A stretch of DNA of 64,000 nt, taken from Ruminococcus bromii. GTDB taxonomy: Bacteria; Bacillota; Clostridia; Oscillospirales; Acutalibacteraceae. Made by a program: the position numbers and the translations under genes. Of this stretch, positions 1-64,000 are shown in pieces. Position 1 is the stretch's first letter; every line of letters starts with the position of its first letter. The notes beneath the pieces are model-generated. The model did not search any database, was not told where the DNA came from, and saw only the letters and a list, made by a program, of their open reading frames with translations. The stretch lies in contig NZ_NNSR01000013.1 of NCBI RefSeq assembly GCF_002834225.1, positions 1-64,000 on the forward strand. Reading direction: 5' to 3'.

Positions 1-108
1 GCCGAGGTTCACAGCCTTAAAATAACGACCGGCGAGGACTAAGCCGAGAATGATAACTTTGAAATATGCAGAAAATATGCAACTTAAAAATCACAAGGGG
101 AAAAAACT
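1..108 (+). other. Upstream edge, possible 3' end of a preceding gene
   Basis: Frame 1 is open from the window edge to a TAA at 40-42 and would encode 13 residues ending in ITTGED. This may be the tail of an upstream gene, but it is too short to identify. The rest is AT-rich, carries two copies of ATATGCA (64-70 and 75-81), and ends in an AGGGG ribosome binding site for rarA. A TTGAAA at 59-64 could be a -35 box, but no good -10 follows. Confidence 0.3.
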
Positions 109-1374
109 ATGAACAAACCGCTTGCGGACAGAATCCGCCCGAAAACTCTTGATGATATAGTGGGACAAAAGCATCTTATTGCACCCGAAAAGCCATTGCG
201 GAAAATTATTGACAGCGGAGATATTCCGAATCTTATTTTTTACGGACCCTCGGGTGTGGGCAAGACTACACTTGCAACATATATTGCAAGAAAAACAAAC
301 CGTACTCTCAAAAAGCTGAACGGCACAACTGCGTCAACCGCCGATATAAAGGAAATTGTTTCGCAGCTCAACACATTTTCAGGAGTAAACGGTATTCTTC
401 TCTATCTTGATGAGATTCAGTATTTTAACAAAAAGCAACAGCAAACCCTGCTTGAATACATCGAAAACGGAAGTATAACCCTGATTGCTTCAACAACCGA
501 AAATCCGTACTTTTATGTATATAACGCAATACTCAGCCGTTCAACAGTTTTTGAATTTAAGCCGGTTACTCCCGACGAGGTTGAAAGGGCGGTTTACCGT
601 GCATGTGATTTTCTTGCCGAAGAGAGTGGCATTGATATTGAAATGTCGGAGGAGTGTGCAAAAAAAATTGCAACAGGCTGTGGCGGAGATGTTCGCAAGG
701 CTATGAATGCGGTTGAGCTTTCCGTGATTGCAACAGATGAAATTGACGGAAAAAAGGTTGTAAGACTTGAAACCGTTGAACAGCTTGTGCAGAAAAGTGC
801 AGTAAGATATGACCGCGAGGGCGATGAGCATTACGATATTATTTCAGCATATCAGAAAAGTATGCGCGGCAGTGACCCCGATGCGGCGCTTCATTATCTT
901 GCAAGACTTCTTGAGGCAGGCGATTTGCCCAGTGCATGCCGCAGACTTATGGTGTGTGCGTGTGAGGATGTGGGGCTTGCGTATCCGCAGCTTTTGCCGA
1001 TTGTAAAGTCGTGCGTGGATATGGCGCAGGCTGTAGGGCTTCCCGAGGCGAGAATACCCCTTGCAGACGCGGTGGTGATGGTGTGCAATGCTCCAAAATC
1101 CAATTCGGCATATATGGGAATAAACAGAGCCTTGGCAGATATTCACACAGGTAATTCGGGACCGGTGCCCAGACAACTGCAGAATAAGCACTGCGACGGA
1201 GAAGACAACCCGAATAAGGGTCAGTTTTATCTGTATCCCCATGATTTTCCGAACCACTATGTTGAACAGCAATATCTGCCCGACGCATTAAAGGATAAAA
1301 AGTATTATGAGTACGGCAAAAACAAGAACGAACAGGCGTTCAAAGCCTACTGGGACAAAATCAAGGGGAAGTAA
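109..1374 (+). CDS. rarA: Replication-associated recombination protein RarA (MgsA), AAA ATPase
   Basis: This 421-residue protein belongs to the RarA/MgsA/WRNIP1 family of AAA+ ATPases, which resemble clamp-loader subunits and act at stalled replication forks in the cytoplasm. The Walker A motif GPSGVGKT lies at residues 46-53, and Walker B with D101-E102 sits in LYLDEIQYF. A sensor segment containing STTENP follows. The C-terminal half has the tetramerisation and MgsA-type region, including the conserved PLADAVVMV and NKHCDG stretches. The length is normal for the family. The ATG is preceded by an AGGGG ribosome binding site. The gene stands alone; the next gene begins about 310 bases downstream. 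The family assignment is firm, while the precise cellular role is taken from homologues. Confidence 0.95.
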   Translation: MNKPLADRIRPKTLDDIVGQKHLIAPEKPLRKIIDSGDIPNLIFYGPSGVGKTTLATYIARKTNRTLKKLNGTTASTADIKEIVSQLNTFSGVNGILLYLDEIQYFNKKQQQTLLEYIENGSITLIASTTENPYFYVYNAILSRSTVFEFKPVTPDEVERAVYRACDFLAEESGIDIEMSEECAKKIATGCGGDVRKAMNAVELSVIATDEIDGKKVVRLETVEQLVQKSAVRYDREGDEHYDIISAYQKSMRGSDPDAALHYLARLLEAGDLPSACRRLMVCACEDVGLAYPQLLPIVKSCVDMAQAVGLPEARIPLADAVVMVCNAPKSNSAYMGINRALADIHTGNSGPVPRQLQNKHCDGEDNPNKGQFYLYPHDFPNHYVEQQYLPDALKDKKYYEYGKNKNEQAFKAYWDKIKGK

Positions 1375-1684
1375 TCCGATTTAATGAATTTTGATTTTAA
1401 AAAAACAAGTTAATATAAAAGTCGTTTATGAGTCGGTCAAAAAAGCTCGAAAATTATAAGTACACATCTGATTTGTTGCGTTTTATATTTTCATTTCTTG
1501 CTATTTATTTTCTTATTGTTTAATATGCACAATTTGAATGTGAATATTTTGTGACACAAGATATTTTATTATTCTAAAAAAGAAAATAAAAACCGATTCG
1601 ATAATGTAAAATTAAGGAGTAATTGTGGAGTAGTGTTGAGTAGCTTCACACATGCAACAAAAAATAATTTTGGAGGAAATCAAA
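1375..1684 (+). other. 310-base intergenic region upstream of the starch-binding gene
   Basis: This AT-rich stretch contains no credible gene. I see no U-tailed hairpin after rarA and no canonical promoter pair. The most notable element is the 11-base palindrome TTGTGACACAA at 1549-1559, which could be an operator. A strong GGAGG at 1672-1676 is the ribosome binding site that fixes the next start at 1685. Confidence 0.4.
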
Positions 1685-3340
1685 ATGGTAAAAAGACAAC
1701 ACAAAATCATTTGCCTTGTGCTTTGCCTTATGCTGGCGGTTTCAACCGTATTCGTCGGTGCAGTAAGCGCTTCTGCTGCAACAGGCGATACTGTTTACGT
1801 TAAGGTAAACAACGGCTGGTCAAATGTTAACTGCTATATGTGGACTGACGGTCTCGGCAGCAACGCATCTTGGCCGGGTAAAGCAATGACAAAGGTTGAA
1901 GACGGTGTATATTCCTACACTCTTGACAAGGATTATACAATGGTAATCTTCAACAACGGCTCAGATCAGACAGGCGACCTTGCATACCCGGGTCACGGCA
2001 AAATCTATGACCTTTCAAAGAAAACATGGTCGGATTATGCAGGTGCTCCTTCACAGGGTCCAACTGTTCAGACACCTACAAGCGCAACAACAGCAACAAC
2101 AGCAACAACAGCAACAACTCCCACACAGGGCAGTGAAGGCACAACTATTTTCCTCAATAACGAGGCAGGTTGGGCAACACCTGTTGCTTATATGTGGAAC
2201 AGCAATTCTGACAGCAACGGCGCATGGCCGGGCGTAAAGATGACAAACATCGGCGGCAATGTCTATCAGTATACTGCATCAAAGACATTTACAAGCTGCA
2301 TCTTCAGCAACAGCGGTCAGTCACAGACAGGAGACCTTACTGCAAAGGACGGCTATATATACAACAACAAGACTAATCAGTGGTCTGTTTATGATACAAG
2401 CCCTCTCCAGGTTAAGGAATTTACTGCTGATCCTGCATCAAACATCTACACAGGTACAGATGTACAGCTTTCTGCAACTGCTGCCAATAAGAGCGGTGCA
2501 GCAGTAAGCTACAAGTTCTCTGTTACTAACGCACAGGGCGGAACATCAACACTTTCCGACTTCTCTTCAGCAAAATCAGTAACATGGACTCCTACAGTTG
2601 CAGGTGAATACACAATTACATTTGACTTTAAGGATACAGACGGCAACACAAACAGCCGTACAATGACTCTTGAAGTTAAGGACGACTCAGCACTTGTTAA
2701 GCCAATCATCAAGAGTGTTACTCCTGCAAACCTTAACCTCATTAAGGTTAACTCAACTGCTACTGTAACAGTTAAGGCAGGCGGCGGTAAGACAGGTACA
2801 AACCTTCTTTTCTACAAGTATGTTGTAACTGATCCTAACGGCGCTCAGAACACTCCTTACTACACACTCAACAACATTTACACATTCGTTCCTACAATGA
2901 AGGGCGAATACAAGGTTAATGTATATGTTCAGGGCTCTGACAACAGCACAGTAAACAAGACATATACTTACACAGCAGCAGATGATGTTACTGAGCCGAC
3001 AACAGTTGTTGTTCCTACAACAGCTCCTCAGCCAACTACTGTTCCGCAGCCTACAACAGCTCCTCAGCCTGCAACAAAGCCACAGCCAACTACTTCACCG
3101 GTTCAGCCGACTACAGCAGTTCAGCCTACAACTGCTCCCGAAAGACTCCGCGGTGATGTTAACGGTGACGGTGCTGTAACTGTTATTGACACAACATATC
3201 TCCAGAAGTCACTTGTTCATGACGCAGGTGTTCCTTCGCTCGATCAGCTTGATCTTGCAATATGTGATCTTGACGGTGACGGCATAATCAGCATTAAAGA
3301 CGCAACTATTATCCAGACAATTGTTGTAAATCTTAAATAA
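1685..3340 (+). CDS. Secreted starch-binding protein: two CBM26 modules, Ig-like modules, dockerin
   Basis: This 551-residue secreted scaffold-attached protein has no catalytic domain. A signal peptide covers about residues 1-32 (ending VSASAA). Two starch-binding CBM26-like modules follow; each has a YMW motif and a WPG.KMT motif, at about 34-120 and 150-238, joined by a Thr-rich linker. Two beta-rich Ig-like modules occupy about 240-430, then a Pro-Thr linker built on PTTAPQ. A type I dockerin spans 490-551, with two calcium loops starting DVNGDG and DLDGDG. Dockerins bind cohesins, so the protein probably joins an amylosome-like complex and tethers starch. The start at 1685 is chosen because GGAGG sits 8 bases upstream and the signal peptide begins there; an ATG at 1652 is in frame but poorly placed. 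The amylase gene follows 34 bases later and is probably cotranscribed. Confidence 0.88.
   Translation: MVKRQHKIICLVLCLMLAVSTVFVGAVSASAATGDTVYVKVNNGWSNVNCYMWTDGLGSNASWPGKAMTKVEDGVYSYTLDKDYTMVIFNNGSDQTGDLAYPGHGKIYDLSKKTWSDYAGAPSQGPTVQTPTSATTATTATTATTPTQGSEGTTIFLNNEAGWATPVAYMWNSNSDSNGAWPGVKMTNIGGNVYQYTASKTFTSCIFSNSGQSQTGDLTAKDGYIYNNKTNQWSVYDTSPLQVKEFTADPASNIYTGTDVQLSATAANKSGAAVSYKFSVTNAQGGTSTLSDFSSAKSVTWTPTVAGEYTITFDFKDTDGNTNSRTMTLEVKDDSALVKPIIKSVTPANLNLIKVNSTATVTVKAGGGKTGTNLLFYKYVVTDPNGAQNTPYYTLNNIYTFVPTMKGEYKVNVYVQGSDNSTVNKTYTYTAADDVTEPTTVVVPTTAPQPTTVPQPTTAPQPATKPQPTTSPVQPTTAVQPTTAPERLRGDVNGDGAVTVIDTTYLQKSLVHDAGVPSLDQLDLAICDLDGDGIISIKDATIIQTIVVNLK
2087..2117 (+). repeat. Short tandem repeat, 9-base unit, in the Thr-rich linker
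   Basis: The unit GCAACAACA is repeated about three and a half times and encodes Ala-Thr-Thr in the linker between the two CBM26 modules. Copy-number slippage would change linker length by three residues without breaking the frame. Confidence 0.8.
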
Positions 3341-3374
3341 TCTAAATTAAATAATAAAGATTGGAGATATACTT

Positions 3375-5789
3375 ATGACAGGAATCAAGAAGCTGTGTGC
3401 GCTTGTTCTTGCTGTAATGATGGTTGTAACCGTAGGCGTGATTTCTGTAAATGCAGCTCAGAGTTCCGACTCTGATGCTGTTGCTGCGGATACAACAAAT
3501 ACAGGCATTACAATTCATGTAAGAATGAAGGACAGCACTCAGCCATATGTATATTTGTGGAACTCGCTTCCTACAAATAGCGCTATGTCAAAGTCTTACC
3601 CCGGTGAGAAGATGACAAAGGGCGACAAATGGTACAACTACCATGTAGCTGATGTTACAAAAGTAAACGCAATTATCACAGACGCAGACGGCAAGCAGTA
3701 CTCTACAGAGAAAAAGCTTGAGTCAGGAGCAAGCTCAGACTGGTACTTTGAGAACGGTAAGTGGTCAAAATACAACCCTGACGAGCCGGATCCGATTGGC
3801 AGCGTTGATATGCGTGAAGAAACAATCTACTTCGTTATGACAACCCGTTTCTATGACGGCGATACAGGCAACGATGTTCATTGCTGGGATGACGGCACAG
3901 CCGGCAACGGTGATGACGACCCTGCATGGCGTGGTGACTTCAAGGGTCTTGGCGAAAAGCTCGACTACATCAAGGCTCTCGGCTTCAGCGCAATTTGGGT
4001 AACACCTGTTGTTACAAACGGATCAGGCTATGACTACCACGGCTATCATGCTATGGATTTGTCAACAGTTGATGCTCGTTATGAAAGCTCAGACTACACA
4101 TACGAGGATCTTATTCACGATGCTCACCAGAAGGGCATGAAGATTATTCAGGACGTAGTTCTTCAGCACACAGGTAACTTTGGTGAAGCACACTTCTGTG
4201 ATCTTTTCACAAAGGATACAACTAAAGACCTTGGCAACCTTCAGGAGTCATTGATTCCTACACAGTATCTTCTTGATACATACGGCCTTAAGTCACCTGA
4301 GGAATACTGGGCTCAGAAGCCGGGTGTTCAGTATCAGCAGAGACTTAATCTTATGAAGAATGTTACTTACTCAGGCGACAACGGTAACTCAACAGGACCT
4401 CAGCCCGCAGCTAAGGACTTCTCTATGGATAAGATTTCACAGAGTGATACTTACAACCCGAACAACTACTATCATACAGGCTATTTCCAGAGTCCTAACT
4501 ATGATGACTGGACAACAAAGTTCAGCCAGATTGCAGGCGACTGCGTTGACCTTAACACAGAGAACCCTGCAGTTGCAGAATATGTTGTAGATTCATATTC
4601 AAAGTATATGGATATGGGCGTTGACGGCTTCCGTGTTGATACTGTTCGTCACATTCCGAGAGTATCTCTCAACATTATGTTCAATGATCAGCTTATGGAC
4701 GCTGCTAAGGCAGCAGGCAAGCCTAACTTCTATATGTTCGGCGAAATCTGCACAAGATACACATCAGTTTGGTATCGTGGCCATGCCGAGGAGTCAACTC
4801 CTTACTACACATGGAAAGAGTCTAACTCTAAGTGGGCAGACAGCTGGAACTGGGGCACATCAGCTTCAGAAATCAACGACAACATGAACCTCGTTCTTCA
4901 GCATTATCTTGAAGAAGATAATTACAACGGTGATATGGATTCTACACAGCCAAAGAGCGACAACGCTTACCTTGACGGTATTACATATCACGGTTCCGAC
5001 CGTTCTATGGCATCAGGCATGGATGCAATTGACTTCCAGATGCACAGAATGTTCGGTAGCGCTAAGAACGCTTATAACTTCGCTGTTAACAACGACCAGT
5101 ATTACAATGATGCAACATACAGCGTAATGTATGTTGATTCACACGACTATGCTCCTGAACAGCCGGATGAAACAACTCGTTTCACAGGCGGTACACAGAC
5201 ATGGGCAGAGAATATGGATCTTATGTTCACATTCCGTGGTATTCCTTGCGTATACTATGGTTCAGAAGTTGAGTTCAAGAAGGGTGAGCTTATTGATAAG
5301 GGTACACTTATTTCTCTTGAAAACTCAGGTCGTGCATACTTCGGTGATTATCTTGAGGGTACTGTAAACGCTACTGACTTCAGTGAGTACACAGCATCAG
5401 GCACTGTTGCTGACACTCTTGCAAGCCCGCTCAGTAAGCACCTTTCAAAGGTTAATGCTATTCGTCGTGCTATCCCCGCTCTCCAGAAGGGTCAGTACAC
5501 AGCATCAAACACATATGTAACAGGTGGAGATATGTCTTATGTTCGCCGTTATACTGACGACAACACAGACAGCCTTGCACTCGTTTCAATTTCTTCAGGT
5601 GCAACATTTAAGAACATTCCTAACGGCAAGTATGTTGACGCTGTTACAGGTGATGTTAAGTATGTTACAGACGGTACACTTACAGTTCCGGAACTTGCTA
5701 AGGCTAACATGAGAGTTTATGTATGCTGCGCAAGCGGATTTACAGGTATCGACGGTCAGATCGGCGGAGATTCAGCTTACGCTAAATAA
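3375..5789 (+). CDS. Secreted alpha-amylase, GH13 with N-terminal CBM26-like module
   Basis: This 804-residue extracellular enzyme hydrolyses alpha-1,4 links of starch. A signal peptide occupies about 1-28 (ending VNAA). A CBM26-like starch-binding module spans about 45-135 (YVYLWNS, YPGEKMTKG). The GH13 barrel runs from about 148 to 680. Its conserved regions are DVVLQH (260-265), GFRVDTVRH with nucleophile D422, FGEI with acid/base E457, and VDSHD with D591. All three catalytic acids are present; region I has Gln where most GH13 enzymes have Asn. A C-terminal beta domain follows. There is no dockerin, cohesin or sortase signal, so the enzyme is probably free or held only by its CBM. It lies 34 bases after the dockerin protein and is followed by a strong terminator, so the two form a starch-use pair. 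Exact product specificity cannot be read from sequence. Confidence 0.93.
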   Translation: MTGIKKLCALVLAVMMVVTVGVISVNAAQSSDSDAVAADTTNTGITIHVRMKDSTQPYVYLWNSLPTNSAMSKSYPGEKMTKGDKWYNYHVADVTKVNAIITDADGKQYSTEKKLESGASSDWYFENGKWSKYNPDEPDPIGSVDMREETIYFVMTTRFYDGDTGNDVHCWDDGTAGNGDDDPAWRGDFKGLGEKLDYIKALGFSAIWVTPVVTNGSGYDYHGYHAMDLSTVDARYESSDYTYEDLIHDAHQKGMKIIQDVVLQHTGNFGEAHFCDLFTKDTTKDLGNLQESLIPTQYLLDTYGLKSPEEYWAQKPGVQYQQRLNLMKNVTYSGDNGNSTGPQPAAKDFSMDKISQSDTYNPNNYYHTGYFQSPNYDDWTTKFSQIAGDCVDLNTENPAVAEYVVDSYSKYMDMGVDGFRVDTVRHIPRVSLNIMFNDQLMDAAKAAGKPNFYMFGEICTRYTSVWYRGHAEESTPYYTWKESNSKWADSWNWGTSASEINDNMNLVLQHYLEEDNYNGDMDSTQPKSDNAYLDGITYHGSDRSMASGMDAIDFQMHRMFGSAKNAYNFAVNNDQYYNDATYSVMYVDSHDYAPEQPDETTRFTGGTQTWAENMDLMFTFRGIPCVYYGSEVEFKKGELIDKGTLISLENSGRAYFGDYLEGTVNATDFSEYTASGTVADTLASPLSKHLSKVNAIRRAIPALQKGQYTASNTYVTGGDMSYVRRYTDDNTDSLALVSISSGATFKNIPNGKYVDAVTGDVKYVTDGTLTVPELAKANMRVYVCCASGFTGIDGQIGGDSAYAK

Positions 5790-5834
5790 TTCCGACTCGG
5801 TTTATTCCTGAATCTGTAATTAAACAAAATAATT

Positions 5835-5870
5835 ACGGCACTCCGATATTTTTCGGAGTGTCGTTTTTTT
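5835..5870 (+). terminator. Intrinsic terminator after amylase
   Basis: A GC-rich hairpin, ACGGCACTCCGA paired with TTCGGAGTGTCGT around a short loop, is followed by a run of T. It closes the dockerin-protein and amylase unit. Confidence 0.9.
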
Positions 5871-6236
5871 GCGCTTGTTTTGAGAATGCATTTTGTATAT
5901 TTGAGCGTAGTTGAGGATAATATTATATTTTGTGTATTTGAAGGCTTTGTAACATTTTGTATGTTAAAAGTGAGTTTTACGGCAACAATTTACTGATACA
6001 TAATAAAAAACTCTAAGAGATGAAAACATAAAAAATTTCACATTGCAAAAATTATCGTGGTATATCATATTAAAATGATAAATTGTAAAAACTATTTATT
6101 ATAGTTCTTTGAAATTGCAGAATTTTTATGCAAGTTGCTAAAAAACAGCGTATGATATTCGTGAAATTTACTTATGGAAATGGTTTTTGCAAAGTGTTAT
6201 AATCTTGTAAATATATATAAGAAGGGCGGTGCTTTT
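5871..6236 (+). other. AT-rich intergenic region before adenine deaminase
   Basis: No gene is supported here. A TATAAT at 6198-6203 is the best -10 candidate for the deaminase, but no good -35 lies at the right distance. I looked for purine-riboswitch core elements and did not find them. Confidence 0.4.
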
Positions 6237-7961
6237 ATGCAGGAAATATTCGAACAGAAAATAAACAGACAGCTTGCAGCAAAGCAGAGACTAATTGCAG
6301 TTGCGGCAGGCAGGGAAAAGGCAGACCTTGTTTTGAAAAACGCAAAGTATCTTAATGTGTTTTCAAATGAATTTTTGTGCGGTGACATAGCCGTTGCAAA
6401 TGGACTGATTGCCGGTGTCGGAAAATATGACGGTAAAACAGAGATTGATGTCAGCGGAAAACTCGTTCTCCCGGGTTTTATCGACGCACATATTCACCTT
6501 GAAAGTTCAATGGTGACTCCTGCTGAATTTGCAAAGGCAGTTGTTGCCCACGGTACAACCACAGTTATAACCGACCCTCACGAAATCACAAATGTAATGG
6601 GCATTTACGGAGTTGAATATATGATTCAGGCATCGCAAAATTTGCCGATTGATGTTCATTTTATGATGCCGTCATGTGTGCCTGCCACAGAAATTGACGA
6701 GAGCGGTGCGGAGCTTGACTGCAAGGATATTGACTTGTACTTGGATAATAATAAAAAGGTACTCGGACTTGCAGAGATGATGAACTATGTTGGTGTTATC
6801 AACGGCGATAAAAATGTGCTTTCAAAAATTGTTACCTCGCAGGCTCATCACAAGAAAATTGACGGTCACGCTCCTGAGCTTTCGGGCAATGACCTCAACG
6901 CATACATTGCCGCAGGTGTCTATTCCGACCACGAGTGTTCCACCTTTGAAAATGCCCTTGAAAAGCTGAGAAAAGGTCAGTTTATTATGATAAGAGAGGG
7001 TACTGCCGCCCATAATCTCAAGGCACTTATGCCGCTTTTGACTCAGCAGTATTACTCAAGGTGTATGTTTGCAACAGATGATAAGCATCCAAGTGATTTG
7101 CTCTACGGCGGTCATATTGACTACATCGTAAAACAGGCGCTGAAAAACGGTGCAGATCCGATTGTTGCCCTCAAAACAGCAACCCACCATGCTGCAAGAT
7201 ACTTTTTGCTCAATAACAAAGGTGCGATTGCTTCGGGTTATCTTGCCGATATTGTTGTTGTTGATAATCTTGAAGATTTCAATGTTGAAACTGTTTTCAA
7301 GCGTGGCAAGCTTGTTTTTGACGGCGAAGTTAAGGACTTTTCTGCTCCCACAGTTGATGAAAAGCTTGCCGAAAAATGTTTTGACACTTTCCACCTTGAC
7401 AGCGTAACTCCGAGCAGTTTCAAGGTTGACGGAAAACTCGGGCTTATCGGTCTTGTCGGCGGTGAATTGCTCACACGCAATCTCGGCACAGCAGATAAAA
7501 TTGATGTGGAAAACGATATTCTGAAAATTGCCTGCATTGAGCGTCACAAAGGCACAAATCATATCGGTGTCGGCTATGTTAAAGGCTATTCGCTGAAATC
7601 GGGTGCAGTCGCAACCTCTGTTGCCCACGATTCGCACAACATTATCACAGTCGGCTGTAATGATGATGATATTGCCGTTGCCGTGAACGCAATCAAGGAC
7701 AGCAAGGGCGGTATCGCAGTTGTTGAAAACGGCAAAATTAAGGCTCTGCTCGAACTCCCGATTGCAGGCTTGATGTCCGATGAACCGCTGACAACCGTAA
7801 ACGAAAAGCTTGAAAATGCAAAGTCATCTGCATATGAACTTGGCGCGGACAAAAGCATTGATCCGTTTATGACTCTCTCGTTTCTAAGTCTGCCCGTTAT
7901 CCCAAGCTTGAGAATAACCACCAAAGGTGTGTTTGATGTGGAAAATTGGAAAATGCTCTGA
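6237..7961 (+). CDS. ade: Adenine deaminase
   Basis: This 574-residue metal-dependent amidohydrolase converts adenine to hypoxanthine and ammonia in purine salvage. The amidohydrolase metal motif is H85 and H87 in DAHIHLESS; the typical PHEI and GHAP motifs follow, along with a DDKHPSDL segment. The C-terminal adenine-deaminase domain contains SVAHDSHN. The length suits the Ade family. The longer in-frame start at 6174 is rejected because the GAAGGGCGG ribosome binding site lies just before 6237 and the conserved N-terminus begins there. It is a single gene, followed by its own terminator at 8008-8056. Confidence 0.94.
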   Translation: MQEIFEQKINRQLAAKQRLIAVAAGREKADLVLKNAKYLNVFSNEFLCGDIAVANGLIAGVGKYDGKTEIDVSGKLVLPGFIDAHIHLESSMVTPAEFAKAVVAHGTTTVITDPHEITNVMGIYGVEYMIQASQNLPIDVHFMMPSCVPATEIDESGAELDCKDIDLYLDNNKKVLGLAEMMNYVGVINGDKNVLSKIVTSQAHHKKIDGHAPELSGNDLNAYIAAGVYSDHECSTFENALEKLRKGQFIMIREGTAAHNLKALMPLLTQQYYSRCMFATDDKHPSDLLYGGHIDYIVKQALKNGADPIVALKTATHHAARYFLLNNKGAIASGYLADIVVVDNLEDFNVETVFKRGKLVFDGEVKDFSAPTVDEKLAEKCFDTFHLDSVTPSSFKVDGKLGLIGLVGGELLTRNLGTADKIDVENDILKIACIERHKGTNHIGVGYVKGYSLKSGAVATSVAHDSHNIITVGCNDDDIAVAVNAIKDSKGGIAVVENGKIKALLELPIAGLMSDEPLTTVNEKLENAKSSAYELGADKSIDPFMTLSFLSLPVIPSLRITTKGVFDVENWKML

Positions 7962-8007
7962 TGTGCGGAAACTTTTAATAATACAATAAAATATCAAATA
8001 ATTTAAG

Positions 8008-8056
8008 CAGGAAAACAAAATGCGTATTTGTCACTTTGTTTTCCTGTTTTATTTTG
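8008..8056 (+). terminator. Intrinsic terminator after ade
   Basis: AGGAAAACAAA pairs with TTTGTTTTCCT and is followed by a T-rich tract. Confidence 0.8.
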
Positions 8057-8486
8057 TAAAAGGGCTATAGTCATTTTACAGTCACTTTGCATTTGTATAA
8101 TTTGAATATAAAAGAAATTGGTTGATTTAAAGCATATAGCAATACAATATTAAATAATAGCCATTGTGCAATATTTACAAATTATTGTGTAAAAATTTGT
8201 CGTGAAAATTACCTGATTTGCTTGAAATATTATTAAAATGTGATATAATAGCATTATAAAGTCAATGTATAAAAAGTATTGCAATAATAATTACAGAGCT
8301 AATTTAAGTGTATTCTACTGAATTATCAGTTGTATACGACTAAAGATGCAATAGTTGAAAATTAAAAACATCAAGATATTACAAATAATTTAAACAGATA
8401 AACCGTGCATTTGCGTTTGTTTAAATGGTAAATCTGTACAATGGCTTGTGAGGAGGTCTGGATATTAAGAAAAATGAGGTGACGAA
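8057..8486 (+). other. Promoter and long leader of the secreted-protein/ABC unit
   Basis: A promoter lies at 8222-8249, giving a leader of about 230 bases before the ATG at 8487. The leader is AT-rich and holds an inverted repeat, ATTTAAACA (8388-8396) and TGTTTAAAT (8418-8426). A partly alternative partner, GGTAAATCTG, lies just downstream. No open frame of credible length is seen. Confidence 0.5.
8222..8249 (+). promoter_or_regulatory. Promoter TTGAAA-16-TATAAT
   Basis: The -35 box TTGAAA is at 8222-8227 and the -10 box TATAAT at 8244-8249, with a 16-base spacer. It is well placed to drive the 8487-12852 gene set. Confidence 0.65.
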
Positions 8487-8933
8487 ATGAAATTCTATAA
8501 AAGATTATTAGCAATGGCAATTGTGGCAACCGTTTTTATTTCCGTTTTTGCATTTGGTGCAACGGCATACGGATCTGATAATGATATTCCGTTTTCAGTG
8601 AAGGTTCCTGGATATCAGGGTAAGGTTTATACTAATGCAGAGTACAGAGGTAATTCAGGAATAGAAGTTCCTTGGAAAGTTAATTTTACTTATTCAGAAG
8701 AAGGTAAAGGTACCATAATGTACTTCTATCTTTCAGGACCTTGGTATTCAAAAGAGTCAAATGTAAAAGCTGTAAAACAGGGAAGTGGCAATAAATATTT
8801 TGATGCGTATGATTCCTGCAAAAAAATGAATGTTGGACTTGCTATTAAGAACAATAACAAGGAAGATGGCAATAAGTATAATGTTTCAGGATATTGGGAC
8901 GAAGAAACAGCAAAACACGCATTTTCATACTAA
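8487..8933 (+). CDS. Small secreted protein, DUF2712-like
   Basis: This 148-residue exported protein has a clear signal peptide at about 1-28 (hydrophobic core ending FGATAYG). The mature part is about 120 residues, rich in aromatic and charged residues, with one Cys. The pattern DNDIPF near the mature N-terminus, EGKG in the middle and VSGYWDEET near the end resembles, from memory, the uncharacterised DUF2712 family of small secreted Firmicutes proteins. The ribosome binding site GAGGTGA precedes the ATG. It is the first gene of a unit with three membrane proteins, an ABC ATPase and a membrane LRR protein, which suggests a secreted peptide with a dedicated transporter or immunity system. A bacteriocin or signalling role is possible but unproven. 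Confidence 0.7.
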   Translation: MKFYKRLLAMAIVATVFISVFAFGATAYGSDNDIPFSVKVPGYQGKVYTNAEYRGNSGIEVPWKVNFTYSEEGKGTIMYFYLSGPWYSKESNVKAVKQGSGNKYFDAYDSCKKMNVGLAIKNNNKEDGNKYNVSGYWDEETAKHAFSY

Positions 8934-9051
8934 TAAGTTTTACTGCTTTTAAAAATTACTGTTAGTTAATTAACTTTTATTCCTCATAAGTCATTTGCAG
9001 ATTTACCATATAACTATATAACGAATCAGCCTATAAATTGAGGTGAAAAAT

Positions 9052-9813
9052 ATGTCATATTATATTACCCGAATATTTAATAACAAACTTAAATTAGGTG
9101 TTATACTTTTTATTTTTGTAGCTCCGATTTTAGATATATTGATGGCTCTTGTGGATGTGTTCAAAGGAGCATCTGTTCCTGTTCCCGGATTAGTTACTTT
9201 TTTGGGATCTTTCATGACGGCAGGACTTCAAGGCGTGTTGACAGGGTATTTACCGTTGTTCTTGGCAATTATTGTTGCGGATGATTGCATTGAAGATTAC
9301 AGAATAGGGTACAAAAATATTCTTGTCACCAAAAGAGGTAAGAATAAATATTTTGCATTAAATATGCTTAAAAGTTTTACTGTTTCATTTTTTGTGCTTA
9401 TAATTCCTCTCTTACTCAATCTTCTTATGGTGCATATTGTTTTTGCGGGAGGTACATATATTCCTGCTGATGTGGAAATGCTGAAATCTGAATCCAATCT
9501 ACTTCAGTCTTACAGCAATCCGATGTTTTATAACATACTTTATATTCTTGTTTTTTCATTCATTGGCGGTATTGTGGGAAGCGGTGCAACGGCACTTGCA
9601 ATGGCATTTCCAAACAGATTTATTCTTTATCCGTTAGCTTTCATATTATGGTATATATCGACTGCCATCAAACCGTCTATCATAGGAGCATTAACCCCGT
9701 TTACTGTGTATCCTTTATCACATTATACTTTTACAATTATTTTTGTAGTAGCAATAAATATAATTGCTGTTCTGTTTTCGTTCTTTAAGGTGACTAAGTA
9801 TGATCAGGTGTAA
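9052..9813 (+). CDS. Multi-pass membrane protein, ABC-2-like subunit 1
   Basis: This 253-residue protein has about six hydrophobic segments and no recognised catalytic motif. Its topology resembles permeases of ABC-2-type transporters, and the ATPase lies three genes downstream. I chose the ATG at 9052 over the GTG at 9043 because GAGGTGA (9040-9046) is correctly spaced for 9052. It overlaps the next gene by 14 bases, indicating translational coupling. A role as permease or immunity membrane subunit is inference from context. Confidence 0.6.
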   Translation: MSYYITRIFNNKLKLGVILFIFVAPILDILMALVDVFKGASVPVPGLVTFLGSFMTAGLQGVLTGYLPLFLAIIVADDCIEDYRIGYKNILVTKRGKNKYFALNMLKSFTVSFFVLIIPLLLNLLMVHIVFAGGTYIPADVEMLKSESNLLQSYSNPMFYNILYILVFSFIGGIVGSGATALAMAFPNRFILYPLAFILWYISTAIKPSIIGALTPFTVYPLSHYTFTIIFVVAINIIAVLFSFFKVTKYDQV

Positions 9814-10555
9814 ATTAAAAAAGTATGCAATCATACTTCCGCTTTGCGCAGTGTTTTTCACTATGCTTTGCACATACACATATTTACGATTTTATAATTA
9901 TTTTAATTCGGATTATGCTGAGAAGTTAAGCCCAAAAGGTGTTTTTTGCAGAGTTGCAGGTAACGGAGATTTTAATGCATCAGGTAATGTTGCTTGCATT
10001 TTCATAGTAGTGTTTGTTCTGTTTTTGTTTTACATATTTACCGATGATAATGTAAGTTACATTGTAAGACTGAAATCGAGAGCCTCTTTTGTTACAAGAA
10101 GAATTGCTGATTGTGCGGTATTTGCTTTTCTGTTTTCATTTTTGATAGAAGCAGTCAGCGTAGTTGCGGCACTCATCTGCTTTGACATTAACCTGATTTT
10201 AGAATCGAATTTTCTGCAATATTCGGCACTTGAACTTTTGACTTTGTTTTTGTTTTATTTTAGAGCAGGACTCGTTATGCTCTCGTTCGGAATAATCATT
10301 TCTACAAAAGTTGCTCCAATTATCACCATAGCTCTGATTTTTACAGAGTTTTTTGCAGATGTAGCCTTTATGATAAGCAGGGTGTGGCTTCCGTTCAGAG
10401 ATGCCATAGTGTTGTCAAAACTTATGAACGGCGAAATGGTTCTGTCGGATATGTGGGGCATTATATTAAGAGCATTGCTTATGATGTTTTTGCTTATCTT
10501 CTCTTCCTACTTTTTGTATCAGAAAAAGGATGTTTTGAGTAATGTTAAAAAGTAA
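9800..10555 (+). CDS. Multi-pass membrane protein, ABC-2-like subunit 2
   Basis: This 251-residue hydrophobic protein has about six predicted membrane segments. The first is near residues 10-30 (IILPLCAVFFTML), then an extracytoplasmic loop of about 30 residues. It has no enzymatic motif. It overlaps both neighbours by 14 bases, so the three membrane genes are probably made in fixed proportions. The family is not recognised; a permease role is inferred from the downstream ABC ATPase. Confidence 0.6.
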   Translation: MIRCKLKKYAIILPLCAVFFTMLCTYTYLRFYNYFNSDYAEKLSPKGVFCRVAGNGDFNASGNVACIFIVVFVLFLFYIFTDDNVSYIVRLKSRASFVTRRIADCAVFAFLFSFLIEAVSVVAALICFDINLILESNFLQYSALELLTLFLFYFRAGLVMLSFGIIISTKVAPIITIALIFTEFFADVAFMISRVWLPFRDAIVLSKLMNGEMVLSDMWGIILRALLMMFLLIFSSYFLYQKKDVLSNVKK

Positions 10556-11234
10556 GCTTGTTTTGTCGATAATACTAATTGTTGCGTGCCTTGCTCAATT
10601 GTTCAGTTGTGTATTTCAGGGTAACTTTCAAAATGCCTTTATGATTGGTTTAGCTCCAAGCGATTACGGCCTTGAAATTTCAAAATTTCTGCCGCTTTTG
10701 CTGCCTGTGTGTTTTATTCTCTTCTTTACAAGCGGCTCAATTGAGAACCTTAAACAAGGCTACGGCAAGATGTTGATTGTACGCAATTATTCAAAAACAG
10801 TGCTGATTTTAAAGCGTTGTCTTAACAATTTTATAGCATTGATTTGCATTGTTTTGTTCCAGTTCATAATCTTTTTTGTTGCAAGAGAAAGTATGACTCC
10901 CGTTGAAAGCGGAACTCTTAAATCTTTGATTATGTACTTTTTGACAATTTTTTCGCTGATAGTTATTCAGTCTTTGCTTGAAATCAGTATTCCTGCACAC
11001 ATTGTGAACATAGGAATTTTCATCTATTGCTTTATTGCGTACTATTTGGTTCAGAATTTCGTTGACGCACCGATTTGGAAAATGCTTCTCTTCCCGAGCT
11101 TGATGTTCGGAATGCAGAACGGTGCTGTGTCGGGCGAGAGCATTTACTACGGATACCTGTTATTCATAGTTGCGTTAAATGCTTTGTGCATTTTTATTCT
11201 GAATTTGAGATTTAAGAAAACCGATATTTTTTGA
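10542..11234 (+). CDS. Multi-pass membrane protein, ABC-2-like subunit 3
   Basis: This 230-residue integral membrane protein has an N-terminal signal-anchor-like segment (about 4-25) and roughly five more hydrophobic helices. It has no catalytic motif. The start overlaps the previous gene by 14 bases, and the stop lies 9 bases before the ABC ATPase, with a GAGGTGA site between. Like its two neighbours it is probably part of the membrane portion of the transporter; the individual division of labour cannot be read from sequence. Confidence 0.6.
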   Translation: MLKSKLVLSIILIVACLAQLFSCVFQGNFQNAFMIGLAPSDYGLEISKFLPLLLPVCFILFFTSGSIENLKQGYGKMLIVRNYSKTVLILKRCLNNFIALICIVLFQFIIFFVARESMTPVESGTLKSLIMYFLTIFSLIVIQSLLEISIPAHIVNIGIFIYCFIAYYLVQNFVDAPIWKMLLFPSLMFGMQNGAVSGESIYYGYLLFIVALNALCIFILNLRFKKTDIF

Positions 11235-11243
11235 GGTGATATT

Positions 11244-11867
11244 ATGGTAGAAATAAAAAATTATTGTAAAAGTATCAAATCAAGACCGATTTTAAATAAT
11301 GTAAGTTACAATTTTGAGTACGGCAAAATCTACGGAATTTACGGACACAACGGTTCGGGCAAAACTATGCTTTTGAGAGCAATTGCAGGCTTGCTTGTTC
11401 CCGACAGCGGCTCTGTTGTGATTGACGGAAAGGTTTTGCACAAGGATATGTCATTCCCTCCGAGCATAGGCATCGTGATTGAAAATATGAACCTGTTGCC
11501 CCAGTACAATGCTTTTGACAATCTGAAAATCCTCGGCAAAATCAAGAAAACCGCCACAGATGAAGATATTAAAACAGCGCTTGAGCGTGTTGGATTAAAG
11601 TCCGATTTAAAGGTGAAAAAGTTTTCGCTTGGTATGAAACAGAGGCTGAATATTGCTCAGGCTGTGTTTGAAAAGCAGAAAATCATCCTGCTTGATGAAC
11701 CGACAAATGCACTTGATAATGACGGTGTACAGCTGATTTACAAGCTTCTTAAAGAAGAAAAAGAAAGAGGTGCGCTCGTGGTTATCACAACTCATCACAA
11801 AGAGGATTTGGAAGAAATTTGTGATGTTGTTTTGAAAATGACAGAAGGTGAGCTGCATGAAAAGTAA
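11244..11867 (+). CDS. ABC transporter ATP-binding protein
   Basis: This 207-residue nucleotide-binding subunit has Walker A GHNGSGKT at residues 34-41. The signature is FSLGMKQRL, the GMKQ form common in ABC-2-type exporters, and Walker B is IILLDEPTNALD, followed by the H-loop region (TTHHKED). It presumably energises the three membrane proteins encoded just upstream. It is compact, with no C-terminal extension, and overlaps the LRR gene by 11 bases. The substrate is unknown; the secreted small protein at the head of the unit is the obvious candidate, or alternatively an antimicrobial to be expelled. Confidence 0.85.
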   Translation: MVEIKNYCKSIKSRPILNNVSYNFEYGKIYGIYGHNGSGKTMLLRAIAGLLVPDSGSVVIDGKVLHKDMSFPPSIGIVIENMNLLPQYNAFDNLKILGKIKKTATDEDIKTALERVGLKSDLKVKKFSLGMKQRLNIAQAVFEKQKIILLDEPTNALDNDGVQLIYKLLKEEKERGALVVITTHHKEDLEEICDVVLKMTEGELHEK

Positions 11868-12852
11868 ACTGTTTACTCATAAATTTTTCGTTGTTCTTTG
11901 CATCTCGGTTGCCGCTTTGCTCGGCTTGTCTTTCCTTGCCAGAGCAACAATCGTAAATAACAGATTTGAACAAATGGCTGTTGATGAAAAATATAGTCTA
12001 AAGGCTTCAGCTGACGGTCAGTTTTCAATTCAATTTCAAGACGATGAAAACGGAAATTTTTATGCCACTGTCGGCTTGTTTCGGGGCGGATATTACGGCT
12101 TGGACGATGCGTATATTCCGACTTCATATGATGAAAATACAAAAATAACCGCTATTGAAAAGGAAGCTTTCAGCGGCTTTGATTGTCTTAAAAAAGTTGT
12201 TATCCCCAACGGCATTTGTGAAATCAAGGATGACGCATTTAAGGATTCAAAAAATATAACGGAAATTTATATTGCGCCCTCCGTAAATAAGATTGCAAAA
12301 ACCGCTTTTGACGGCATTGACAACCTTACGATATATGCCGAAAAGGGTTCTTATGCCGAAAAATTTGCGGTTGAAAATAAAATCAATTATAAAAACTATA
12401 CGACCGAGCCTGAAAATCCGGAGGCTAAAAATACCGATTATTCAAAAATCAGAAACGGTGCGTATTACGGCGAATATTATAATTATGATGTTATCTATGA
12501 TGAAGGCAAGCCCGTGTGCGTAATAACTAACTATAACCCAATGTCGTCAGAGGAAAAGCTTGAAATTCCTGCACATATTGACGGCTTGGATGTGATTTCA
12601 ATTGCAGATGATGCAATAAATTACGGCGGTGCAAAGAAAACAGTCGTTCCCGATACAGTAAAATTCATTGCCGATAATGCGTTTAAAGAATCCTACTCCC
12701 TTGAGGATATCTACCTGACCAAAAATGTGTCCTACATAGGAAAATCTGCCTTCAAAGACTCAAAAGACCTAACAATCCACGCCCCGACAGATTCCTATGC
12801 ACACACCTTTGCGACCGAAAATAAAATAAATTTCAAAGCCACAGACGATTAA
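11857..12852 (+). CDS. Membrane-anchored leucine-rich-repeat (BspA-like) protein
   Basis: This 331-residue protein has one N-terminal membrane anchor or uncleaved signal (about 8-28). Two blocks of BspA-type LRR_5 repeats follow (KVVIPNGICEIKDDAF and KTVVPDTVKFIADNAF are representative). Both blocks end in a very similar 20-residue tail containing SYAEKFAVENKIN or SYAHTFATENKIN. The repeats probably face outside the cell. The start at 11857 has an AGGTGAG site 5 bases upstream and overlaps the ATPase gene by 11 bases, so it belongs to the same unit. BspA-like repeats usually bind proteins or surfaces; here it might be a receptor or chaperone for the secreted product. That role is inference. 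Confidence 0.72.
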   Translation: MKSKLFTHKFFVVLCISVAALLGLSFLARATIVNNRFEQMAVDEKYSLKASADGQFSIQFQDDENGNFYATVGLFRGGYYGLDDAYIPTSYDENTKITAIEKEAFSGFDCLKKVVIPNGICEIKDDAFKDSKNITEIYIAPSVNKIAKTAFDGIDNLTIYAEKGSYAEKFAVENKINYKNYTTEPENPEAKNTDYSKIRNGAYYGEYYNYDVIYDEGKPVCVITNYNPMSSEEKLEIPAHIDGLDVISIADDAINYGGAKKTVVPDTVKFIADNAFKESYSLEDIYLTKNVSYIGKSAFKDSKDLTIHAPTDSYAHTFATENKINFKATDD

Positions 12853-12890
12853 ATCTGATAAGCAATGAATAAATCTTTAAATTTACAGCC

Positions 12891-12930
12891 CTCCTATGGC
12901 AGAACTAAAAACTGCCATAGGAGATTTTAT
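12891..12930 (+). terminator. Intrinsic terminator closing the ABC/LRR unit
   Basis: CTCCTATGGCAG pairs perfectly with CTGCCATAGGAG and is followed by ATTTTATT. Confidence 0.88.
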
Positions 12931-12994
12931 TATATCGCGGTTTGTAAAATCCGTTACACAAAAGCCGCTGATTTTAATTTCTTGATTGGAACTA

Positions 12995-13023
12995 TTGACA
13001 AATTCTCAAAACAATAGTATAAT
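12995..13023 (+). promoter_or_regulatory. Promoter TTGACA-17-TATAAT for smpB
   Basis: Consensus -35 (12995-13000) and -10 (13018-13023) boxes have a 17-base spacer and lie 33 bases before the smpB start. Confidence 0.85.
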
Positions 13024-13055
13024 AACATATTCCACAACAGAAGGGAGGATGTGCG

Positions 13056-13514
13056 GTGGCAAATATGAAAACAATTGCTCAGAACAAAAAGGCAAGACAC
13101 GACTATTTTGTCGAGGAAACCTATGAAGCAGGAATTGAGCTTTGCGGTACGGAAGTAAAATCCTTGCGTGCAGGCAGAGTGAATCTCAAGGACAGCTGGT
13201 GTTCGATTGTTGACGGCGAAATTTTTGTCAACGGAATGCACATTTCTCCTTATGAGCAGGGAAACATCTTTAACCGTGACCCTATGCGTGTGAGAAAACT
13301 TCTTATGCACAAAAAAGAGATTTTAAAGCTCTACGGCACGGTTAAGCAGACGGGATATTCACTTATCCCGATCAGCCTTTATTTTAAAGACAGCAAGGTC
13401 AAACTTCAGGTCGGACTCTGCAAAGGCAAAAAGCTATACGATAAGCGTGCAGATATGGCAGAACGCTCCGCAAAGCGTGATATGGAACGCGCCGTTAAAG
13501 AACAGAGAAGATAG
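13056..13514 (+). CDS. smpB: SsrA-binding protein SmpB
   Basis: This 152-residue protein binds tmRNA and brings it to stalled ribosomes for trans-translation. It has the conserved SmpB features: an early [15 protein letters not shown] segment, [15 protein letters not shown]-type and YEQGN motifs, and a basic C-terminal tail ([11 protein letters not shown]). Translation starts at GTG 13056 after a GGGAGG site. The tmRNA gene lies about 960 bases downstream, separated by one unknown gene, so the RNA and its protein partner are encoded together. Confidence 0.96.
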
Positions 13515-13526
13515 TTTGGTGTTATT

Positions 13527-14453
13527 ATGAGCTTGCGTAGCCTGTACGAAAAGATTTCGGAATACAGCGATTTTGCTTTAATCGGACGGGACTTTTCCGC
13601 CTTTGATACCGATTATTCTGTACTCGGTTTTGCAAATTCGTCCGATAAAACCGAACTTGTTCTGCTGAATTTCAATTGTGCCGAAGAGGATATTTGCTGT
13701 GAAGATTTGACTTTCAGAGAAAATATTATTCTTGAAAAGAAAAATCAATCTGATTTATCCGATGATTTTTCCGCAATTGTAATTGACGGACAGCGTTTTG
13801 AATTTAGCTCTGTATGCGGCGAAACGCTTGAATGTTGCGAATTAACAAGGTCATATATCATATCAGAGTTTATGAAACTCGGTTGGAAGAGCGACAGGCT
13901 TTTGGACGCTCCTCTTGATTCTCTGTTCATAAGCTTTATTGAACTTGAGAATAAAATTGATGATTTGTCTTCGTTTGATTTGACAAAGAATGTTGAAATA
14001 ATATTTTCAAAATATCAAAAGACAGATTATCCGTTAGCAAAACTCAGTCTTGAAGTTGGCAAGGAAGTAAATATTCCGATTGGAATTTTTGACGGTGAAA
14101 ATCAGATTGTGATTAAAAATCTTAAACTTTTGTATTCAGCCGATAATTCCGAAATGAAAGAATTTGTTGAAAATGATATTGTGCTTCCGTATGTTGAGTA
14201 TTCGTGTGATGATGAAATCTCAGTGATATTCTGCCTTTTTGATGAGCTTGACAAACCTTTCAAGGGTATGGGCGGATTGGCAACCGATGACGGAGTTGTT
14301 GCTTTGGCAGTAGATAATTCAAGCGAAAGCAATTTGAAATCGGCTGTGATATATTCACCGATTGAGCCGAATACAAAGCACATTGAATGTTGTCTTGTCT
14401 GCTGTGAAAAAATGCTTGATAAGCCTGCCGCTGAATACAGGTTTTCAATATAA
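13527..14453 (+). CDS. Hypothetical protein between smpB and ssrA
   Basis: This 308-residue acidic, soluble-looking protein has no signal peptide, membrane helix or motif that I recognise. The N-terminal third is rich in Asp, Glu and Ser and has several Cys (EEDICCEDL, ETLECCEL). The C-terminal half looks beta-rich and resembles a stress-protein-like sandwich only in general composition. It starts 12 bases after smpB, so it is probably cotranscribed with it, and it ends 18 bases before the tmRNA. The position suggests, but does not prove, a link to ribosome rescue. Confidence 0.7.
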   Translation: MSLRSLYEKISEYSDFALIGRDFSAFDTDYSVLGFANSSDKTELVLLNFNCAEEDICCEDLTFRENIILEKKNQSDLSDDFSAIVIDGQRFEFSSVCGETLECCELTRSYIISEFMKLGWKSDRLLDAPLDSLFISFIELENKIDDLSSFDLTKNVEIIFSKYQKTDYPLAKLSLEVGKEVNIPIGIFDGENQIVIKNLKLLYSADNSEMKEFVENDIVLPYVEYSCDDEISVIFCLFDELDKPFKGMGGLATDDGVVALAVDNSSESNLKSAVIYSPIEPNTKHIECCLVCCEKMLDKPAAEYRFSI

Positions 14454-14471
14454 AATTTTTAAATTGAATAT

Positions 14472-14818
14472 GGGGATGTAAAGGTTTCGACGGGGATTTC
14501 AAACCTTGGTAAGCGAGCGGCGGTGCGGAACCGCCATAAAATCCGCAACTTTAAAATTAACTGACAACAAAACAGTTGCTTTAGCAGCCTGAGTGCTGCT
14601 CGTTCCTGCACAGAGTACCTCGGCTGTGTAAGGGGCGTCGATTAGAGGTAAATGTGAACAGGGGAGCGCTCCGAACCCTGTCACAGCTTAGGAGCTGCCA
14701 AAGTGCATAGCCTGTTGATGGGCGATGCACCGAGGGAGATTTAAAACACCAACTGCGTTCGGAGAAAACCTTGGCAAGATTTTTTCGGACAGGGGTTCGA
14801 TTCCCCTCATCTCCACCA
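14472..14818 (+). ncRNA. ssrA: Transfer-messenger RNA (tmRNA)
   Basis: The RNA is about 347 nt. The tRNA-like 5' end GGGGATG pairs with CATCTCC at the 3' end (one G-U), followed by the encoded ACCA. The T-arm GGGGTTCGATTCCCC and the 5' GGTTTCGACGGGG segment are typical of tmRNA. The tag frame resumes at GCA 14545-14547 and ends at TGA 14590-14592, encoding a 15-residue tag, ATLKLTDNKTVALAA, with the usual ALAA protease signal. It tags products of stalled ribosomes for degradation. It follows smpB and an unknown gene; I see no strong promoter immediately upstream. Confidence 0.96.
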
Positions 14819-14823
14819 TAACA

Positions 14824-14876
14824 AAAAGCCGTCAAACAACCGATAAACACTGAACAAGGCTCGTTTGACGGCTTTT
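14824..14876 (+). terminator. Hairpin terminator after tmRNA
   Basis: AAAAGCCGTCAAAC pairs with GTTTGACGGCTTTT around a loop of about 25 bases. Confidence 0.78.
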
Positions 14877-14943
14877 GAAAAATGTTTTAACAGCAAGTTT
14901 AAACTGTTTTTTAATATCATATCCATTGAAACTATAGCTGTAG

Positions 14944-15137
14944 TTGTAACACCCCGACACAATATGGTATAATCTAAGGAGAAATGCGGCGTGTTACAGA
15001 TGAACCGATATTATGAATCGGGATTTAAGAGGATTGTCCGCCTATACGGAATAACAATATTGTAAAAGACGGATATTGCAGTCGGAACGCAGCTTGTCTG
15101 CCCGACCGAAAAAAGAAAAACAAAAGGGAGAATTACC
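14944..15137 (+). promoter_or_regulatory. pyrF promoter and structured leader
   Basis: A promoter TTGTAA (14944-14949), 18 bases, TATAAT (14968-14973) gives a leader of about 155 nt. The leader has three visible hairpins: CCGAT/ATCGG (15005-15021), TCCG/CGGA (15037-15050, extendable by ATTGT/ACAAT), and GTCGG/CCGAC enclosing GCAG/CTGC (15081-15106). The last ends about 17 bases before the ribosome binding site. I see no PyrR consensus and no terminator in it. Confidence 0.55.
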
Positions 15138-16073
15138 ATGGCATTTGACAGACTTATCGAAAACATTGTAAAAATGCAGAATCCTACGGTTGCAGGTCTT
15201 GACCCAAAGCTTGACTATGTTCCCGAATCAATCAAAACAAAATGCTTTGAAAAGTACGGCAAGACGCTTGAGGGTGCGGCTGCTGCACTTTTTGAGTTCA
15301 ACAAGGCGCTTATTGACGCGCTTTATGATATTGTTCCTGCCGTAAAGCCACAGGCTGCATATTATGAAATGTACGGCTGGCAGGGCGTTAAGGCTCTTTG
15401 CGACACAATCGCTTATGCAAAGTCAAAGGGTATGTTCGTTATCACAGACGGCAAGCGTAACGATATCGGCACAACTATGGAGGCATATGCTACGGCACAC
15501 CTCGGTCATACAGATGTTGCAGGCGAAAGCATTGACGCATTCGGTGCAGACGCACTCACGGTAAACGGCTACCTCGGAACAGACGGTATCAAGCCGCTTG
15601 CAAAAATTTGCGATTCGGACGACAAGGGCATTTTTGTTCTTGTAAAAACTTCAAACCCAAGCTCGGGCGAACTTCAGGATATGAAGCTTGAAACAAACGA
15701 GAGTGTTTATGAGCATATGGGCAAGATGTGCGAAGGCTGGGGCGAAGACCTTATGGGTAAGCACGGCTATTCGGCAGTAGGTGCAGTTGTGGGTGCAACA
15801 TATCCCGAACAGCTCGGTGAAATGAGAGCAAAACTTCCGCACACATTCTTCCTTGTTCCCGGTTACGGTGCTCAGGGCGGCGGTGCCGATGATGTTAAAA
15901 ACGCATTTGACGAAAACGGTCTTGGCGCAATCATCAACTCAAGCCGCGGCATTATGTGTGCATGGAAAAAGCAGGGGCTTACAGAAGAAGATTTTGCCGT
16001 TGCCGCTCGCAAAGAAGCAGAGCGTATGAGAGATGAAATCGTTGGTTGCATCGGCAAAATTAAGCTTGGCTGA
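15138..16073 (+). CDS. pyrF: Orotidine 5'-phosphate decarboxylase, long (type 2) form
   Basis: This 311-residue enzyme makes UMP from OMP in the last step of de novo pyrimidine synthesis. The active-site DGKRNDIG motif is the OMP decarboxylase K-D signature. The length and the early TVAGLDPKLDY segment match the longer type 2 subfamily rather than the approximately 230-residue type. A GGGAG site precedes the ATG. It stands alone, with a structured leader upstream and no other pyr genes nearby. Confidence 0.93.
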   Translation: MAFDRLIENIVKMQNPTVAGLDPKLDYVPESIKTKCFEKYGKTLEGAAAALFEFNKALIDALYDIVPAVKPQAAYYEMYGWQGVKALCDTIAYAKSKGMFVITDGKRNDIGTTMEAYATAHLGHTDVAGESIDAFGADALTVNGYLGTDGIKPLAKICDSDDKGIFVLVKTSNPSSGELQDMKLETNESVYEHMGKMCEGWGEDLMGKHGYSAVGAVVGATYPEQLGEMRAKLPHTFFLVPGYGAQGGGADDVKNAFDENGLGAIINSSRGIMCAWKKQGLTEEDFAVAARKEAERMRDEIVGCIGKIKLG

Positions 16074-16134
16074 TTCATTTGCACAACAGAATCACGAAAT
16101 TTTTCGTTTTTTATGCTTTATCGCTTTGAATTTA

Positions 16135-16163
16135 TTGACTTTAGCGTGCTAAAAGCGTATAAT
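16135..16163 (+). promoter_or_regulatory. Promoter TTGACT-17-TATAAT for serC
   Basis: Near-consensus boxes with a 17-base spacer, 62 bases before the serC start. Confidence 0.82.
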
Positions 16164-16225
16164 TTAAATGTATTTATTTTTACAACTATATTTTTAAATT
16201 TTCTTTAAAAAGGGAGATATCAGAA

Positions 16226-17311
16226 ATGGCAAGAGTATATAATTTTTCGGCAGGTCCTTCAATGCTGCCTGAGTCTGTGCTTAAAAAAGCTGCGGCAGAA
16301 ATGCTCGATTATGAGGGTAGCGGTCAGAGCGTTATGGAAATGTCACACCGTTCAAAAATTTACGGTACAATCATCGAGGGTGCAGAGGCTCTTCTCAGGG
16401 AGGTTATGAACATTCCCGACAACTACAAGGTTCTTTTCCTTCAGGGCGGTGCGTCAACACAGTTTGCGGCTATCCCTATGAACCTTATGACAAAGAGCGG
16501 TAAGGCTGATTATGTTATCACAGGTCAGTGGGCTAAAAAGGCTCATGCAGAGGCTGCCCGTTACGGTCAGGCTAATGTTGTTGCTTCATCGGCTGACAAG
16601 ACCTTCACATACATTCCAAAGCTTGATCCTTCAACATTCACAAAGGATGCTGACTATTTCTACATCTGTATGAACAACACAATTTACGGTACTGTTTATC
16701 ACGAGCTTCCCGACACAGGTGATGTTCCGCTCGTTGCAGATATTTCTTCCTGTATTCTTTCAAGACCGATTGATGTTTCAAAGTTCGGCGTTCTCTATGC
16801 AGGCGCACAGAAGAACATGGCTCCGGCAGGTCTTACGGTTGTTATCGTTCGTGAGGATCTTATCGGCAACGCTATGGATATTACTCCTACAATGCTTAAC
16901 TGGAAAACTCACGCTGACAACGGTTCAATGTTCAACACACCGCCTTGCTACACAATCTACATTGCAAAGCTTGTTCTTGAGTGGATTAAGAACGAGGTTG
17001 GCGGTCTTGATAAGATGTATGAAATCAACAAGAAGAAGGCTGACCTTCTCTACGGTTTCCTCGATTCTTCAGAGCTTTTCAAGGGTACTGTTGTTCCCGA
17101 GGATCGTTCGCTTATGAATGTTCCGTTCGTTACAGGTGACGCTGACCTTGACGCTAAATTCGTTAAAGAGGCTACTGAAAACGGTCTTGTTAATATCAAG
17201 GGCCATCGCACAGTCGGCGGTATGAGAGCTTCAATCTACAACGCTATGCCTTATGAGGGCGTTGAAAAACTCGTTGAGTTTATGAAGAAGTTCGAGGCTA
17301 AAAACAAGTAA
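16226..17311 (+). CDS. serC: Phosphoserine aminotransferase
   Basis: This 361-residue PLP enzyme converts 3-phosphohydroxypyruvate and glutamate to phosphoserine in serine synthesis. The N-terminal NFSAGPSMLPESVL is the family hallmark. The PLP lysine lies in YAGAQKNMAPAG, and the C-terminal GHRTVGGMRASIYNAMP is also characteristic. It lies 87 bases upstream of serA, the preceding step of the same pathway. A hairpin (17329-17357) in the gap lacks a U-run, so read-through into serA is likely. Confidence 0.97.
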   Translation: MARVYNFSAGPSMLPESVLKKAAAEMLDYEGSGQSVMEMSHRSKIYGTIIEGAEALLREVMNIPDNYKVLFLQGGASTQFAAIPMNLMTKSGKADYVITGQWAKKAHAEAARYGQANVVASSADKTFTYIPKLDPSTFTKDADYFYICMNNTIYGTVYHELPDTGDVPLVADISSCILSRPIDVSKFGVLYAGAQKNMAPAGLTVVIVREDLIGNAMDITPTMLNWKTHADNGSMFNTPPCYTIYIAKLVLEWIKNEVGGLDKMYEINKKKADLLYGFLDSSELFKGTVVPEDRSLMNVPFVTGDADLDAKFVKEATENGLVNIKGHRTVGGMRASIYNAMPYEGVEKLVEFMKKFEAKNK

Positions 17312-17328
17312 TTATTGAATATTATGAT

Positions 17329-17357
17329 ATAACGGGCGAACGCTGTTCGCCTGTTAT
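17329..17357 (+). other. Hairpin between serC and serA
   Basis: ATAACGGGCGAAC pairs with GTTCGCCTGTTAT around GCT. It has only a weak T-rich tail, so it may be a partial terminator or an RNA processing or stability element that sets the serC:serA ratio. Confidence 0.5.
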
Positions 17358-17398
17358 TGTAAATTCTTAAAATAAAAAATTAAAAAGGATTGATTTTG

Positions 17399-18553
17399 AT
17401 GTATAACATTCTTACATTAAACAAAATCGCCGCTATCGGCACAAGCCGTCTCGGTGATAACTATAAATACGGTGACGATGTTCAGAACCCTGACGCAGTT
17501 CTTGTAAGAAGTGCTGCAATGCACGATATGGAATTTGCCGATAACCTTCTTGCAATTGCAAGAGCAGGCGCAGGCACAAACAATATTCCGAAGGATAAGT
17601 GCAGCGAGCAGGGTATTGTTGTTTTCAATACTCCCGGTGCTAACGCAAACGCTGTTAAGGAGCTTGTTATCGCAGGACTTCTTATTTCAAACCGTAAGGT
17701 TATTGAGGGTTATGAATGGGCAAAGACTCTCAAGGGCAACGGTGCAGCTGTCGGTAAGATGGTTGAAAAGGGCAAGAGTCAGTTCGTCGGCCCCGAAATC
17801 AAGGGCAAGACACTCGGTGTTATCGGTCTTGGAGCAATCGGTATTCTTGTTGCAAATGCCGCTGTTGCTCTCGGTATGAATGTAATCGGCTTTGACCCGT
17901 TTATGTCTGTAGGCAACGCTCTCAAGCTTGCTCCTACAGTTAAGCTCCAAAAGAGCGCAGAAGATGTTATGGTAAATTGCGACTATCTCACAATCCATGT
18001 TCCGCTCACTGACGACACAAGAGATATGGTTGACGCCGATATGATTGCCAAGATGAAAGACGGCGTTCGTATCCTCAACTTCAGCCGTGACGGTCTTGTT
18101 AATTCAACAGCAGTTCTTGAGGCTGTTAAGAGCGGCAAGGTTGCTAAGTATGTTACAGACTTCGGCACAGACGATATCCTCGGTGAAGAGAATATTATCT
18201 GCCTCCCGCACCTCGGCGCTTCAACTCCCGAAAGTGAAGAAAATTGTGCTGTTATGGCTTGTGATCAGGTTAAGGAGTATCTCGAGAACGGTAACATCAT
18301 CAACTCCGTAAACTATCCTGCAATTTCACTTGCAAGAACAAATGCTGACGACACCCGTTTCTGTGTTGCTCACAAGAATGTTCCCGAGCTTCTTAAGAAG
18401 GTTCTTTCTCAGATAAGCGGAAATGTTGAAAATATGCTTTCAAAGAGCCGCGGCGACTATGCTTACACAATTATTGATGTTGCAGGCGCAGGTGCAGATG
18501 ACCTTGCAAAAATCGCAGCAGTTGACGGCGTAATCAGAGTTCGTGCAATCTGA
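17399..18553 (+). CDS. serA: D-3-phosphoglycerate dehydrogenase
   Basis: This 384-residue NAD-dependent dehydrogenase commits 3-phosphoglycerate to serine synthesis. The Rossmann motif is GVIGLGAIG, the catalytic histidine lies in LPHLGASTPESEENCA, and the substrate-binding RAGAGTNNIP is near the N-terminus. The C-terminal 70 residues look like a short ACT-type domain (YTIIDVAGAGADD), so serine feedback is possible. The start is ATG 17399, nine bases after AAAAAGGA; the upstream in-frame TTG at 17390 would overlap that site. It pairs with serC upstream and is followed by a strong terminator. Confidence 0.95.
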   Translation: MYNILTLNKIAAIGTSRLGDNYKYGDDVQNPDAVLVRSAAMHDMEFADNLLAIARAGAGTNNIPKDKCSEQGIVVFNTPGANANAVKELVIAGLLISNRKVIEGYEWAKTLKGNGAAVGKMVEKGKSQFVGPEIKGKTLGVIGLGAIGILVANAAVALGMNVIGFDPFMSVGNALKLAPTVKLQKSAEDVMVNCDYLTIHVPLTDDTRDMVDADMIAKMKDGVRILNFSRDGLVNSTAVLEAVKSGKVAKYVTDFGTDDILGEENIICLPHLGASTPESEENCAVMACDQVKEYLENGNIINSVNYPAISLARTNADDTRFCVAHKNVPELLKKVLSQISGNVENMLSKSRGDYAYTIIDVAGAGADDLAKIAAVDGVIRVRAI

Positions 18554-18600
18554 TTTTGATTTTTAATTAAAAATTGAAAATTTAATTGTTGTAAAAAATT

Positions 18601-18635
18601 ATCCGAACATCGTTTTTTGATGTTCGGATTTTTTG
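18601..18635 (+). terminator. Intrinsic terminator after serA
   Basis: ATCCGAACATC pairs with GATGTTCGGAT and is followed by TTTTTG. Confidence 0.92.
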
Positions 18636-18743
18636 TGTGTGAATATAATTTTATGTTGTGATACTGTATTGCACAAACAATAGCAATTTTACGCTCGGGC
18701 ATAATATGCTTTGCATTACAGAAACTATCTTCACGAACGGGGT

Positions 18744-18790
18744 GCGGTGACACACCGCCGCTTGACAATTTTAGGGTTGCGATATATAGT
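18744..18790 (+). promoter_or_regulatory. Promoter TTGACA-17-TATAGT with adjoining inverted repeat
   Basis: The -35 box is at 18762-18767 and the -10 at 18785-18790. Immediately upstream, GCGGTG-ACA-CACCGC (18744-18758) is a perfect inverted repeat and could bind a regulator of the Fe-S/thioredoxin pair. Confidence 0.65.
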
Positions 18791-18844
18791 ATAGGCAAGG
18801 GAAGAGATTAACGGCAAACGCCGTAAAAATTGTGGGGTGAGCAG

Positions 18845-19045
18845 ATGAAAATAACACTTAATCCCGACAAAGAAGTAGTAAAAACAGTTAAAGAGGGCTT
18901 GAAGAGGACAGGCGGTTACTGCCCGTGCAGAATTCAGCGTACAGAGGAATACAAGTGTATGTGCAAGGAATTCAAAGAGCAAATTGCCGATCCCGATTTT
19001 GAGGGCTTTTGTCATTGTATGCTTTACTACAAATCTAAAGATTAA
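18845..19045 (+). CDS. Small six-cysteine protein, ferredoxin-thioredoxin reductase catalytic-subunit-like
   Basis: This 66-residue protein has three paired-cysteine motifs, CPC (26-28), CMC (38-40) and CHC (56-58). That arrangement matches the catalytic beta subunit of ferredoxin-thioredoxin reductase, which uses a 4Fe-4S cluster beside a redox disulfide to pass electrons from ferredoxin to thioredoxin. The spacing between the first two pairs is shorter than in plant enzymes, and no variable subunit is nearby. Thioredoxin begins 23 bases downstream, which strongly supports this partner. The ATG at 18845 is chosen over the upstream TTG at 18830 because GGGGTGA lies just before it. Confidence 0.8.
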   Translation: MKITLNPDKEVVKTVKEGLKRTGGYCPCRIQRTEEYKCMCKEFKEQIADPDFEGFCHCMLYYKSKD

Positions 19046-19068
19046 AATAACCGAACAGGAGGATTGTT

Positions 19069-19377
19069 ATGGAAATAGAGCTTTACAAAGAAACTTTTGA
19101 ACAGGAGGTTTTGCAGTCGGATATCCCCGTGCTTGTAGACTTTTGGGCAACATGGTGCGGTCCGTGTAAGATGATTGCCCCGATTGTGAAAGAAATCGCT
19201 GACGAATATGACGGCAAAATTCTTGTCGGCAAGGTTAATGTTGACGAAGAACCCGACCTTACAATGCAGTATAATGTGTCGAGTATCCCGACTCTTATGG
19301 TGTTCAAAAACGGTCAGCTCGTCAACAAGGCAGTAGGTTATCGTGAAAAGGACGAAATCCTTAAAATGCTCAAGTAA
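19069..19377 (+). CDS. trxA: Thioredoxin
   Basis: This 102-residue cytoplasmic disulfide reductase has the classic active site WCGPC at residues 29-33, the cis-proline loop SIPTL and the usual single-domain length. An AGGAGG site lies upstream. It is cotranscribed with the ferredoxin-thioredoxin-reductase-like protein, so it is probably reduced by ferredoxin rather than, or as well as, NADPH. A strong terminator follows and separates it from the phage-derived cassette. Confidence 0.95.
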
Positions 19378-19395
19378 ATATACCGACTATAACAC

Positions 19396-19432
19396 AAAAC
19401 CGTGTGTACAGAAAAGTACACACGGTTTTTTT
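19396..19432 (+). terminator. Intrinsic terminator after trxA
   Basis: AAAACCGTGTGTAC pairs perfectly with GTACACACGGTTTT and is followed by T residues. Confidence 0.93.
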
Positions 19433-19625
19433 ATTACCTGATTTTGGAAAGGCGGTTTTTTTGAGGGGGATCAGGCGGAAATCTTTGCGATTGATTTTTG
19501 GTTGTGACTAATTATTTTTAAAAATATTTTTGGAAAAATGCATTAAAGTATGCAATTTTTTTGAATTTTGCAGGTATAAGTGAGAGGCGTTGATAAAGCC
19601 TCTCGAAAAACGGAGGTGACGAGAT
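19433..19625 (+). promoter_or_regulatory. Upstream region of the phage-derived cassette
   Basis: This AT-rich region of about 190 bases holds the inverted repeat TGCAT/ATGCA (19539-19554), a possible operator, and a hairpin GAGAGGC/GCCTCTC (19582-19604) just before the ribosome binding site GGAGGTGA (19612-19619). I see no clear promoter pair. No repressor or integrase gene is present. Confidence 0.45.
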
Positions 19626-20105
19626 ATCAGAAAATTGACAGGTAGGGAAAAGAAGTTTTGCAGTTTATTTCTCGGTTCGGGAAATTCCGAGCTTGCCGCA
19701 GAAAAGGCAGGCTACACAGGGGATTGTGAGCAGAAGGGGGAAGAGCTTATCTGCCGTCCCGAAATTTCAGCCGAGCTTGAACGGCTGTCACGGCTAAGAG
19801 AAAAATCCCTTGCCAATATGGCGGCGGCAGGGTATCAGCGGTTGGCTTTCGGGAGCATTTGCGACGCAATTTCTTTGCTTTACAAAAGTGATCCGAGCAA
19901 GGAGGACCTTGAGGGAATGGATTTGTTCCTTGTGTCGGAGATTAAAAGACCAAAGGACGGTTCAATGGAAATCAAGTTTTTTGACAGGCTAAAGGCACTT
20001 GAAAAACTCGGTGCCGGCGGAGAGCATGAAACAGGCGCAAAACAGCTTTTTGACGCCATTTCAAACAGTGCAAGGGCGGTGAATGACAAGGAAAATGGAA
20101 ATTAA
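19626..20105 (+). CDS. Phage terminase small subunit
   Basis: The protein is about 159 residues and resembles the PBSX XtmA group. It should bind packaging-site DNA and recruit the large subunit. The N-terminal LTGREKKFCSLFL helix and the AAEKAGYTG helix-turn-helix-like segment match small terminases. The start is unusual: the only optimally spaced codon after GGAGGTGA is ATC at 19626 (6-base gap), which gives MRKLTGRE. The first standard alternative is TTG at 19635, 15 bases from the site and lacking the conserved first residues. This could be a decayed ATG. The gene overlaps the large subunit by 23 bases. Confidence 0.82.
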   Translation: MRKLTGREKKFCSLFLGSGNSELAAEKAGYTGDCEQKGEELICRPEISAELERLSRLREKSLANMAAAGYQRLAFGSICDAISLLYKSDPSKEDLEGMDLFLVSEIKRPKDGSMEIKFFDRLKALEKLGAGGEHETGAKQLFDAISNSARAVNDKENGN

Positions 20106-21354
20106 AGCTTTTTCTAAAAAACAGCTTACCGTGCTTTCGTGGTGGAACAGGGAGTCGGCTTTTCGTGACAGGGACGCAATCATCTGTGACGGTGCTGTGC
20201 GCAGCGGAAAGACATTTTGTATGTCGCTGTCGTTCATTTTGTGGAGCTTTTACGATTTTGCTAATTCGGACTTTGCACTTTGCGGAAAGACAATCCGTTC
20301 TTTAAGGCGAAATATGATTACGCCCGTGATTCCGATTTTGAAATCACTCGGTTTTAAGTGTGAAGAAAAGCTGTCGCAGAATATTTTGACCGTGAGCGTT
20401 AACGGAGTGATGAACAGGTTTTATCTTTTCGGGGGCAAGGACGAGTCATCCGCATCGCTCATTCAGGGCATGACGCTTTCGGGTGTGCTTTTTGACGAGG
20501 TTGCGTTGATGCCGAGGTCGTTCGTTGAACAGGCATTGGCGAGATGTTCCGTGTCGGGCTCAAGATTTTGGTTTAACTGCAATCCCGAATTTCCTGAGCA
20601 TTGGTTCTACCGTGAGTGGATTAAGAAGTGCGGTGACAAAAATGCGTTATATCTGCACTTTACAATGCAGGACAATCCGTCTTTGAAGCCCGAGGTTATC
20701 AAGAGGTATGAAAGTATGTATTCGGGTGTGTTTTACGAGAGGTTCGTAAAGGGCAGATGGGTAGCCGTTTTCGGTGCGGTTTATCCGTTTATGGACGATG
20801 AAAAGATGTACTGCGATATTCCGTCAGATATTGAAAGCTGGGCGGTATCGTGCGATTACGGTACTGTAAATCCCGCATCATTCGGTTTGTGGGGCAGAAA
20901 AAACGGTGTGTGGTACAGGGTTGACGAATACTACTTCAACTCACGCACGCAGGGCTTTCAAAAGACCGACGAGGAGCATTATGACGGACTTGAAAAGCTG
21001 ATTGACGGGCGGAAAATCGAATGTGTGATTGTCGATCCGTCTGCCGCAAGCTTTATTGAGGTTATAAGGAGACACGGAAAATACACGGTTGTGTCGGCTG
21101 AAAACAATGTTATCAACGGCATAAGGCAGACTTCGCAGGCTTTGAAGGACAGAAAAATCAGAATCTGCAAAAATTGCAGAGCCGCAAGAAGGGAATTTTC
21201 GCTTTACCGTTGGGACGGTTCAGGGCGCAGTGACGCACCTGTTAAGGAAAACGACCATGCAATGGACGACATAAGATATTTTGTCGCTACGAAAATTTAC
21301 GGTTGTGACGGATTCTTTGCCGTTGCAACCAAAAGACAGGAGGAAACAGCTTGA
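20083..21354 (+). CDS. Phage terminase large subunit
   Basis: This 423-residue packaging motor of the PBSX XtmB type would translocate and cut DNA at the capsid portal. Walker A GAVRSGKT lies at 37-44 and Walker B is VLFDE with D138-E139. The C-terminal nuclease has acidic residues at about D258 (SCDYGT), D318 (VIVDPSA) and D395 (DHAMDDIRY). All motifs are intact, so the motor could work. It overlaps its neighbours by 23 and 4 bases. Confidence 0.92.
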   Translation: MTRKMEIKAFSKKQLTVLSWWNRESAFRDRDAIICDGAVRSGKTFCMSLSFILWSFYDFANSDFALCGKTIRSLRRNMITPVIPILKSLGFKCEEKLSQNILTVSVNGVMNRFYLFGGKDESSASLIQGMTLSGVLFDEVALMPRSFVEQALARCSVSGSRFWFNCNPEFPEHWFYREWIKKCGDKNALYLHFTMQDNPSLKPEVIKRYESMYSGVFYERFVKGRWVAVFGAVYPFMDDEKMYCDIPSDIESWAVSCDYGTVNPASFGLWGRKNGVWYRVDEYYFNSRTQGFQKTDEEHYDGLEKLIDGRKIECVIVDPSAASFIEVIRRHGKYTVVSAENNVINGIRQTSQALKDRKIRICKNCRAARREFSLYRWDGSGRSDAPVKENDHAMDDIRYFVATKIYGCDGFFAVATKRQEETA

Positions 21355-22505
21355 GGCTTGGCAGAAAAAATAAAAAGACCGAGAGCATAAAGACGGTGCA
21401 GACCGTTTTGAGAGAAACGAGAAATAATTCGCCGATTTTCTCACGATTTGCCGTTCAGACGAGAACGGAAAGGCAGCTGTACACAACTTTGCGTGAGTCT
21501 GTGCCGATTATTGATGCGGCACTCTGCAAAATTATCAGACTTATCGGCGGATTCAAAATTGTGACTTCATCAGCTGAAAGTCAGAAGATTGCCGACAGCT
21601 TTGTTAAAAATGTCCGCACAAACGGTGAAATGATGGGACTTGAAAGCTTTGTGCTTTGCTATCTTGATTCGCTTCTCACCTACGGACAGGCGGTCGGTGA
21701 GATTGTTCCCGATAGTGGCGGTGAAGGAATTTGCGCATTGTATAATGCAAGCCTTGATGATGTTGAAATCAGAGCGGATTCTTCTCCGCTGAAGCTTGCT
21801 GTTTACACACTCGGCAACGGTACAGCCGAAAAACCTAAGCATCCGGAAAGGATTTTTGCAACCCTGCTTAATCCCAAGCCGGGTACTGTGTGCGGTACTT
21901 CCATACTCAGCGGTTTGCCGTTTGTCAGCTCAATACTTTTGAGGATTTTTGAGTCGGTAAAAACAAACTGGGAGAGGGTTGGCGATATCCGTTTTGCGGT
22001 TACTCTCAATCCCGATTCAAACGGTTCGGCTGTGAGCAGAGAAAATGCACAGGCGGTTGCCGATGAGTGGAAAAAGGCGATGAGAAGCGACAGCGTGTGT
22101 GATTTTGTGTCGGTCGGCGATGTCAGCATTAAGGTTATCGGTGCTGAAAGCGATATGCCCGACTGTGACATTCCAGTAAGGCATATTCTTGAGCAGATTA
22201 TTGCAAAGCTTGGTATTCCGCCGTTTTTGCTCGGCATTTCGTGGTCGAGTACGGAGAGAATGAGCGAACAGCAGGCGGATATCCTCACAAGCGAGCTTGC
22301 CTACTACCGCACAGTGCTTGAACCCGTGATTACAAAAATTGTGTCGGCTCATCTTAAAATGTGCGGTTATAACGACAGCTTTAAGATTGAGTGGGATAAG
22401 ATCAATCTTCAGGATGCGGTTGAGCTTTCTCAGGCAAGACTTAACAATGCAAATGCGATGAACATTGAAAGACAGATTGGAGCGGAGGTGCAGAATGAAG
22501 GATAA
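21351..22505 (+). CDS. Phage portal protein
   Basis: This 384-residue protein would form the ring at the capsid vertex through which DNA passes. Position directly after the large terminase, length, and a C-terminal helical region with PPFLLGISW and ERMSEQQADI support a portal of the type seen in PBSX-like Firmicutes prophages. It starts at TTG 21351 within an overlap with the terminase stop. It is shorter than the B. subtilis PBSX portal, from memory close to 500 residues. It overlaps the protease gene by 11 bases. Confidence 0.8.
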   Translation: MRLGRKNKKTESIKTVQTVLRETRNNSPIFSRFAVQTRTERQLYTTLRESVPIIDAALCKIIRLIGGFKIVTSSAESQKIADSFVKNVRTNGEMMGLESFVLCYLDSLLTYGQAVGEIVPDSGGEGICALYNASLDDVEIRADSSPLKLAVYTLGNGTAEKPKHPERIFATLLNPKPGTVCGTSILSGLPFVSSILLRIFESVKTNWERVGDIRFAVTLNPDSNGSAVSRENAQAVADEWKKAMRSDSVCDFVSVGDVSIKVIGAESDMPDCDIPVRHILEQIIAKLGIPPFLLGISWSSTERMSEQQADILTSELAYYRTVLEPVITKIVSAHLKMCGYNDSFKIEWDKINLQDAVELSQARLNNANAMNIERQIGAEVQNEG

Positions 22506-23490
22506 CAAACTTATTAAAAGCGGTGTTTCGGGTGTTGTTGACGGTGAAAATCAGACTGTCGGTGATGATGAACTCGAACTGATTAACCGCTTTACAAGGC
22601 GAAATCTTGCAAAAAATGAGGTGTATGCGTTTTCGGTTGTGCTGTGTGACAACGATGTTGACCGTGACGGCGAACGCTTTACAACAGATTCGCTTTATGA
22701 GCTTGAAAAGCTTTTTGTCGGCAAGACAGGAATTATTGACCACAATCCGAGTGCCAAAAATCAGACGGCGAGAATTTTCAGCTGTAAGGTTGAGAAAATT
22801 GACGGTCAGAAAACGACCTTGGGTGACGATTACTACAGGCTCAAGGCAAGGGCATATCTTCCCGTTTGTGAGAGCAACAGGGATATTATCCTTGCGATTG
22901 ACAGCGGAATTATCAAGGAAGTAAGCGTTGGCTGTGCCGTTGGCAGGGTTGTGTGCAATGTGTGCGGTGAGGACATCTCGATGTGTACTCACAAAAAGGG
23001 TGAGGTTTACGGTTCAAAGCTTTGTTGCGGTGAACTTGTGAACCCGTATGACGCATACGAATGGAGCTTTGTTGCCGTGCCGTCACAAAAGAGGGCAGGC
23101 ATTACGAAAGGTCACAAAATTTTTGGAAAGGAAAATGATATGGAGAAAATTCTTAAAGCCATTGAAAACAAAAAGGCTTTTGCACTTGATGAGAGCGACA
23201 GCAGAAAGCTGTGCGAATATATTGACGGGCTTAAAAAGTCGGCTAAGGACGGTGTGCTGTACCGTGAAAGCCTTACCCGTGATGTTGTGGGACTTGCCGC
23301 TTTTGTTCAGCCTGACATTTCGGGCGAAACAATGGAGAGCGTTGCAAAGAGCATGACAATTGAACAGCTCAGAGAATTTAAGTCAGCATTTGAAAAGAAA
23401 AAGAAAGCAGCTTTTGAGCCTGTCCCGCAGCTTTACTGCAAGCAGGACAAGAGAAATAACGCCGTGGAAAACGGTCAGTTCAGTATTTAA
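22495..23490 (+). CDS. XkdF-like prohead protease with C-terminal scaffold region
   Basis: This 331-residue protein has an N-terminal protease domain (about 35-200) with probable catalytic H83 (IDHNPS) and S144 (KEVSVGCA), the His-Ser arrangement of prohead proteases. A cysteine cluster (CNVCGED, SMCTH, KLCCGEL) at 154-179 probably binds zinc. The C-terminal 116 residues are helical and charged, like a scaffold. An in-frame ATG at 23140 with its own ribosome binding site could make that part separately. The chosen ATG at 22495 follows GGAGGTG; the longer frame from 22465 is inside the portal gene. Confidence 0.82.
   Translation: MKDNKLIKSGVSGVVDGENQTVGDDELELINRFTRRNLAKNEVYAFSVVLCDNDVDRDGERFTTDSLYELEKLFVGKTGIIDHNPSAKNQTARIFSCKVEKIDGQKTTLGDDYYRLKARAYLPVCESNRDIILAIDSGIIKEVSVGCAVGRVVCNVCGEDISMCTHKKGEVYGSKLCCGELVNPYDAYEWSFVAVPSQKRAGITKGHKIFGKENDMEKILKAIENKKAFALDESDSRKLCEYIDGLKKSAKDGVLYRESLTRDVVGLAAFVQPDISGETMESVAKSMTIEQLREFKSAFEKKKKAAFEPVPQLYCKQDKRNNAVENGQFSI
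23140..23490 (+). CDS. Possible nested scaffold protein from an internal start
   Basis: Within the protease gene, GGAAAGGA at 23125-23132 lies 7 bases before an in-frame ATG at 23140. It would yield a 116-residue helical protein (MEKILKAIENKK at its start) identical to the protease C-terminus. This mirrors the lambda C/Nu3 arrangement, where the scaffold is a nested in-frame product. The capsid protein lacks a long N-terminal scaffold-like arm, so a separate scaffold makes sense. It is predicted, not shown. Confidence 0.5.
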   Translation: MEKILKAIENKKAFALDESDSRKLCEYIDGLKKSAKDGVLYRESLTRDVVGLAAFVQPDISGETMESVAKSMTIEQLREFKSAFEKKKKAAFEPVPQLYCKQDKRNNAVENGQFSI

Positions 23491-23503
23491 CGGAGGTATT
23501 ATT

Positions 23504-23839
23504 ATGAATGTAAATTTTAACGGTTATGGCGAAAATGCCGCAACATTTATTGCAGACAAAACAATTACGGAGGCAGGCGTGCCTGTTAAGATGAAGGACA
23601 ACGGCACAGTTGCAAAATGTGACGCAAGCGAGAATTTTTGCGGTGTGTGCGTAAGCGTGAGAGGCGGTTATGCGGTTGTTCAGCTTTCGGGCTATGTAAA
23701 GGTTAAGAGCGACAAGAAAATCACCGTCGGCTACAAAAAGCTTTCTGCAACGGCAGTCGGTGGCGTGTCGGTTACAACAACCGGCAGAGAGTACCTTGTG
23801 CTTGACTCAACAGACACTTCGGTAGGATTTATTCTTTGA
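23504..23839 (+). CDS. Probable capsid decoration protein
   Basis: This 111-residue beta-rich protein lies between protease and capsid genes, where head-decoration proteins such as lambda gpD usually lie. It is rich in Val, Gly and Thr with short strands (YAVVQLSGYVKVK) and has no signal or membrane segment. The ATG at 23504 is placed just after CGGAGG. The function is inferred from position, size and composition. Confidence 0.65.
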   Translation: MNVNFNGYGENAATFIADKTITEAGVPVKMKDNGTVAKCDASENFCGVCVSVRGGYAVVQLSGYVKVKSDKKITVGYKKLSATAVGGVSVTTTGREYLVLDSTDTSVGFIL

Positions 23840-23857
23840 TAAGGGGAGGAAGATATT

Positions 23858-24865
23858 ATGGCAAATTTTGAAAATATTACAATTGAAAAGGGTATGTATC
23901 AGACAAAGGGCGGAATTTCGGGCGCACTTGAAAAGCTTGATCCGTCAGAAAATTACAGAGGTACTGCACTTGAGGGACTTGACGCATTTTCCCGTCAGCT
24001 CAAACGCTTTGACATTAAGGTTAAGGGCAGAAACAGCGACTGTGTTGAAAAGTTTTTTCAGAGTTCAAACTCTGCGGCACTTTTCCCCGAATATGTGAGC
24101 AGAGCCGTTATGCAGGGCATGGAGAGAGCGGATATTCTCCCAAATCTTGTGGCAACCGTGACAGACATTGAGGGTATGGATTACCGCAGTATTGCATCTG
24201 TTCCGAGTGAGGATGATAAGAGCCTTAAACTCGTCGGCGAGGGTGCAAAGATTCCGCAGACTGAGGTTAAGACAAGAGAAAACCTTGTTAAGCTTCACAA
24301 GCGTGGCAGAATGCTTGTTGCATCATATGAGGCACTTCGCTTTCAGCGTCTTGACCTCTTTACCGTAACACTCAATCAGATTGGCGCATATATTGCAAGA
24401 GCACAGCTTAAAGATGCGATTGATGTGCTTGTGAACGGTGACGGCAATGAAAATCCCGCCGGCACACTTGGTGTTGCAACAGGCGGCAAGGTTACATATG
24501 AGGACCTTTTAAAGCTCTGGACAGAGCTTGCTCCGTATGAACTCAACACAATTCTTGCGTCAACTCCCGAAATGCAGAAGATTCTTTCGCTCTCTCAGCT
24601 TCAGGATTCAAACGCAGGTCTTGATTTTCAGGCTACGGGCAGAATGATTACACCTCTCGGTGCAAGCCTTCTTCACACTCCTGAGCTTGAGGGCGGTAAG
24701 ATTATCGGTCTTGACAAAAACTGTGCGCTTGAAATGGTTCAGGCAGGCGGTGTTGTTACAGATTACGACAAGCTTATTGACCGTCAGCTTGAAAGAGCCG
24801 CAGTTACCTGTACCGCTGGTTTTTCAAAAATCTTTACAGAGGCGTCAAAGGTGATGAGCTGTTAA
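23858..24865 (+). CDS. Phage major capsid protein, HK97-fold type
   Basis: This 335-residue protein should form the icosahedral shell. Typical features are the KLHKRGRMLVASYEALRF segment, the NGDGNENPAG loop and the C-terminal region preceding VTCTAGFSKIF. These resemble XkdG-like and other HK97-fold capsids. There is no long N-terminal delta domain. GGGGAGG precedes the ATG. The frame is intact, with codon use like its neighbours. Confidence 0.85.
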   Translation: MANFENITIEKGMYQTKGGISGALEKLDPSENYRGTALEGLDAFSRQLKRFDIKVKGRNSDCVEKFFQSSNSAALFPEYVSRAVMQGMERADILPNLVATVTDIEGMDYRSIASVPSEDDKSLKLVGEGAKIPQTEVKTRENLVKLHKRGRMLVASYEALRFQRLDLFTVTLNQIGAYIARAQLKDAIDVLVNGDGNENPAGTLGVATGGKVTYEDLLKLWTELAPYELNTILASTPEMQKILSLSQLQDSNAGLDFQATGRMITPLGASLLHTPELEGGKIIGLDKNCALEMVQAGGVVTDYDKLIDRQLERAAVTCTAGFSKIFTEASKVMSC

Positions 24866-24877
24866 GGAGGGATTGCC

Positions 24878-25231
24878 TTGAACATTGCAAACATTACAAA
24901 GCGTTTTGCCTTATACAGCGGTATTGACGGTGCTGAAGCATACAAATGGAAAAGCATTATTGACGATGCGGTTGTGTATGTTAATTCGATTGTTACGAAG
25001 GAAAATCTTTCGGAGGATGACGAATTAAGACTTGAAAACCTATGTGCCGTTTACGCTTTTAAGTTGTATTCCCTTTGCAATGATGACAGCATTTCTTCTT
25101 TTTCCGCAGGTGATTTGAAAATCTCATCATCTGCGGACGGCGAAAGCCGAGCCGAAAAGCTGTGGAGGGAATATGCCGACAAGTCGCAGGACCTTATCGG
25201 CAGAGAAAAATTTTTGCTTGGGGTGATATGA
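24878..25231 (+). CDS. Head-tail connector protein
   Basis: This 117-residue, mainly helical protein lies directly after the capsid, where gp6/XkdH-type adaptors lie. The pattern of an early hydrophobic helix, an acidic middle (LSEDDELRLENL) and a charged tail fits such adaptors. Translation starts at TTG 24878 after AAGGAGGG. It overlaps the next gene by 4 bases in ATGA. The role is assigned by gene order rather than motif. Confidence 0.62.
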   Translation: MNIANITKRFALYSGIDGAEAYKWKSIIDDAVVYVNSIVTKENLSEDDELRLENLCAVYAFKLYSLCNDDSISSFSAGDLKISSSADGESRAEKLWREYADKSQDLIGREKFLLGVI

Positions 25232-25581
25232 TGAATATTTCACCGTCTATCGGGAAAATATTAAACAGATACGGCTGTGATGTTACCGTTAAAAACGGAG
25301 ATGAAACGGTTAAGACAAAGGCTTTTATTTCACCTTTGAGATACAACTTCAATCAGAATTATGAAAGTGTGCGGCATAAACTGGGTATGAGAAAAACGAA
25401 GCTGTTTTTGTTTATTGCACCGCCCGATGTTTTGCTTAATTCGGAAAAAAGCGTAATAGAAAGTGAAAACGGTAAATATACTGTTAAAAGGTGCGAAAAA
25501 TATTATGTGCAGGATAATCCGATTTATGTCAGGGCTGTTCTGTGTGCGTACAGAGAAGAAACGAGGGATGATTTTGAATAG
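25228..25581 (+). CDS. Head-closure-like protein
   Basis: This 117-residue protein begins at ATG 25228, overlapping the previous stop by 4 bases; the adjacent ATG at 25231 is an alternative. It is beta-rich, with KLFLFIAPPD in the middle and RAVLCAYRE near the end. Gene order (capsid, adaptor, this, tail completion) matches XkdI-type head-closure or stopper proteins. No specific motif is recognised. Confidence 0.58.
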   Translation: MMNISPSIGKILNRYGCDVTVKNGDETVKTKAFISPLRYNFNQNYESVRHKLGMRKTKLFLFIAPPDVLLNSEKSVIESENGKYTVKRCEKYYVQDNPIYVRAVLCAYREETRDDFE

Positions 25582-26005
25582 AATTGAGAAACAGGTTGAC
25601 CGTATTATTGCAGGCTTAAAGATAAATGAGGCTTTGAAAAATGTCAGGTTTATAAGAGAGTACGGCTCTGATGAAGCACCGTCACCGGTGAACGGAATGA
25701 CTGCCGTTGTGTCGGTGAGAGATATGTCAACGGAGAAGAGCTATATCGGCGGATACCTTTCACCGTCTATCAAGGGCGAAAGCTACAGCGCAGGCGTTGA
25801 AATCAGGGTGTATGCTCCTGCAACCGAGAACGGAAGCGGTCTTTCGGAGGTTGTCAGTGAAATTCTTCTCGGACTTAAAACTGCCGACGCTGAAAAGACG
25901 ATTACCCACAGTGAGGCGGCTTCAATTGAATTTGACCCCGATATGAACGCAATTTACAGAACAGTAAGCTTTAATATGGAATTCTGTCTTTGCGAGGAGG
26001 TTTAA
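25568..26005 (+). CDS. Tail completion/terminator-like protein
   Basis: This 145-residue protein overlaps the previous gene by 14 bases. An N-terminal helix (RIEKQVDRIIAGL) is followed by a beta region with SYSAGVEIRVYAP and a final strand VSFNMEFCL. Size and position fit the proteins that cap the tail tube at the head (XkdJ-like). In PBSX the sheath gene comes next; here it is absent and the tube-like gene starts at the next base. Confidence 0.58.
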   Translation: MILNRIEKQVDRIIAGLKINEALKNVRFIREYGSDEAPSPVNGMTAVVSVRDMSTEKSYIGGYLSPSIKGESYSAGVEIRVYAPATENGSGLSEVVSEILLGLKTADAEKTITHSEAASIEFDPDMNAIYRTVSFNMEFCLCEEV

Positions 26006-26371
26006 ATGGACGGCTTTGAGTTTGAAAATTGCGGAAAAGCCATATTGAAATGTGAGGGGAAAATTCTCGGCGGCGTTGAAAAGGCAACCTGTACAAGAAA
26101 GAACTCCTTCACGGAAATCAAGGAATTTCTCAATGACAAGCCCGTTGAGAGGATTGTTTCAAATGAATGGGAACTCACATTTGAAATGAGGCTTACTGAC
26201 GAAACTCCGTTTTTGGAGCGTGACAGCTTTAAAAATCTTGAGCTTGACCTTGCGAAGAAGAAAATTGTTTACACGGATTGCAAAGTGCTTGAATTTTCAA
26301 GCGTTACTCAGGGCAGCGGAAGTATTCTTGCAACCGTGAAAATCAGTGCCGACGAGAGGAAAATTATATGA
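26006..26371 (+). CDS. Tail tube-like protein
   Basis: This 121-residue beta-rich protein resembles contractile-tail tube proteins of the XkdM kind. It starts with a short strand and a GGVEKATCTRKNSFTEIKEF segment and ends with a strand-turn-strand KVLEFSSVTQGSGS. It is immediately preceded by the previous stop codon and overlaps the 49-residue gene by 4 bases. If it forms a tube, its length would lack the usual tape measure to set it. The assignment rests on pattern and gene order. Confidence 0.55.
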   Translation: MDGFEFENCGKAILKCEGKILGGVEKATCTRKNSFTEIKEFLNDKPVERIVSNEWELTFEMRLTDETPFLERDSFKNLELDLAKKKIVYTDCKVLEFSSVTQGSGSILATVKISADERKII

Positions 26372-26517
26372 ATGATAAAAATTCAGACGAACTTTACAGG
26401 CTTGCGGAGTCTGAGAACGGCGGTAAAGATACCGAGATGTTCGGTGAATTCCTTGAAAGGGAAAGCCGCCGTTACAGCCGCAGGCTTGATGAAGAAGAGG
26501 AGGCGAAAAGCCGATGA
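26368..26517 (+). CDS. 49-residue charged protein in the tape-measure position
   Basis: This very small gene is joined to both neighbours by 4-base ATGA overlaps. The product is strongly charged and helical (EFLERESRRYSRRLDEEEE), with no membrane segment. In PBSX-type clusters the chaperone and tape-measure genes sit exactly here, between tube and LysM genes. It could be a minimal assembly chaperone or what remains after deletion. The coupling of both ends argues that it is translated. Confidence 0.6.
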   Translation: MNDKNSDELYRLAESENGGKDTEMFGEFLERESRRYSRRLDEEEEAKSR

Positions 26518-27029
26518 AACCGGTGCCGATGAAATTCGGTGAATATGTGTGGCATCATAATCCGCAGAATATCAGCTTTGAATGTGACAAGAGCGTTGCA
26601 GAAATGAAAAGTCCGTTCGGCGAATCTTCCGTTCAGGATATGGGGCGGAAGAATATGAAAATCAGCGGTTCGGGACAGCTGTACGGCGAGGATTGTGCCG
26701 AACAGTTTGAAAAGCTGTTTGAGGTGTTCAGAAACAGCGGAAAGGAAGTGCTTTCCGTGCCGAGCCTGCCGAGCGTTTATGCTGTGTTTGAAAAGCTTGA
26801 AATAAAGGGCGAGCCAAAGCCGAATGTGCTTGAATACAGCTTTGTATTCCGTGAGGTTATGGAGAAAAAGCAGAAAACGGTAATTACATATTTTGACTGT
26901 GAAAACGGACAAACCCTGTGGGACATTGCATACAAAACAGGGGTGAAAATTGACGAGCTTGTGCGGCTGAATCCCGATGTTAAGTTCCCCGATGATGACC
27001 TTGGAACAAGGAGGGTGAGGCTGTGCTGA
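26514..27029 (+). CDS. LysM-containing tail hub protein
   Basis: This 171-residue protein is XkdP-like. The N-terminal approximately 120 residues form a tail domain (KFGEYVWHHNPQNISFE at the start). A LysM-type fold covers about 125-171, with the NGQTLWDIAYKTG and LVRLNPDV elements. In contractile particles such proteins sit at the tube-baseplate junction and the LysM may touch peptidoglycan. It overlaps its neighbours by 4 and 7 bases. Confidence 0.75.
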   Translation: MKPVPMKFGEYVWHHNPQNISFECDKSVAEMKSPFGESSVQDMGRKNMKISGSGQLYGEDCAEQFEKLFEVFRNSGKEVLSVPSLPSVYAVFEKLEIKGEPKPNVLEYSFVFREVMEKKQKTVITYFDCENGQTLWDIAYKTGVKIDELVRLNPDVKFPDDDLGTRRVRLC

Positions 27030-27979
27030 CTTACTTTTTTACGGACAAAAACGGCATAAGGTGTAAAATTAAAAATGTCCTTACTGTTGAAATTTCGGCA
27101 GATGTCGATGTGCCTGCCAATGAGCTTGTGCTGACTGTGCCGTATGACAGAAAGTACAGGAATGTTGATATGCTTGAGGCTTATGACGGCAAGTCGCTTG
27201 TATTTGTTGGGCAGGCGGACGAGATTGTCAGCATTGTGAGAACCGACGGTGCGATTGTAAGGCTGAGTGCAAGGAGTCTTGCCGGAAGGCTTCTCGACAA
27301 TGAGGCGGAGCCTGTTACATATATAAATCCTGCGGCAAAGTTCATTTTTGAAAGGCATTTAAAGCCGTTCGGAATTGTCGGTTATGACGGTGACGAACAT
27401 CCGTTTATGGGCACAATCAAAATTGAAAAGGGTATGACCGAGTGGCAGGTGCTTGAAAAATTCTGCAACGGCAGATACGGCAAAGGTCCGAGAATTACGG
27501 GTGCGGGATTTGCCTTGATGTGCGGAACTTACGGCGGTGCAGAGCCGATTGTGTTCGGCAGAAACGGAGTAGGCTACACATCTCTGCGTGAGTACATAAA
27601 GCCGTGCAAGGTGATTTCGCAGGTCAAACTACGCACCGAGGAATACGGCGGTTACAAGAGTGTTGTCGGCAACGGCAGTGCTGCCGACAGAATTAAGAGA
27701 GTTAGATATGTAAACGCTTTTCTCGACAACAACGCGGTTAAAACAGCCGACAGAATGATTGAAAACGGCAACAGGCAGAGCTTTGAAATAATGCTTGAAT
27801 GTGCAGAATGTCTGTGCGGAGTTGTCGGCAGAAGGGCTGTGATTGATGACTCTCTCCTTGGAAAAAGAGAGGGCTTGGTTGTGAAAAGCATTAAATATTC
27901 ACTTGGGAAAAACGGTGAAAGCACAACGGTTGTGCTTGGAAAGGAGAACGGCGATGTGGCTGATGAATTACATAACTAA
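27023..27979 (+). CDS. Baseplate hub protein, gpD/XkdQ-like
   Basis: This 318-residue protein starts at GTG 27023 after AAGGAGGG. The order LysM protein then this gene, the length, and the segments VFVGQADEIVS, SLAGRLLDNEAEP and GMTEWQVLEKFC match the late-control-D/XkdQ hub family. These trimeric hubs connect tube and spike. It is intact and overlaps the next gene by 26 bases. Confidence 0.78.
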   Translation: MLTYFFTDKNGIRCKIKNVLTVEISADVDVPANELVLTVPYDRKYRNVDMLEAYDGKSLVFVGQADEIVSIVRTDGAIVRLSARSLAGRLLDNEAEPVTYINPAAKFIFERHLKPFGIVGYDGDEHPFMGTIKIEKGMTEWQVLEKFCNGRYGKGPRITGAGFALMCGTYGGAEPIVFGRNGVGYTSLREYIKPCKVISQVKLRTEEYGGYKSVVGNGSAADRIKRVRYVNAFLDNNAVKTADRMIENGNRQSFEIMLECAECLCGVVGRRAVIDDSLLGKREGLVVKSIKYSLGKNGESTTVVLGKENGDVADELHN

Positions 27980-28283
27980 AAATTCGATTACCGCTCCTAA
28001 GGCGGAAAGAGGCGGTGTGAAAAGTTCGGGAAACACCGTTTCGGTTGACTCTTCGGAAGAACACAGGGGGATAAAATGTTGCGTGCCATACGGCTTTGCA
28101 AGCGTTGTTCCGGTTGGAGAGTCGGCGGTTGTATTGCCGCTTGCCAACGGTGAAGTGAGCCTTGGTGTGCTTGCGAAAAATGTTGAGCTTGATGAGGGCG
28201 AGGTTATGCTCTCGTCAAAGGGCGGAGCGAGTATTGTGCTGAAAAATGACGGCAGGGTTCTTATCAACGGCAAGGCGGTGTAG
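27954..28283 (+). CDS. Baseplate spike-like protein (gpV-type)
   Basis: This 109-residue protein starts at ATG 27954 after AAGGAG, inside the hub gene. The middle is an OB-fold-like region (GFASVVPVGESAVVLPLANGE). The end has a repeating strand pattern, EGEVMLSSKG-GASIVLKNDG-RVLINGKAV, like the beta-helical tip of membrane-piercing spikes. It is much shorter than phage P2 gpV. It is assigned by pattern and neighbourhood. Confidence 0.62.
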   Translation: MWLMNYITKNSITAPKAERGGVKSSGNTVSVDSSEEHRGIKCCVPYGFASVVPVGESAVVLPLANGEVSLGVLAKNVELDEGEVMLSSKGGASIVLKNDGRVLINGKAV

Positions 28284-28284
28284 A

Positions 28285-28614
28285 ATGAGGGATATAATGA
28301 TAAAAAACGGTGACACAGTTATCAATTCTTCGGGCAGTACGGTGCTGCTTGAGGGGCTTGACGCAAAATTTCAGCAGGCTGTGATTTGTATTTCGGCAAA
28401 GCTCGGCGTATTTGTTTATGACCGAGAACTCGGTTCGACTGTTGCTTTACAGAGCAAAACGCTTTCGGCAAAACAACTTGAACTGCTTGCCAATGAATCG
28501 CTTGCCGAAATGGAAAACGCCTTTGCAAGCATTAAGGATGTCGGCAGAAAAATTACAATTGACCTTACGGTTGACGGAATTACAAGGGAGGTACAGATAA
28601 ATGGATACATATGA
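28285..28614 (+). CDS. Baseplate wedge protein, gp25/XkdS-like
   Basis: This 109-residue protein begins at ATG 28285, directly after the spike stop. It contains an early helix (LDAKFQQAVICI), a GVFVYDRELGS turn and a C-terminal strand pair ending TREVQINGYI. This resembles gp25/XkdS-type wedge proteins that always lie next to the gpJ gene. It overlaps gpJ by 14 bases. Confidence 0.68.
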   Translation: MRDIMIKNGDTVINSSGSTVLLEGLDAKFQQAVICISAKLGVFVYDRELGSTVALQSKTLSAKQLELLANESLAEMENAFASIKDVGRKITIDLTVDGITREVQINGYI

Positions 28615-29659
28615 CGAAATTTACGGCAGAATGAAGAATGTATATGAGCAGGAAACAGGCGACAGTTTTAATGAAAAAAGCGATATTGCAATCAGGCTCA
28701 AGGTGCTTGCGGGCGAGATTTTCAAGGTGCAGACAAACCTTGAGTGGTGGAAAAGACAGATGTTTGCAGTGAGCGCAAGCGGTGAATGCCTTGATAAACT
28801 CGCATCGCAGAGGGGAATTGAACGCAAAAAGGCGATGAAGTCAACGGGCGAAATTACATTCTATATTTCTCAGCCGTGCAGTCACGATATTATAATTCCA
28901 AAGGGCTGTGTTGTGGCAACGGCAGACCCTGTGCCTGTGAGATATGTTACAACGGAAGATGAAGAAATCAGCGCAGGCAACACGCTTGTGAGTGTTTATG
29001 CCGAGGCTGAACAGGCGGGGAGTAACGGTAATATCGGGCTTGGTTGTGCGGTTGTTCCCGTGAGTGTGCCGACAGAGATTGAAACGGTTACAAACCGTGA
29101 AAAATTTACGGGCGGTTGTGACGCAGAAACGGATGACGAACTTCGCAAACGCATAAGGGATACATATGTCAACACCTCTAACGGCACGAATGCGGCATAT
29201 TATGAACAGCTTGCATTCTCGGTTGACGGTGTGGCTAAGGCCTGTGCCGTCGGTAAGGTGAGAGGCTTTGGCACGGTAAATATTTATGTTACAGGTTCGG
29301 ATGCCGCTGTCAGTACTGATGTTGTTGCAAAAGTTCAGGAAATTGTTGCAAAGCAGAGAGAGCTGAATGTGGATGTTCTTGTTGTCAATGCTCAGCGTAC
29401 TGCTTGTAATATGAGTGTGACGGTTTATGCCGAGGACGGCTATTCTTCATCGGAGGTGAAAGCTCTGCTTTCAAAGGCTTTTGCGGATTATGTTAATTCA
29501 ATTCCGATTGGCGGAACTTTTCATCTTGCGGAGCTGGGAGCAAAGCTCGTTGCAACGGGATGTATAAATAACTACACTTGGAATACCGATATGCAGGATG
29601 TGACAGCGGCAAAATCGCAGTGCTTCACAGTCGGTACGGTTACGATTGGGGTGAAGTGA
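28601..29659 (+). CDS. Baseplate J-like protein
   Basis: This 352-residue gpJ/XkdT-family wedge protein has diagnostic features: an N-terminal YDEIYGRM helix, FAVSASGECLDKLASQRGI, the GGCDAETDDELRKRI motif and the C-terminal AELGAKLVATG. This is the most recognisable baseplate gene of the set. It overlaps its neighbours by 14 bases and 1 base. Confidence 0.9.
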   Translation: MDTYDEIYGRMKNVYEQETGDSFNEKSDIAIRLKVLAGEIFKVQTNLEWWKRQMFAVSASGECLDKLASQRGIERKKAMKSTGEITFYISQPCSHDIIIPKGCVVATADPVPVRYVTTEDEEISAGNTLVSVYAEAEQAGSNGNIGLGCAVVPVSVPTEIETVTNREKFTGGCDAETDDELRKRIRDTYVNTSNGTNAAYYEQLAFSVDGVAKACAVGKVRGFGTVNIYVTGSDAAVSTDVVAKVQEIVAKQRELNVDVLVVNAQRTACNMSVTVYAEDGYSSSEVKALLSKAFADYVNSIPIGGTFHLAELGAKLVATGCINNYTWNTDMQDVTAAKSQCFTVGTVTIGVK

Positions 29660-30138
29660 TGAACAGCTTTGAGTCGATGAAAACAAAATTAGAAGGCACG
29701 GGGCTTTATGATATTACGGCAAAATCAAATATCGGCGCGGAGCTTTTGGCATATGCAGAGGGACTGGATTCGGTGTTTGATATGCTTGAAATGATGGAAC
29801 GGGAGCTGTTTATTGATACGGCAGAGGATTTCGGAATTGCAGAAAGAGAAAGGTTTGTCGGCAAGGTGCGTGAGGGGTATTCTATTGAAAAACGCAGAGA
29901 TATGCTCAAAATTGCGGAGCAGAAAGTCGGCGGAAGGTGTACTCTCAATGATTTTAAACAGTTTGTCAGGGGCTACGGTGCGGAAAACTTTACAATAACG
30001 GAAATTGCACTCAAAAACCGTGTAAATTTGAAAATTTTTGACACAAAAACAGACGCAGAGAAAAAATATATCGAAAAATGTGTAAGTGCAGATTTTCCTT
30101 TACATCTCAATGTTGTGGTTTCATATGAAAAACCGTAA
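29659..30138 (+). CDS. Tail protein gpI/XkdU-like
   Basis: This 159-residue protein starts at ATG 29659, sharing a base with the gpJ stop. It matches the DUF2313/XkdU type: a helical N-terminus (SVFDMLEMMERELFID), EKRRDMLKIAEQKVGG, and a beta C-terminus. It normally links baseplate to tail fibres, but no fibre gene follows and the cassette ends here with a terminator. Confidence 0.8.
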   Translation: MNSFESMKTKLEGTGLYDITAKSNIGAELLAYAEGLDSVFDMLEMMERELFIDTAEDFGIAERERFVGKVREGYSIEKRRDMLKIAEQKVGGRCTLNDFKQFVRGYGAENFTITEIALKNRVNLKIFDTKTDAEKKYIEKCVSADFPLHLNVVVSYEKP

Positions 30139-30232
30139 AAATATAATCATGCTTTGTCCGCACGGTTTTAATAAATTTTGCAATTTAATAAAACCCATTA
30201 AGATAACTAAATAACGGTTATCAAAAATGAAA

Positions 30233-30266
30233 ATGACAGGTTGAAAATTTCAGCCTGTTATTTTTT
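30233..30266 (+). terminator. Terminator closing the phage-derived cassette
   Basis: ATGACAGGTTGAAA pairs with TTTCAGCCTGTTAT (G-U allowed), followed by TTTTTTG. It lies about 95 bases after the last cassette gene. Confidence 0.85.
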
Positions 30267-30403
30267 GCGTTACAGCCGTTGCTTTCTCAACCTAAGCGGT
30301 TGTTTGTTTTGCTTTTCTTGCGTAAATATCAATATCGTGGTACAATACAAGTTATACTTGTGTGAATGATGGGGATGGAAATTTACTGCAAAGGATGATG
30401 ACA

Positions 30404-31300
30404 ATGAAAAATCTCTTACAAAGAGCGGGAAAGGCAATCAAAATCAAAAATATGCTTTTTCTCACAATTGCCGGAATTATCAATGCGTTCGGAATTACAA
30501 TATTTCTTAACCCCGTAAACCTTTATGACAGCGGAATTTCAGGTACGGCTATGCTTGCCGCACAGCTTACCCCCGAAAGCCTGTCGCTTTCACTTTTTCT
30601 TATAATTTTTAACCTGCCGCTGTTTTTGTTCGGACTTAAAAAGCAGGGAAAGAAGTTTACATTTTACGCAATCTATACGGTTGCGGTTTATTCGTTTGTT
30701 TCGTGGCTGATAACCGATGTTCTGCCCGTTGATGTCAGTATGGCATCTCCGCTTGCGGGAACCGATTTGCTCCTTTGCGCCGTATTTGGCGGTGTGATTT
30801 CGGGTATAGGCAGCGGTCTTGCAATCAAATTCGGCGGTGCAATGGATGGCATCGAGGTTATGGCGGTAATCTTTGCGAAAAAAATCGGTGTATCGGTTGG
30901 CTCGTTCGTTATGGCGTACAACATTGTTCTTTATGTTGTATGCGGCTTCATTCTTCAAAGCTGGATTCTTCCGCTTTATTCGATTGTTACATATTTTGCC
31001 GCACTTAAAACGATTGACTTTATTGTTGAAGGTTTTGACAGGGCAAAGGCGGCAACGATTATTGCGTCTGTAAGCCGTTGCGATGAAATTTGTAACGCAC
31101 TTTCGGAGGAATTTCAAAGCGGCGTTACCGTAATGCAGGCTCAGGGCGGATATTCAGGCAAGGACAAGGTGATGATTTACTTTGTTGTCAACCGTTTCCA
31201 GATTGGCAAGCTGAAGGAAATTGTGCGTGAAATTGACAAGAAAGCGTACATTTCAATTACGGAGGTTGCCGATGTTTTCAGCCGAAACGATTCGCTGTAA
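30404..31300 (+). CDS. YitT family membrane protein
   Basis: This 298-residue protein has about five or six membrane helices in the first 200 residues (DUF161/YitT_membrane) and a soluble C-terminal DUF2179 domain of about 85 residues (SVSRCDEICNALSEEF, VMIYFVVNRFQIGKL). The family is widespread in Firmicutes, and its transport role is unclear. ATG 30404 has AAGGA nine bases upstream; the GTG at 30362 lacks a site. It lies 23 bases before the cation transporter and is probably cotranscribed with it. Confidence 0.88.
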   Translation: MKNLLQRAGKAIKIKNMLFLTIAGIINAFGITIFLNPVNLYDSGISGTAMLAAQLTPESLSLSLFLIIFNLPLFLFGLKKQGKKFTFYAIYTVAVYSFVSWLITDVLPVDVSMASPLAGTDLLLCAVFGGVISGIGSGLAIKFGGAMDGIEVMAVIFAKKIGVSVGSFVMAYNIVLYVVCGFILQSWILPLYSIVTYFAALKTIDFIVEGFDRAKAATIIASVSRCDEICNALSEEFQSGVTVMQAQGGYSGKDKVMIYFVVNRFQIGKLKEIVREIDKKAYISITEVADVFSRNDSL

Positions 31301-31323
31301 ATAAATTTTAGTTGGTGTTTTAT

Positions 31324-32496
31324 TTGACAAAATTACTTGTAAAGCTGTTCGTTAAAGACAGCGACAATTGCGATAATCCAAAGGTTAGAGCTGCCTATGG
31401 CAACCTTTCGGGTGTTTGCGGAATAATTCTTAACCTGGTACTGTTCGGAGGAAAATTGTTTGCCGGAATTGTTTCGGCATCGGTTTCCGTCATTGCCGAC
31501 GCACTTAACAACCTTTCGGACGCAGGCAGTTCGGTTGTTACATTCCTCGGCTTTAAGCTTGCAAGCCGTCCTGCCGACAGAGAGCATCCGTTCGGTCACG
31601 GCCGATATGAGTATGTGGCGGGAATGGGTATTTCCGTTGTGATTCTTTTAATGGGCATTGAACTTATCAAAAGCTCAGTCGAAAAGATAATCTGTCCCGA
31701 GAGCGGTACGGCATTTTCAACGCTTTCGCTTGCAATAATGATTGCGTCAATTTTCGTAAAATTATGGATGTACTTTTTTAATTCGGGATTGTCGAGAAAA
31801 ATAAATTCAACCGCACTCAAGGCGGCGGCACTCGATTCGCTGACCGACTGCATTGCAACCTCGGTTGTAATAATCGGATTGCTTATTTCTGCCTCAACAG
31901 GAGTTCAGATTGACGGTTGGCTCGGCGTGTGTGTTTCGCTGTTCATACTTTTTACGGGTGTCAGCACATTCAAAGAGAGCCTCTCTCCGCTCCTCGGCAA
32001 AGCGCCCGACCCTGAATTTGTTGATGAAATCAAGGAAACAGTGTTGAAAAATGATATGATTGTAGGTATCCACGATTTGATTATTCATGATTACGGTCCG
32101 GGCAGATGCTTTATTTCACTCCACGCAGAGGTACCGTGTGACGAGGATATCCTTGAAGCTCACGACGCAATTGACCTGACGGAAAAACAGCTTGAAAACA
32201 GGTACAACTGTTTTGCAACCATACATATGGATCCGATTGCGTCAAACGACGCGTTCACAAATGAGCTGAAAATGAAAATTTCCGAGGGCTTGTGTGAGCT
32301 TAATCCCGAATATTCAATCCACGATTTCAGGATTGTAAAGGGCAGTACGCATACAAATGTTGTTTTCGATATGGTTATTCCGTATGGACTTGACCTTACA
32401 GAAAGACAGATAAAACAGAGTGCAATCGAGAAAATCAAGTCGATTAACAATAAGCTCTATCCTATAATAAATGTTGAGAAATCTCTTTCGGATTAA
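31324..32496 (+). CDS. Cation diffusion facilitator family transporter
   Basis: This membrane antiporter of about 390 residues exports divalent metals (Zn, Mn, Fe or Co) against protons. Six helices fill the first 210 residues. The metal-site motif ADALNNLSD is in helix 2 and ALDSLTDC in helix 5, with the HPFGHGRYEY loop. The C-terminal cytoplasmic metal-binding domain has HDLIIHDYGPGR and SLHAEV. TTG 31324 is preferred because LTKLLVKLFVKD matches the family N-terminus; GTG 31315 and TTG 31312 are alternatives. The exact metal cannot be told. Confidence 0.9.
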   Translation: MTKLLVKLFVKDSDNCDNPKVRAAYGNLSGVCGIILNLVLFGGKLFAGIVSASVSVIADALNNLSDAGSSVVTFLGFKLASRPADREHPFGHGRYEYVAGMGISVVILLMGIELIKSSVEKIICPESGTAFSTLSLAIMIASIFVKLWMYFFNSGLSRKINSTALKAAALDSLTDCIATSVVIIGLLISASTGVQIDGWLGVCVSLFILFTGVSTFKESLSPLLGKAPDPEFVDEIKETVLKNDMIVGIHDLIIHDYGPGRCFISLHAEVPCDEDILEAHDAIDLTEKQLENRYNCFATIHMDPIASNDAFTNELKMKISEGLCELNPEYSIHDFRIVKGSTHTNVVFDMVIPYGLDLTERQIKQSAIEKIKSINNKLYPIINVEKSLSD

Positions 32497-32502
32497 ATTG
32501 CC

Positions 32503-32548
32503 GGCAATAAAAAACAGAGACCATCGCTTTTGGCTGATGGCCTCTGTT
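32503..32548 (-). terminator. Terminator between CDF transporter and cobO
   Basis: AACAGAGACCATC pairs with GATGGCCTCTGTT. On the minus strand the stem is followed by a run of T, so it best serves cobO; it may also stop plus-strand transcripts. Confidence 0.75.
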
Positions 32549-32693
32549 TGCATATATCGGATATTTTGTATTTTTGCCTGCACACGGATTATATGCCGCT
32601 TGTCAGATAACTTAAAAATTATATTTTTTCGGGAAATTCAGGTTAAATTATTATCTGCCGAACTGCCGAAAATTTGCAAAACTACTGTGTGAA

Positions 32694-33209
32694 TTAAAAT
32701 TCTACGCCGATTCTGCCTGTGATGCCTCGGTCGTAGGGGTGCTTGATTTTCTTGAACTCGGTTACATAATCGCAGAGGTCAATCATCTTTTGCGACGGGT
32801 TGTGACCTGTCATAACAATTTCCATACTTGACGGAGCGTTGGTGATGAACTCAACAACTTCGGATTCGGTGAGCATTTCCGCATTGATTGCGTCAATGAT
32901 TTCGTCAAATACGACCATATCATACTTTTCTGTTAATGCAAGTGTGACGCTGCGGTCAAAAATACCCTTAAAAATTTTTGCCGCCTGAGCCTTCTCCTTT
33001 TCGTTCATCTGAAATGTAAACTTGAGGTCGGCGGGGCAGAAGGTGAGCGTTACATTCTCGGTGTGGCTGAGAACATGGCGTTCTCCCGAAAATTCCGTCT
33101 TTAAAAATTGCACAAACAGCACCTTGAGGTTACTGCCTGCCGCCCTGACGGCAATTCCTATGGCGGCTGTGGTTTTGCCCTTACCGTCACCAAAATACAA
33201 ATGCTTCAT
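32694..33209 (-). CDS. cobO: Cob(I)yrinic acid a,c-diamide adenosyltransferase
   Basis: This 171-residue CobA/CobO/BtuR-family enzyme adenosylates cobalamin or its precursors with ATP in the cytoplasm. The P-loop GDGKGKTTAAIG is at residues 7-18; VLFVQFLKTEFSGE and VVFDEIIDAINAEM are family signatures, along with the late TGHNPSQKMIDLCDYVTE region. No other cobalamin genes are nearby and I see no B12 riboswitch upstream. Confidence 0.92.
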   Translation of the reverse strand: MKHLYFGDGKGKTTAAIGIAVRAAGSNLKVLFVQFLKTEFSGERHVLSHTENVTLTFCPADLKFTFQMNEKEKAQAAKIFKGIFDRSVTLALTEKYDMVVFDEIIDAINAEMLTESEVVEFITNAPSSMEIVMTGHNPSQKMIDLCDYVTEFKKIKHPYDRGITGRIGVEF

Positions 33210-33241
33210 TGTCTGTCATTCCTTTTCATAAAACTGCACAA

Positions 33242-33270
33242 TTGACAAAATGGAATCCCTTATATACAAT
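33242..33270 (+). promoter_or_regulatory. Possible upstream promoter of the S10 operon
   Basis: TTGACA (33242-33247), 17 bases, TACAAT (33265-33270). It faces the ribosomal operon about 450 bases away and is upstream of a second, better placed promoter. Confidence 0.45.
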
Positions 33271-33398
33271 AGTATAGAAAAAACATTTTCGTCTGCATAA
33301 TTATAACATAAAATCGGCAAACGGGAGTATGTACAAATTAAACAAAATTAATTAAAAATATTTCAAAAACTTCTATACCGCTTATTTTGCCGAAAAGG

Positions 33399-33427
33399 TT
33401 GAAATAATGCGGTATTTCGTTTATAAT
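33399..33427 (+). promoter_or_regulatory. S10 operon promoter TTGAAA-17-TATAAT
   Basis: The -35 box is at 33399-33404 and the -10 at 33422-33427 with an exact 17-base spacer, giving a leader of about 285 nt before rpsJ. Confidence 0.82.
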
Positions 33428-33433
33428 AATGCT

Positions 33434-33720
33434 TGTGTGACTGCACAAGATATGCGATGAAGCGGGAGGTTGCGGCATTAAGCCGGTTTTTCCGTGGAGT
33501 ATGTCCGATTTTAAACCGGGCGATTAAATTGAAACACAGAGCGATTGAGTGGCAATGGGGTTGCTTTGCCATAACTGCGCTCAAACGCTTTCAGAACTTC
33601 CCGGTTAACTGAATAGTTAAACGGGTTTTTTAATGCGGGGTGAGGAAACACCCGGCAGAGTTTCAAAAAAGTTTTGAAAAGCAACGCCCGCCAACTAACA
33701 TTTTTAAGGAGGCGACGATA
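33434..33720 (+). promoter_or_regulatory. S10 leader RNA with candidate attenuator
   Basis: The leader contains CCGGTTT (33483-33489) pairing with AAACCGG (33513-33519), and GAGCG/CGCTC (33539-33543/33578-33582) enclosing TGGCAA/TTGCCA (33550-33571). A terminator lies at 33600-33631. Segment AACCGGG (33514-33520) can instead pair with CCCGGTT (33600-33606), the left arm of the terminator. The two pairings exclude each other, as in antiterminators. Hairpins at 33638-33653 and 33661-33679 follow. Control by a ribosomal protein such as L4 is inference from other S10 operons. Confidence 0.6.
33600..33631 (+). terminator. Intrinsic terminator inside the S10 leader
   Basis: CCCGGTTAACT pairs with AGTTAAACGGG (one bulged base) around GAAT, followed by six T. 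It lies 90 bases before rpsJ. Confidence 0.82.
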
Positions 33721-34032
33721 ATGGCAGTCAAGGAAAAGATTAGAATAAGATTAAAGGGTTATGATCATCAGCTCGTTGATCAGTCTGCAGAGAGAATCGT
33801 GGCAACAGCTAAGCGCACAGGCGCAAGAGTTTCAGGTCCCGTTCCGCTCCCGACTGAGAAGCAGGTTGTAACAATTCTCCGTGCTGTTCATAAGTACAAG
33901 GACAGCCGTGAGCAGTTTGAAATCAGAACTCACAAGCGTCTTATCGACATCTTAAGACCGTCAAACAAGACAGTCGAGGCTCTTATGAGCTTAGAGCTCC
34001 CTGCCGGCGTTGATATCGAGATTAAGTTATAA
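33721..34032 (+). CDS. rpsJ: 30S ribosomal protein S10
   Basis: This is the first gene of the ribosomal operon, 103 residues. It shows the S10 signatures [14 protein letters not shown] at the N-terminus and [14 protein letters not shown] in the middle. S10 also acts as the antitermination factor NusE. The start ATG follows AAGGAGG closely. The longer frame from 33640 runs through the leader and is rejected. Confidence 0.98.
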
Positions 34033-34105
34033 TCGGATACCAACCTACAAGCAGACAGGGTCATGTTGGGAAACCAACCAATAACCTATAAGGAGGATAC
34101 AATTT

Positions 34106-34738
34106 ATGCAGAAAGCAATCATCGGTAAGAAAATCGGTATGACACAGATTTTCGATGAAAAGGGAATCATGATTCCCGTAACTGTTGTTGAGGCAGGCCC
34201 TTGCGTGGTAACAGCCAAGAAAACAGTTGAAAACGACGGCTACGCTTCGGTACAGCTCGGCTACGGCGATGTTAAACCTCACAAGGTAAACAAGCCAATG
34301 AAGGGCTTCTTTGATAAGGCCGGTGTAGCACCAAAGAAAACTCTCAAAGAGTTCCGCTTTACAGACACAGACGCTTACAGCATCGGTGATCTCGTTAAAG
34401 CAGACGTATTCACCCCCGGCGACAAGATTGACGTAACAGGCAAGAGCAAAGGTAAGGGTACAGCAGGTGTTATTAAGAGATGGAACTTCCACCGTCTTAA
34501 GGAATCACACGGTACAGGTCCTTGCGTACGCCACGGCGGTTCAATCGGTGCCTGCTCATCACCTTCAAGAGTTTGGAAGGGTAAGAGAATGGCAGGTCAC
34601 CTCGGCGCAGAACAGGTAACGGTTCAGAACCTCACAGTTGTTAAGGTTGACGCAGAAAACAACCTCATCGCTGTTAAGGGTGCTATTCCGGGTCCTAACA
34701 AGGGAATCGTTGTAATCAAAGATTCCGTAAAGGCTTAA
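34106..34738 (+). CDS. rplC: 50S ribosomal protein L3
   Basis: This 210-residue protein initiates 50S assembly near the peptidyl-transferase centre. [13 protein letters not shown] opens the protein, and the tip loop contains [25 protein letters not shown] lies upstream, and it is 73 bases after rpsJ, the second gene of the operon. Confidence 0.98.
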
Positions 34739-34754
34739 GGAAGGGGGATTATAA

Positions 34755-35378
34755 ATGCCAAATTTAGCAGTAGTAGATATGGAAGGCAAGAGCGTTGGCA
34801 CAATCGAGCTTGCTGAGTCCGTATTCGGTATCGAACCAAATGCAGCTGTTATGCATCAGATGGTAGTTAGCTACCTCGCAGCACAGCGTCAGGGCACACA
34901 GTCCGCTCTTACAAGATCAGAGGTTTCAGGCGGCGGTAAAAAGCCGTGGAGACAGAAGGGTACAGGCCGTGCAAGACAGGGTTCAACAAGAGCTCCGCAG
35001 TGGACACACGGTGGCGTTGTATTCGCTCCGAAGCCAAGAGATTACAGATTTTCCGTAAACAAGAAGGTTAGAAGACTTGCTATGAAGTCAGCTTTCTCTT
35101 CAAAGGTTATGGAGAACGAGCTCATCGTTGTTGATTCAATCAGCATGGACGAGTACAAGACAAAGAAGATTGTTGCAATGCTCAGCGCAATCGGAGCTGA
35201 AAAGAAGGCTCTCATTGTTCTTCCTGAGGTTGACAGCAAGGTTATTAAATCAGCTAACAACATCCCCGGTGTTAAGACAGCTCAGGTAAACACTCTTAAT
35301 GTTTATGACATTTTGAATGCTGACAAGCTTATCATCGTTAAGGATGCAGTAAGCAAGATTGAGGAGGTATATGCATGA
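34755..35378 (+). CDS. rplD: 50S ribosomal protein L4
   Basis: This 207-residue protein lines the exit tunnel with a long basic loop, visible as [15 protein letters not shown] followed by [10 protein letters not shown]. In several bacteria L4 represses its own operon through the S10 leader, so it is a natural candidate ligand for the attenuator upstream. It overlaps rplW by 4 bases. Confidence 0.98.
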
Positions 35379-35668
35379 TAGCTCATGATATTGTAATCCG
35401 CCCTGTTATTACTGAAAAAAGTATGCTCGGCGCAGTTAACAAAATTTATACCTTTGAAGTTGCTAAGTCAGCAAACAAGATTGAAATTGCAAAAGCTTGT
35501 GAAGAAATCTTCAAGGTTAAGGTTGCTAAGGTAAACACAGTAAGCGTAAGAGGAAAGTTCCGTCGTCAGGGCAGAAACAACGGCGGCTACTCAAAAAGCT
35601 GGAAGAAAGCAATCGTAAAACTTACAGAAGACAGCAAGCCTATCGAATTTTTTGAAGGCATGATGTAA
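35375..35668 (+). CDS. rplW: 50S ribosomal protein L23
   Basis: This 97-residue protein lies at the tunnel exit, where trigger factor and SRP dock. It shows [12 protein letters not shown] at the start and [12 protein letters not shown] in the extended loop. It starts by overlap with rplD. A gap of about 100 bases follows before rplB. Confidence 0.97.
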
Positions 35669-35770
35669 TACTGACTCAGGTTCAGTATTGAGTCTGAAAA
35701 CAATAATTCAGGCAGAATGTATGGGAAATGCCATATTCCCGCAAAGCCATCATGAGGAGAGTGAAACCAA
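35669..35770 (+). other. Structured gap between rplW and rplB
   Basis: This 102-base spacer is much longer than the other gaps in the operon. It can form GACTCA/TGAGTC and GGGAAATGCC/ATATTCCC-type pairings just before the rplB ribosome binding site. It might be a control or processing site; no terminator is seen. Confidence 0.4.
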
Positions 35771-36604
35771 ATGGCCATTAAAGTATATAAGCCGACCATT
35801 AACTCAAGAAGAAATATGTCGGTTACAGATTATTCGGGTCTTTCAAAGGTTGAGCCGGAAAAAAGCTTGCTTGCTTCTTTAAATAAAAAGGCAGGTCGTA
35901 ACAGCTACGGCAGAATCACCGTTCGTCACAGAGGCGGCGGCAACCGCAGAAAGTACCGTATTATTGACTTCAAGCGTCAGAAATTTGATGTTGAAGGTAC
36001 AGTTAAAACATTAGAGTACGATCCAAACCGTTCTGCATTCATCGCTCTTGTAGAGTACACAGACGGCGAGAAGGCTTACATTATTGCTCCGGAAGGACTT
36101 AAGGTAGGCGACAAGGTAACAGCAGGTGCAAACGCTGATATTAAGCCCGGTAACGCACTTCCGCTTACAGCAATCCCTGTTGGTACATTTATCCACAATG
36201 TAGAGCTTTATCCCGGCAGAGGCGCTCAGCTCGCTCGTTCAGCCGGCAACATGGCTCAGCTCATGGCTAAGGAAAACGGTCTTGCACTTTTAAGACTTCC
36301 TTCAGGCGAGCTCAGAAACGTTCCTGAAAACTGCATGGCTACAATCGGTCAGGTAGGTAACACCGATCACGAAAATGTTAAGATCGGTAAAGCAGGTCGT
36401 AAGAGAAACATGGGTTGGCGTCCTACTGTTCGTGGTTCTGTAATGAACCCTAACGACCATCCGCACGGCGGTGGTGAGGGTAAGTCACCTGTTGGTCGTC
36501 CGGGCCCTGTAACCCCATGGGGTAAGCCCGCACTCGGCTACAAGACTCGTAAGAACAACAAGAGCAGCGACAAGCTTATCGTAAGAAGAAGAAACGGTAA
36601 GTAA
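35771..36604 (+). CDS. rplB: 50S ribosomal protein L2
   Basis: This 277-residue protein is needed for subunit joining and peptidyl transfer. It has [17 protein letters not shown] and the conserved C-terminal [11 protein letters not shown] with the functional histidine. GAGGAGAG lies upstream. Normal length. Confidence 0.98.
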
Positions 36605-36623
36605 GGCGGAAAGGAGCTAAAAC

Positions 36624-36896
36624 ATGAGTAGAAGTACTAAAAAGGGCCCTTATGTTCAGCCTGTACTGCTCAAAAGGGTTATCGAAATGAACGAAGCAGG
36701 CGAAAAGAGAATTCTCAAGACTTGGTCAAGAAGTTCAACAATTTTCCCTGAGTTCGTTGGTCACACATTTGCCGTTCATGACGGCAGAAAACATGTTCCT
36801 GTATATGTAACCGAAGATATGGTTGGTCACAAGCTCGGCGAGTTTGCTCCGACAAGAACATTCAAGGGTCACGCAGGATCAAAAACAAGCAAATAA
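36624..36896 (+). CDS. rpsS: 30S ribosomal protein S19
   Basis: This 90-residue protein of the 30S head, close to S13, has the signatures [11 protein letters not shown] and [20 protein letters not shown]. It lies 19 bases after rplB with a GGAAAGGAG site. Confidence 0.97.
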
Positions 36897-36916
36897 GCGG
36901 AAGGAGAGTATTGCAG

Positions 36917-37258
36917 ATGGAAGCAAAGGCAAATGCAAAATTTGTTCGTATTTCACCCCGCAAGGTTAATGTTGTTCTTGACCTCGTAAGAGGCAAAGAT
37001 GTTAAGTATGCGGAAGCTGTTCTTAAGCACACTCCCAAGGCCGCTTGCGAGCCGCTTTTAAAGCTGCTCAATTCAGCTATGGCAAATGCTGAGAACAACC
37101 ATGACATGGATGTATCCAAGCTTTACATTGCTCAGTGCAATGCAACAGCAGGCCCCATCCTTAAAAGAATTCGTCCGAGAGCACAGGGCAGAGCGTTCAG
37201 AATCAACAAGAGAACTTCTCACATTTCCCTCGTACTCAAGGAAAGAGAAGACGACTAA
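36917..37258 (+). CDS. rplV: 50S ribosomal protein L22
   Basis: This 113-residue tunnel-wall protein has [20 protein letters not shown] and the hairpin region ending with [12 protein letters not shown] 36917 sits nine bases after AAGGAGA; the TTG at 36911 is too close to the site. Confidence 0.97.
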
Positions 37259-37272
37259 GGGGAGGTTAGATT

Positions 37273-37944
37273 ATGGGTCAGAAAGTTAATCCGCACGGTC
37301 TCCGTGTCGGCGTTATTAAAGATTGGGATTCCCGTTGGTTTGCAAATAAGAAGGACTTCGGTGCTACACTCGTTGAGGACTATAACCTCCGTAAAACTCT
37401 GAAGGCTCAGCTTTACAACTTCGGTATCTCAAAAATTGAAATTGAGCGTGACGGCAAAAAGGTTAAAATCAGCATCCACTGCGCTAAGCCCGGTCTTGTA
37501 ATCGGTAAGGGCGGTTCTGAGATTGAAAAGCTCAGAGCACAGTGCGAAAAGATGCTCGGCAAACCCGTTGCAATCAATATTGTAGAAGTTAAGGCTCCTG
37601 AGCTTGATGCACAGCTCGTTGCAGAAAGCATCGCTCAGCAGCTTGAAAAGAGAATCTCTTTCCGCCGTGCAATGAAGATGTCAATCGGCAACGCAATGCG
37701 TCGCGGCGCTAAGGGTATCAAGATTATGTGTTCAGGCCGTCTTGGCGGTGCTGAAATTGCTCGTTCAGAGCAGTACCACGAAGGTACTATTCCGCTTCAG
37801 ACACTTCGTGCCGACATCGACTACGGCTTTGCAGAAGCTAACACAACCTACGGTAAAGTAGGCGTTAAGGTTTGGCTTTACAAGGGCGAGGTTCTTAACG
37901 AAGTTAAGTCAAGAAAGCCCCGCAGAGAAGGAGGCAGAAAGTAA
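37273..37944 (+). CDS. rpsC: 30S ribosomal protein S3
   Basis: This 223-residue protein at the mRNA entry has an N-terminal [13 protein letters not shown], a KH domain with [13 protein letters not shown], and a C-terminal S3 domain containing [12 protein letters not shown]. It shares one base with rplP. Confidence 0.98.
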
Positions 37945-38363
37945 TGTTATTACCTAAGAGAGTAAAATACAGAAGAGTTCACAGAGGTCGTATGACAGGT
38001 AAGGCTCTTCGTGGTAACAAGGTTACTTACGGCGATTTCGGTCTTCAGGCTACAGAGCCTGCATGGATTACCTCAAACCAGATTGAGGCTGCCCGTGTCG
38101 CTATGACTCGTTACTGCAAAAGATTCGGTAAAGTATGGATCAAAATTTTCCCTGACAAGCCTGTTACAGCAAAGCCTGCTGAAACACGAATGGGTTCAGG
38201 TAAAGGTTCACCCGAGTATTGGGTAGCCGTAGTAAAGCCCGGCAGAGTTATGTTTGAACTCGGCGGCGTAGATGAAGCTACTGCAAGAGAGGCTCTTCGC
38301 CTTGCTGCAAATAAGCTTCCTATCAAGTGCAAGTTTGTTAAGAAAGAGGAGGGTGAGCAGTAA
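37944..38363 (+). CDS. rplP: 50S ribosomal protein L16
   Basis: This 139-residue protein near the A-site tRNA has [15 protein letters not shown] and the conserved [19 protein letters not shown]. It starts on the last base of rpsC and ends on the first of rpmC, a tightly coupled trio. Confidence 0.98.
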
Positions 38364-38566
38364 TGAAAGCATCAGAACTCAGAGATATGTCAGTAGAAGA
38401 GCTTCAGACAAAGCTCACTGAACTCAAAGAAGAATTATTCAATCTTCGTTTCCAGCTTGCTGTTAATCAGCTCGAAAACTCATCCAGAATCGGTGCTGTT
38501 AAAAAGGACATCGCAAGAATTTCAACAGTTCTTCGTCAGATGGAACTTAACGGCGCTGAAGCTTAA
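38363..38566 (+). CDS. rpmC: 50S ribosomal protein L29
   Basis: This 67-residue, mostly helical protein near the tunnel exit has [14 protein letters not shown] and [14 protein letters not shown]. It shares one base with rplP. Confidence 0.97.
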
Positions 38567-38583
38567 GAGAGGAGGACTTAACA

Positions 38584-38841
38584 GTGAGTGAAAGAAATAT
38601 GAGAAAAACTGTTGTCGGAAAAGTTGTAAGCGACAAGATGGACAAGACAATTGTCGTTGCAGTTGAAGACAGCGTAAAGCACAAGCTTTACAACAAAATT
38701 GTTAAGCGTACAGTTCGTTTCAAGGCACACGACGAAAACAACGAGTGTGGCATTGGCGACCGTGTAAAGATTATGGAGACCCGTCCTCTTTCTAAAGACA
38801 AAAGATGGAGACTCGTCGAGATTATAGAGAAAGCTAAATAA
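38584..38841 (+). CDS. rpsQ: 30S ribosomal protein S17
   Basis: This 85-residue primary 16S rRNA binder has [15 protein letters not shown] and [20 protein letters not shown]. The GTG start at 38584 follows AGGAGG. Confidence 0.97.
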
Positions 38842-38880
38842 GTTTATTTTAGCGGCTTTGAGTAAAGGAGGAATTACACT

Positions 38881-39249
38881 GTGATTCAGCAGCAAACTAT
38901 CCTCAAGGTTGCCGACAACACCGGCGCAAAGGAACTTATGTGCATTCGTGTACTCGGCGGTACCAGAAGGAGATATGCCAACATTGGCGATGTAATCGTA
39001 GCCTCGGTTAAAAAGGCAGCACCCGGCGGTGTTGTTAAAAAAGGCGACGTTGTAAAGGCTGTAGTTGTTCGTTCTGCAAAGGGCGTCAGAAGAGAAGACG
39101 GTACTTATATCCGTTTTGATGAAAATGCAGCTGTTATTATTAAGGAAGATAAGAACCCGAAGGGTACTCGTATCTTCGGACCGGTAGCAAGAGAGCTTCG
39201 TGATAAAGATTATATGAAGATTCTTTCTCTCGCTCCCGAAGTACTTTAA
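38881..39249 (+). CDS. rplN: 50S ribosomal protein L14
   Basis: This 122-residue protein lies at the subunit interface. It has [18 protein letters not shown] and the C-terminal [13 protein letters not shown]. It starts at GTG 38881 after AAGGAGG, as the first gene of the classical spc section, with no separate promoter visible. Confidence 0.98.
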
Positions 39250-39263
39250 TTGGAGGTGTCACA

Positions 39264-39581
39264 ATGAGTAAAGTTCATGTTAAAACAGGCGACACCGTTA
39301 TCGTATTAAGCGGTAAGGACAAGGGCAAGACAGGTCAGGTTATGGCTGTAAGCCCTAAAGAAGGCAAAGTTATCGTAGAAAAGGTAAATATGGTTTCAAA
39401 GCATGTTAAACCCAAGAAGATGGGCGAGCAGGGCGGTATCATTAAGGCTGAGGGTGCTATGTACGCATCTAAGGTTCAGATCGTTTGCCCAAGATGCAAA
39501 AAGCCTACAAGAGTTGCTCATAAGTTCTATGAGGACGGCTCTAAGGGCAGAGTTTGCGCTAAATGCGGCGAAGCACTTTAA
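39264..39581 (+). CDS. rplX: 50S ribosomal protein L24
   Basis: This 105-residue KOW-domain assembly initiator (VIVLSGKDKGKTGQV) has a C-terminal zinc-ribbon-like part with CPRCKKPTR and CAKCGEAL. Such four-cysteine tails are common in clostridial L24 and suggest zinc binding. Confidence 0.97.
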   Translation: MSKVHVKTGDTVIVLSGKDKGKTGQVMAVSPKEGKVIVEKVNMVSKHVKPKKMGEQGGIIKAEGAMYASKVQIVCPRCKKPTRVAHKFYEDGSKGRVCAKCGEAL

Positions 39582-39595
39582 GGAGGAAATAAGAT

Positions 39596-40135
39596 ATGGC
39601 AAGACTTAAAGAATACTATTCAAAAGAAGTTGCACCTGCTCTTATGTCAAAGTTCTCCTACAAGAGCACAATGCAGATTCCTAAGCTTGATAAAATCGTT
39701 ATCAATGTAGGCGCAGGCGAAGCTAAAGATAACTCAAAAGTAATTGACGCTATCTGTACAGACCTTTCTGCTATTACAGGTCAGAAGCCTCTCATCTGTA
39801 GGGCAAGAAAGTCAGTTGCTAACTTCAAAATCAGAGAAGGCATGGCAATCGGCTGCAAGGTTACATTAAGAGGCGAGAGAATGTATGAATTTCTCGACAG
39901 ATTCTTCAATGTAGCACTTCCCCGTGTTCGTGACTTCAGAGGTATCAACCCTGATTCATTTGACGGCCGCGGCAACTACAACATGGGTCTTAAGGAACAG
40001 CTTATTTTCCCTGAGATTGACTATGACAAGATTGACAAGGTTCGTGGTATGGACATTTGCTTCGTTACCACTGCAGCAACAGACGAAGAAGCTCGCGAGC
40101 TTTTAAAGCTTATGGGCGCACCGTTTTCAAAGTAA
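39596..40135 (+). CDS. rplE: 50S ribosomal protein L5
   Basis: This 179-residue 5S rRNA-binding protein has [32 protein letters not shown] and the late [21 protein letters not shown] lies upstream. Standard length. Confidence 0.98.
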
Positions 40136-40147
40136 GGAGGGATTGTT

Positions 40148-40333
40148 GTGGCTAAAACTTCGATGAAAGTAAAGCAGCAGAGAAAGCAGAAATTCTCTAC
40201 AAGAGAGTACACAAGATGTAACATCTGTGGTAGACCACACGCCTACCTCCGTAAGTATGGCATTTGTCGTATTTGCTTCCGTGAACTCGCTTACAAGGGC
40301 GAAATTCCGGGTGTAAAGAAAGCAAGCTGGTAA
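40148..40333 (+). CDS. rpsZ: 30S ribosomal protein S14, zinc form
   Basis: This 61-residue short S14 has a four-cysteine zinc site, CNICGRPH and CRICFREL. It starts at GTG 40148 after AAGGAGGG. Possession of the zinc form matches Firmicutes spc operons. Confidence 0.96.
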
Positions 40334-40352
40334 GCAAGGGAGGTAAAGCATA

Positions 40353-40751
40353 ATGCAGATTACAGATACAATTGCTGATTTACTTACAAGAATCCGTAAC
40401 GCAAATTCAGCAAAGCATGATTCTGTTGAAATTCCCGCTTCAAACCTCAAGAAGTCAATTTGTCAGATTCTTGTTGACGAGGGTTATGTAAAGAATTTCA
40501 CAGTTATTGAAGACGGCAAGCAGGGCGTTATTAAGGTAACACTCAAGTATACAGACGGCAAGACTCCTGTTATCACAGGTCTTCGCCGTGTATCAAAGCC
40601 CGGTCTTAGAATTTACAGTAATGCAGAAGATATGCCAAAGGTAATGAAGGGTCTTGGTATCGCCATCATTTCAACCTCAAAGGGTGTTATGACAGACCGT
40701 GAGGCAAGAAAGCAGCACATTGGCGGCGAGGTTCTCGCTTACATTTGGTAA
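40353..40751 (+). CDS. rpsH: 30S ribosomal protein S8
   Basis: This 132-residue 16S rRNA binder has [12 protein letters not shown] at the N-terminus and the conserved [14 protein letters not shown] near the C-terminus. In other bacteria S8 is the translational repressor of this section of the operon. Confidence 0.98.
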
Positions 40752-40766
40752 GAGGAGGTGCGATAA

Positions 40767-41309
40767 ATGTCTCGAATTGGAAGAAAACCTATAAATATTC
40801 CCGCCGGCGTTACAGCTTCAATTGACAACGGCGTTATCACAGTTAAAGGTCCTAAGGGTACACTTGATTTCAAGTTCAATCCTGCAATGACTGTTGAGAT
40901 TAAGGGCGATGTAATTGAGGTTACCCGTCCAAACGACGCAAAAGAAAACCGTTCACTTCACGGTCTTACAAGAACACTTATCCACAATATGATTATAGGT
41001 GTTACAGAGGGTTATTCAAAGACTCTCGAAGTAAACGGCGTTGGCTACCGTGTTCAGAAGCAGGGTAACAAGTGCGTTATGAACCTTGGTTATTCACACC
41101 AGGTTATCGTTGAGGATACAGAGGACATCAAGATTGAAGTTCCCGATCCGAACAAAATCATCATCACCGGCATTGATAAGCAAAAGGTTGGTCAGTTTGC
41201 TGCCGAAGTTAGAGAAAAGCGTCCTCCGGAGCCATATAAGGGCAAGGGAATTAAGTACGCTGATGAAGTTATCCGCCGCAAGGAAGGCAAGGCCGGTAAG
41301 GGCAAATAA
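40767..41309 (+). CDS. rplF: 50S ribosomal protein L6
   Basis: This 180-residue two-domain protein near the factor-binding site opens with MSRIGRKPINIPAGV and ends with the signature RPPEPYKGKGIKYADEVI. AGAGGAGG lies upstream. Confidence 0.98.
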   Translation: MSRIGRKPINIPAGVTASIDNGVITVKGPKGTLDFKFNPAMTVEIKGDVIEVTRPNDAKENRSLHGLTRTLIHNMIIGVTEGYSKTLEVNGVGYRVQKQGNKCVMNLGYSHQVIVEDTEDIKIEVPDPNKIIITGIDKQKVGQFAAEVREKRPPEPYKGKGIKYADEVIRRKEGKAGKGK

Positions 41310-41327
41310 TTAAGGAGTGAATAACAA

Positions 41328-41687
41328 ATGGTAAGCAGACCAGATACAAAAAAGGCACGCGCAAAACGCCATAAGAGAGTCCGCAGCAAAATCAGCGGTA
41401 CAGCTTCTTGTCCCCGTCTTTGCGTATTCCGCTCCACAAGCAACATCTATGCTCAGATTATTGACGATGTAGCAGGTGTTACACTTGCTCAGGCTTCAAG
41501 CCTTGATAAAGAAATCACAGGCAATGGCGGAAACAAAGAGGCAGCTAAGGCTGTTGGCAAGCTCGTTGCTGAGCGTGCAAAAGAAAAGAATATCGTTGAT
41601 GTTGTATTTGACAGAGGCGGTAATATATATCACGGCCGTGTTAAGGAATTGGCCGAAGGCGCCCGTGAGGGCGGCCTCAATTTCTAA
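41328..41687 (+). CDS. rplR: 50S ribosomal protein L18
   Basis: This 119-residue 5S rRNA binder has [18 protein letters not shown] and ends with [20 protein letters not shown]. The basic N-terminal tail is typical of the family. Confidence 0.97.
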
Positions 41688-41704
41688 GGATTGGAGGAAT
41701 AACT

Positions 41705-42202
41705 TTGGCTAAAACAGTAGAAGTAACAGGCGAATTAAAAGAAAGAGTAGTTACTATTAACCGTGTTTCTAAAACAGTTAAGGGCGGTCGTATTTTCAAG
41801 TTTGCAGCTCTCGTAGTTGTAGGCGACGGTAACGGAACAGTTGGTTTCGGTATCGGCAAAGCAGGCGAAGTACCTGATGCTATCCGTAAGGGTATTGAGG
41901 ACGCTAAGAAGAACCTTATGAAGGTTTCTCTCAGAGGCACAACAATTCCACACGAAGTAATCGGCGAGTTCGGTGCGGGCAGAGTTCTTATGAAACCGGC
42001 TGCACCCGGTACAGGTGTTATCGCAGGCGGTCCCGTTCGTGCCGTTGTTGAGGCAGTCGGCATTAAGGACATCAGAACTAAGGCTCTTCGTTCCAATAAT
42101 CCGTGCAATGTAGTTAGAGCTACTCTTGCAGGTCTTGGCGCATTGAGAAATGCTGAAGAAGTTGCTGCAATCCGCGGTAAATCCGTTAAGGAAATTCTTT
42201 AA
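41705..42202 (+). CDS. rpsE: 30S ribosomal protein S5
   Basis: This 165-residue fidelity protein starts at TTG 41705 after GGAGG. It has [30 protein letters not shown] and the C-terminal [17 protein letters not shown] signature. Confidence 0.97.
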
Positions 42203-42219
42203 TAGGGAGGTTGTAAATT

Positions 42220-42390
42220 ATGACAATTAAGTTAGTTAAGAGCCTTATCGGCTCTAAGAAAAATCAGATTGCAACCGCCCATGCTCTCGGTCTTAAGAAA
42301 ATCGGTGATGTTACTACACAGCCCGATAACGCTCAGACTAAGGGTAAGGTAGCGAAAATCATTCACCTCGTAGAGGTTAGTGAAGCATAA
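42220..42390 (+). CDS. rpmD: 50S ribosomal protein L30
   Basis: This 56-residue gene has an ATG at 42220 after GGGAGG. The product begins IKLVKSLIGSKKNQIATAHA and contains LGLKKIGDV, the L30 signature. Its place between S5 and L15 is standard. Confidence 0.96.
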   Translation: MTIKLVKSLIGSKKNQIATAHALGLKKIGDVTTQPDNAQTKGKVAKIIHLVEVSEA

Positions 42391-42408
42391 GCAAGGAGGT
42401 GCGAACTA

Positions 42409-42852
42409 ATGAAGTTACATGAACTTTCTCCTGTTGAGGGTTCTAAAAAGGACTCAAAAAGAATCGGCAGAGGCCACGGCTCAGGCTGGGGCAAAACTTC
42501 CGGTAAAGGTCATAAGGGCCAGAAGGCTCGTTCAGGCGGCAGCATCCGTCCCGGATTTGAGGGCGGTCAGATGCCTTTACAGCGTCGTATCCCTAAAAGA
42601 GGTTTCAACAATATTTTTGCAAAGACTGTAGTAGCAGTAAACCTCAGCACTTTGAACAGAAAGTTTGAAGACGGTGCGACAGTAGATATTGAGGCTCTTG
42701 TTAATGCAGGCGTTGTTAAGAACGGCTTTGATGCTGTTAAGGTTCTTGGCAACGGTAAGCTTGACAAAAAACTTACAGTAAAGGTTTCTGCTTTTTCCGA
42801 ATCAGCTAAAGCTGCAATTGAGGCTGCGGGCGGAAAGGCAGAGGTGATCTAA
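42409..42852 (+). CDS. rplO: 50S ribosomal protein L15
   Basis: This 147-residue assembly protein has the Gly-rich N-terminal region [20 protein letters not shown] and [17 protein letters not shown]. Its stop codon is immediately followed by the secY start. Confidence 0.98.
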
Positions 42853-44163
42853 GTGTTTAAAACAATTAAAAATGCTTGGTCACTCCCCGATTTAAGAAAG
42901 AAAATTTTATTTACTCTCTTAATCATTGTTGTATTCAGAATCGGCTCGGTTATTCAGGTTCCATTCCTGGATACTGCGGCTCTCAGAAGTGTTATGAATC
43001 CGGATGACTGGTCAAACACAATGCTTTCTTATATGAATACACTCTCAGGCGGTGCATTCTCAAACGCAACATTGTTTGCAATGGGTATTACCCCTTACAT
43101 CAACAGCTCAATCATTGTCCAGCTCCTCTGTGTTGCTATTCCTCCGCTTGAGAGATTAGCAAGAGAAGGCGAAGCCGGCAGACGCAAAATCAGTGCAATC
43201 ACTCGTTATGTAACAGTCGGTCTCGGTATTATTCAGGGTACTGCATATTACTTCTATCTTCTCAACAGCAAGGTAACTCTTTACAACAGCGGTTTTGAAC
43301 TTTGGTTCTCAGCTATTGTAATTATCCTTGTTTTCACGGCAGGTACAGCCGTAATGATGTGGCTCGGTGAACAGATCAACAGCCACGGCATAGGAAACGG
43401 TATTTCCATTCTCCTTTTTGCAGGTATCGTTGCTCAGTTCCCACAGATTATCAACACACTCGGTCAGTATTGGGGTCTTGCTTTAAACGGCAGCACACAG
43501 TACTTCTTCCTTGTACCGCTTTGGGTTATTCTCTTTGTTGCAGTTGTATGGGTTATCACATTCATGCAGGACAGTGAAAGAAGAATCCCGATTCAGTACG
43601 CAAAGCGTGTTGTGGGCAGAAAGATGTACGGCGGTCAGTCAAGCCACCTTCCTATCAAGGTAGCACTCGGCGGCGTACTTCCAATCATCTTTGCAAGCTC
43701 AATTCTTTCAATTCCAAGTACAATCAACCTCTTCCTCAAGATTCCGGCAGGAGATGGTTTCTGGGGTGCATTCTTTGCAGCATTCAGCACTTCAGGCTGG
43801 CTGTACATGGTACTTTATTTCTTGTTCATTATAATGTTCGCTTATTTCTATACATCAATTCAGTACAACCCTGTTGAGATGGCTAACAATCTTAAGGCAA
43901 ATAACGGTACGGTTCCCGGTATCCGTCCGGGTGCTCCGACAGCCGATTACATCAGAAAGATTTTGTCAAGAATCACTTTAATCGGTGCAATGTTCCTTGC
44001 TGTTATTGCTATGATTCCGCTTATCTACGGCGCTGCTTCAGGAATGGGTCAGATGTCAATCGGTGGTACATCAATCATCATCGTAGTTGGTGTTGCTCTT
44101 GAAACTGTTAAACAGCTCGAGTCACAAATGATGATGCGTCATTACAAAGGTTTTCTTGACTAA
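42853..44163 (+). CDS. secY: Protein translocase subunit SecY
   Basis: This 436-residue protein forms the core channel of the Sec translocon in the plasma membrane and has ten membrane helices. GITPYINSSIIVQLL, the plug-adjacent helices and the cytoplasmic loop ERRIPIQYAKR (ribosome and SecA contact) are all present. It starts at GTG 42853 directly after rplO. It presumably exports the amylase and other secreted proteins in the window. Confidence 0.98.
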   Translation: MFKTIKNAWSLPDLRKKILFTLLIIVVFRIGSVIQVPFLDTAALRSVMNPDDWSNTMLSYMNTLSGGAFSNATLFAMGITPYINSSIIVQLLCVAIPPLERLAREGEAGRRKISAITRYVTVGLGIIQGTAYYFYLLNSKVTLYNSGFELWFSAIVIILVFTAGTAVMMWLGEQINSHGIGNGISILLFAGIVAQFPQIINTLGQYWGLALNGSTQYFFLVPLWVILFVAVVWVITFMQDSERRIPIQYAKRVVGRKMYGGQSSHLPIKVALGGVLPIIFASSILSIPSTINLFLKIPAGDGFWGAFFAAFSTSGWLYMVLYFLFIIMFAYFYTSIQYNPVEMANNLKANNGTVPGIRPGAPTADYIRKILSRITLIGAMFLAVIAMIPLIYGAASGMGQMSIGGTSIIIVVGVALETVKQLESQMMMRHYKGFLD

Positions 44164-44186
44164 TTGAGAAAAAAGGAGTATAATAG

Positions 44187-44819
44187 ATGAACATTATCAT
44201 GTTAGGTGCTCCGGGTGCAGGTAAAGGCACACAGGCCGCTGTACTTTGTGAACACTTTGGTATTCCCACAATTTCAACCGGAAACATGATCCGTGAAGCG
44301 CTGAAAAACGGCACTGAGATGGGCTTGAAGGCTAAATCCTTTATGGATGAAGGCAAGCTTGTTCCCGACGAAGTAGTAATTGGTATTGTAAAGGAAAGAC
44401 TTTCTGCCGATGACTGCAAGAAGGGTTTCATTCTTGACGGTTTTCCAAGAACTATTCCTCAGGCTGAGGCTCTGGATAACATGGGTGTTGAGATTCAGCA
44501 TGTCATCAACATCGACATTTCTGATGAAAAAATCATCAACCGTATGTCCGGACGCCGTGTTTGCGAAAATTGTGGCAGACCTTTCCACACTGTGACTTTA
44601 AAGCCCAAGAAGGAAGGCATCTGCGACGATTGCGGCGGCACCCTTGTTCAGCGCAAGGACGACCACCCCGATACCGTGCTTGCTCGTCTCGAAACATATC
44701 ACAAAGAGACTGAGCCCCTCGTTTCTTACTATGAGAAGCAGGGTAAGCTTGTTACTGTAAAAGGACAGGATGATGTAGAAGCTACTACAAAGGCTATCCT
44801 TGAAGGTATAGAGGCTTAA
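44187..44819 (+). CDS. adk: Adenylate kinase
   Basis: This 210-residue enzyme interconverts ATP, ADP and AMP. The P-loop is GAPGAGKGTQ at residues 7-16. GFPRTIPQAE and the LID domain follow, the latter with a four-cysteine zinc site, CENCGRPF and CDDCGG, as in many Gram-positive enzymes. Usual position after secY. Confidence 0.98.
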   Translation: MNIIMLGAPGAGKGTQAAVLCEHFGIPTISTGNMIREALKNGTEMGLKAKSFMDEGKLVPDEVVIGIVKERLSADDCKKGFILDGFPRTIPQAEALDNMGVEIQHVINIDISDEKIINRMSGRRVCENCGRPFHTVTLKPKKEGICDDCGGTLVQRKDDHPDTVLARLETYHKETEPLVSYYEKQGKLVTVKGQDDVEATTKAILEGIEA

Positions 44820-44822
44820 TTC

Positions 44823-45575
44823 ATGGTTGTAGTTAAGACAGCACGGGAACTTTCAAAAATGAAAGACGCCTGCAGAATTTCTGCCGAGGCGTTGCGTGTT
44901 GCGGGAGAGGCTGTAAAGCCCGGCGTTACTACTTATGAAATAGATAACATTGTCCGCTCATACATCGAGAAACAGGGAGCAGTTCCCTCGTTTCTCGGTT
45001 ACGGCGGCTTTCCTGCGAGTGCGTGCATTTCCGTTAACAATGTGGTTATCCATGGCATACCCAGTAAAGAACTCGTTTTAAAAGACGGCGATATAGTAAG
45101 CGTTGATGTTGGCGCTTTCTACGGGGGATTTCACGGCGACAACGCCTATACTTTCCCCTGCGGCAAAATCAGTGCTGAGGCACAGGCTTTGCTTGACGCC
45201 ACAAAAGAGAGTCTGTATGAGGGAATTAAACAGGCTCTTGCCTTCAACCGTGTCGGTGACATAGGCAGCGCAGTTCAAAAGTATGTCGAAGCTCGCAGTT
45301 ACTCGGTGGTACGAGATTTTGTCGGCCACGGCGTAGGTGCGAAACTGCACGAAGACCCAAGCGTACCCAATTACGGCACTCCGCACAGAGGAGTAAGGCT
45401 TATTCCGGGTATGACTATTGCCATTGAACCCATGGTAAACCAGGGCAGGTGCAATGTGCGTGTTCTTGATGACAAGTGGACTACCGTCACTGCTGACGGA
45501 AAGCTCTCGGCTCATTTTGAACATACTGTTGCAATAACTCCTGACGGGCCTAAAATTATGACTTTGTGCGATTAA
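44823..45575 (+). CDS. map: Methionine aminopeptidase, type I
   Basis: This 250-residue metalloprotease removes the initiator Met. Metal ligands are visible in VSVDVGAFYGGFHGDN, GHGVG and the late TIAIEPM and FEHTVAI segments. It starts three bases after adk. Standard spc-operon position. Confidence 0.97.
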   Translation: MVVVKTARELSKMKDACRISAEALRVAGEAVKPGVTTYEIDNIVRSYIEKQGAVPSFLGYGGFPASACISVNNVVIHGIPSKELVLKDGDIVSVDVGAFYGGFHGDNAYTFPCGKISAEAQALLDATKESLYEGIKQALAFNRVGDIGSAVQKYVEARSYSVVRDFVGHGVGAKLHEDPSVPNYGTPHRGVRLIPGMTIAIEPMVNQGRCNVRVLDDKWTTVTADGKLSAHFEHTVAITPDGPKIMTLCD

Positions 45576-45585
45576 AGGTGATTTT

Positions 45586-45831
45586 ATGAACACAGTAAAA
45601 GGTAGTATAGTAAAGGCTGTGGCAGGAAGGGAAAAGAACGGCTTTTTTGTTGTTCTCAGCTGTGACTCCGTGTTTGCTTACATTGCAGACGGAAAGCGCA
45701 GAAAAATTGAGAAACCAAAAAAGAAAAAGCTGATTCATATTTCTCCTACAGGAACCGTGATAGAGGGTTCAATCAAGACCAATCCGCAGATAAGAAAAAT
45801 TTTAAGCGATTTTAGAAAAAGCGAGGGTTGA
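45586..45831 (+). CDS. KOW-domain RNA-binding protein (L14e-like)
   Basis: This 81-residue protein has a KOW-like start ([20 protein letters not shown]) and a basic middle ([16 protein letters not shown]). Such proteins sit between map and infA in many Firmicutes and probably bind the ribosome or rRNA. It lies four bases before infA. Confidence 0.8.
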
Positions 45832-45835
45832 CAAT

Positions 45836-46054
45836 ATGTCAAAACAGGATGTAATTGAAATTGAAGGTATTGTTAAGGAAGCTTTACCGAACGCACAGTT
45901 CAAGGTAGAGCTGCCGAACGGTCACGTGATATTAGCTGTTATTTCAGGCAAGCTGAGGATGAACTTCATTCGCATTTTGCCGGGCGATAAGGTAAAGGTG
46001 GAAATGTCCCCCTATGACCTGACAAGAGGCAGAATTACTTGGAGAACTAAATAA
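45836..46054 (+). CDS. infA: Translation initiation factor IF-1
   Basis: This 72-residue S1/OB-fold protein occupies the A site during initiation. It has [20 protein letters not shown] and [12 protein letters not shown]. Full length. Confidence 0.97.
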
Positions 46055-46096
46055 TCCAAAGTAAAAACACGACTTTTTAGAAAGGAATGATTATAC

Positions 46097-46210
46097 ATGA
46101 AAGTCAGACCTTCAGTAAAGAAAATGTGCGATAAGTGCAAAGTTATCAAAAGAAAAGGTAAGATTTTAGTTATTTGCGAAAACCCCAAGCACAAGCAGCG
46201 TCAGGGTTAA
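46097..46210 (+). CDS. rpmJ: 50S ribosomal protein L36
   Basis: This 37-residue zinc-type L36 reads [19 protein letters not shown] at the start, then [11 protein letters not shown] at the end, with ligands C-x2-C plus C and H. AAAGGAATG precedes the ATG. Confidence 0.96.
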
Positions 46211-46264
46211 TTTACCTAAGAAAAACAAAACTATATTTTAGAATTTATATGGAGGTGCAACTAT

Positions 46265-46633
46265 ATGGCTCGTATAGCAGGTGTTGACTTACCGAGAGAT
46301 AAAAGAGTTGAGATTGGTTTAACCTATATCTACGGTATCGGCCGTAAGACTGCAGACGACATTATTGCTGCAACAGGTGTTAATCCCGACACTCGTGTCA
46401 GAGATTTGACAGAAGAAGATATTGCAAAGCTCAGAGAATACATCGAGCATCACTGCCGCGTTGAAGGTGACCTTCGCCGTGACATCGCTTATGATATTAA
46501 AAGACTTATTGATATTGGTTGTTACCGTGGCGTTCGCCACAGAAAAGGACTTCCTGTAAGAGGTCAGCGTTCTAAGACTAACGCTCGTACTCGCAAGGGT
46601 CCCCGTAAGACCATGGCTAATAAGAAGAAGTAA
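46265..46633 (+). CDS. rpsM: 30S ribosomal protein S13
   Basis: This 122-residue head protein contacts P-site tRNA. It has [20 protein letters not shown] and the basic C-terminal [23 protein letters not shown] lies upstream. Confidence 0.98.
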
Positions 46634-46648
46634 GGAGGGCAAAGGACT

Positions 46649-47050
46649 ATGGCAGCACCAAAGGGTGGTAAGAAGGTTATCCGCCGTCGCCGTGAACGCA
46701 AGCACATTGAAAAAGGCGCAGCGCATATCCAGTCAACATTTAACAACACAATTGTTACTATTTCCGATACACAGGGCAACGCTGTTTCATGGGCAAGCGC
46801 AGGCGAGCTCGGTTTCAGAGGTTCAAAGAAGTCAACTCCGTTTGCCGCTCAGTCAGCAGCCGAGACAGCTGCAAAGGCAGCAATGGAACACGGCATGAAA
46901 TATGTTGAAGTTTATGTAAAGGGCCCCGGTCAGGGTCGTGAAGCTGCAATCCGTGCATTGCAGACTGCAGGTCTTGAAGTAACTATGATTAAGGATGTTA
47001 CTCCGATTCCGCACAACGGATGCCGTCCTCCAAAGAGAAGACGTGTATAG
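46649..47050 (+). CDS. rpsK: 30S ribosomal protein S11
   Basis: This 133-residue platform protein has [16 protein letters not shown] and the C-terminal [16 protein letters not shown]. It lies 15 bases after rpsM. Confidence 0.98.
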
Positions 47051-47076
47051 TATTTTAAAAGGAGGAAAATTCTACT

Positions 47077-47679
47077 ATGGCTAAAAATATGCAGCCTATC
47101 GCTAAGCGTTGCAGAGCTCTTGGTATTTCACCTGCAGTTATGGGTTATTCCAAGAAGACTTCCAACAGAAATCCCGGCGGTAAGATGAGAAGAAAAAAGA
47201 GCGAGTACAGCATGCAGCTTACTGAGAAGCAGAAGGTAAAATTTATCTACGGCATCATGGAGAAGCAGTTCAGAGCTTACTACGAAAAAGCTGAACAGGC
47301 TGAGGGTAAGACAGGTGCTGTATTGCTCACACTTATTGAAAGAAGACTTGACAATGTTATCTTCAGACTCGGTCTTGCAGCAACAAGAAGAGAAGCAAGA
47401 CAGCTTGTAAGTCACAGCCACTTTACCGTAAACGGCAAGAAGGTAAACATTCCTTCATACCTTGTTAAGGTTGGCGATGTAATCGAAGTTAAGGAGAAGA
47501 GCCGTTCAACTGCAAGATTCAAGGCAATCGCAGATGGCGAAACATCTTCAATTGTAACACCAAAGTGGCTTGAGAAGAACGAAAACCTTCTTGGCGGCAA
47601 GGTTGTTGCAGCTCCTCAGAGAGAAGACATCGACTTTCCTGTTGAAGAACACCTCATCGTTGAGTTGTACTCCAAGTAA
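47077..47679 (+). CDS. rpsD: 30S ribosomal protein S4
   Basis: This 200-residue 16S rRNA assembly initiator has an S4 RNA-binding domain with RLDNVIFRLGLAATRREARQ and HFTVNGKKVNIPSY. Its place between rpsK and rpoA is typical of clostridia. S4 often represses this operon section. Confidence 0.98.
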   Translation: MAKNMQPIAKRCRALGISPAVMGYSKKTSNRNPGGKMRRKKSEYSMQLTEKQKVKFIYGIMEKQFRAYYEKAEQAEGKTGAVLLTLIERRLDNVIFRLGLAATRREARQLVSHSHFTVNGKKVNIPSYLVKVGDVIEVKEKSRSTARFKAIADGETSSIVTPKWLEKNENLLGGKVVAAPQREDIDFPVEEHLIVELYSK

Positions 47680-47753
47680 TCTTATATTTCACACGCAGAT
47701 TACACACAGATGGGCTGCTTTTGCAGTCGCATAATGTTTAGGAGGATTCGCGA

Positions 47754-48707
47754 ATGATAGAAATTGAAAAGCCAAGAATTGAAACCGAGGAATTAACCGA
47801 GGATGGAAAGTACGGCAAGTTTGTTGTTGAACCGCTCGAGCGCGGCTTCGGCAACACACTCGGCAACAGTTTGCGCCGTGTGCTGCTTTCCTCTCTTGAA
47901 GGCTGTGCTGTTACATCAATCAAGATTGACGGCGTTCTTCACGAATTTTCAACTATTCCCGGCGTAAAGGAAGACGTTACGGAAATTGTTCTTAATATGA
48001 AAAGTCTTGTTGCAAAGCTCCATGAAACAAGCCCTAAGGTTATCGAAATTGCAGCCGAGGGTCCCTGTGAGGTAAAGGCTGCCGACATCAAATGTGATGA
48101 TGAGGTTGAAATTCTCAACCCTGAACTCCATATTGCTACACTCGGTGAGGGTGCTAAGCTCAATATGGAAATCACAGTTGACAAGGGCAGAGGATATATT
48201 CCTTCGGAGCGCAACAAGCAGTTAAGCGGCAACAATGTTATTGGCGTTTTGCCGATTGATTCAATTTATACTCCCGTGTTAAAGGTAAACTATACAGTTG
48301 ATAACACTCGTGTAGGTCAGATTACCGACTATGACAAGCTCACTTTGGATGTTTGGACAAACGGAGTTATCAATGCTCAGGAGGCTGTTTCTCTTGCAGC
48401 AAAGGTTCTTACCGAGCACCTTAACCTTTTTGTAAACCTTTCCGACAAGGCTTCAAGTGCCGAGGTTATGGTTGAGAAGGATGACAAGGGCAAGGAAAAG
48501 ATTCTTGAAATGACAATTGAAGATCTTGATCTTTCAGTTCGTTCTTTCAACTGTCTCAAGCGTGCAGGCATTAACACGGTAGAGGATTTGATCAACAAGT
48601 CCGAAGAGGATATGATGAAGGTGCGTAACCTCGGTAGAAAATCTCTCGAGGAAGTAGTACAGAAGCTCAATTCTCTCGGTTTTAGTCTTCAGAAGGAAGA
48701 CGAATAA
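47754..48707 (+). CDS. rpoA: RNA polymerase alpha subunit
   Basis: This 317-residue protein assembles the polymerase core through its N-terminal domain ([20 protein letters not shown]) and binds UP elements and activators through its C-terminal domain ([20 protein letters not shown]). It is preceded by AGGAGG and a gap of about 75 bases after rpsD. Confidence 0.98.
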
Positions 48708-48778
48708 ACTTCCCAAGTCTTTGACAGTTGTTCTGTCAAATTCTTACCAATAAACTCAACGGTAAAGGAGTGAAAGAA

Positions 48779-49120
48779 ATGCCAGGTACAAGAAAATTAG
48801 GAAGAACTACTGCACAGAGAACTGCAATGCTTCGTGCTATGGTTACTTTCCTTTTGGAAAACGGCAAAATTGAAACAACTCTTACTCGTGCCAAGGAAGT
48901 TCAGGCTATGGCAGAGAAGATGATTACTACAGCTAAAGAAGATACTCTTCACAACAGACGCCTTGTTTTGGCTTTTGTTACTAAGGAAGATGTTACAAGC
49001 AAGCTCTTTAAGGAAATTGCTCCAAAATACAGCGACAGAAACGGTGGCTATACAAGAGTTACTAAAATCGGTCCCCGTCGCGGTGACGCAGCTGAAATGG
49101 CAATTATCGAGCTCGTTTAA
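48779..49120 (+). CDS. rplQ: 50S ribosomal protein L17
   Basis: This 113-residue protein is the last gene of the operon. It has [17 protein letters not shown] and ends with [15 protein letters not shown] 48779 follows AAAGGAG; the in-frame ATG at 48728 lies within the rpoA-rplQ spacer and would add residues unlike L17. Confidence 0.97.
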
Positions 49121-49151
49121 TTCTTTTTAAGTTTATACAAGTTCAATTTCA

Positions 49152-49204
49152 GGGACTGTGAAGAGATGAAGTCCAAGGCTTCGTCCTTCGCAGTTCCTTT
49201 TAAT
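49152..49204 (+). terminator. Terminator at the end of the ribosomal operon
   Basis: GGGACTGTGAAG pairs with CTTCGCAGTTCC (two G-U pairs), with an inner stem, followed by TTTTAATTTTT. Confidence 0.85.
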
Positions 49205-49257
49205 TTTTGCGTAAAAGTACGGGCGGATATTATATAATGATATATAAAACCCAAAAA

Positions 49258-49299
49258 GGGCACATAACCGTAATTATTTTCGGTTATGTGCCTTTTTTT
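49258..49299 (+). terminator. Second terminator between converging units
   Basis: GGCACATAACCG pairs with CGGTTATGTGCC and is followed by seven T. It lies between rplQ and the converging ABC exporter genes and could stop transcripts from both directions. Confidence 0.88.
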
Positions 49300-49350
49300 C
49301 TTAGACTGTGCTTTTTACACTTCGGGAGGATAAAACAGATTGCCGCTGAG

Positions 49351-51099
49351 TTACTGCTTTGCAAACTGACTGTTATAGAGTTTGTTATAGAATCCGCCTT
49401 TGGCGAGCAACTCCTCATGTGTGCCTTGTTCAATGATGTTGCCGTCCTTCATAACAAGGATAACATCGCTTTCCTTGATTGTTGAAAGTCTGTGGGCAAC
49501 AACAAAGCTCGTCTTGCCCTTCATCATCTTGGCAAAAGCCTTTTGAACACGGATTTCGGTAAGGGTATCAATTGATGAAGTTGCCTCGTCAAGAATAAGA
49601 ATTGACGGGTTTGTAAGCATCGCCCTTGCAATACACAGAAGCTGTTTCTGTCCCTGACTGAGATTACCGCCGTCCTCGCTGATTACGGTGTTGTAGCCGT
49701 CAGACATACGGCGGATGAATGAGTGCGCATATGCTGCCTTTGCGGCGGTAATAACTTCTTCTTCGGTTGCGTTTTCGTTGCCGTAACGCAGATTTTCCAT
49801 AATCGTTCCGTTGAACAGCCAGCTGTCCTGAAGAACCATTCCGTAGCATTTTCTGAGGTTGTCACGGGTGATGTCCATAATGTCAACACCGTCAATGCTG
49901 ATTTTGCCGCTGTCCGTGTCATAAAATCTCATAAGAAGATTGATGAATGTTGTCTTGCCGCAGCCTGTCGGACCGACAATGGCAATGTGACTGCCGCTCT
50001 TGACATCAAGCGAAAAGTTTGTGATGAGCGGTTTTTCCTTTGTGTATGAGAAGTTTACATTCTCGATCCTGACATTGCCTTTGCAATGCTCAAGCTCTTT
50101 TGTACTGTTGTCGGGAATTTCGTTATCAGCCTCAAGAACCTCAAAAACCCGTCCTGCCGCCGCAATGCCTGTCTGCAACTGCGTGAGTACGCCTGTAACC
50201 TCGTTAAACGGCTTTGTGTACTGATTTGCGTAGGTGAGAAAGCATGATAACTGTCCGACCGAAAGTGTGCCTGCAACGGCAAACAGAGCACCCATAATGC
50301 CTACTGCGGCATAAACCAATGCGTTTACGAATCTTGTTGACGGGTTGGCAAGTGCGCCTGCAAACTGCGCCTTGAATCCCACTTCAAGAAGTTCATCGTT
50401 GTATTTTTCAAATTCTTCAAAGGCTCTGTCCTCATATGAAAAAGCCTTTACAATTCTCTGATTGCCGATATGCTCCTCAACATATGACGAGATGTCACCG
50501 TTGAGTGCCTGTTGACGGGTAAAGCGGTTGTGCGTCATCTTGCCGATGAATGCCGCAACAAAGAGCGAAAGCGGTGTGAGAACAACAACCACAAGGGCGA
50601 TTTTCCAGTTGATTGTCAGCATAAATACAAGCGTGCCGACAATGGTAACAATGCCCGAAAAAAGCTGTAGAAACATCTGTGTAAGACCGTCACCAACTGC
50701 GTCAACATCGTTGATTACTCGGCTGATAAGGTCGCCGTGAGGTGTTGTGTCAATGTAGGATAGGGGAACTGTGTTGAATTTTTCAAAAACCTCTCTTCTG
50801 AGGTCACGAACAGTGCGGTAGCTGACAATGTTGGTAAAGTAGGTCATAATCCACTGGAAAAGTGCCACACCGCCGATGCCTACACCGATATATACAAGAA
50901 TCTGAATAACGCTTGCAAAGTCAACATTGCCCTTGTCAATGATGTTGTCGATTGCGTTACCTGTGAGAACAGGAATATAGAGCGTGAGCGAAACGCTGAT
51001 GATTGCGCTCACAAGAGCTAAAATCAGATAAAACGAATACGGCTTTATTTTTTTGAGTACCTTTTTTACAGAGGAGGATTTTTTTGCTGAATTTTTCAT
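49351..51099 (-). CDS. ABC exporter half-transporter, consensus ATPase subunit
   Basis: This 582-residue membrane-ATPase fusion has six helices in the first 320 residues. Its nucleotide-binding domain has Walker A GPTGCGKTTF, the altered signature LSQGQKQLL and Walker B ILILDEATSSID with the catalytic Glu intact. Together with the upstream 579-residue partner it should form a heterodimeric exporter of the TM287/288 or BmrCD kind. It overlaps the partner by 4 bases. The substrate could be a drug, lipid or peptide. Confidence 0.9.
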   Translation of the reverse strand: MKNSAKKSSSVKKVLKKIKPYSFYLILALVSAIISVSLTLYIPVLTGNAIDNIIDKGNVDFASVIQILVYIGVGIGGVALFQWIMTYFTNIVSYRTVRDLRREVFEKFNTVPLSYIDTTPHGDLISRVINDVDAVGDGLTQMFLQLFSGIVTIVGTLVFMLTINWKIALVVVVLTPLSLFVAAFIGKMTHNRFTRQQALNGDISSYVEEHIGNQRIVKAFSYEDRAFEEFEKYNDELLEVGFKAQFAGALANPSTRFVNALVYAAVGIMGALFAVAGTLSVGQLSCFLTYANQYTKPFNEVTGVLTQLQTGIAAAGRVFEVLEADNEIPDNSTKELEHCKGNVRIENVNFSYTKEKPLITNFSLDVKSGSHIAIVGPTGCGKTTFINLLMRFYDTDSGKISIDGVDIMDITRDNLRKCYGMVLQDSWLFNGTIMENLRYGNENATEEEVITAAKAAYAHSFIRRMSDGYNTVISEDGGNLSQGQKQLLCIARAMLTNPSILILDEATSSIDTLTEIRVQKAFAKMMKGKTSFVVAHRLSTIKESDVILVMKDGNIIEQGTHEELLAKGGFYNKLYNSQFAKQ

Positions 51100-52835
51100 C
51101 TTTTTGCCTCCTCTTCACTAAGCTGTGAAAGACAGATTTCACGGTAGGTTTCGCAGCTTTCAAACAGTTCATCGTGCTGACCTTTGCCTACAATTCTGCC
51201 GTCATCAAGCACAAGAATAAGGTCTGCGTTCTTAATTGTTGAGCAACGCTGTGTAACGATTATTACGGTCATATCCTTTGTGTTTTCACGCAAAGCCTTT
51301 CTGAGTGCCGCATCTGTTGCAAAGTCAAGAGCCGAAAAGCTGTCGTCAAGAATGAGAAGCTTCGGTGAGCCTGTGAGTGCTCTGGCAATGCAAAGTCGCT
51401 GACGCTGACCGCCGCTGAAGTTCTTACCTCCCTGTTCAACAAAGCTGTCAAGCCCTTTGTTCAGCTTGCTTACAAACTCGTATGCCTGTGCAATTTTGAG
51501 AGCCTTTATAATATCCTCGTCAGTTGCATTTTCGTTTTGCCATTTCATATTGTCACGGATTGTTCCCTTGAAAAGAATTGACTGCTGAGGAACAATACCA
51601 ATCTGTGAACGGAGCTGTAAGAACGGATAGTCCTTGACATTTCTGCCGTCAACGCTTACAGTACCCTGCGTTGCATCGTAAAAACGGGGGATAAGGTTGA
51701 CAAGCGTACTTTTACCGCAACCCGTACCGCCGATAAGACCGACCGTCTGACCGCGCCTGATTTTAAAGCTGATGTCCTCAAGCTCATCATCACCCGTGCC
51801 GTATGTGAAGTTTACATTGTCAAATTCGATTTTCGGAGTGCTTTCGCTCTCTGAAATTTCAATGTTCTCGGTAGTGCTTTCACACACACTCGGCTGAGTT
51901 TCAAACACTTCGTTAAGTCTTGCCGCACTTGCACTTGCTTTAGTGAGAAGGACAACAAGGTTTGCAACAACAATCATTGCAAGCAAAATCTGCGTCATAT
52001 AGTTTACAAGGGCAATGATGTCACCCGAAAGCATTCCGTTGCCTGCGTTTACATTCTGAGCGCCAAACCAAATGATGAGAATAATTGCAGCATTGGTGAT
52101 GATGTAGGTGACAGGGCTTAAAAGTGCCGAAAGAATGCTTACTCTGATCGAAGTTTTAGCCAAATCCTCGGTTGAATCGTCAATACGCTTTTTCTCATTT
52201 TTCTGCTTTGAAAAGGCTCTGATAACCCTGTTGCCCGAAAGATTTTCACGGCAGATAAGGCTGATTTTGTCGAGCTTTTTCTGCATCTTTTCAAAAATAG
52301 GAATACTCTTTGTCATAATGAGGTAAAGAGTAACGGCAATCAATATAGCTGCAATGAAGAAAATAATTGACATTTCAAGGTTGATTGTCATTGCCATAAC
52401 CATTGAACCGATAACAATAAACGGTGCTCTGGTGAGCAGGCGGATAGCCATTGCAACAGATTGCTGAACTTGATTGGTGTCATATGTGATTCGTGTTATA
52501 AGTGACGGAGTGCCGAGCTTGTCCAACTCTGCGTGAGAGAGTTTGTTGATGTGCAAAAACAAATCTCGGCGAAGTCTTGTTCCCACACCCTGAGATGCCT
52601 TTGATGCAAGATACTGACACACGAGTGCACTGCAAAGTCCTACAGTTGCAAGAATAACGAGCATACCGCCCATTCTCCAAATGTATGCCGTGTCGCCGTT
52701 TCGCACACCGTTGTCGATGATTCCTGCCATAACAAGCGGAACGAGCAATTCCAAAATTGCCTCAAACAGCTTGCAAAGCGGACCGATGATACATTCCTTT
52801 TTGTAGTATGCAAGATATCTTCGTAGCTTAATCAA
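51096..52835 (-). CDS. ABC exporter half-transporter, degenerate ATPase subunit
   Basis: This 579-residue partner has six helices followed by a nucleotide-binding domain. Walker A is GGTGCGKSTL and the signature is FSGGQRQRL. Walker B ends LLILDDSFSALD, with Asp at the catalytic Glu position. That change is a hallmark of the degenerate site in heterodimeric exporters; the facing LSQGQ signature in the partner belongs to the same site. It is the first gene of the pair. Confidence 0.9.
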   Translation of the reverse strand: MIKLRRYLAYYKKECIIGPLCKLFEAILELLVPLVMAGIIDNGVRNGDTAYIWRMGGMLVILATVGLCSALVCQYLASKASQGVGTRLRRDLFLHINKLSHAELDKLGTPSLITRITYDTNQVQQSVAMAIRLLTRAPFIVIGSMVMAMTINLEMSIIFFIAAILIAVTLYLIMTKSIPIFEKMQKKLDKISLICRENLSGNRVIRAFSKQKNEKKRIDDSTEDLAKTSIRVSILSALLSPVTYIITNAAIILIIWFGAQNVNAGNGMLSGDIIALVNYMTQILLAMIVVANLVVLLTKASASAARLNEVFETQPSVCESTTENIEISESESTPKIEFDNVNFTYGTGDDELEDISFKIRRGQTVGLIGGTGCGKSTLVNLIPRFYDATQGTVSVDGRNVKDYPFLQLRSQIGIVPQQSILFKGTIRDNMKWQNENATDEDIIKALKIAQAYEFVSKLNKGLDSFVEQGGKNFSGGQRQRLCIARALTGSPKLLILDDSFSALDFATDAALRKALRENTKDMTVIIVTQRCSTIKNADLILVLDDGRIVGKGQHDELFESCETYREICLSQLSEEEAKR

Positions 52836-53011
52836 ATTTTCCCCTTCTCTGCCATATAATTAACAATACATAAGTAATATTATTTTACACCGATTAACGA
52901 TATTTTACAACTTAAATTTTGCGTTGCGGGAATTTGCGACATTTATACGCTTTGTATATACTATAATGTGTGTGCCTTTACTTGCGGGCGGATAAAGTTT
53001 TGTGCTAACAC

Positions 53012-53041
53012 AAAAAAGCCACCGATAAAACATCGGTGGCT
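53012..53041 (-). terminator. Terminator after gpmI
   Basis: AGCCACCGAT pairs with ATCGGTGGCT around AAAAC (plus-strand reading). On the minus strand the stem is followed by a T-run, so it ends the pgk-tpiA-gpmI transcript. Confidence 0.9.
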
Positions 53042-53064
53042 CTGTATATAATCAGTAAAATAAA

Positions 53065-54576
53065 TTACTTAATAAGGCTTGTGCCGTCCATTTCTTCGGG
53101 CTGCTCGAGTCCCATAATTTGGAGCATTGTCGGAGCGATATCGGCAAGTCTGCCGCCCTCACGAAGCTCGCAGTCGTAGTTTACTACGCAGAAAGGAACA
53201 GGGTTTGTTGTGTGAGCAGTAAACGGTGAACCGTCCTCTGCAACCATCTTATCTGCATTGCCGTGGTCGGCTGTGATAAGAGCAACACCGCCCATTTCTT
53301 TGATTGCGTCAACAACCTTGCCAACGCAGGTGTCAACAGCCTCAACAGCCTTTACGGCTGCCTCGAATACGCCTGTGTGACCAACCATATCGCAGTTAGC
53401 ATAGTTGAGGATAATCATATCGTACTTACCGCTCTTGATTGCCGGAACAAGCTTGTCTGTAACCTCGTAAGCACTCATTTCAGGCTGGAGGTCATATGTT
53501 GCAACAGCAGGTGACTTAACAAGGATTCTGTCCTCGCCGGGATACTGCTTTTCAACACCGCCGTTGAAGAAGAATGTTACATGAGCATACTTTTCTGTTT
53601 CTGCAATTCTGAGCTGTGTCATGCCCTTGTCTGATACATACTCGCCGAGTGTGTTCTTGAGAACCTCTGGCTTGAATGCAACTTCAACATTAGGCATTGT
53701 TGCATCATACTGAGTCATGCAAACAAAGTTTACGGGGAAGAAACCGTTCTTTCTTTCAAAGCCCTTAAAATCAGGGTCAACAAATGTTCTTGTAATCTCT
53801 CTTGCTCTGTCAGGACGGAAGTTGAAGAAGATGATGCTGTCGTTAGGCTTAACTTGAGCACCGCCCTCAATAACACAAGGAACAACAAATTCGTCTGTTA
53901 CGCCGTCATTGTAAGAGTTCTTAATTGCGCAAACAGGGCACTCTGCCTTGTTGCCCTCACCATATACCATAGCGGCATATGCCTTTTCAACTCTGTCCCA
54001 GTTGTTATCTCTGTCCATTGCGTAGTATCTGCCCTCAACTGTGGCAACCTTGCCTATGCCGATTTCTTTGAGCTTGTCAAGAAGCTTGTCAGCATATTCA
54101 GCGGCACTTGAAGGCGGAACATCACGGCCGTCAAGGAATGCGTGAATGTAAACATCTTTAAGACCCTTTTTCTTAGCAAGTTCAAGAATACCGTAGAGAT
54201 GCTCAATGTGGCTGTGAACACCGCCGTCTGAGAGAAGTCCCATAAGGTGAAGTGCCGTGCCGTTCTTGAGAGCCTTGTCCATTGCATCAACAATAGCCTC
54301 GTTATCTTTGAGCTTGTCCTCGTTGATAGTCTTTGTAATTCTTGTGAGTTCCTGATAAACGATTCTGCCGGCACCCATATTTGTGTGACCGACCTCAGAG
54401 TTACCCATCTGACCGTCAGGAAGACCTACATCCATACCCGACGCACCAATCTGTGTGAGCGGATTAGATGCAAAAAGCTTGTCAATGTTTGGCTTTTTAG
54501 CAGCCTTGATAGCGTTGCCTTTTTCGGGAGCAATACCAAAGCCGTCAAGAATCATTAAAATTACCGGTTTTTTCAT
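53065..54576 (-). CDS. gpmI: 2,3-bisphosphoglycerate-independent phosphoglycerate mutase
   Basis: This 503-residue, manganese-dependent glycolytic enzyme interconverts 3- and 2-phosphoglycerate. MILDGFGI holds the first metal ligand, [13 protein letters not shown] the phosphorylated serine, and [13 protein letters not shown] later ligands. The start is ATG 54576, with AAAGGA eight bases upstream; six extra residues from 54594 are not supported. It is the last gene of the glycolytic group. Confidence 0.96.
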
Positions 54577-54653
54577 TTTGCGTGTCCTTTCCATAAAGCA
54601 TACACAATCTTGTTATGCAAAAAACAAAATCCAAAAGCCGATTACAGACTTTT

Positions 54654-54680
54654 GTGCCGTGCCCAAAAGGACACGGCATT
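54654..54680 (-). other. Hairpin between tpiA and gpmI
   Basis: A stem built on GCCGTG/CACGGC lies in the tpiA-gpmI gap. No U-run follows on the minus strand, so it is more likely a processing or stability element than a terminator. Confidence 0.45.
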
Positions 54681-54702
54681 GTGTTTGAATATACTGTTTA
54701 AA

Positions 54703-55470
54703 TTACTTGCTTGCAGCCTTTACGATTGCGGCAAACTTCTCGGCAACGAGTGATGCACCGCCGATAAGACCACCGTCAACATTTGTCTTTGAGAGAAGCT
54801 CGTCAGCATTGCCGTCATTCATTGAACCGCCGTACTGAATTGTAACAGCGTCAGCAGCAGCCTGATTGTAAAGCTTAGCGATTGTAGCACGGATGAAAGA
54901 GCAAACTTCTTCAGCCTGATCAGCTGTTGCAGTTTTGCCTGTGCCGATAGCCCATACAGGCTCATAAGCGATAACAACATTCTTGAGTTCTTCTTCTGTT
55001 ACATTGAAGAGGTCAAGCTTAATCTGTCTTGCGATAACTTCTTCTGTGATGTCGCACTCACGCTCCCAGAGGAGTTCGCCGACACAAACGATTGGCTTAA
55101 GACCTGCGGCAAGAGCAGCCTTTGTTCTCTTGTTTACAGTTTCGTCTGTTTCGCCGAAATACTGTCTTCTCTCGCTGTGACCGAGAACTACATATTCAAC
55201 GCCCATTTCCTTGAGCATACCTGTTGAGATTTCGCCGGTGAAAGCACCGCTTTCAGCCCAGTGACAGTTTTCTGCACCGATTTTAACATTTGTGCCTTCT
55301 GTAGCCTCAAGTGCTGTTGCAAGGTCAACATAAGGAACACAAGCGATTACTTCACAACCTGCATCTTTTACGAGGGGAGTAATAGCGTTGAGGAGCTCTT
55401 TAGCTTCCTTTGGAGTTTTGTTCATTTTCCAGTTGCCTGCAATAATTGCCTTTCTCTTTGACTTATCCAT
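54703..55470 (-). CDS. tpiA: Triosephosphate isomerase
   Basis: This 255-residue TIM barrel interconverts dihydroxyacetone phosphate and glyceraldehyde 3-phosphate. The lysine is in GNWKMN, the catalytic His in VLGHSERR and the catalytic Glu in AYEPVWAIGTG; the flexible loop and GGASLV phosphate site are present. A GAAAGGA site precedes the ATG. Confidence 0.97.
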   Translation of the reverse strand: MDKSKRKAIIAGNWKMNKTPKEAKELLNAITPLVKDAGCEVIACVPYVDLATALEATEGTNVKIGAENCHWAESGAFTGEISTGMLKEMGVEYVVLGHSERRQYFGETDETVNKRTKAALAAGLKPIVCVGELLWERECDITEEVIARQIKLDLFNVTEEELKNVVIAYEPVWAIGTGKTATADQAEEVCSFIRATIAKLYNQAAADAVTIQYGGSMNDGNADELLSKTNVDGGLIGGASLVAEKFAAIVKAASK

Positions 55471-55528
55471 GATAATTTTCCTTTCAGAATATGTTTTTAA
55501 TATAATAAAATAACAGGGTTAAATCAGT

Positions 55529-55551
55529 AAGGGCGGAAAAATCCGCCCTTT
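55529..55551 (-). other. Hairpin between pgk and tpiA
   Basis: AAGGGCGGA pairs with TCCGCCCTT. The T-rich tail is on the plus-strand side, so it should not terminate the minus-strand operon strongly; a stability element is more likely. Confidence 0.5.
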
Positions 55552-55563
55552 TATTTGATTAAA

Positions 55564-56772
55564 TTATTTGTCAGCGATTGCTGCGATACCCGGAAGAACC
55601 TTGCCCTCAAGATATTCAAGAGATGCACCGCCGCCTGTTGAGATGTGGCTCATCTTATCAGCAAAACCAAGCTGAATAACAGCAGCTGCGCTGTCGCCGC
55701 CGCCGATGATTGTTGTTGCGTCTGTGTCGGCAAGAGCCTTAGCAACAGCAATTGTACCCTTTGCAAGAGTCGGGTTCTCAAATACGCCCATAGGACCGTT
55801 CCAAACAACAGTCTTTGCACTCTTTACAGCGTCAGCAAAGAGTTCCTGTGTCTTTGTGCCGATGTCAAGACCTTCCATGTCAGCAGGAATCTTGTCTGAA
55901 TCAACAACCTTAACTTCGATTTCAGCGTCGATAGGATCAGGGAAGCCTGCAGCGATTGTTGTGTCGATTGGGAGAAGGAGCTTCTTGCCGAGCTTTTCAG
56001 CCTTAGCCATCATTTCCTTACAGTAGTCAATCTTTGTATCGTCAACGAGTGAAAGACCGACTTCCTTGCCCTGAGCCTTGAGGAATGTGTAAGCCATACC
56101 GCCGCCGATGATGAGTGTGTCGCACTTTTCGAGGAGGTTTGAAATAACATTGAGCTTGTCAGCAACCTTAGCACCGCCGAGGATTGCAACGAACGGACGA
56201 ACAGGAGTTTCAACGGCATTGCCGAGGTAGTTAATTTCCTTCTGCATGAGGTAACCTACTGCTGTGTCCTTGATGTGGTCTGTAACACCTACTGTTGAGC
56301 AGTGTGCACGGTGAGCCGAACCGAATGCATCCATTACAAATACATCAGCGAGTGAAGCAAGTTCTGATGAGAACGGCTCAAGATTCTTTGTTTCTTCTTT
56401 TCTGAAACGAGTGTTCTGGAGAAGAACAACATCGCCGTCTTTCATTTCTGCAACAGCCTTTTTAGCATTTTCGCCTACAACCTCGTCATCGTTAGCGAAA
56501 ACAACATCCTGACCGAGGAGTTCCGAAAGTCTTACTGCTACGGGAGCGAGTGAGAACTTTTCTTCGGGACCGTTCTTCGGCTTGCCGAGATGTGAGCAAA
56601 GGATAACCTTGCCGCCGTCAGCGATAAGCTTCTTGATTGTAGGAAGAGCTGCTGTAATTCTGTTGTCGTTTGTGATTACGCCGTCCTTGAGCGGTACATT
56701 GAAGTCACAACGAACAAGTACTTTTTTACCTTTTACATTGATGTCATCAACAGATACTTTGTTGAGCTGCAT
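55564..56772 (-). CDS. pgk: Phosphoglycerate kinase
   Basis: This 402-residue enzyme makes ATP from 1,3-bisphosphoglycerate. It shows [14 protein letters not shown] near the N-terminus and the C-terminal nucleotide site GGGDSAAAV. The start at 56772 has AAAGGA seven bases upstream; an in-frame extension back to 56907 covers the promoter and is not coding. It heads the pgk-tpiA-gpmI group. Confidence 0.97.
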
Positions 56773-56835
56773 AATATACATTCCTTTCGTGTAAGAAGAA
56801 ATTTGTAAAAATTTAGTATTTTTACAGTCACCATT

Positions 56836-56864
56836 ATTATATATCAAAAACCCCTTTTTATCAA
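56836..56864 (-). promoter_or_regulatory. Promoter of pgk-tpiA-gpmI, TTGATA-17-TATAAT
   Basis: On the minus strand the -35 box TTGATA (56864-56859) and -10 box TATAAT (56841-56836) are 17 bases apart, about 60 bases before the pgk start. Confidence 0.8.
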
Positions 56865-56958
56865 TAGAAAACTTTAAAAAATTCGCCTGTCGGGGTATTT
56901 TTTGCACTGTCTTTACAAATACTGATTTTAAGGAAGCTTATGAATATTATTTTTGTTC

Positions 56959-57477
56959 TTATGTCATATTGTTAAGGTCGCTCCACTTGTGGTTGTGAAG
57001 CTCGCCCTTGTTTTGCAAAGCAGGATAATCCCATTGCCTTAAAACTTCATAAGCCGCAATTGCAACAGAGTTTGAAAGATTAAGACTTCTTGCCTCGTCA
57101 ATCATAGGCAGTCTTAAAGTATCATCGGGATGCTGCATTAAAAGCTCCTCAGGCAAGCCTTTTGTTTCTTTGCCAAAGAGAAGATAGCAGTTGTCGGGAT
57201 ATTCAACATCGCTGTGGCGGTGAGTTCCTTTTGTTGAAAAGAAAAAGTATTTTCCGCCCTTTGTTTTTTCAAAAAAATCGTCAATGTTTTCATAGTATGT
57301 GATGTCAAGCAAGTGCCAGTAGTCAAGTCCCGCTCTTTTGAGTTTTTTGTCGTCGGGTTCAAAGCCCATAGGCTTGACAAGATGAAGTCTTGTTCCCGTT
57401 GCGGCACAGGTTCGTGCCACATTGCCCGTGTTCTGCGGAATTTCGGGTTCAACAAGCACAAGGTTGAGAGTTGCCAA
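56959..57477 (-). CDS. trmL: tRNA (cytidine(34)-2'-O)-methyltransferase TrmL
   Basis: This 172-residue SPOUT methyltransferase modifies the wobble base of certain leucine tRNAs. It shows LVEPEIPQNTGNVART at the start and the knot motifs LLFGKETKGLPEEL and RLPMIDEARSLNLSNSVAIA. Single gene; I see no clear partner. Confidence 0.93.
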   Translation of the reverse strand: MATLNLVLVEPEIPQNTGNVARTCAATGTRLHLVKPMGFEPDDKKLKRAGLDYWHLLDITYYENIDDFFEKTKGGKYFFFSTKGTHRHSDVEYPDNCYLLFGKETKGLPEELLMQHPDDTLRLPMIDEARSLNLSNSVAIAAYEVLRQWDYPALQNKGELHNHKWSDLNNMT

Positions 57478-57635
57478 AAGTTATCACTCCAATTTTTATT
57501 ATTCCATTCTTTTTCTGTTTAAATACATTTTAAATCGTAAACAATAATAATGCAAGTTTTTTTGACAAAGCCGTGTGACAAAGATGAAAAAACACACATT
57601 TTGTCAATGAATTTGCAGGATACGGAGGTGTGATT

Positions 57636-57818
57636 ATGAATACAAGTCCAATGATGAATGTGATGAAAGGCGTTGCAATAGGAATGACGGCAGGCGTCTG
57701 CATGGGTATTGTCGGCAAAAATATGGTAGACAGCAACCCAAAACTCAAGAAAAAGGCAAACAAAGCCTTTAAGACAATGGAGTCAGTCCTCGACACCGCA
57801 CAGTATATGTTCAGATAA
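57636..57818 (+). CDS. Small hypothetical protein with one hydrophobic helix
   Basis: This 60-residue protein has a Gly- and Met-rich hydrophobic stretch (VAIGMTAGVCMGIVG) followed by a basic tail (NPKLKKKANKAFK). It could be a small membrane or membrane-associated protein. ATG 57636 follows CGGAGG by seven bases. It is not recognised. Confidence 0.65.
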   Translation: MNTSPMMNVMKGVAIGMTAGVCMGIVGKNMVDSNPKLKKKANKAFKTMESVLDTAQYMFR

Positions 57819-57840
57819 AATCATATTCATCATAAACAAA

Positions 57841-57864
57841 ACCCCGATTCAAACGAATCGGGGT
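57841..57864. terminator. Bidirectional terminator
   Basis: ACCCCGATTC pairs perfectly with GAATCGGGGT around AAAC. It lies between the converging 57636 gene and the lipoprotein gene, with an A-rich left side and a T-rich right side. Confidence 0.85.
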
Positions 57865-57870
57865 GTAATT

Positions 57871-58254
57871 TTATACTCTCTTGTATGTGCTTTTCCTGAA
57901 AATCAATGTGTCGCCCGAAATATAATATTTGTGATAATCATTCAGGGCTTCCTCTTCGCTTTGAGCAAGGTCAAATGATGATGTGCCGTCCCATTCCATT
58001 GTGAATACAAGTTTTCCATCACTCATGACCTTGTATGACACAGGGTCAGCACTTGTCGGACCATGATAATCAATATCATTGCAAGAACCGTCATCATTAA
58101 AATACATTTTTGAATTTTCGCTAATTTGCCCATCGTCGTCAACAAATGCCCATATTCCGGTTATGCTGTTGTTACTGCAACCGCTTAATGACATAACCGC
58201 AAACAACATCGTAATTATACATAACACCATTGATATTTTTCTTAATTTTATCAT
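57871..58254 (-). CDS. Putative lipoprotein
   Basis: This 127-residue exported protein has a lipobox LSGC with Cys at residue 26. The mature part starts SNNSITGIWAFVDDDG and has a small beta-barrel-like pattern with Trp and Tyr (KLVFTMEWDG, KYYISGDTLIFR), similar to the short DUF5640-type lipoproteins of gut clostridia as I recall them. The function is unknown. Confidence 0.7.
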   Translation of the reverse strand: MIKLRKISMVLCIITMLFAVMSLSGCSNNSITGIWAFVDDDGQISENSKMYFNDDGSCNDIDYHGPTSADPVSYKVMSDGKLVFTMEWDGTSSFDLAQSEEEALNDYHKYYISGDTLIFRKSTYKRV

Positions 58255-58268
58255 ATTGTTACCTCTGT

Positions 58269-58589
58269 TTACAGACTTGCCTTAATCTGTTCAATGACCT
58301 TCATAACAGATTTTTTTGGTACAGCGGCAACAATACCGTTAAGTGCCATTTCGTTTCCGCCAACACTACCGACACCTGCTTGTACCCAACCAGATACAAT
58401 GAGCGTTGTATCTGTAAATTCAATTTTTATGTATTGCATAGCAGTCAAAAGTCCTGTACCTTTTTTCCATACAGTTTCGCCGTTGTAGGAAACTTCTTTA
58501 AAACCGTTTGCCTGCAAAATGTTTACAGCAGTGTTGTATGATTCATCAACACTGTTTCGCAGTGGCAGGTTAATAATTGTTCTTGCCAT
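58269..58589 (-). CDS. Hypothetical protein, about 106 residues
   Basis: This small soluble protein opens MARTIINLPLRNSVDE and has an alpha-beta pattern with IKIEFTDTTLIVSGW and a Gly-rich middle (GSVGGNEMALNG). ATG 58589 is preceded by GGAGG; the longer frame from 58661 runs into the upstream gene. It overlaps the zinc-ribbon gene by 20 bases and they are probably cotranscribed. No family is recognised. Confidence 0.6.
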   Translation of the reverse strand: MARTIINLPLRNSVDESYNTAVNILQANGFKEVSYNGETVWKKGTGLLTAMQYIKIEFTDTTLIVSGWVQAGVGSVGGNEMALNGIVAAVPKKSVMKVIEQIKASL

Positions 58590-58935
58590 TATAAAAACCT
58601 CCGTCAATATTATTAAGTTTTTGGTGGCATCGTGGACATTCGTTAATACCTGCGGTAACATTAAGACCGCAATTTGGACATTTATTGTTATTTCCTAAAT
58701 TTTTAAGTGAATTAAGCTTATCCTCATTTTTCTTTTTAACAAAAGAAAATATAACCATAATAATTCCTACAAGCAGAATAATAAATGAAATTATAGCAAC
58801 TGCAATAATTGTTTTTTCAAATGAAGAAAATGGAGATGTCCACGAATATCTTTTGTTTGTATTCACAGTAAATAACGAATATGCAAGTCCGCCAAAGCCG
58901 AGAGTTGTCAGAATATACCCAATAACAGTAATCAC
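58570..58935 (-). CDS. Membrane protein with C-terminal zinc ribbon
   Basis: This 121-residue protein has two membrane helices (about 4-22 and 40-66), a short charged linker and a C-terminal zinc ribbon, CPNCGLNV and CPRCHQKL. Zinc-ribbon membrane proteins of this size are common in Firmicutes and mostly uncharacterised. It shares its upstream region with the divergent ribbon-helix-helix gene. Confidence 0.72.
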   Translation of the reverse strand: MITVIGYILTTLGFGGLAYSLFTVNTNKRYSWTSPFSSFEKTIIAVAIISFIILLVGIIMVIFSFVKKKNEDKLNSLKNLGNNNKCPNCGLNVTAGINECPRCHQKLNNIDGGFYNGKNNY

Positions 58936-58991
58936 TTATTGCCTCCTTATTAAATTTTTTAGATATGAAGCTTCATTGATTCAATTATAAC

Positions 58992-59066
58992 ATTGCGTAA
59001 TACAAAATGCAAGACAAAAGTAATACGCAATTTTTGTGTAAATTGCATACAATAGTAATATATAAT
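58992..59066. promoter_or_regulatory. Divergent control region with inverted repeat
   Basis: ATTGCGTA (58992-58999) and TACGCAAT (59024-59031) form an inverted repeat, with further TAATAC copies between and nearby. A TATAAT at 59061-59066 serves the plus-strand gene. This could be the operator of the adjacent ribbon-helix-helix protein. Confidence 0.45.
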
Positions 59067-59089
59067 GTAATACAGGAGCAGTTCACGCA

Positions 59090-59275
59090 ATGAAAAAGTT
59101 TAAAATTCCGCAAATTCCCCAAACAACAAGCAAAAGTATACGATTTCCAAACGATGTGATTGATGAAGTGGAATCTGTCCTTGTCGGTACGGATTGCACA
59201 TTTTCTGCCTTTGTTGTGGAAGCAGTAAGAGTAGCTCTTGAAAATTTAAAAGAAGAATCAGCCGAAGATGAGTAA
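59090..59275 (+). CDS. Small ribbon-helix-helix-type protein
   Basis: This 61-residue protein begins with a basic tail, then a strand TSKSIRFPNDV, a helix VIDEVESVLV and a second helix FSAFVVEAVRVALENL. That pattern fits the Arc/MetJ fold of small DNA-binding regulators and antitoxins. No toxin gene is adjacent. It may repress itself and the divergent zinc-ribbon operon. Confidence 0.65.
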   Translation: MKKFKIPQIPQTTSKSIRFPNDVIDEVESVLVGTDCTFSAFVVEAVRVALENLKEESAEDE

Positions 59276-59279
59276 ACAA

Positions 59280-59307
59280 AACCCCCTATTCAAGTGAATA
59301 GGGGGTT
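59280..59307. terminator. Bidirectional terminator
   Basis: AACCCCCTATTC pairs perfectly with GAATAGGGGGTT around AAGT, between the converging ribbon-helix-helix and peptidase genes. Confidence 0.88.
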
Positions 59308-59335
59308 ATAATTTTGCATTTTATATTTAATTAAA

Positions 59336-60907
59336 TCAGCTTGTGTAGCCGAGGGGGTCCATTTTTTCACCGTTGAGGCGGATTTCAAAATGGAGGTGAG
59401 GACCTGTTGAGTTGCCTGTTGAACCGACATAACCGATGAGGTCGCCCTGATTTACATACTGACCTGTTACTGCAACAAGTGAACTGCAATGACCGTAAAG
59501 TGTTGTGTAGCCACTGCCGTGGTCAATGATAACATAGTTGCCGTAGCCGCTGTTGTCACCGCCCGAGAATGTTACGGTACCGCTTGCGGATGCATAAATA
59601 GGCTGTCCGTAAACACCGCCGGCTGAAATGTCAAGTCCGCCGTGAAGTCTGCCCCAGCGTGTGCCGAAGGTACTTGTCAATGTATGTGTGTAGGGGAGTG
59701 GCCATGCAAACATACCCGATGAACCTGTTGTGTAGCTTGAAGATGAATTTGAACTTGATGAAGAACTGCTGTCTGATGAGGTTGATGATGAACCTGTGCT
59801 TGATGAAGTATCCTCAGCCTTGCCTTTTACAACAACTTCGTCAACTGCCTCTTTAATAGTTTTTGCGTCAGTCTGAACCGCATCGGTCTGAACACCGTCA
59901 ACAAATGTAGTTCTTACCGTTACTTCTTCTTCGCCCTTAACGCCTTCGGTAGTTACCTTTTTGTATGAAGAAGACTTGTCCTCGTCATACTTAACCTTTG
60001 TGTCATAAGCTACATCTCTTGTGTAAACAATGTCTGTTGAAAGTGAGATTGAAAACTTGCCGTCTGCAAGTGCCATAACATCTTCTGCCGACACAAGGTC
60101 TGTACCGCTTGGGTTGCCTGTTACAACCTCCACCGAATTTGCAAATTCGGTTGTTGTTTCGTCATCGTAATCCTTGCGGTAATCAACAAGAACCTGATCA
60201 AGGTCTGCCTTAAGCTCATCAATCTCTTCTGTCGCACCGATGAACTTGCCGTCAATATAAAGACTTGCACATGACGGTGAAATTGTGTTGAGGTCAGCAT
60301 ATTCACCGCTGATTTCTGCGTAATCGGGAACTGCTTCATCACTTGTAGCTGCAGCAACAACTGCAGCAGCTTCTGTTCCGGTTCCGTTAGTATTTGTTTC
60401 TGGCACATCAAGAGCGCTTGCAACAGTAACGCACGAAAGTGTGATTGCGCTGAAACACGCAACAACCGCAAGCACAGCCTTCTTTTTAATCAATTTCTGT
60501 GAACGGACTGTTGACGGTGCAAGGTGCGCGTACTGCTTTTCACTCTTGAACGAAAGTCCGGATACAATTTCTCTTGCACTTTTGGTTGTGCCGATTCTTG
60601 ATTCTCTGAACGCTCTGTCAATTGCCAACGCTTGTGTTTTTGCCGTTTTTGTCTTTTTCGGCACATTAACTGATTTGACTGTTGCAGACTTAAAGGAACC
60701 CTTCCTGTTCTTTATCGTCTGAGCAAGCTTTGCAGCGGAATTTTTTGAAACTCTTACAACCGATTTTGCACAAAATGTTGTTGCTCTTTTTACAAAGCGA
60801 ACGGTTTTCTGTGCGGTTGTAAGCTCACGCTTGCAGGCTTTGCGTTTTTTTGTCGGAAGACTCTCGATTTCATTGAAACCTTCCAAACCAATGAACTTTG
60901 TCTCCAA
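59336..60907 (-). CDS. G5 and M23 peptidase domain cell-wall protein
   Basis: This 523-residue protein would cleave peptidoglycan peptides. The first 140 residues are strongly basic and presumably cytoplasmic. A single membrane helix follows (about 143-166), a region with a conserved ASLYIDGKFIGAT segment, a G5 domain (about 293-363), a Ser-rich linker and an M23 metallopeptidase domain (about 400-523). Zinc ligands are visible in RLHGGLDIS (H423, D427) and GPHLHFEI. The long basic N-terminus is unusual for the family. It has its own promoter and terminator. Confidence 0.9.
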   Translation of the reverse strand: METKFIGLEGFNEIESLPTKKRKACKRELTTAQKTVRFVKRATTFCAKSVVRVSKNSAAKLAQTIKNRKGSFKSATVKSVNVPKKTKTAKTQALAIDRAFRESRIGTTKSAREIVSGLSFKSEKQYAHLAPSTVRSQKLIKKKAVLAVVACFSAITLSCVTVASALDVPETNTNGTGTEAAAVVAAATSDEAVPDYAEISGEYADLNTISPSCASLYIDGKFIGATEEIDELKADLDQVLVDYRKDYDDETTTEFANSVEVVTGNPSGTDLVSAEDVMALADGKFSISLSTDIVYTRDVAYDTKVKYDEDKSSSYKKVTTEGVKGEEEVTVRTTFVDGVQTDAVQTDAKTIKEAVDEVVVKGKAEDTSSSTGSSSTSSDSSSSSSSNSSSSYTTGSSGMFAWPLPYTHTLTSTFGTRWGRLHGGLDISAGGVYGQPIYASASGTVTFSGGDNSGYGNYVIIDHGSGYTTLYGHCSSLVAVTGQYVNQGDLIGYVGSTGNSTGPHLHFEIRLNGEKMDPLGYTS

Positions 60908-60932
60908 AATAATTTCTCCTATCTCATTAACC

Positions 60933-60948
60933 GTTACATTTCTGTAAC
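60933..60948. promoter_or_regulatory. Inverted repeat in the peptidase 5' region
   Basis: GTTACA-TTTC-TGTAAC lies between the -10 box and the start of the M23 gene. It could be an operator or a leader hairpin. Confidence 0.45.
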
Positions 60949-60963
60949 AAACACGATACCTTT

Positions 60964-60991
60964 ATTATACCAAATAGTTACGAAATTGCAA
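60964..60991 (-). promoter_or_regulatory. Promoter of the M23 peptidase, TTGCAA-16-TATAAT
   Basis: On the minus strand the -35 TTGCAA (60991-60986) and -10 TATAAT (60969-60964) are 16 bases apart. Confidence 0.65.
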
Positions 60992-61078
60992 TATGAGAAT
61001 TAAAAAATGTCACAATCAATAATATAATAGGGGAGAAGGTTACAAAAAACAGGGTAAAATCAACAATAATTCCCTATG

Positions 61079-61534
61079 TTAATTATACTTTAAGTTATCA
61101 ACAGTATAATTTCTTAACAGAGAGTAATATTTATTCAACTCTTTCAGAGCGCCGTCAAGGTCGTGTTCAAGGTAGTTTCCGCATTCAATTGCTGTTGTTC
61201 CGGGGATTTCTCCCTTGTGCTCCGCACACTGCTTTATTGTGTCTTTTATAAGCTGTAATGCGTCCTCTTCCGACATATCACGAACGAGAAAATAAAAACC
61301 CGTTCTGCATCCCATAGGACCGAAGTAGATCACATTGTCGGCAAATTTGCTGTTGCGGGCATATGTTGCAAAAAGGTGTTCAATTGTGTGCATAACGGGA
61401 TTTGGAAGATACGGCGGTGTGTTCGGCTTTACAAAACGCATATCATATGTTGTAATGTCGCCGTCAATTCTTGAAATGTAAACACCCGGCATAAGTGTGT
61501 TGTGGTTGATTGTAAAGCTTGCTATCTTTTTCAT
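61079..61534 (-). CDS. luxS: S-ribosylhomocysteine lyase
   Basis: This 151-residue metalloenzyme splits S-ribosylhomocysteine into homocysteine and the AI-2 precursor in the activated methyl cycle. The metal site is H49-x2-E-H53 (HTIEH) with C118 in ECGNY; the catalytic cysteine is C76 in PMGCRTGF. These match the B. subtilis enzyme. It lies 15 bases after the GH25 gene and is probably cotranscribed with it, an unexpected pairing. Confidence 0.95.
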   Translation of the reverse strand: MKKIASFTINHNTLMPGVYISRIDGDITTYDMRFVKPNTPPYLPNPVMHTIEHLFATYARNSKFADNVIYFGPMGCRTGFYFLVRDMSEEDALQLIKDTIKQCAEHKGEIPGTTAIECGNYLEHDLDGALKELNKYYSLLRNYTVDNLKYN

Positions 61535-61549
61535 ATATATTATCCTTTC

Positions 61550-62458
61550 TTAATCGTAATCGGCTATGTTTGTGAAACAGATGTTCATATCAACATCGCC
61601 CTCAATTCCGTCAACCTTGCCCGATGAGGAATATTGCCACATAGAAAACTGATAATAGAATGTAGGAACATTTGCGTATTCGCAGTACCAGATGTCAAAA
61701 TCCGCAAGCTGAGTGAGGTCATATTTAAAGTAAAGCTCTTTGCTCGGAGAATAAATAATCGGTGTGTAGCCAAGCTCCTTTACACGGTTGCAGAATGCCT
61801 TTGCACAGGCTGTTGCCTGAGCAGCCGAAACGCCGTCGGTTCTTGCGTCATCATCTTTTATGATTTCCCAGTCATATGCAACGGGGAAGTCGATTGTTTC
61901 ATCGCCGAGAAGTGACTTTATATAGTCAGCCTCTTCAATTGCCTCATCGTTATTGACCGCCTGCGAGAAGAAATACACGCCGACTTTAATACCTGCCGCT
62001 TTGGCACCCTTTATATATGAAAGGGCAGAGTCATCCGAGTACATTTTTCCGTCAGAACCGTAACCTCTTCCGCCGATGCGAACCATAGCAAAATCCACGC
62101 CGGACTTTTTAACCTTGTCCCAGTCGATTGTTCCGCTGTATGATGAAATGTCAATTCCCTCCATTGACGCAGGCTTGCCGTTTTCGCTGTAGTATTTGAA
62201 TGTGTCGTCAGAGGTGAAGCTGTCATTGTTGAGTGTGTTTTTCGGCACACCGTCAAGCTCGGTAATCCAAATTTCTCCGAGAGTGCTGTCGTTTATATGT
62301 ATTTTTTCGCCTGTTGTCTTGACCGTTGTGTCTGTGGCAACGGTCGCCGAGGTTGTACTGCCCGACTGCGAACTGCTTTCAGCGTTGTTTGAACAACCGC
62401 ACAAAACCGAGGTAAGTGCAAGCATGGCAGCCGTTACGGCACAAATAGTTTTTTTCAT
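61550..62458 (-). CDS. GH25 lysozyme-like lipoprotein
   Basis: This 302-residue exported muramidase-like protein has signal and lipobox VLCGC (Cys 22), a Ser/Thr-rich spacer, then a GH25 domain from about residue 98. The domain shows GIDISSYSGTIDWDKVKKSG, AMVRIGGRGYG and VAYDWEI with the acidic active-site residues. It probably remodels peptidoglycan at the membrane surface. It is not a phage lysin: it is lipid-anchored and far from the phage cassette. Confidence 0.9.
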   Translation of the reverse strand: MKKTICAVTAAMLALTSVLCGCSNNAESSSQSGSTTSATVATDTTVKTTGEKIHINDSTLGEIWITELDGVPKNTLNNDSFTSDDTFKYYSENGKPASMEGIDISSYSGTIDWDKVKKSGVDFAMVRIGGRGYGSDGKMYSDDSALSYIKGAKAAGIKVGVYFFSQAVNNDEAIEEADYIKSLLGDETIDFPVAYDWEIIKDDDARTDGVSAAQATACAKAFCNRVKELGYTPIIYSPSKELYFKYDLTQLADFDIWYCEYANVPTFYYQFSMWQYSSSGKVDGIEGDVDMNICFTNIADYD

Positions 62459-62532
62459 TGATCTGCTCCTGTTAAAAGATTTTTAACGCTGAAAAATGTC
62501 GATTATACGGGCATTTTGCGTATCTGTTAGTC

Positions 62533-62561
62533 AGCATATCATAAAAAAGAGTTGATGTAAA
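62533..62561 (-). promoter_or_regulatory. Promoter of GH25-luxS, TTTACA-17-TATGCT
   Basis: On the minus strand the boxes lie at 62561-62556 and 62538-62533, about 75 bases before the GH25 start. Confidence 0.5.
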
Positions 62562-62582
62562 CAAAGAAACCGAAAATAAATA

Positions 62583-62611
62583 TTGAAAATTTTGTGAAAA
62601 TTAAGTATAAT
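62583..62611 (+). promoter_or_regulatory. Promoter TTGAAA-17-TATAAT
   Basis: Consensus-like boxes with a 17-base spacer, followed by a structured leader of about 95 bases and the gene at 62711. Confidence 0.75.
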
Positions 62612-62625
62612 CTAAGGTATAAGTG

Positions 62626-62708
62626 TCACTCGCTCAAAAGGCGATGGCAGTCATTTGAGAATTTAATGATTACAGTGTTTTGCAGGAGCGATAAAGGGCG
62701 GTGAGCGA
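62626..62708 (+). promoter_or_regulatory. Leader RNA with alternative pairings
   Basis: CGCTC (62631-62635) can pair with GAGCG at 62686-62690, enclosing the hairpin AGTCATT/AATGATT. Alternatively CGCTCA can pair with TGAGCG at 62702-62707, which lies in the ribosome binding region just before the TTG start. This is a possible translational switch; the partner is unknown. Confidence 0.4.
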
Positions 62709-62710
62709 AA

Positions 62711-63043
62711 TTGAAGAAAACAAAGGTGCATGGGTACCGTCACAAAACTACCGAAGAACTCGTCAAGGCAATTGACGAATGTACCTCTCTAAGTCAGCTT
62801 TTCGCTCTCATTCAGCACGAGCATATTACGATTCAGATGCTTACCCGTCCCGGTGCATCAAACCTTGCCCCAAAAATTTTAAGCCCGAAAGAGATAACAG
62901 GCAACCGTGACACCCCTTTTGAAAGACTGCAAAGGCAGGTTCGTGAGTCTGTTCTTGAGGACGAAAGGCGGCTTAAACAAAGTAAGCTGATTGCCGAGTG
63001 TGAACGCCTTTCAAAACTTAATAAAAATGACAAGATAAAGTAA
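62711..63043 (+). CDS. Small hypothetical protein
   Basis: This 110-residue basic, helical protein has no signal or membrane helix. It opens KKTKVHGYRHKTTEELVKAI and has a charged coiled C-terminus (ESVLEDERRLKQSKLIAECERL). It starts at TTG 62711 after GGGCGGTGA. No family is recognised. It has its own promoter and structured leader. Confidence 0.65.
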   Translation: MKKTKVHGYRHKTTEELVKAIDECTSLSQLFALIQHEHITIQMLTRPGASNLAPKILSPKEITGNRDTPFERLQRQVRESVLEDERRLKQSKLIAECERLSKLNKNDKIK

Positions 63044-63147
63044 GAGTAATTGGTGGAAGATTTTTGAATTTTTTTACTAAATACTCTTTATTTTTTCCAA
63101 AAAAACATATATAATCTAATTATCAAATACGATTGGGGATGGAATAA

Positions 63148-64000
63148 ATGACATTCAAATTCAAACACGTTTTGGCTGTAATGCTCGCAGCAATCACCGT
63201 AGCTTGTTCCATTGTCGGAACAATAGCTGTTTCTGCCGCAGAAACAGGCACTCGGTATTCAACAGAAAACACCGTTTCATCTGATGTAGCGGATATGGAT
63301 ACTGAATCCACCAAGGCAACGGAAACTGCCAAGCCCTCACAGCCGTCAACAAAACCCACTTCAAAGCCTTCCGTAGTTCCTCCGACTAAGCCTATCAAGC
63401 CGAGCGTCGGTGCAATTAAGAACCTCACAAGAACGAAATCTACAACAAACTCACTTTCGTTCAAGTGGAATAAGGTAAAAGGTGCAACGGGCTATGTAAT
63501 CTATTACCGCAACAATGACGCACACAAGAATTTTTCAAGACTTACATATGTAAAGTCAAATGCCTGTACAGTCAAAAAGCTTAAGACAGGCACATGGTAT
63601 GATATTAAAATTGCCGCTTATGTTAAACAGGGCGGCGTAAAGTATGAGGGCAAGAGCCAAACATACAGAACAGCAACATTGCCGAACTCCGTAAGCGTTT
63701 CGCTCAAAGAATCAGGCTCTGCCATCAAGCTTTCGTGGAATAAGATTCCGCAGGCAACAGGCTACAAGATTTACCGTATGAGCAGGAACACAAACGGAAA
63801 ATATGTTCTTTATAAGACAATCACTTCAAACTCAACAACATCATACAGGGATACCGGCGTCAAGCAGGGCAAGGCTTATTATTATCAGATTAAGGCTTAC
63901 CGTGCAATCAAAAAGAACACTTACTATTCGTCACCGTCAACAATAAGATGTATGGCAGGCCTCAGCGCCCCTTCCATTTCAATCGGTTCAAAGCTTTCAA
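63148..64000 (+). CDS. Secreted fibronectin type III-like protein (runs off the window)
   Basis: The first 284 residues are visible. A signal peptide (about 1-32, ending AVSAAE) is followed by a Thr/Ser/Pro linker (PSQPSTKPTSKP). At least two fibronectin type III-like repeats follow, with LSFKWNKVKGATGYVIYYR and IKLSWNKIPQATGYKIYRM as their hallmark strands, and a third begins at the edge. Such repeats are common in surface or secreted proteins of gut clostridia. Any catalytic or anchoring domain lies beyond the window. Confidence 0.85.
   Translation, partial: MTFKFKHVLAVMLAAITVACSIVGTIAVSAAETGTRYSTENTVSSDVADMDTESTKATETAKPSQPSTKPTSKPSVVPPTKPIKPSVGAIKNLTRTKSTTNSLSFKWNKVKGATGYVIYYRNNDAHKNFSRLTYVKSNACTVKKLKTGTWYDIKIAAYVKQGGVKYEGKSQTYRTATLPNSVSVSLKESGSAIKLSWNKIPQATGYKIYRMSRNTNGKYVLYKTITSNSTTSYRDTGVKQGKAYYYQIKAYRAIKKNTYYSSPSTIRCMAGLSAPSISIGSKLS

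Follow-up and report, generated by a model that had tools for sequence, protein, structure and literature searches.

A vertically inherited, phage-derived head and baseplate operon of Ruminococcus as a candidate gene transfer agent

We analysed a 64,000-nt stretch of Ruminococcus bromii DNA (positions 1–64,000 of contig NZ_NNSR01000013.1, assembly GCF_002834225.1; hereafter the window) and found a compact cassette. It probably encodes, at odds we put at roughly 70%, the structural part of a phage particle that the host has domesticated and passes on vertically, and that functions like a gene transfer agent (GTA). Together with unlinked loci this operon would form a multi-locus GTA-like system whose tail is very short, comparable to FpGTA of Faecalibacterium; its particle production, packaging and transfer are inferred. 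GTAs are described as caudovirion-like particles that contain mostly random host DNA and deliver it to other cells; further features are full endogenization, often multi-locus, a small head that precludes packaging of the full GTA genome, and vertical inheritance with co-diversification (PMC9662315). The genus Ruminococcus of gut and rumen, among the commonest gut bacterial groups, thus looks to carry a candidate GTA that appears to be inherited and not infection-borne. For this large genus we now have a defined gene set, the trans loci for lysis and fibres, and the regulatory element common to them, and the question of which genes build GTA-like particles and what triggers them becomes directly testable.

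Gene content of the cassette

The cassette (19,635–30,138) consists of 16 intact, co-oriented phage structural genes, mostly overlapping and stop-free, as determined from ORFs, Pfam and PHROGs; all features given below lie on the forward strand. A first-pass annotation had described about 17 overlapping, uninterrupted frames in a PBSX-like order from terminase to gpI. The gene list, the overlaps and the intactness were borne out, and the count was one too high. The operon begins with the terminase small subunit (TerS, 19,635–20,105; Terminase_2, 4.2e-13), the terminase large subunit (TerL, 20,083–21,354; Terminase_6N, 3.2e-13; phrog_2, 2e-46; dN/dS 0.15), the portal protein (21,351–22,505; phrog_30703, 3.6e-112), the prohead protease (22,465–23,490, start perhaps 22,495; phrog_16951, 1e-96), a head decoration protein (23,504–23,839; phrog_4588 virion structural, 7.5e-17) and an HK97-type major capsid protein (23,858–24,865; Phage_capsid_4, 4.2e-16; phrog_3922, 3e-97). 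Three neck/connector proteins follow, the first (24,878–25,231) assigned by position and conservation with no family match, the second (head-tail adaptor-like, 25,228–25,581) and third (tail-terminator-like, 25,571–26,005) by conserved order and weak matches to phrog_793 (0.15) and phrog_37 (0.047), respectively. Next come the tail tube protein (26,006–26,371), an XkdP-like DNA_circ_N/LysM baseplate protein (26,514–27,029; DNA_circ_N, 3.7e-6; LysM, 2e-4), a gpD-like baseplate hub (27,023–27,979; phrog_177, 4.7e-13), a Mu gp45-like spike (27,903–28,283; Phage_Mu_Gp45, 3.9e-5), a gp25-like baseplate wedge/sheath initiator (28,246–28,614; phrog_120, 9.5e-4; Sheath_initiator, 0.013), the baseplate wedge gpJ (28,601–29,659; Baseplate_J, 2.4e-46) and the tail protein gpI (29,578–30,138; phrog_521, 2.2e-8). 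As the first-pass annotation had proposed, the unit has its own intrinsic terminator, GACAGGTTGAAAATTTCAGCCTGTTATTTTTT, which we read from the sequence 3' of gpI at about 30,235–30,266; a terminator scan that demands an uninterrupted stem missed it. The flanks are the host genes trx and YitT. No integrase, repressor or replication block was found within 19,635–30,138, and the gene set of a temperate prophage is thus absent there.

Some gene calls depend on starts or predicted folds. TerS has no ATG and its start is uncertain: the first standard start is a TTG at 19,635, and the Shine-Dalgarno-like GGAGGTGA at 19,612–19,619 is compatible with 19,626 as the start as well. The decoration protein, earlier called at 159 aa, is probably 111 aa long with its start at 23,504. 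By its predicted fold the protease is a prohead protease, the AlphaFold model matching prohead serine protease A0A8S5T591 (E 1.7e-20), with clear viral matches and no PDB match below 0.001. Structure prediction, suggested earlier for the 121-aa protein, gave a tail tube fold (AlphaFold pLDDT 86; Foldseek match to phage 812 tail/neck, 1.2e-6; VIA Z 10.7 to virion chain 6tba_50 of RcGTA, a likeness between the two systems at the level of the model).

Retention and vertical inheritance

Of 60 genomes from the genus, mostly uncultured members, 54 have exactly one capsid gene, intact and stop-free; in an order-wide sample a single intact copy was found in 43 of 52 genomes of the family and in two other families. 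Median dN/dS values lie between 0.08 and 0.39 across all genes, indicating purifying selection throughout, with terminase, portal and protease among the best conserved; by these measures the cassette is kept under selection across genus and family. Of the 16 host splits with strong support in the rpoB tree, 14 recur in the cassette tree, and no conflict between the two is well supported (Mantel r 0.86); shuffled trees share at most 3. The cassette is inherited vertically and has co-diversified with its host, as GTAs do. Intact genus-wide retention, co-divergence and dN/dS rule out a decaying prophage or ordinary recent remnant, the outcome that free decay of frames across relatives would have signalled.

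Could prophage remnants or satellite-like elements have been acquired repeatedly from a common unsampled phage lineage? Several such cassettes are classed as viruses in public databases, IMG/VR filing many contigs of ~10–14 kb of the cassette type as such, and some species, among them that of the window, have the cassette at another place in the chromosome. Repeated acquisition is nevertheless very improbable, being already contradicted by the congruence of the cassette tree with the host. The cassette is also compact and without an integrase of its own, and in many species of the genus it occupies a common site beside GerA/SpmA-B-like genes. Named phages have no capsid relative above 30% identity; closer capsid matches are unannotated faecal contigs, one of which (46 kb) is a piece of host chromosome. 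A search for the ancestral site in the window's genome led to no closer GerA protein than a 26% paralogue, and sister genomes lack a close orthologue of the trx flank. Fragmentation of metagenome-assembled genomes limits these synteny claims.

A shared leader and unlinked loci

Upstream of the operon lies a leader element (19,523–19,599) composed of the hairpin AAAATGCATTAAAGTATGCAATTTTTTT, a constant spacer and TATAAGTGAGAGG, which scores 67 bits in the window with covariance model R1 (E=3.4e-12). The hairpin covaries, with 33 double-change cells vs 9.9 in shuffles. Searching whole genomes with the leader model gave 80 further sites in 33 genomes, unlinked to the cassette, and zero matches in 16 genomes from outside the genus that lack the cassette. 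Immediately 3' of the leader at 72 of the 80 sites are genes of phage type, encoding fibres, replication-initiator-like proteins, primases, MuF–barnase/barstar or holin/XhlA/endolysin operons. In the window's own genome, unlinked contigs carry a leader-linked lysis operon (XhlA, holin-like, Amidase_3), a fibre gene and one HTH_36 gene; the lysis/fibre site is found 3' of uvrA in nine species (nine genomes). The earlier statement that fibre, holin and endolysin are missing is correct for the cassette, but this genome has all three at other loci that follow the same leader. On this sequence evidence, a shared RNA-hairpin leader marks both the operon and unlinked host loci for lysis proteins, fibres and replication-initiator-like proteins. 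The cassette and these leader-linked loci on other contigs represent the full, multi-locus endogenization often seen in GTAs.

Upstream of TerS, LexA-type boxes and a sigma-A promoter were not above shuffled expectation. We judged the TATAAG within the leader unlikely to be a -10 box: most trans copies run straight into the start codon, and transcription would have no space to begin ahead of the ribosome site. Replication genes of phage type behind this leader are atypical of most GTAs and might indicate a different role.

In the GTA-like system that we propose, one signal acting on the common leader, by antitermination or through a regulator, would activate every locus in a small share of the cells. 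The terminase would fill capsids with short pieces of chromosomal DNA, the neck-tube-baseplate stub, of little or no length, would give a podovirus-like tail, the fibres would bind kin, and the holin/amidase operon would lyse the producer cell.

Loss of the contractile tail

The third connector and the tube gene are separated by 0 nt, leaving the sheath slot (26,005/26,006) empty, and 142 nt (26,372–26,513) separate the tube from the LysM gene, in the slot that holds tail chaperones and tape measure in relatives (comparison of compact and long forms). With gaps of this size the cassette has no room for sheath, chaperone or tape measure. Phage_sheath_1 (PF04984), the sheath of contractile tails and tailocins, has no match in the window's entire genome, and Baseplate_J occurs there once, in gpJ; the genome thus has neither a sheath nor a second baseplate at another locus. 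The reported lack of sheath and tape measure was thus confirmed. Judged by its genes, the operon supplies the whole packaging motor and the capsid, together with a neck, a single tube protein and a baseplate, and lacks sheath, chaperone and tape measure.

Other families have the same cassette, integrase-free, with a sheath and a tape measure of 130–290 aa, so the loss is derived and fixed. The first-pass annotation had held that a full-length prophage with sheath and tape measure at this site in relatives would mark an ordinary recent remnant; relatives with sheath and tape measure do exist, but since they belong to other families and carry the same integrase-free cassette, a recent remnant does not follow. 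Its main proposal, a reduced particle that is maintained, resembles a GTA and has a baseplate but no measured tail, gains support at the sequence level from single-copy retention, host co-divergence, purifying selection and this derived loss. Architecture is bimodal (138 cassettes without sheath, 34 with), with one intermediate that retains the sheath and has lost the tape measure. After tail loss, only the tube gene evolved faster (dN/dS 0.15 to 0.37), and a gp25 alignment shows no visible loss of the sheath-binding region. The family also provides a natural series, fixed by host lineage, that runs from a complete contractile tail to none at all.

Some related genomes have head genes only, without Baseplate_J anywhere; we looked for a split baseplate in them and found none. 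These head-only relatives would fit an intracellular capsid, a storage or stress compartment with tail genes kept merely as a plug, which we consider extremely improbable: the baseplate is under selection and retained in most of the family, and the holin/endolysin and fibre genes behind the leader speak for a particle that is released and binds a target.

Comparison with known systems

GTA-like packaging was recently reported to be prominent in Ruminococcaceae and Oscillospiraceae, with a gene cluster named only for Faecalibacterium (PMC12946183). For R. callidus, GTA-like packaging of 4.6-kb DNA was described with no gene cluster named, and packaging of mostly random host DNA was reported for R. 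callidus and relatives, unlinked there to the present cassette (PMC12946183). FpGTA of Faecalibacterium prausnitzii forms ~40-nm capsids with ~9-kb DNA and no visible tails in electron microscopy, has a separate baseplate/fibre/lysis operon and is near-ubiquitous in Faecalibacterium (PMC12946183). Compared by description, the two share the Ruminococcaceae/Oscillospiraceae setting, a small integrase-free phage-derived head operon, near-ubiquity in the genus, and lysis and fibre genes apart from the head operon. They differ in layout: FpGTA I is a set of ten genes and the baseplate belongs to FpGTA II, whereas the Ruminococcus cassette joins head and baseplate in one operon, with lysis, fibre and rep-like genes spread over several loci behind one leader.

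The cassette resembles RcGTA and CcGTA (Rhodogtaviriformidae) in vertical inheritance, a multi-locus genome and co-regulated accessory loci, but the sequences are unrelated and RcGTA/CcGTA are siphovirus-like with a tape measure. To our knowledge, no comparable shared leader hairpin exists in RcGTA/CcGTA. Control of CcGTA involves activation and antitermination (PMC11150451). In BaGTA of Bartonella, phage-derived run-off replication is tied to particle production (PMC2697382), and by analogy the leader-linked rep-like genes might serve likewise; BaGTA has one replication origin, whereas Ruminococcus has many dispersed single-gene rep-like loci of putative function. A bolder version of our reading, which we hold to be rather unlikely, is a gut-wide multi-locus GTA in which one antitermination-type leader hairpin would serve all operons, dispersed phage O/DnaD-like genes would be local run-off replication origins that amplify the host DNA around them to be packaged, the contractile tail would have been reduced step by step until a tube stub or nothing was left, and some species would load MuF–barnase into the particle.

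PBSX of Bacillus subtilis shares the order terminase-portal-capsid-connectors-tube-XkdP/Q/S/T/U and is likewise defective and host-maintained. In PBSX a single block holds sheath, chaperones, tape measure, fibres and lysis genes, whereas the Ruminococcus cassette lacks sheath and tape measure and its lysis genes are unlinked. PBSX also kills, which speaks for a domesticated weapon that would kill competitors like a PBSX-type or capsid-borne bacteriocin, through MuF–barnase or cell damage and with no DNA transfer. In relatives G016 (two loci), G030 and G054, a MuF N-terminus fused to barnase, then a barstar-like gene, lies directly behind the leader; one such gene (L329) matches Phage_Mu_F (9.5e-6) and Ribonuclease (3.9e-13), its barstar-like neighbour being called from sequence only. 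It has been proposed that phages deliver MuF toxins as weapons, and such toxins are described as exclusive to temperate phages (PMC5576092). We nonetheless consider a weapon unlikely: MuF has no match in the window's genome and matches in only 5 of 26 genomes tested, the contractile puncturing device is lost, unlike in tailocins, and terminase, portal and protease rank among the best-conserved genes. The combination of MuF, toxin domain and immunity gene that defines MuF polymorphic toxins was found in relatives only. These share with such toxins the MuF domain, C-terminal nuclease, adjacent immunity-like gene and Firmicutes hosts, but are short, solitary genes behind a GTA-like leader. In the three species with MuF–barnase genes, some particles could be weapons.

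A sheathless phage-type cassette

The cassette in the window (19,635-30,138) comprises 16 genes in one orientation, mostly overlapping and, by ORF reading, with zero internal stops. Pfam and PHROGs identified the small and large terminase subunits, portal, decoration and HK97-type capsid proteins, with weak matches for the neck, and also a DNA_circ/LysM protein, a gpD-like hub, a gp45-like spike, gp25 (weak), gpJ and gpI. Another product, of 341 aa, folds as a prohead protease (top viral hit 40% identity, E 1.7e-20). A 58-row alignment was used to model the 121-aa protein encoded between the neck and LysM genes (pLDDT 86); this model matches phage tail tubes, among them that of phage 812 (Foldseek 1.2e-6) and RcGTA virion chain 6tba_50 (VIA Z 10.7, rmsd 4.9, 113 aligned). 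The intergenic slots from the neck gene con3 to the tube (0 nt) and from the tube to the LysM gene (142 nt) leave no space for a sheath, chaperone or tape measure, and Phage_sheath_1 gave zero matches in the window's genome (99.95% complete).

This copy is located between trx and YitT. The site seen most often in the genus (L037 and some 20 further loci) is next to a spore germination gene, GerA, and two small SpmA/SpmB-like genes, one carrying a Gate domain; there gpI is followed by a 17th, fibre-like gene, c0 (153-155 aa), which the window's copy lacks.

Retention and vertical inheritance

The cassette is retained and vertically inherited. A single intact capsid copy was present in 54 of 60 genus genomes, most capsid-free genomes being incomplete MAGs. 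In an order-wide sample the capsid occurred in 84/396 genomes, nearly always as a single copy: in 43 of the 52 from the window's family, in many from two more families and scarcely elsewhere. Scanning GTDB species contigs gave at least 584 confirmed matches, and among the matches listed the titles were mostly uncultured Ruminococcus. We compared a TerL, portal, protease and capsid tree with an rpoB tree for 28 genomes. Fourteen of the 16 rpoB splits supported at ≥90 were also ≥90 in the cassette tree, with zero strong conflicts, while label shuffles left at most three splits in common (mean 0.18); Mantel r was 0.86 across all genomes and 0.82 within the genus. Judged by gene lengths, truncation was almost nil across loci. 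All cassette genes were under purifying selection, with dN/dS from 0.08 (capsid) up to 0.39, absolute values that are rough because they are Nei-Gojobori estimates from pairs with dS reaching 1.5.

Tail loss across relatives

Comparing about 200 loci with iterative HMMs, we found a bimodal architecture: 138 cassettes were sheathless (neck-to-LysM median 481 nt) versus 34 with a sheath (median 2,587 nt). The sheath is about 340-355 aa (Phage_sheath_1C 3e-7 and 7.7e-11), usually followed 3' by two overlapping chaperone frames and then, where a tape measure would be encoded, by an acidic protein of 130-290 aa. At two full-length loci (L120:7909-8546 and L118:13065-13699), the chaperone frames overlap like a programmed frameshift. 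Mapped on the cassette tree, family f14 and part of f26 typically carry the full form; the window's family, f1, is nearly all sheathless. A nested member, L232, keeps its sheath but has its tube and LysM genes just 193 nt apart, which suggests that the tape measure was lost earlier than the sheath; the alternative to such stepwise loss is regain. Head-only cassettes, from terminase to connectors, were found in host chromosome context at L051 (MT835508.1), L203, L211, L223 and L226, with no Baseplate_J elsewhere in the genomes carrying L223 and L226 (G250 and G270). The largest dN/dS shift between sheathed and sheathless forms was in the tube (0.15 with a sheath, 0.37 without), the baseplate genes being nearly equal. 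The window's particle would be expected to combine a capsid and neck with a baseplate and, perhaps, one or a few rings of tube protein.

A hairpin leader shared with dispersed loci

Upstream of TerS lies a leader (19,523-19,599) with the hairpin AAATTGCATA-N4-TATGCAATTTTTTT, a near-constant spacer and then TATAAGTGAGAGG. It is present whatever host genes adjoin the cassette, and in f26 loci too. Across 53 distinct sequences, 94.5% of hairpin cells were paired, and 33 cells had changed on both sides against a shuffled mean of 9.9, a signal that collapses on a one-column slide. Because TTGC/GCAA in the hairpin almost never vary, contact with a protein is also possible. A covariance model of the leader, run on whole genomes blind to gene positions, recovered the cassette copy plus several additional full-length copies per genome. 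At 1e-3 it matched none of 16 genomes that lie outside the genus and lack the cassette, a one-sided control since most of its training sequences came from the genus. A weak match in another family (L420, genome G267) precedes a gene that, judged from its sequence only, is abortive-infection (Abi)-like. In the open-access literature we found no description of the leader hairpin, of scattered loci linked to it or of the series of tail losses.

We classified the next gene at 80 non-cassette or contig-edge leader sites in 33 genomes: fibre/BppU-like (28), replication-initiator, DnaD or DUF6291-like (20), XhlA/holin-led lysis operon (11), VapE or D5/NrS-1 primase (7), MuF-barnase (4), TerS of another cassette (2) and other (8); single assignments may be wrong, as they come from all-against-all clustering with Pfam/PHROGs on 74 of the 80. 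A leader-linked lysis gene occurs in 17 genomes. In the window's own genome, the leader at C46:57,433 heads a lysis operon encoding XhlA (3.1e-5), a 78-aa holin-like protein (phrog_443, 0.0088) and an Amidase_3-SH3 endolysin (5.1e-13; phrog_435, 2.1e-23); others precede a fibre-like protein truncated where the contig stops (C24:1,763; phrog_25888, 3.5e-4) and an HTH_36 protein (C12:17,351; 2.8e-14). The lysis/fibre site lies 3' of uvrA in nine genomes, even with differing endolysin types, and a fibre site adjoins OGG1-like and HIT-like genes in six; on these recurrent positions we rejected stray prophage fragments as an explanation.

Stand-alone MuF-barnase genes lie directly 3' of the leader at L329:6289-6885(-), L381:334-930(+), L392:339-908(+) and L411:4187-4804(-). 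Such a gene with an adjoining barstar-like gene was seen in three Ruminococcus species, which leaves room for a weapon function of the particle; the window's genome has no MuF-barnase. Replication-initiator-like genes are odd for a GTA, and regular repeats are often present at phage origins. Two of the eight leader-linked genes of this type examined contain regular repeats resembling origin iterons, namely four direct 21-nt units (L360:4436-4538) and three direct repeats of 23-24 nt (L407:609-680).

A GTA-like system and its likely mechanism

GTA-like packaging was reported to be prominent in Ruminococcaceae and Oscillospiraceae, with 4.6-kb DNA packaged in R. callidus, and FpGTA I and II were described in Faecalibacterium, with ~40-nm capsids, tails not visible, and a second operon of baseplate, fibre and lysis genes; no cluster was named for Ruminococcus (Borodovich et al. 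2026, PMC12946183). The present system probably works alike, a likeness in function that we do not claim as homology. Two of the six GTA features of Kogay et al. (PMC9662315) were tested and both were found; because the other four are experimental properties, the system is best labeled GTA-like, not a proven GTA.

With intact genes, selection, co-divergence and a shared leader established, a likely mechanism can be proposed. A common signal would cause transcription to pass, or start at, the leader hairpin at every locus. Particles would then assemble, terminase would load short DNA, holin, XhlA and endolysin would free the particles, and fibres would attach them to kin. Since GafZ antitermination controls the Caulobacter GTA cluster (PMC11150451), a leader terminator would be a natural switch; that the leader is instead an operator stands as an alternative. 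For the replication-initiator-like genes, the favoured model to test would be run-off replication, such as accompanies the Bartonella GTA (PMC2697382). Viral databases also list entire chromosomal cassettes (10-11 kb) as viruses (L056, L057, L058, L073 and L075 in IMG/VR, and MT836604.1), which would inflate gut phage counts.
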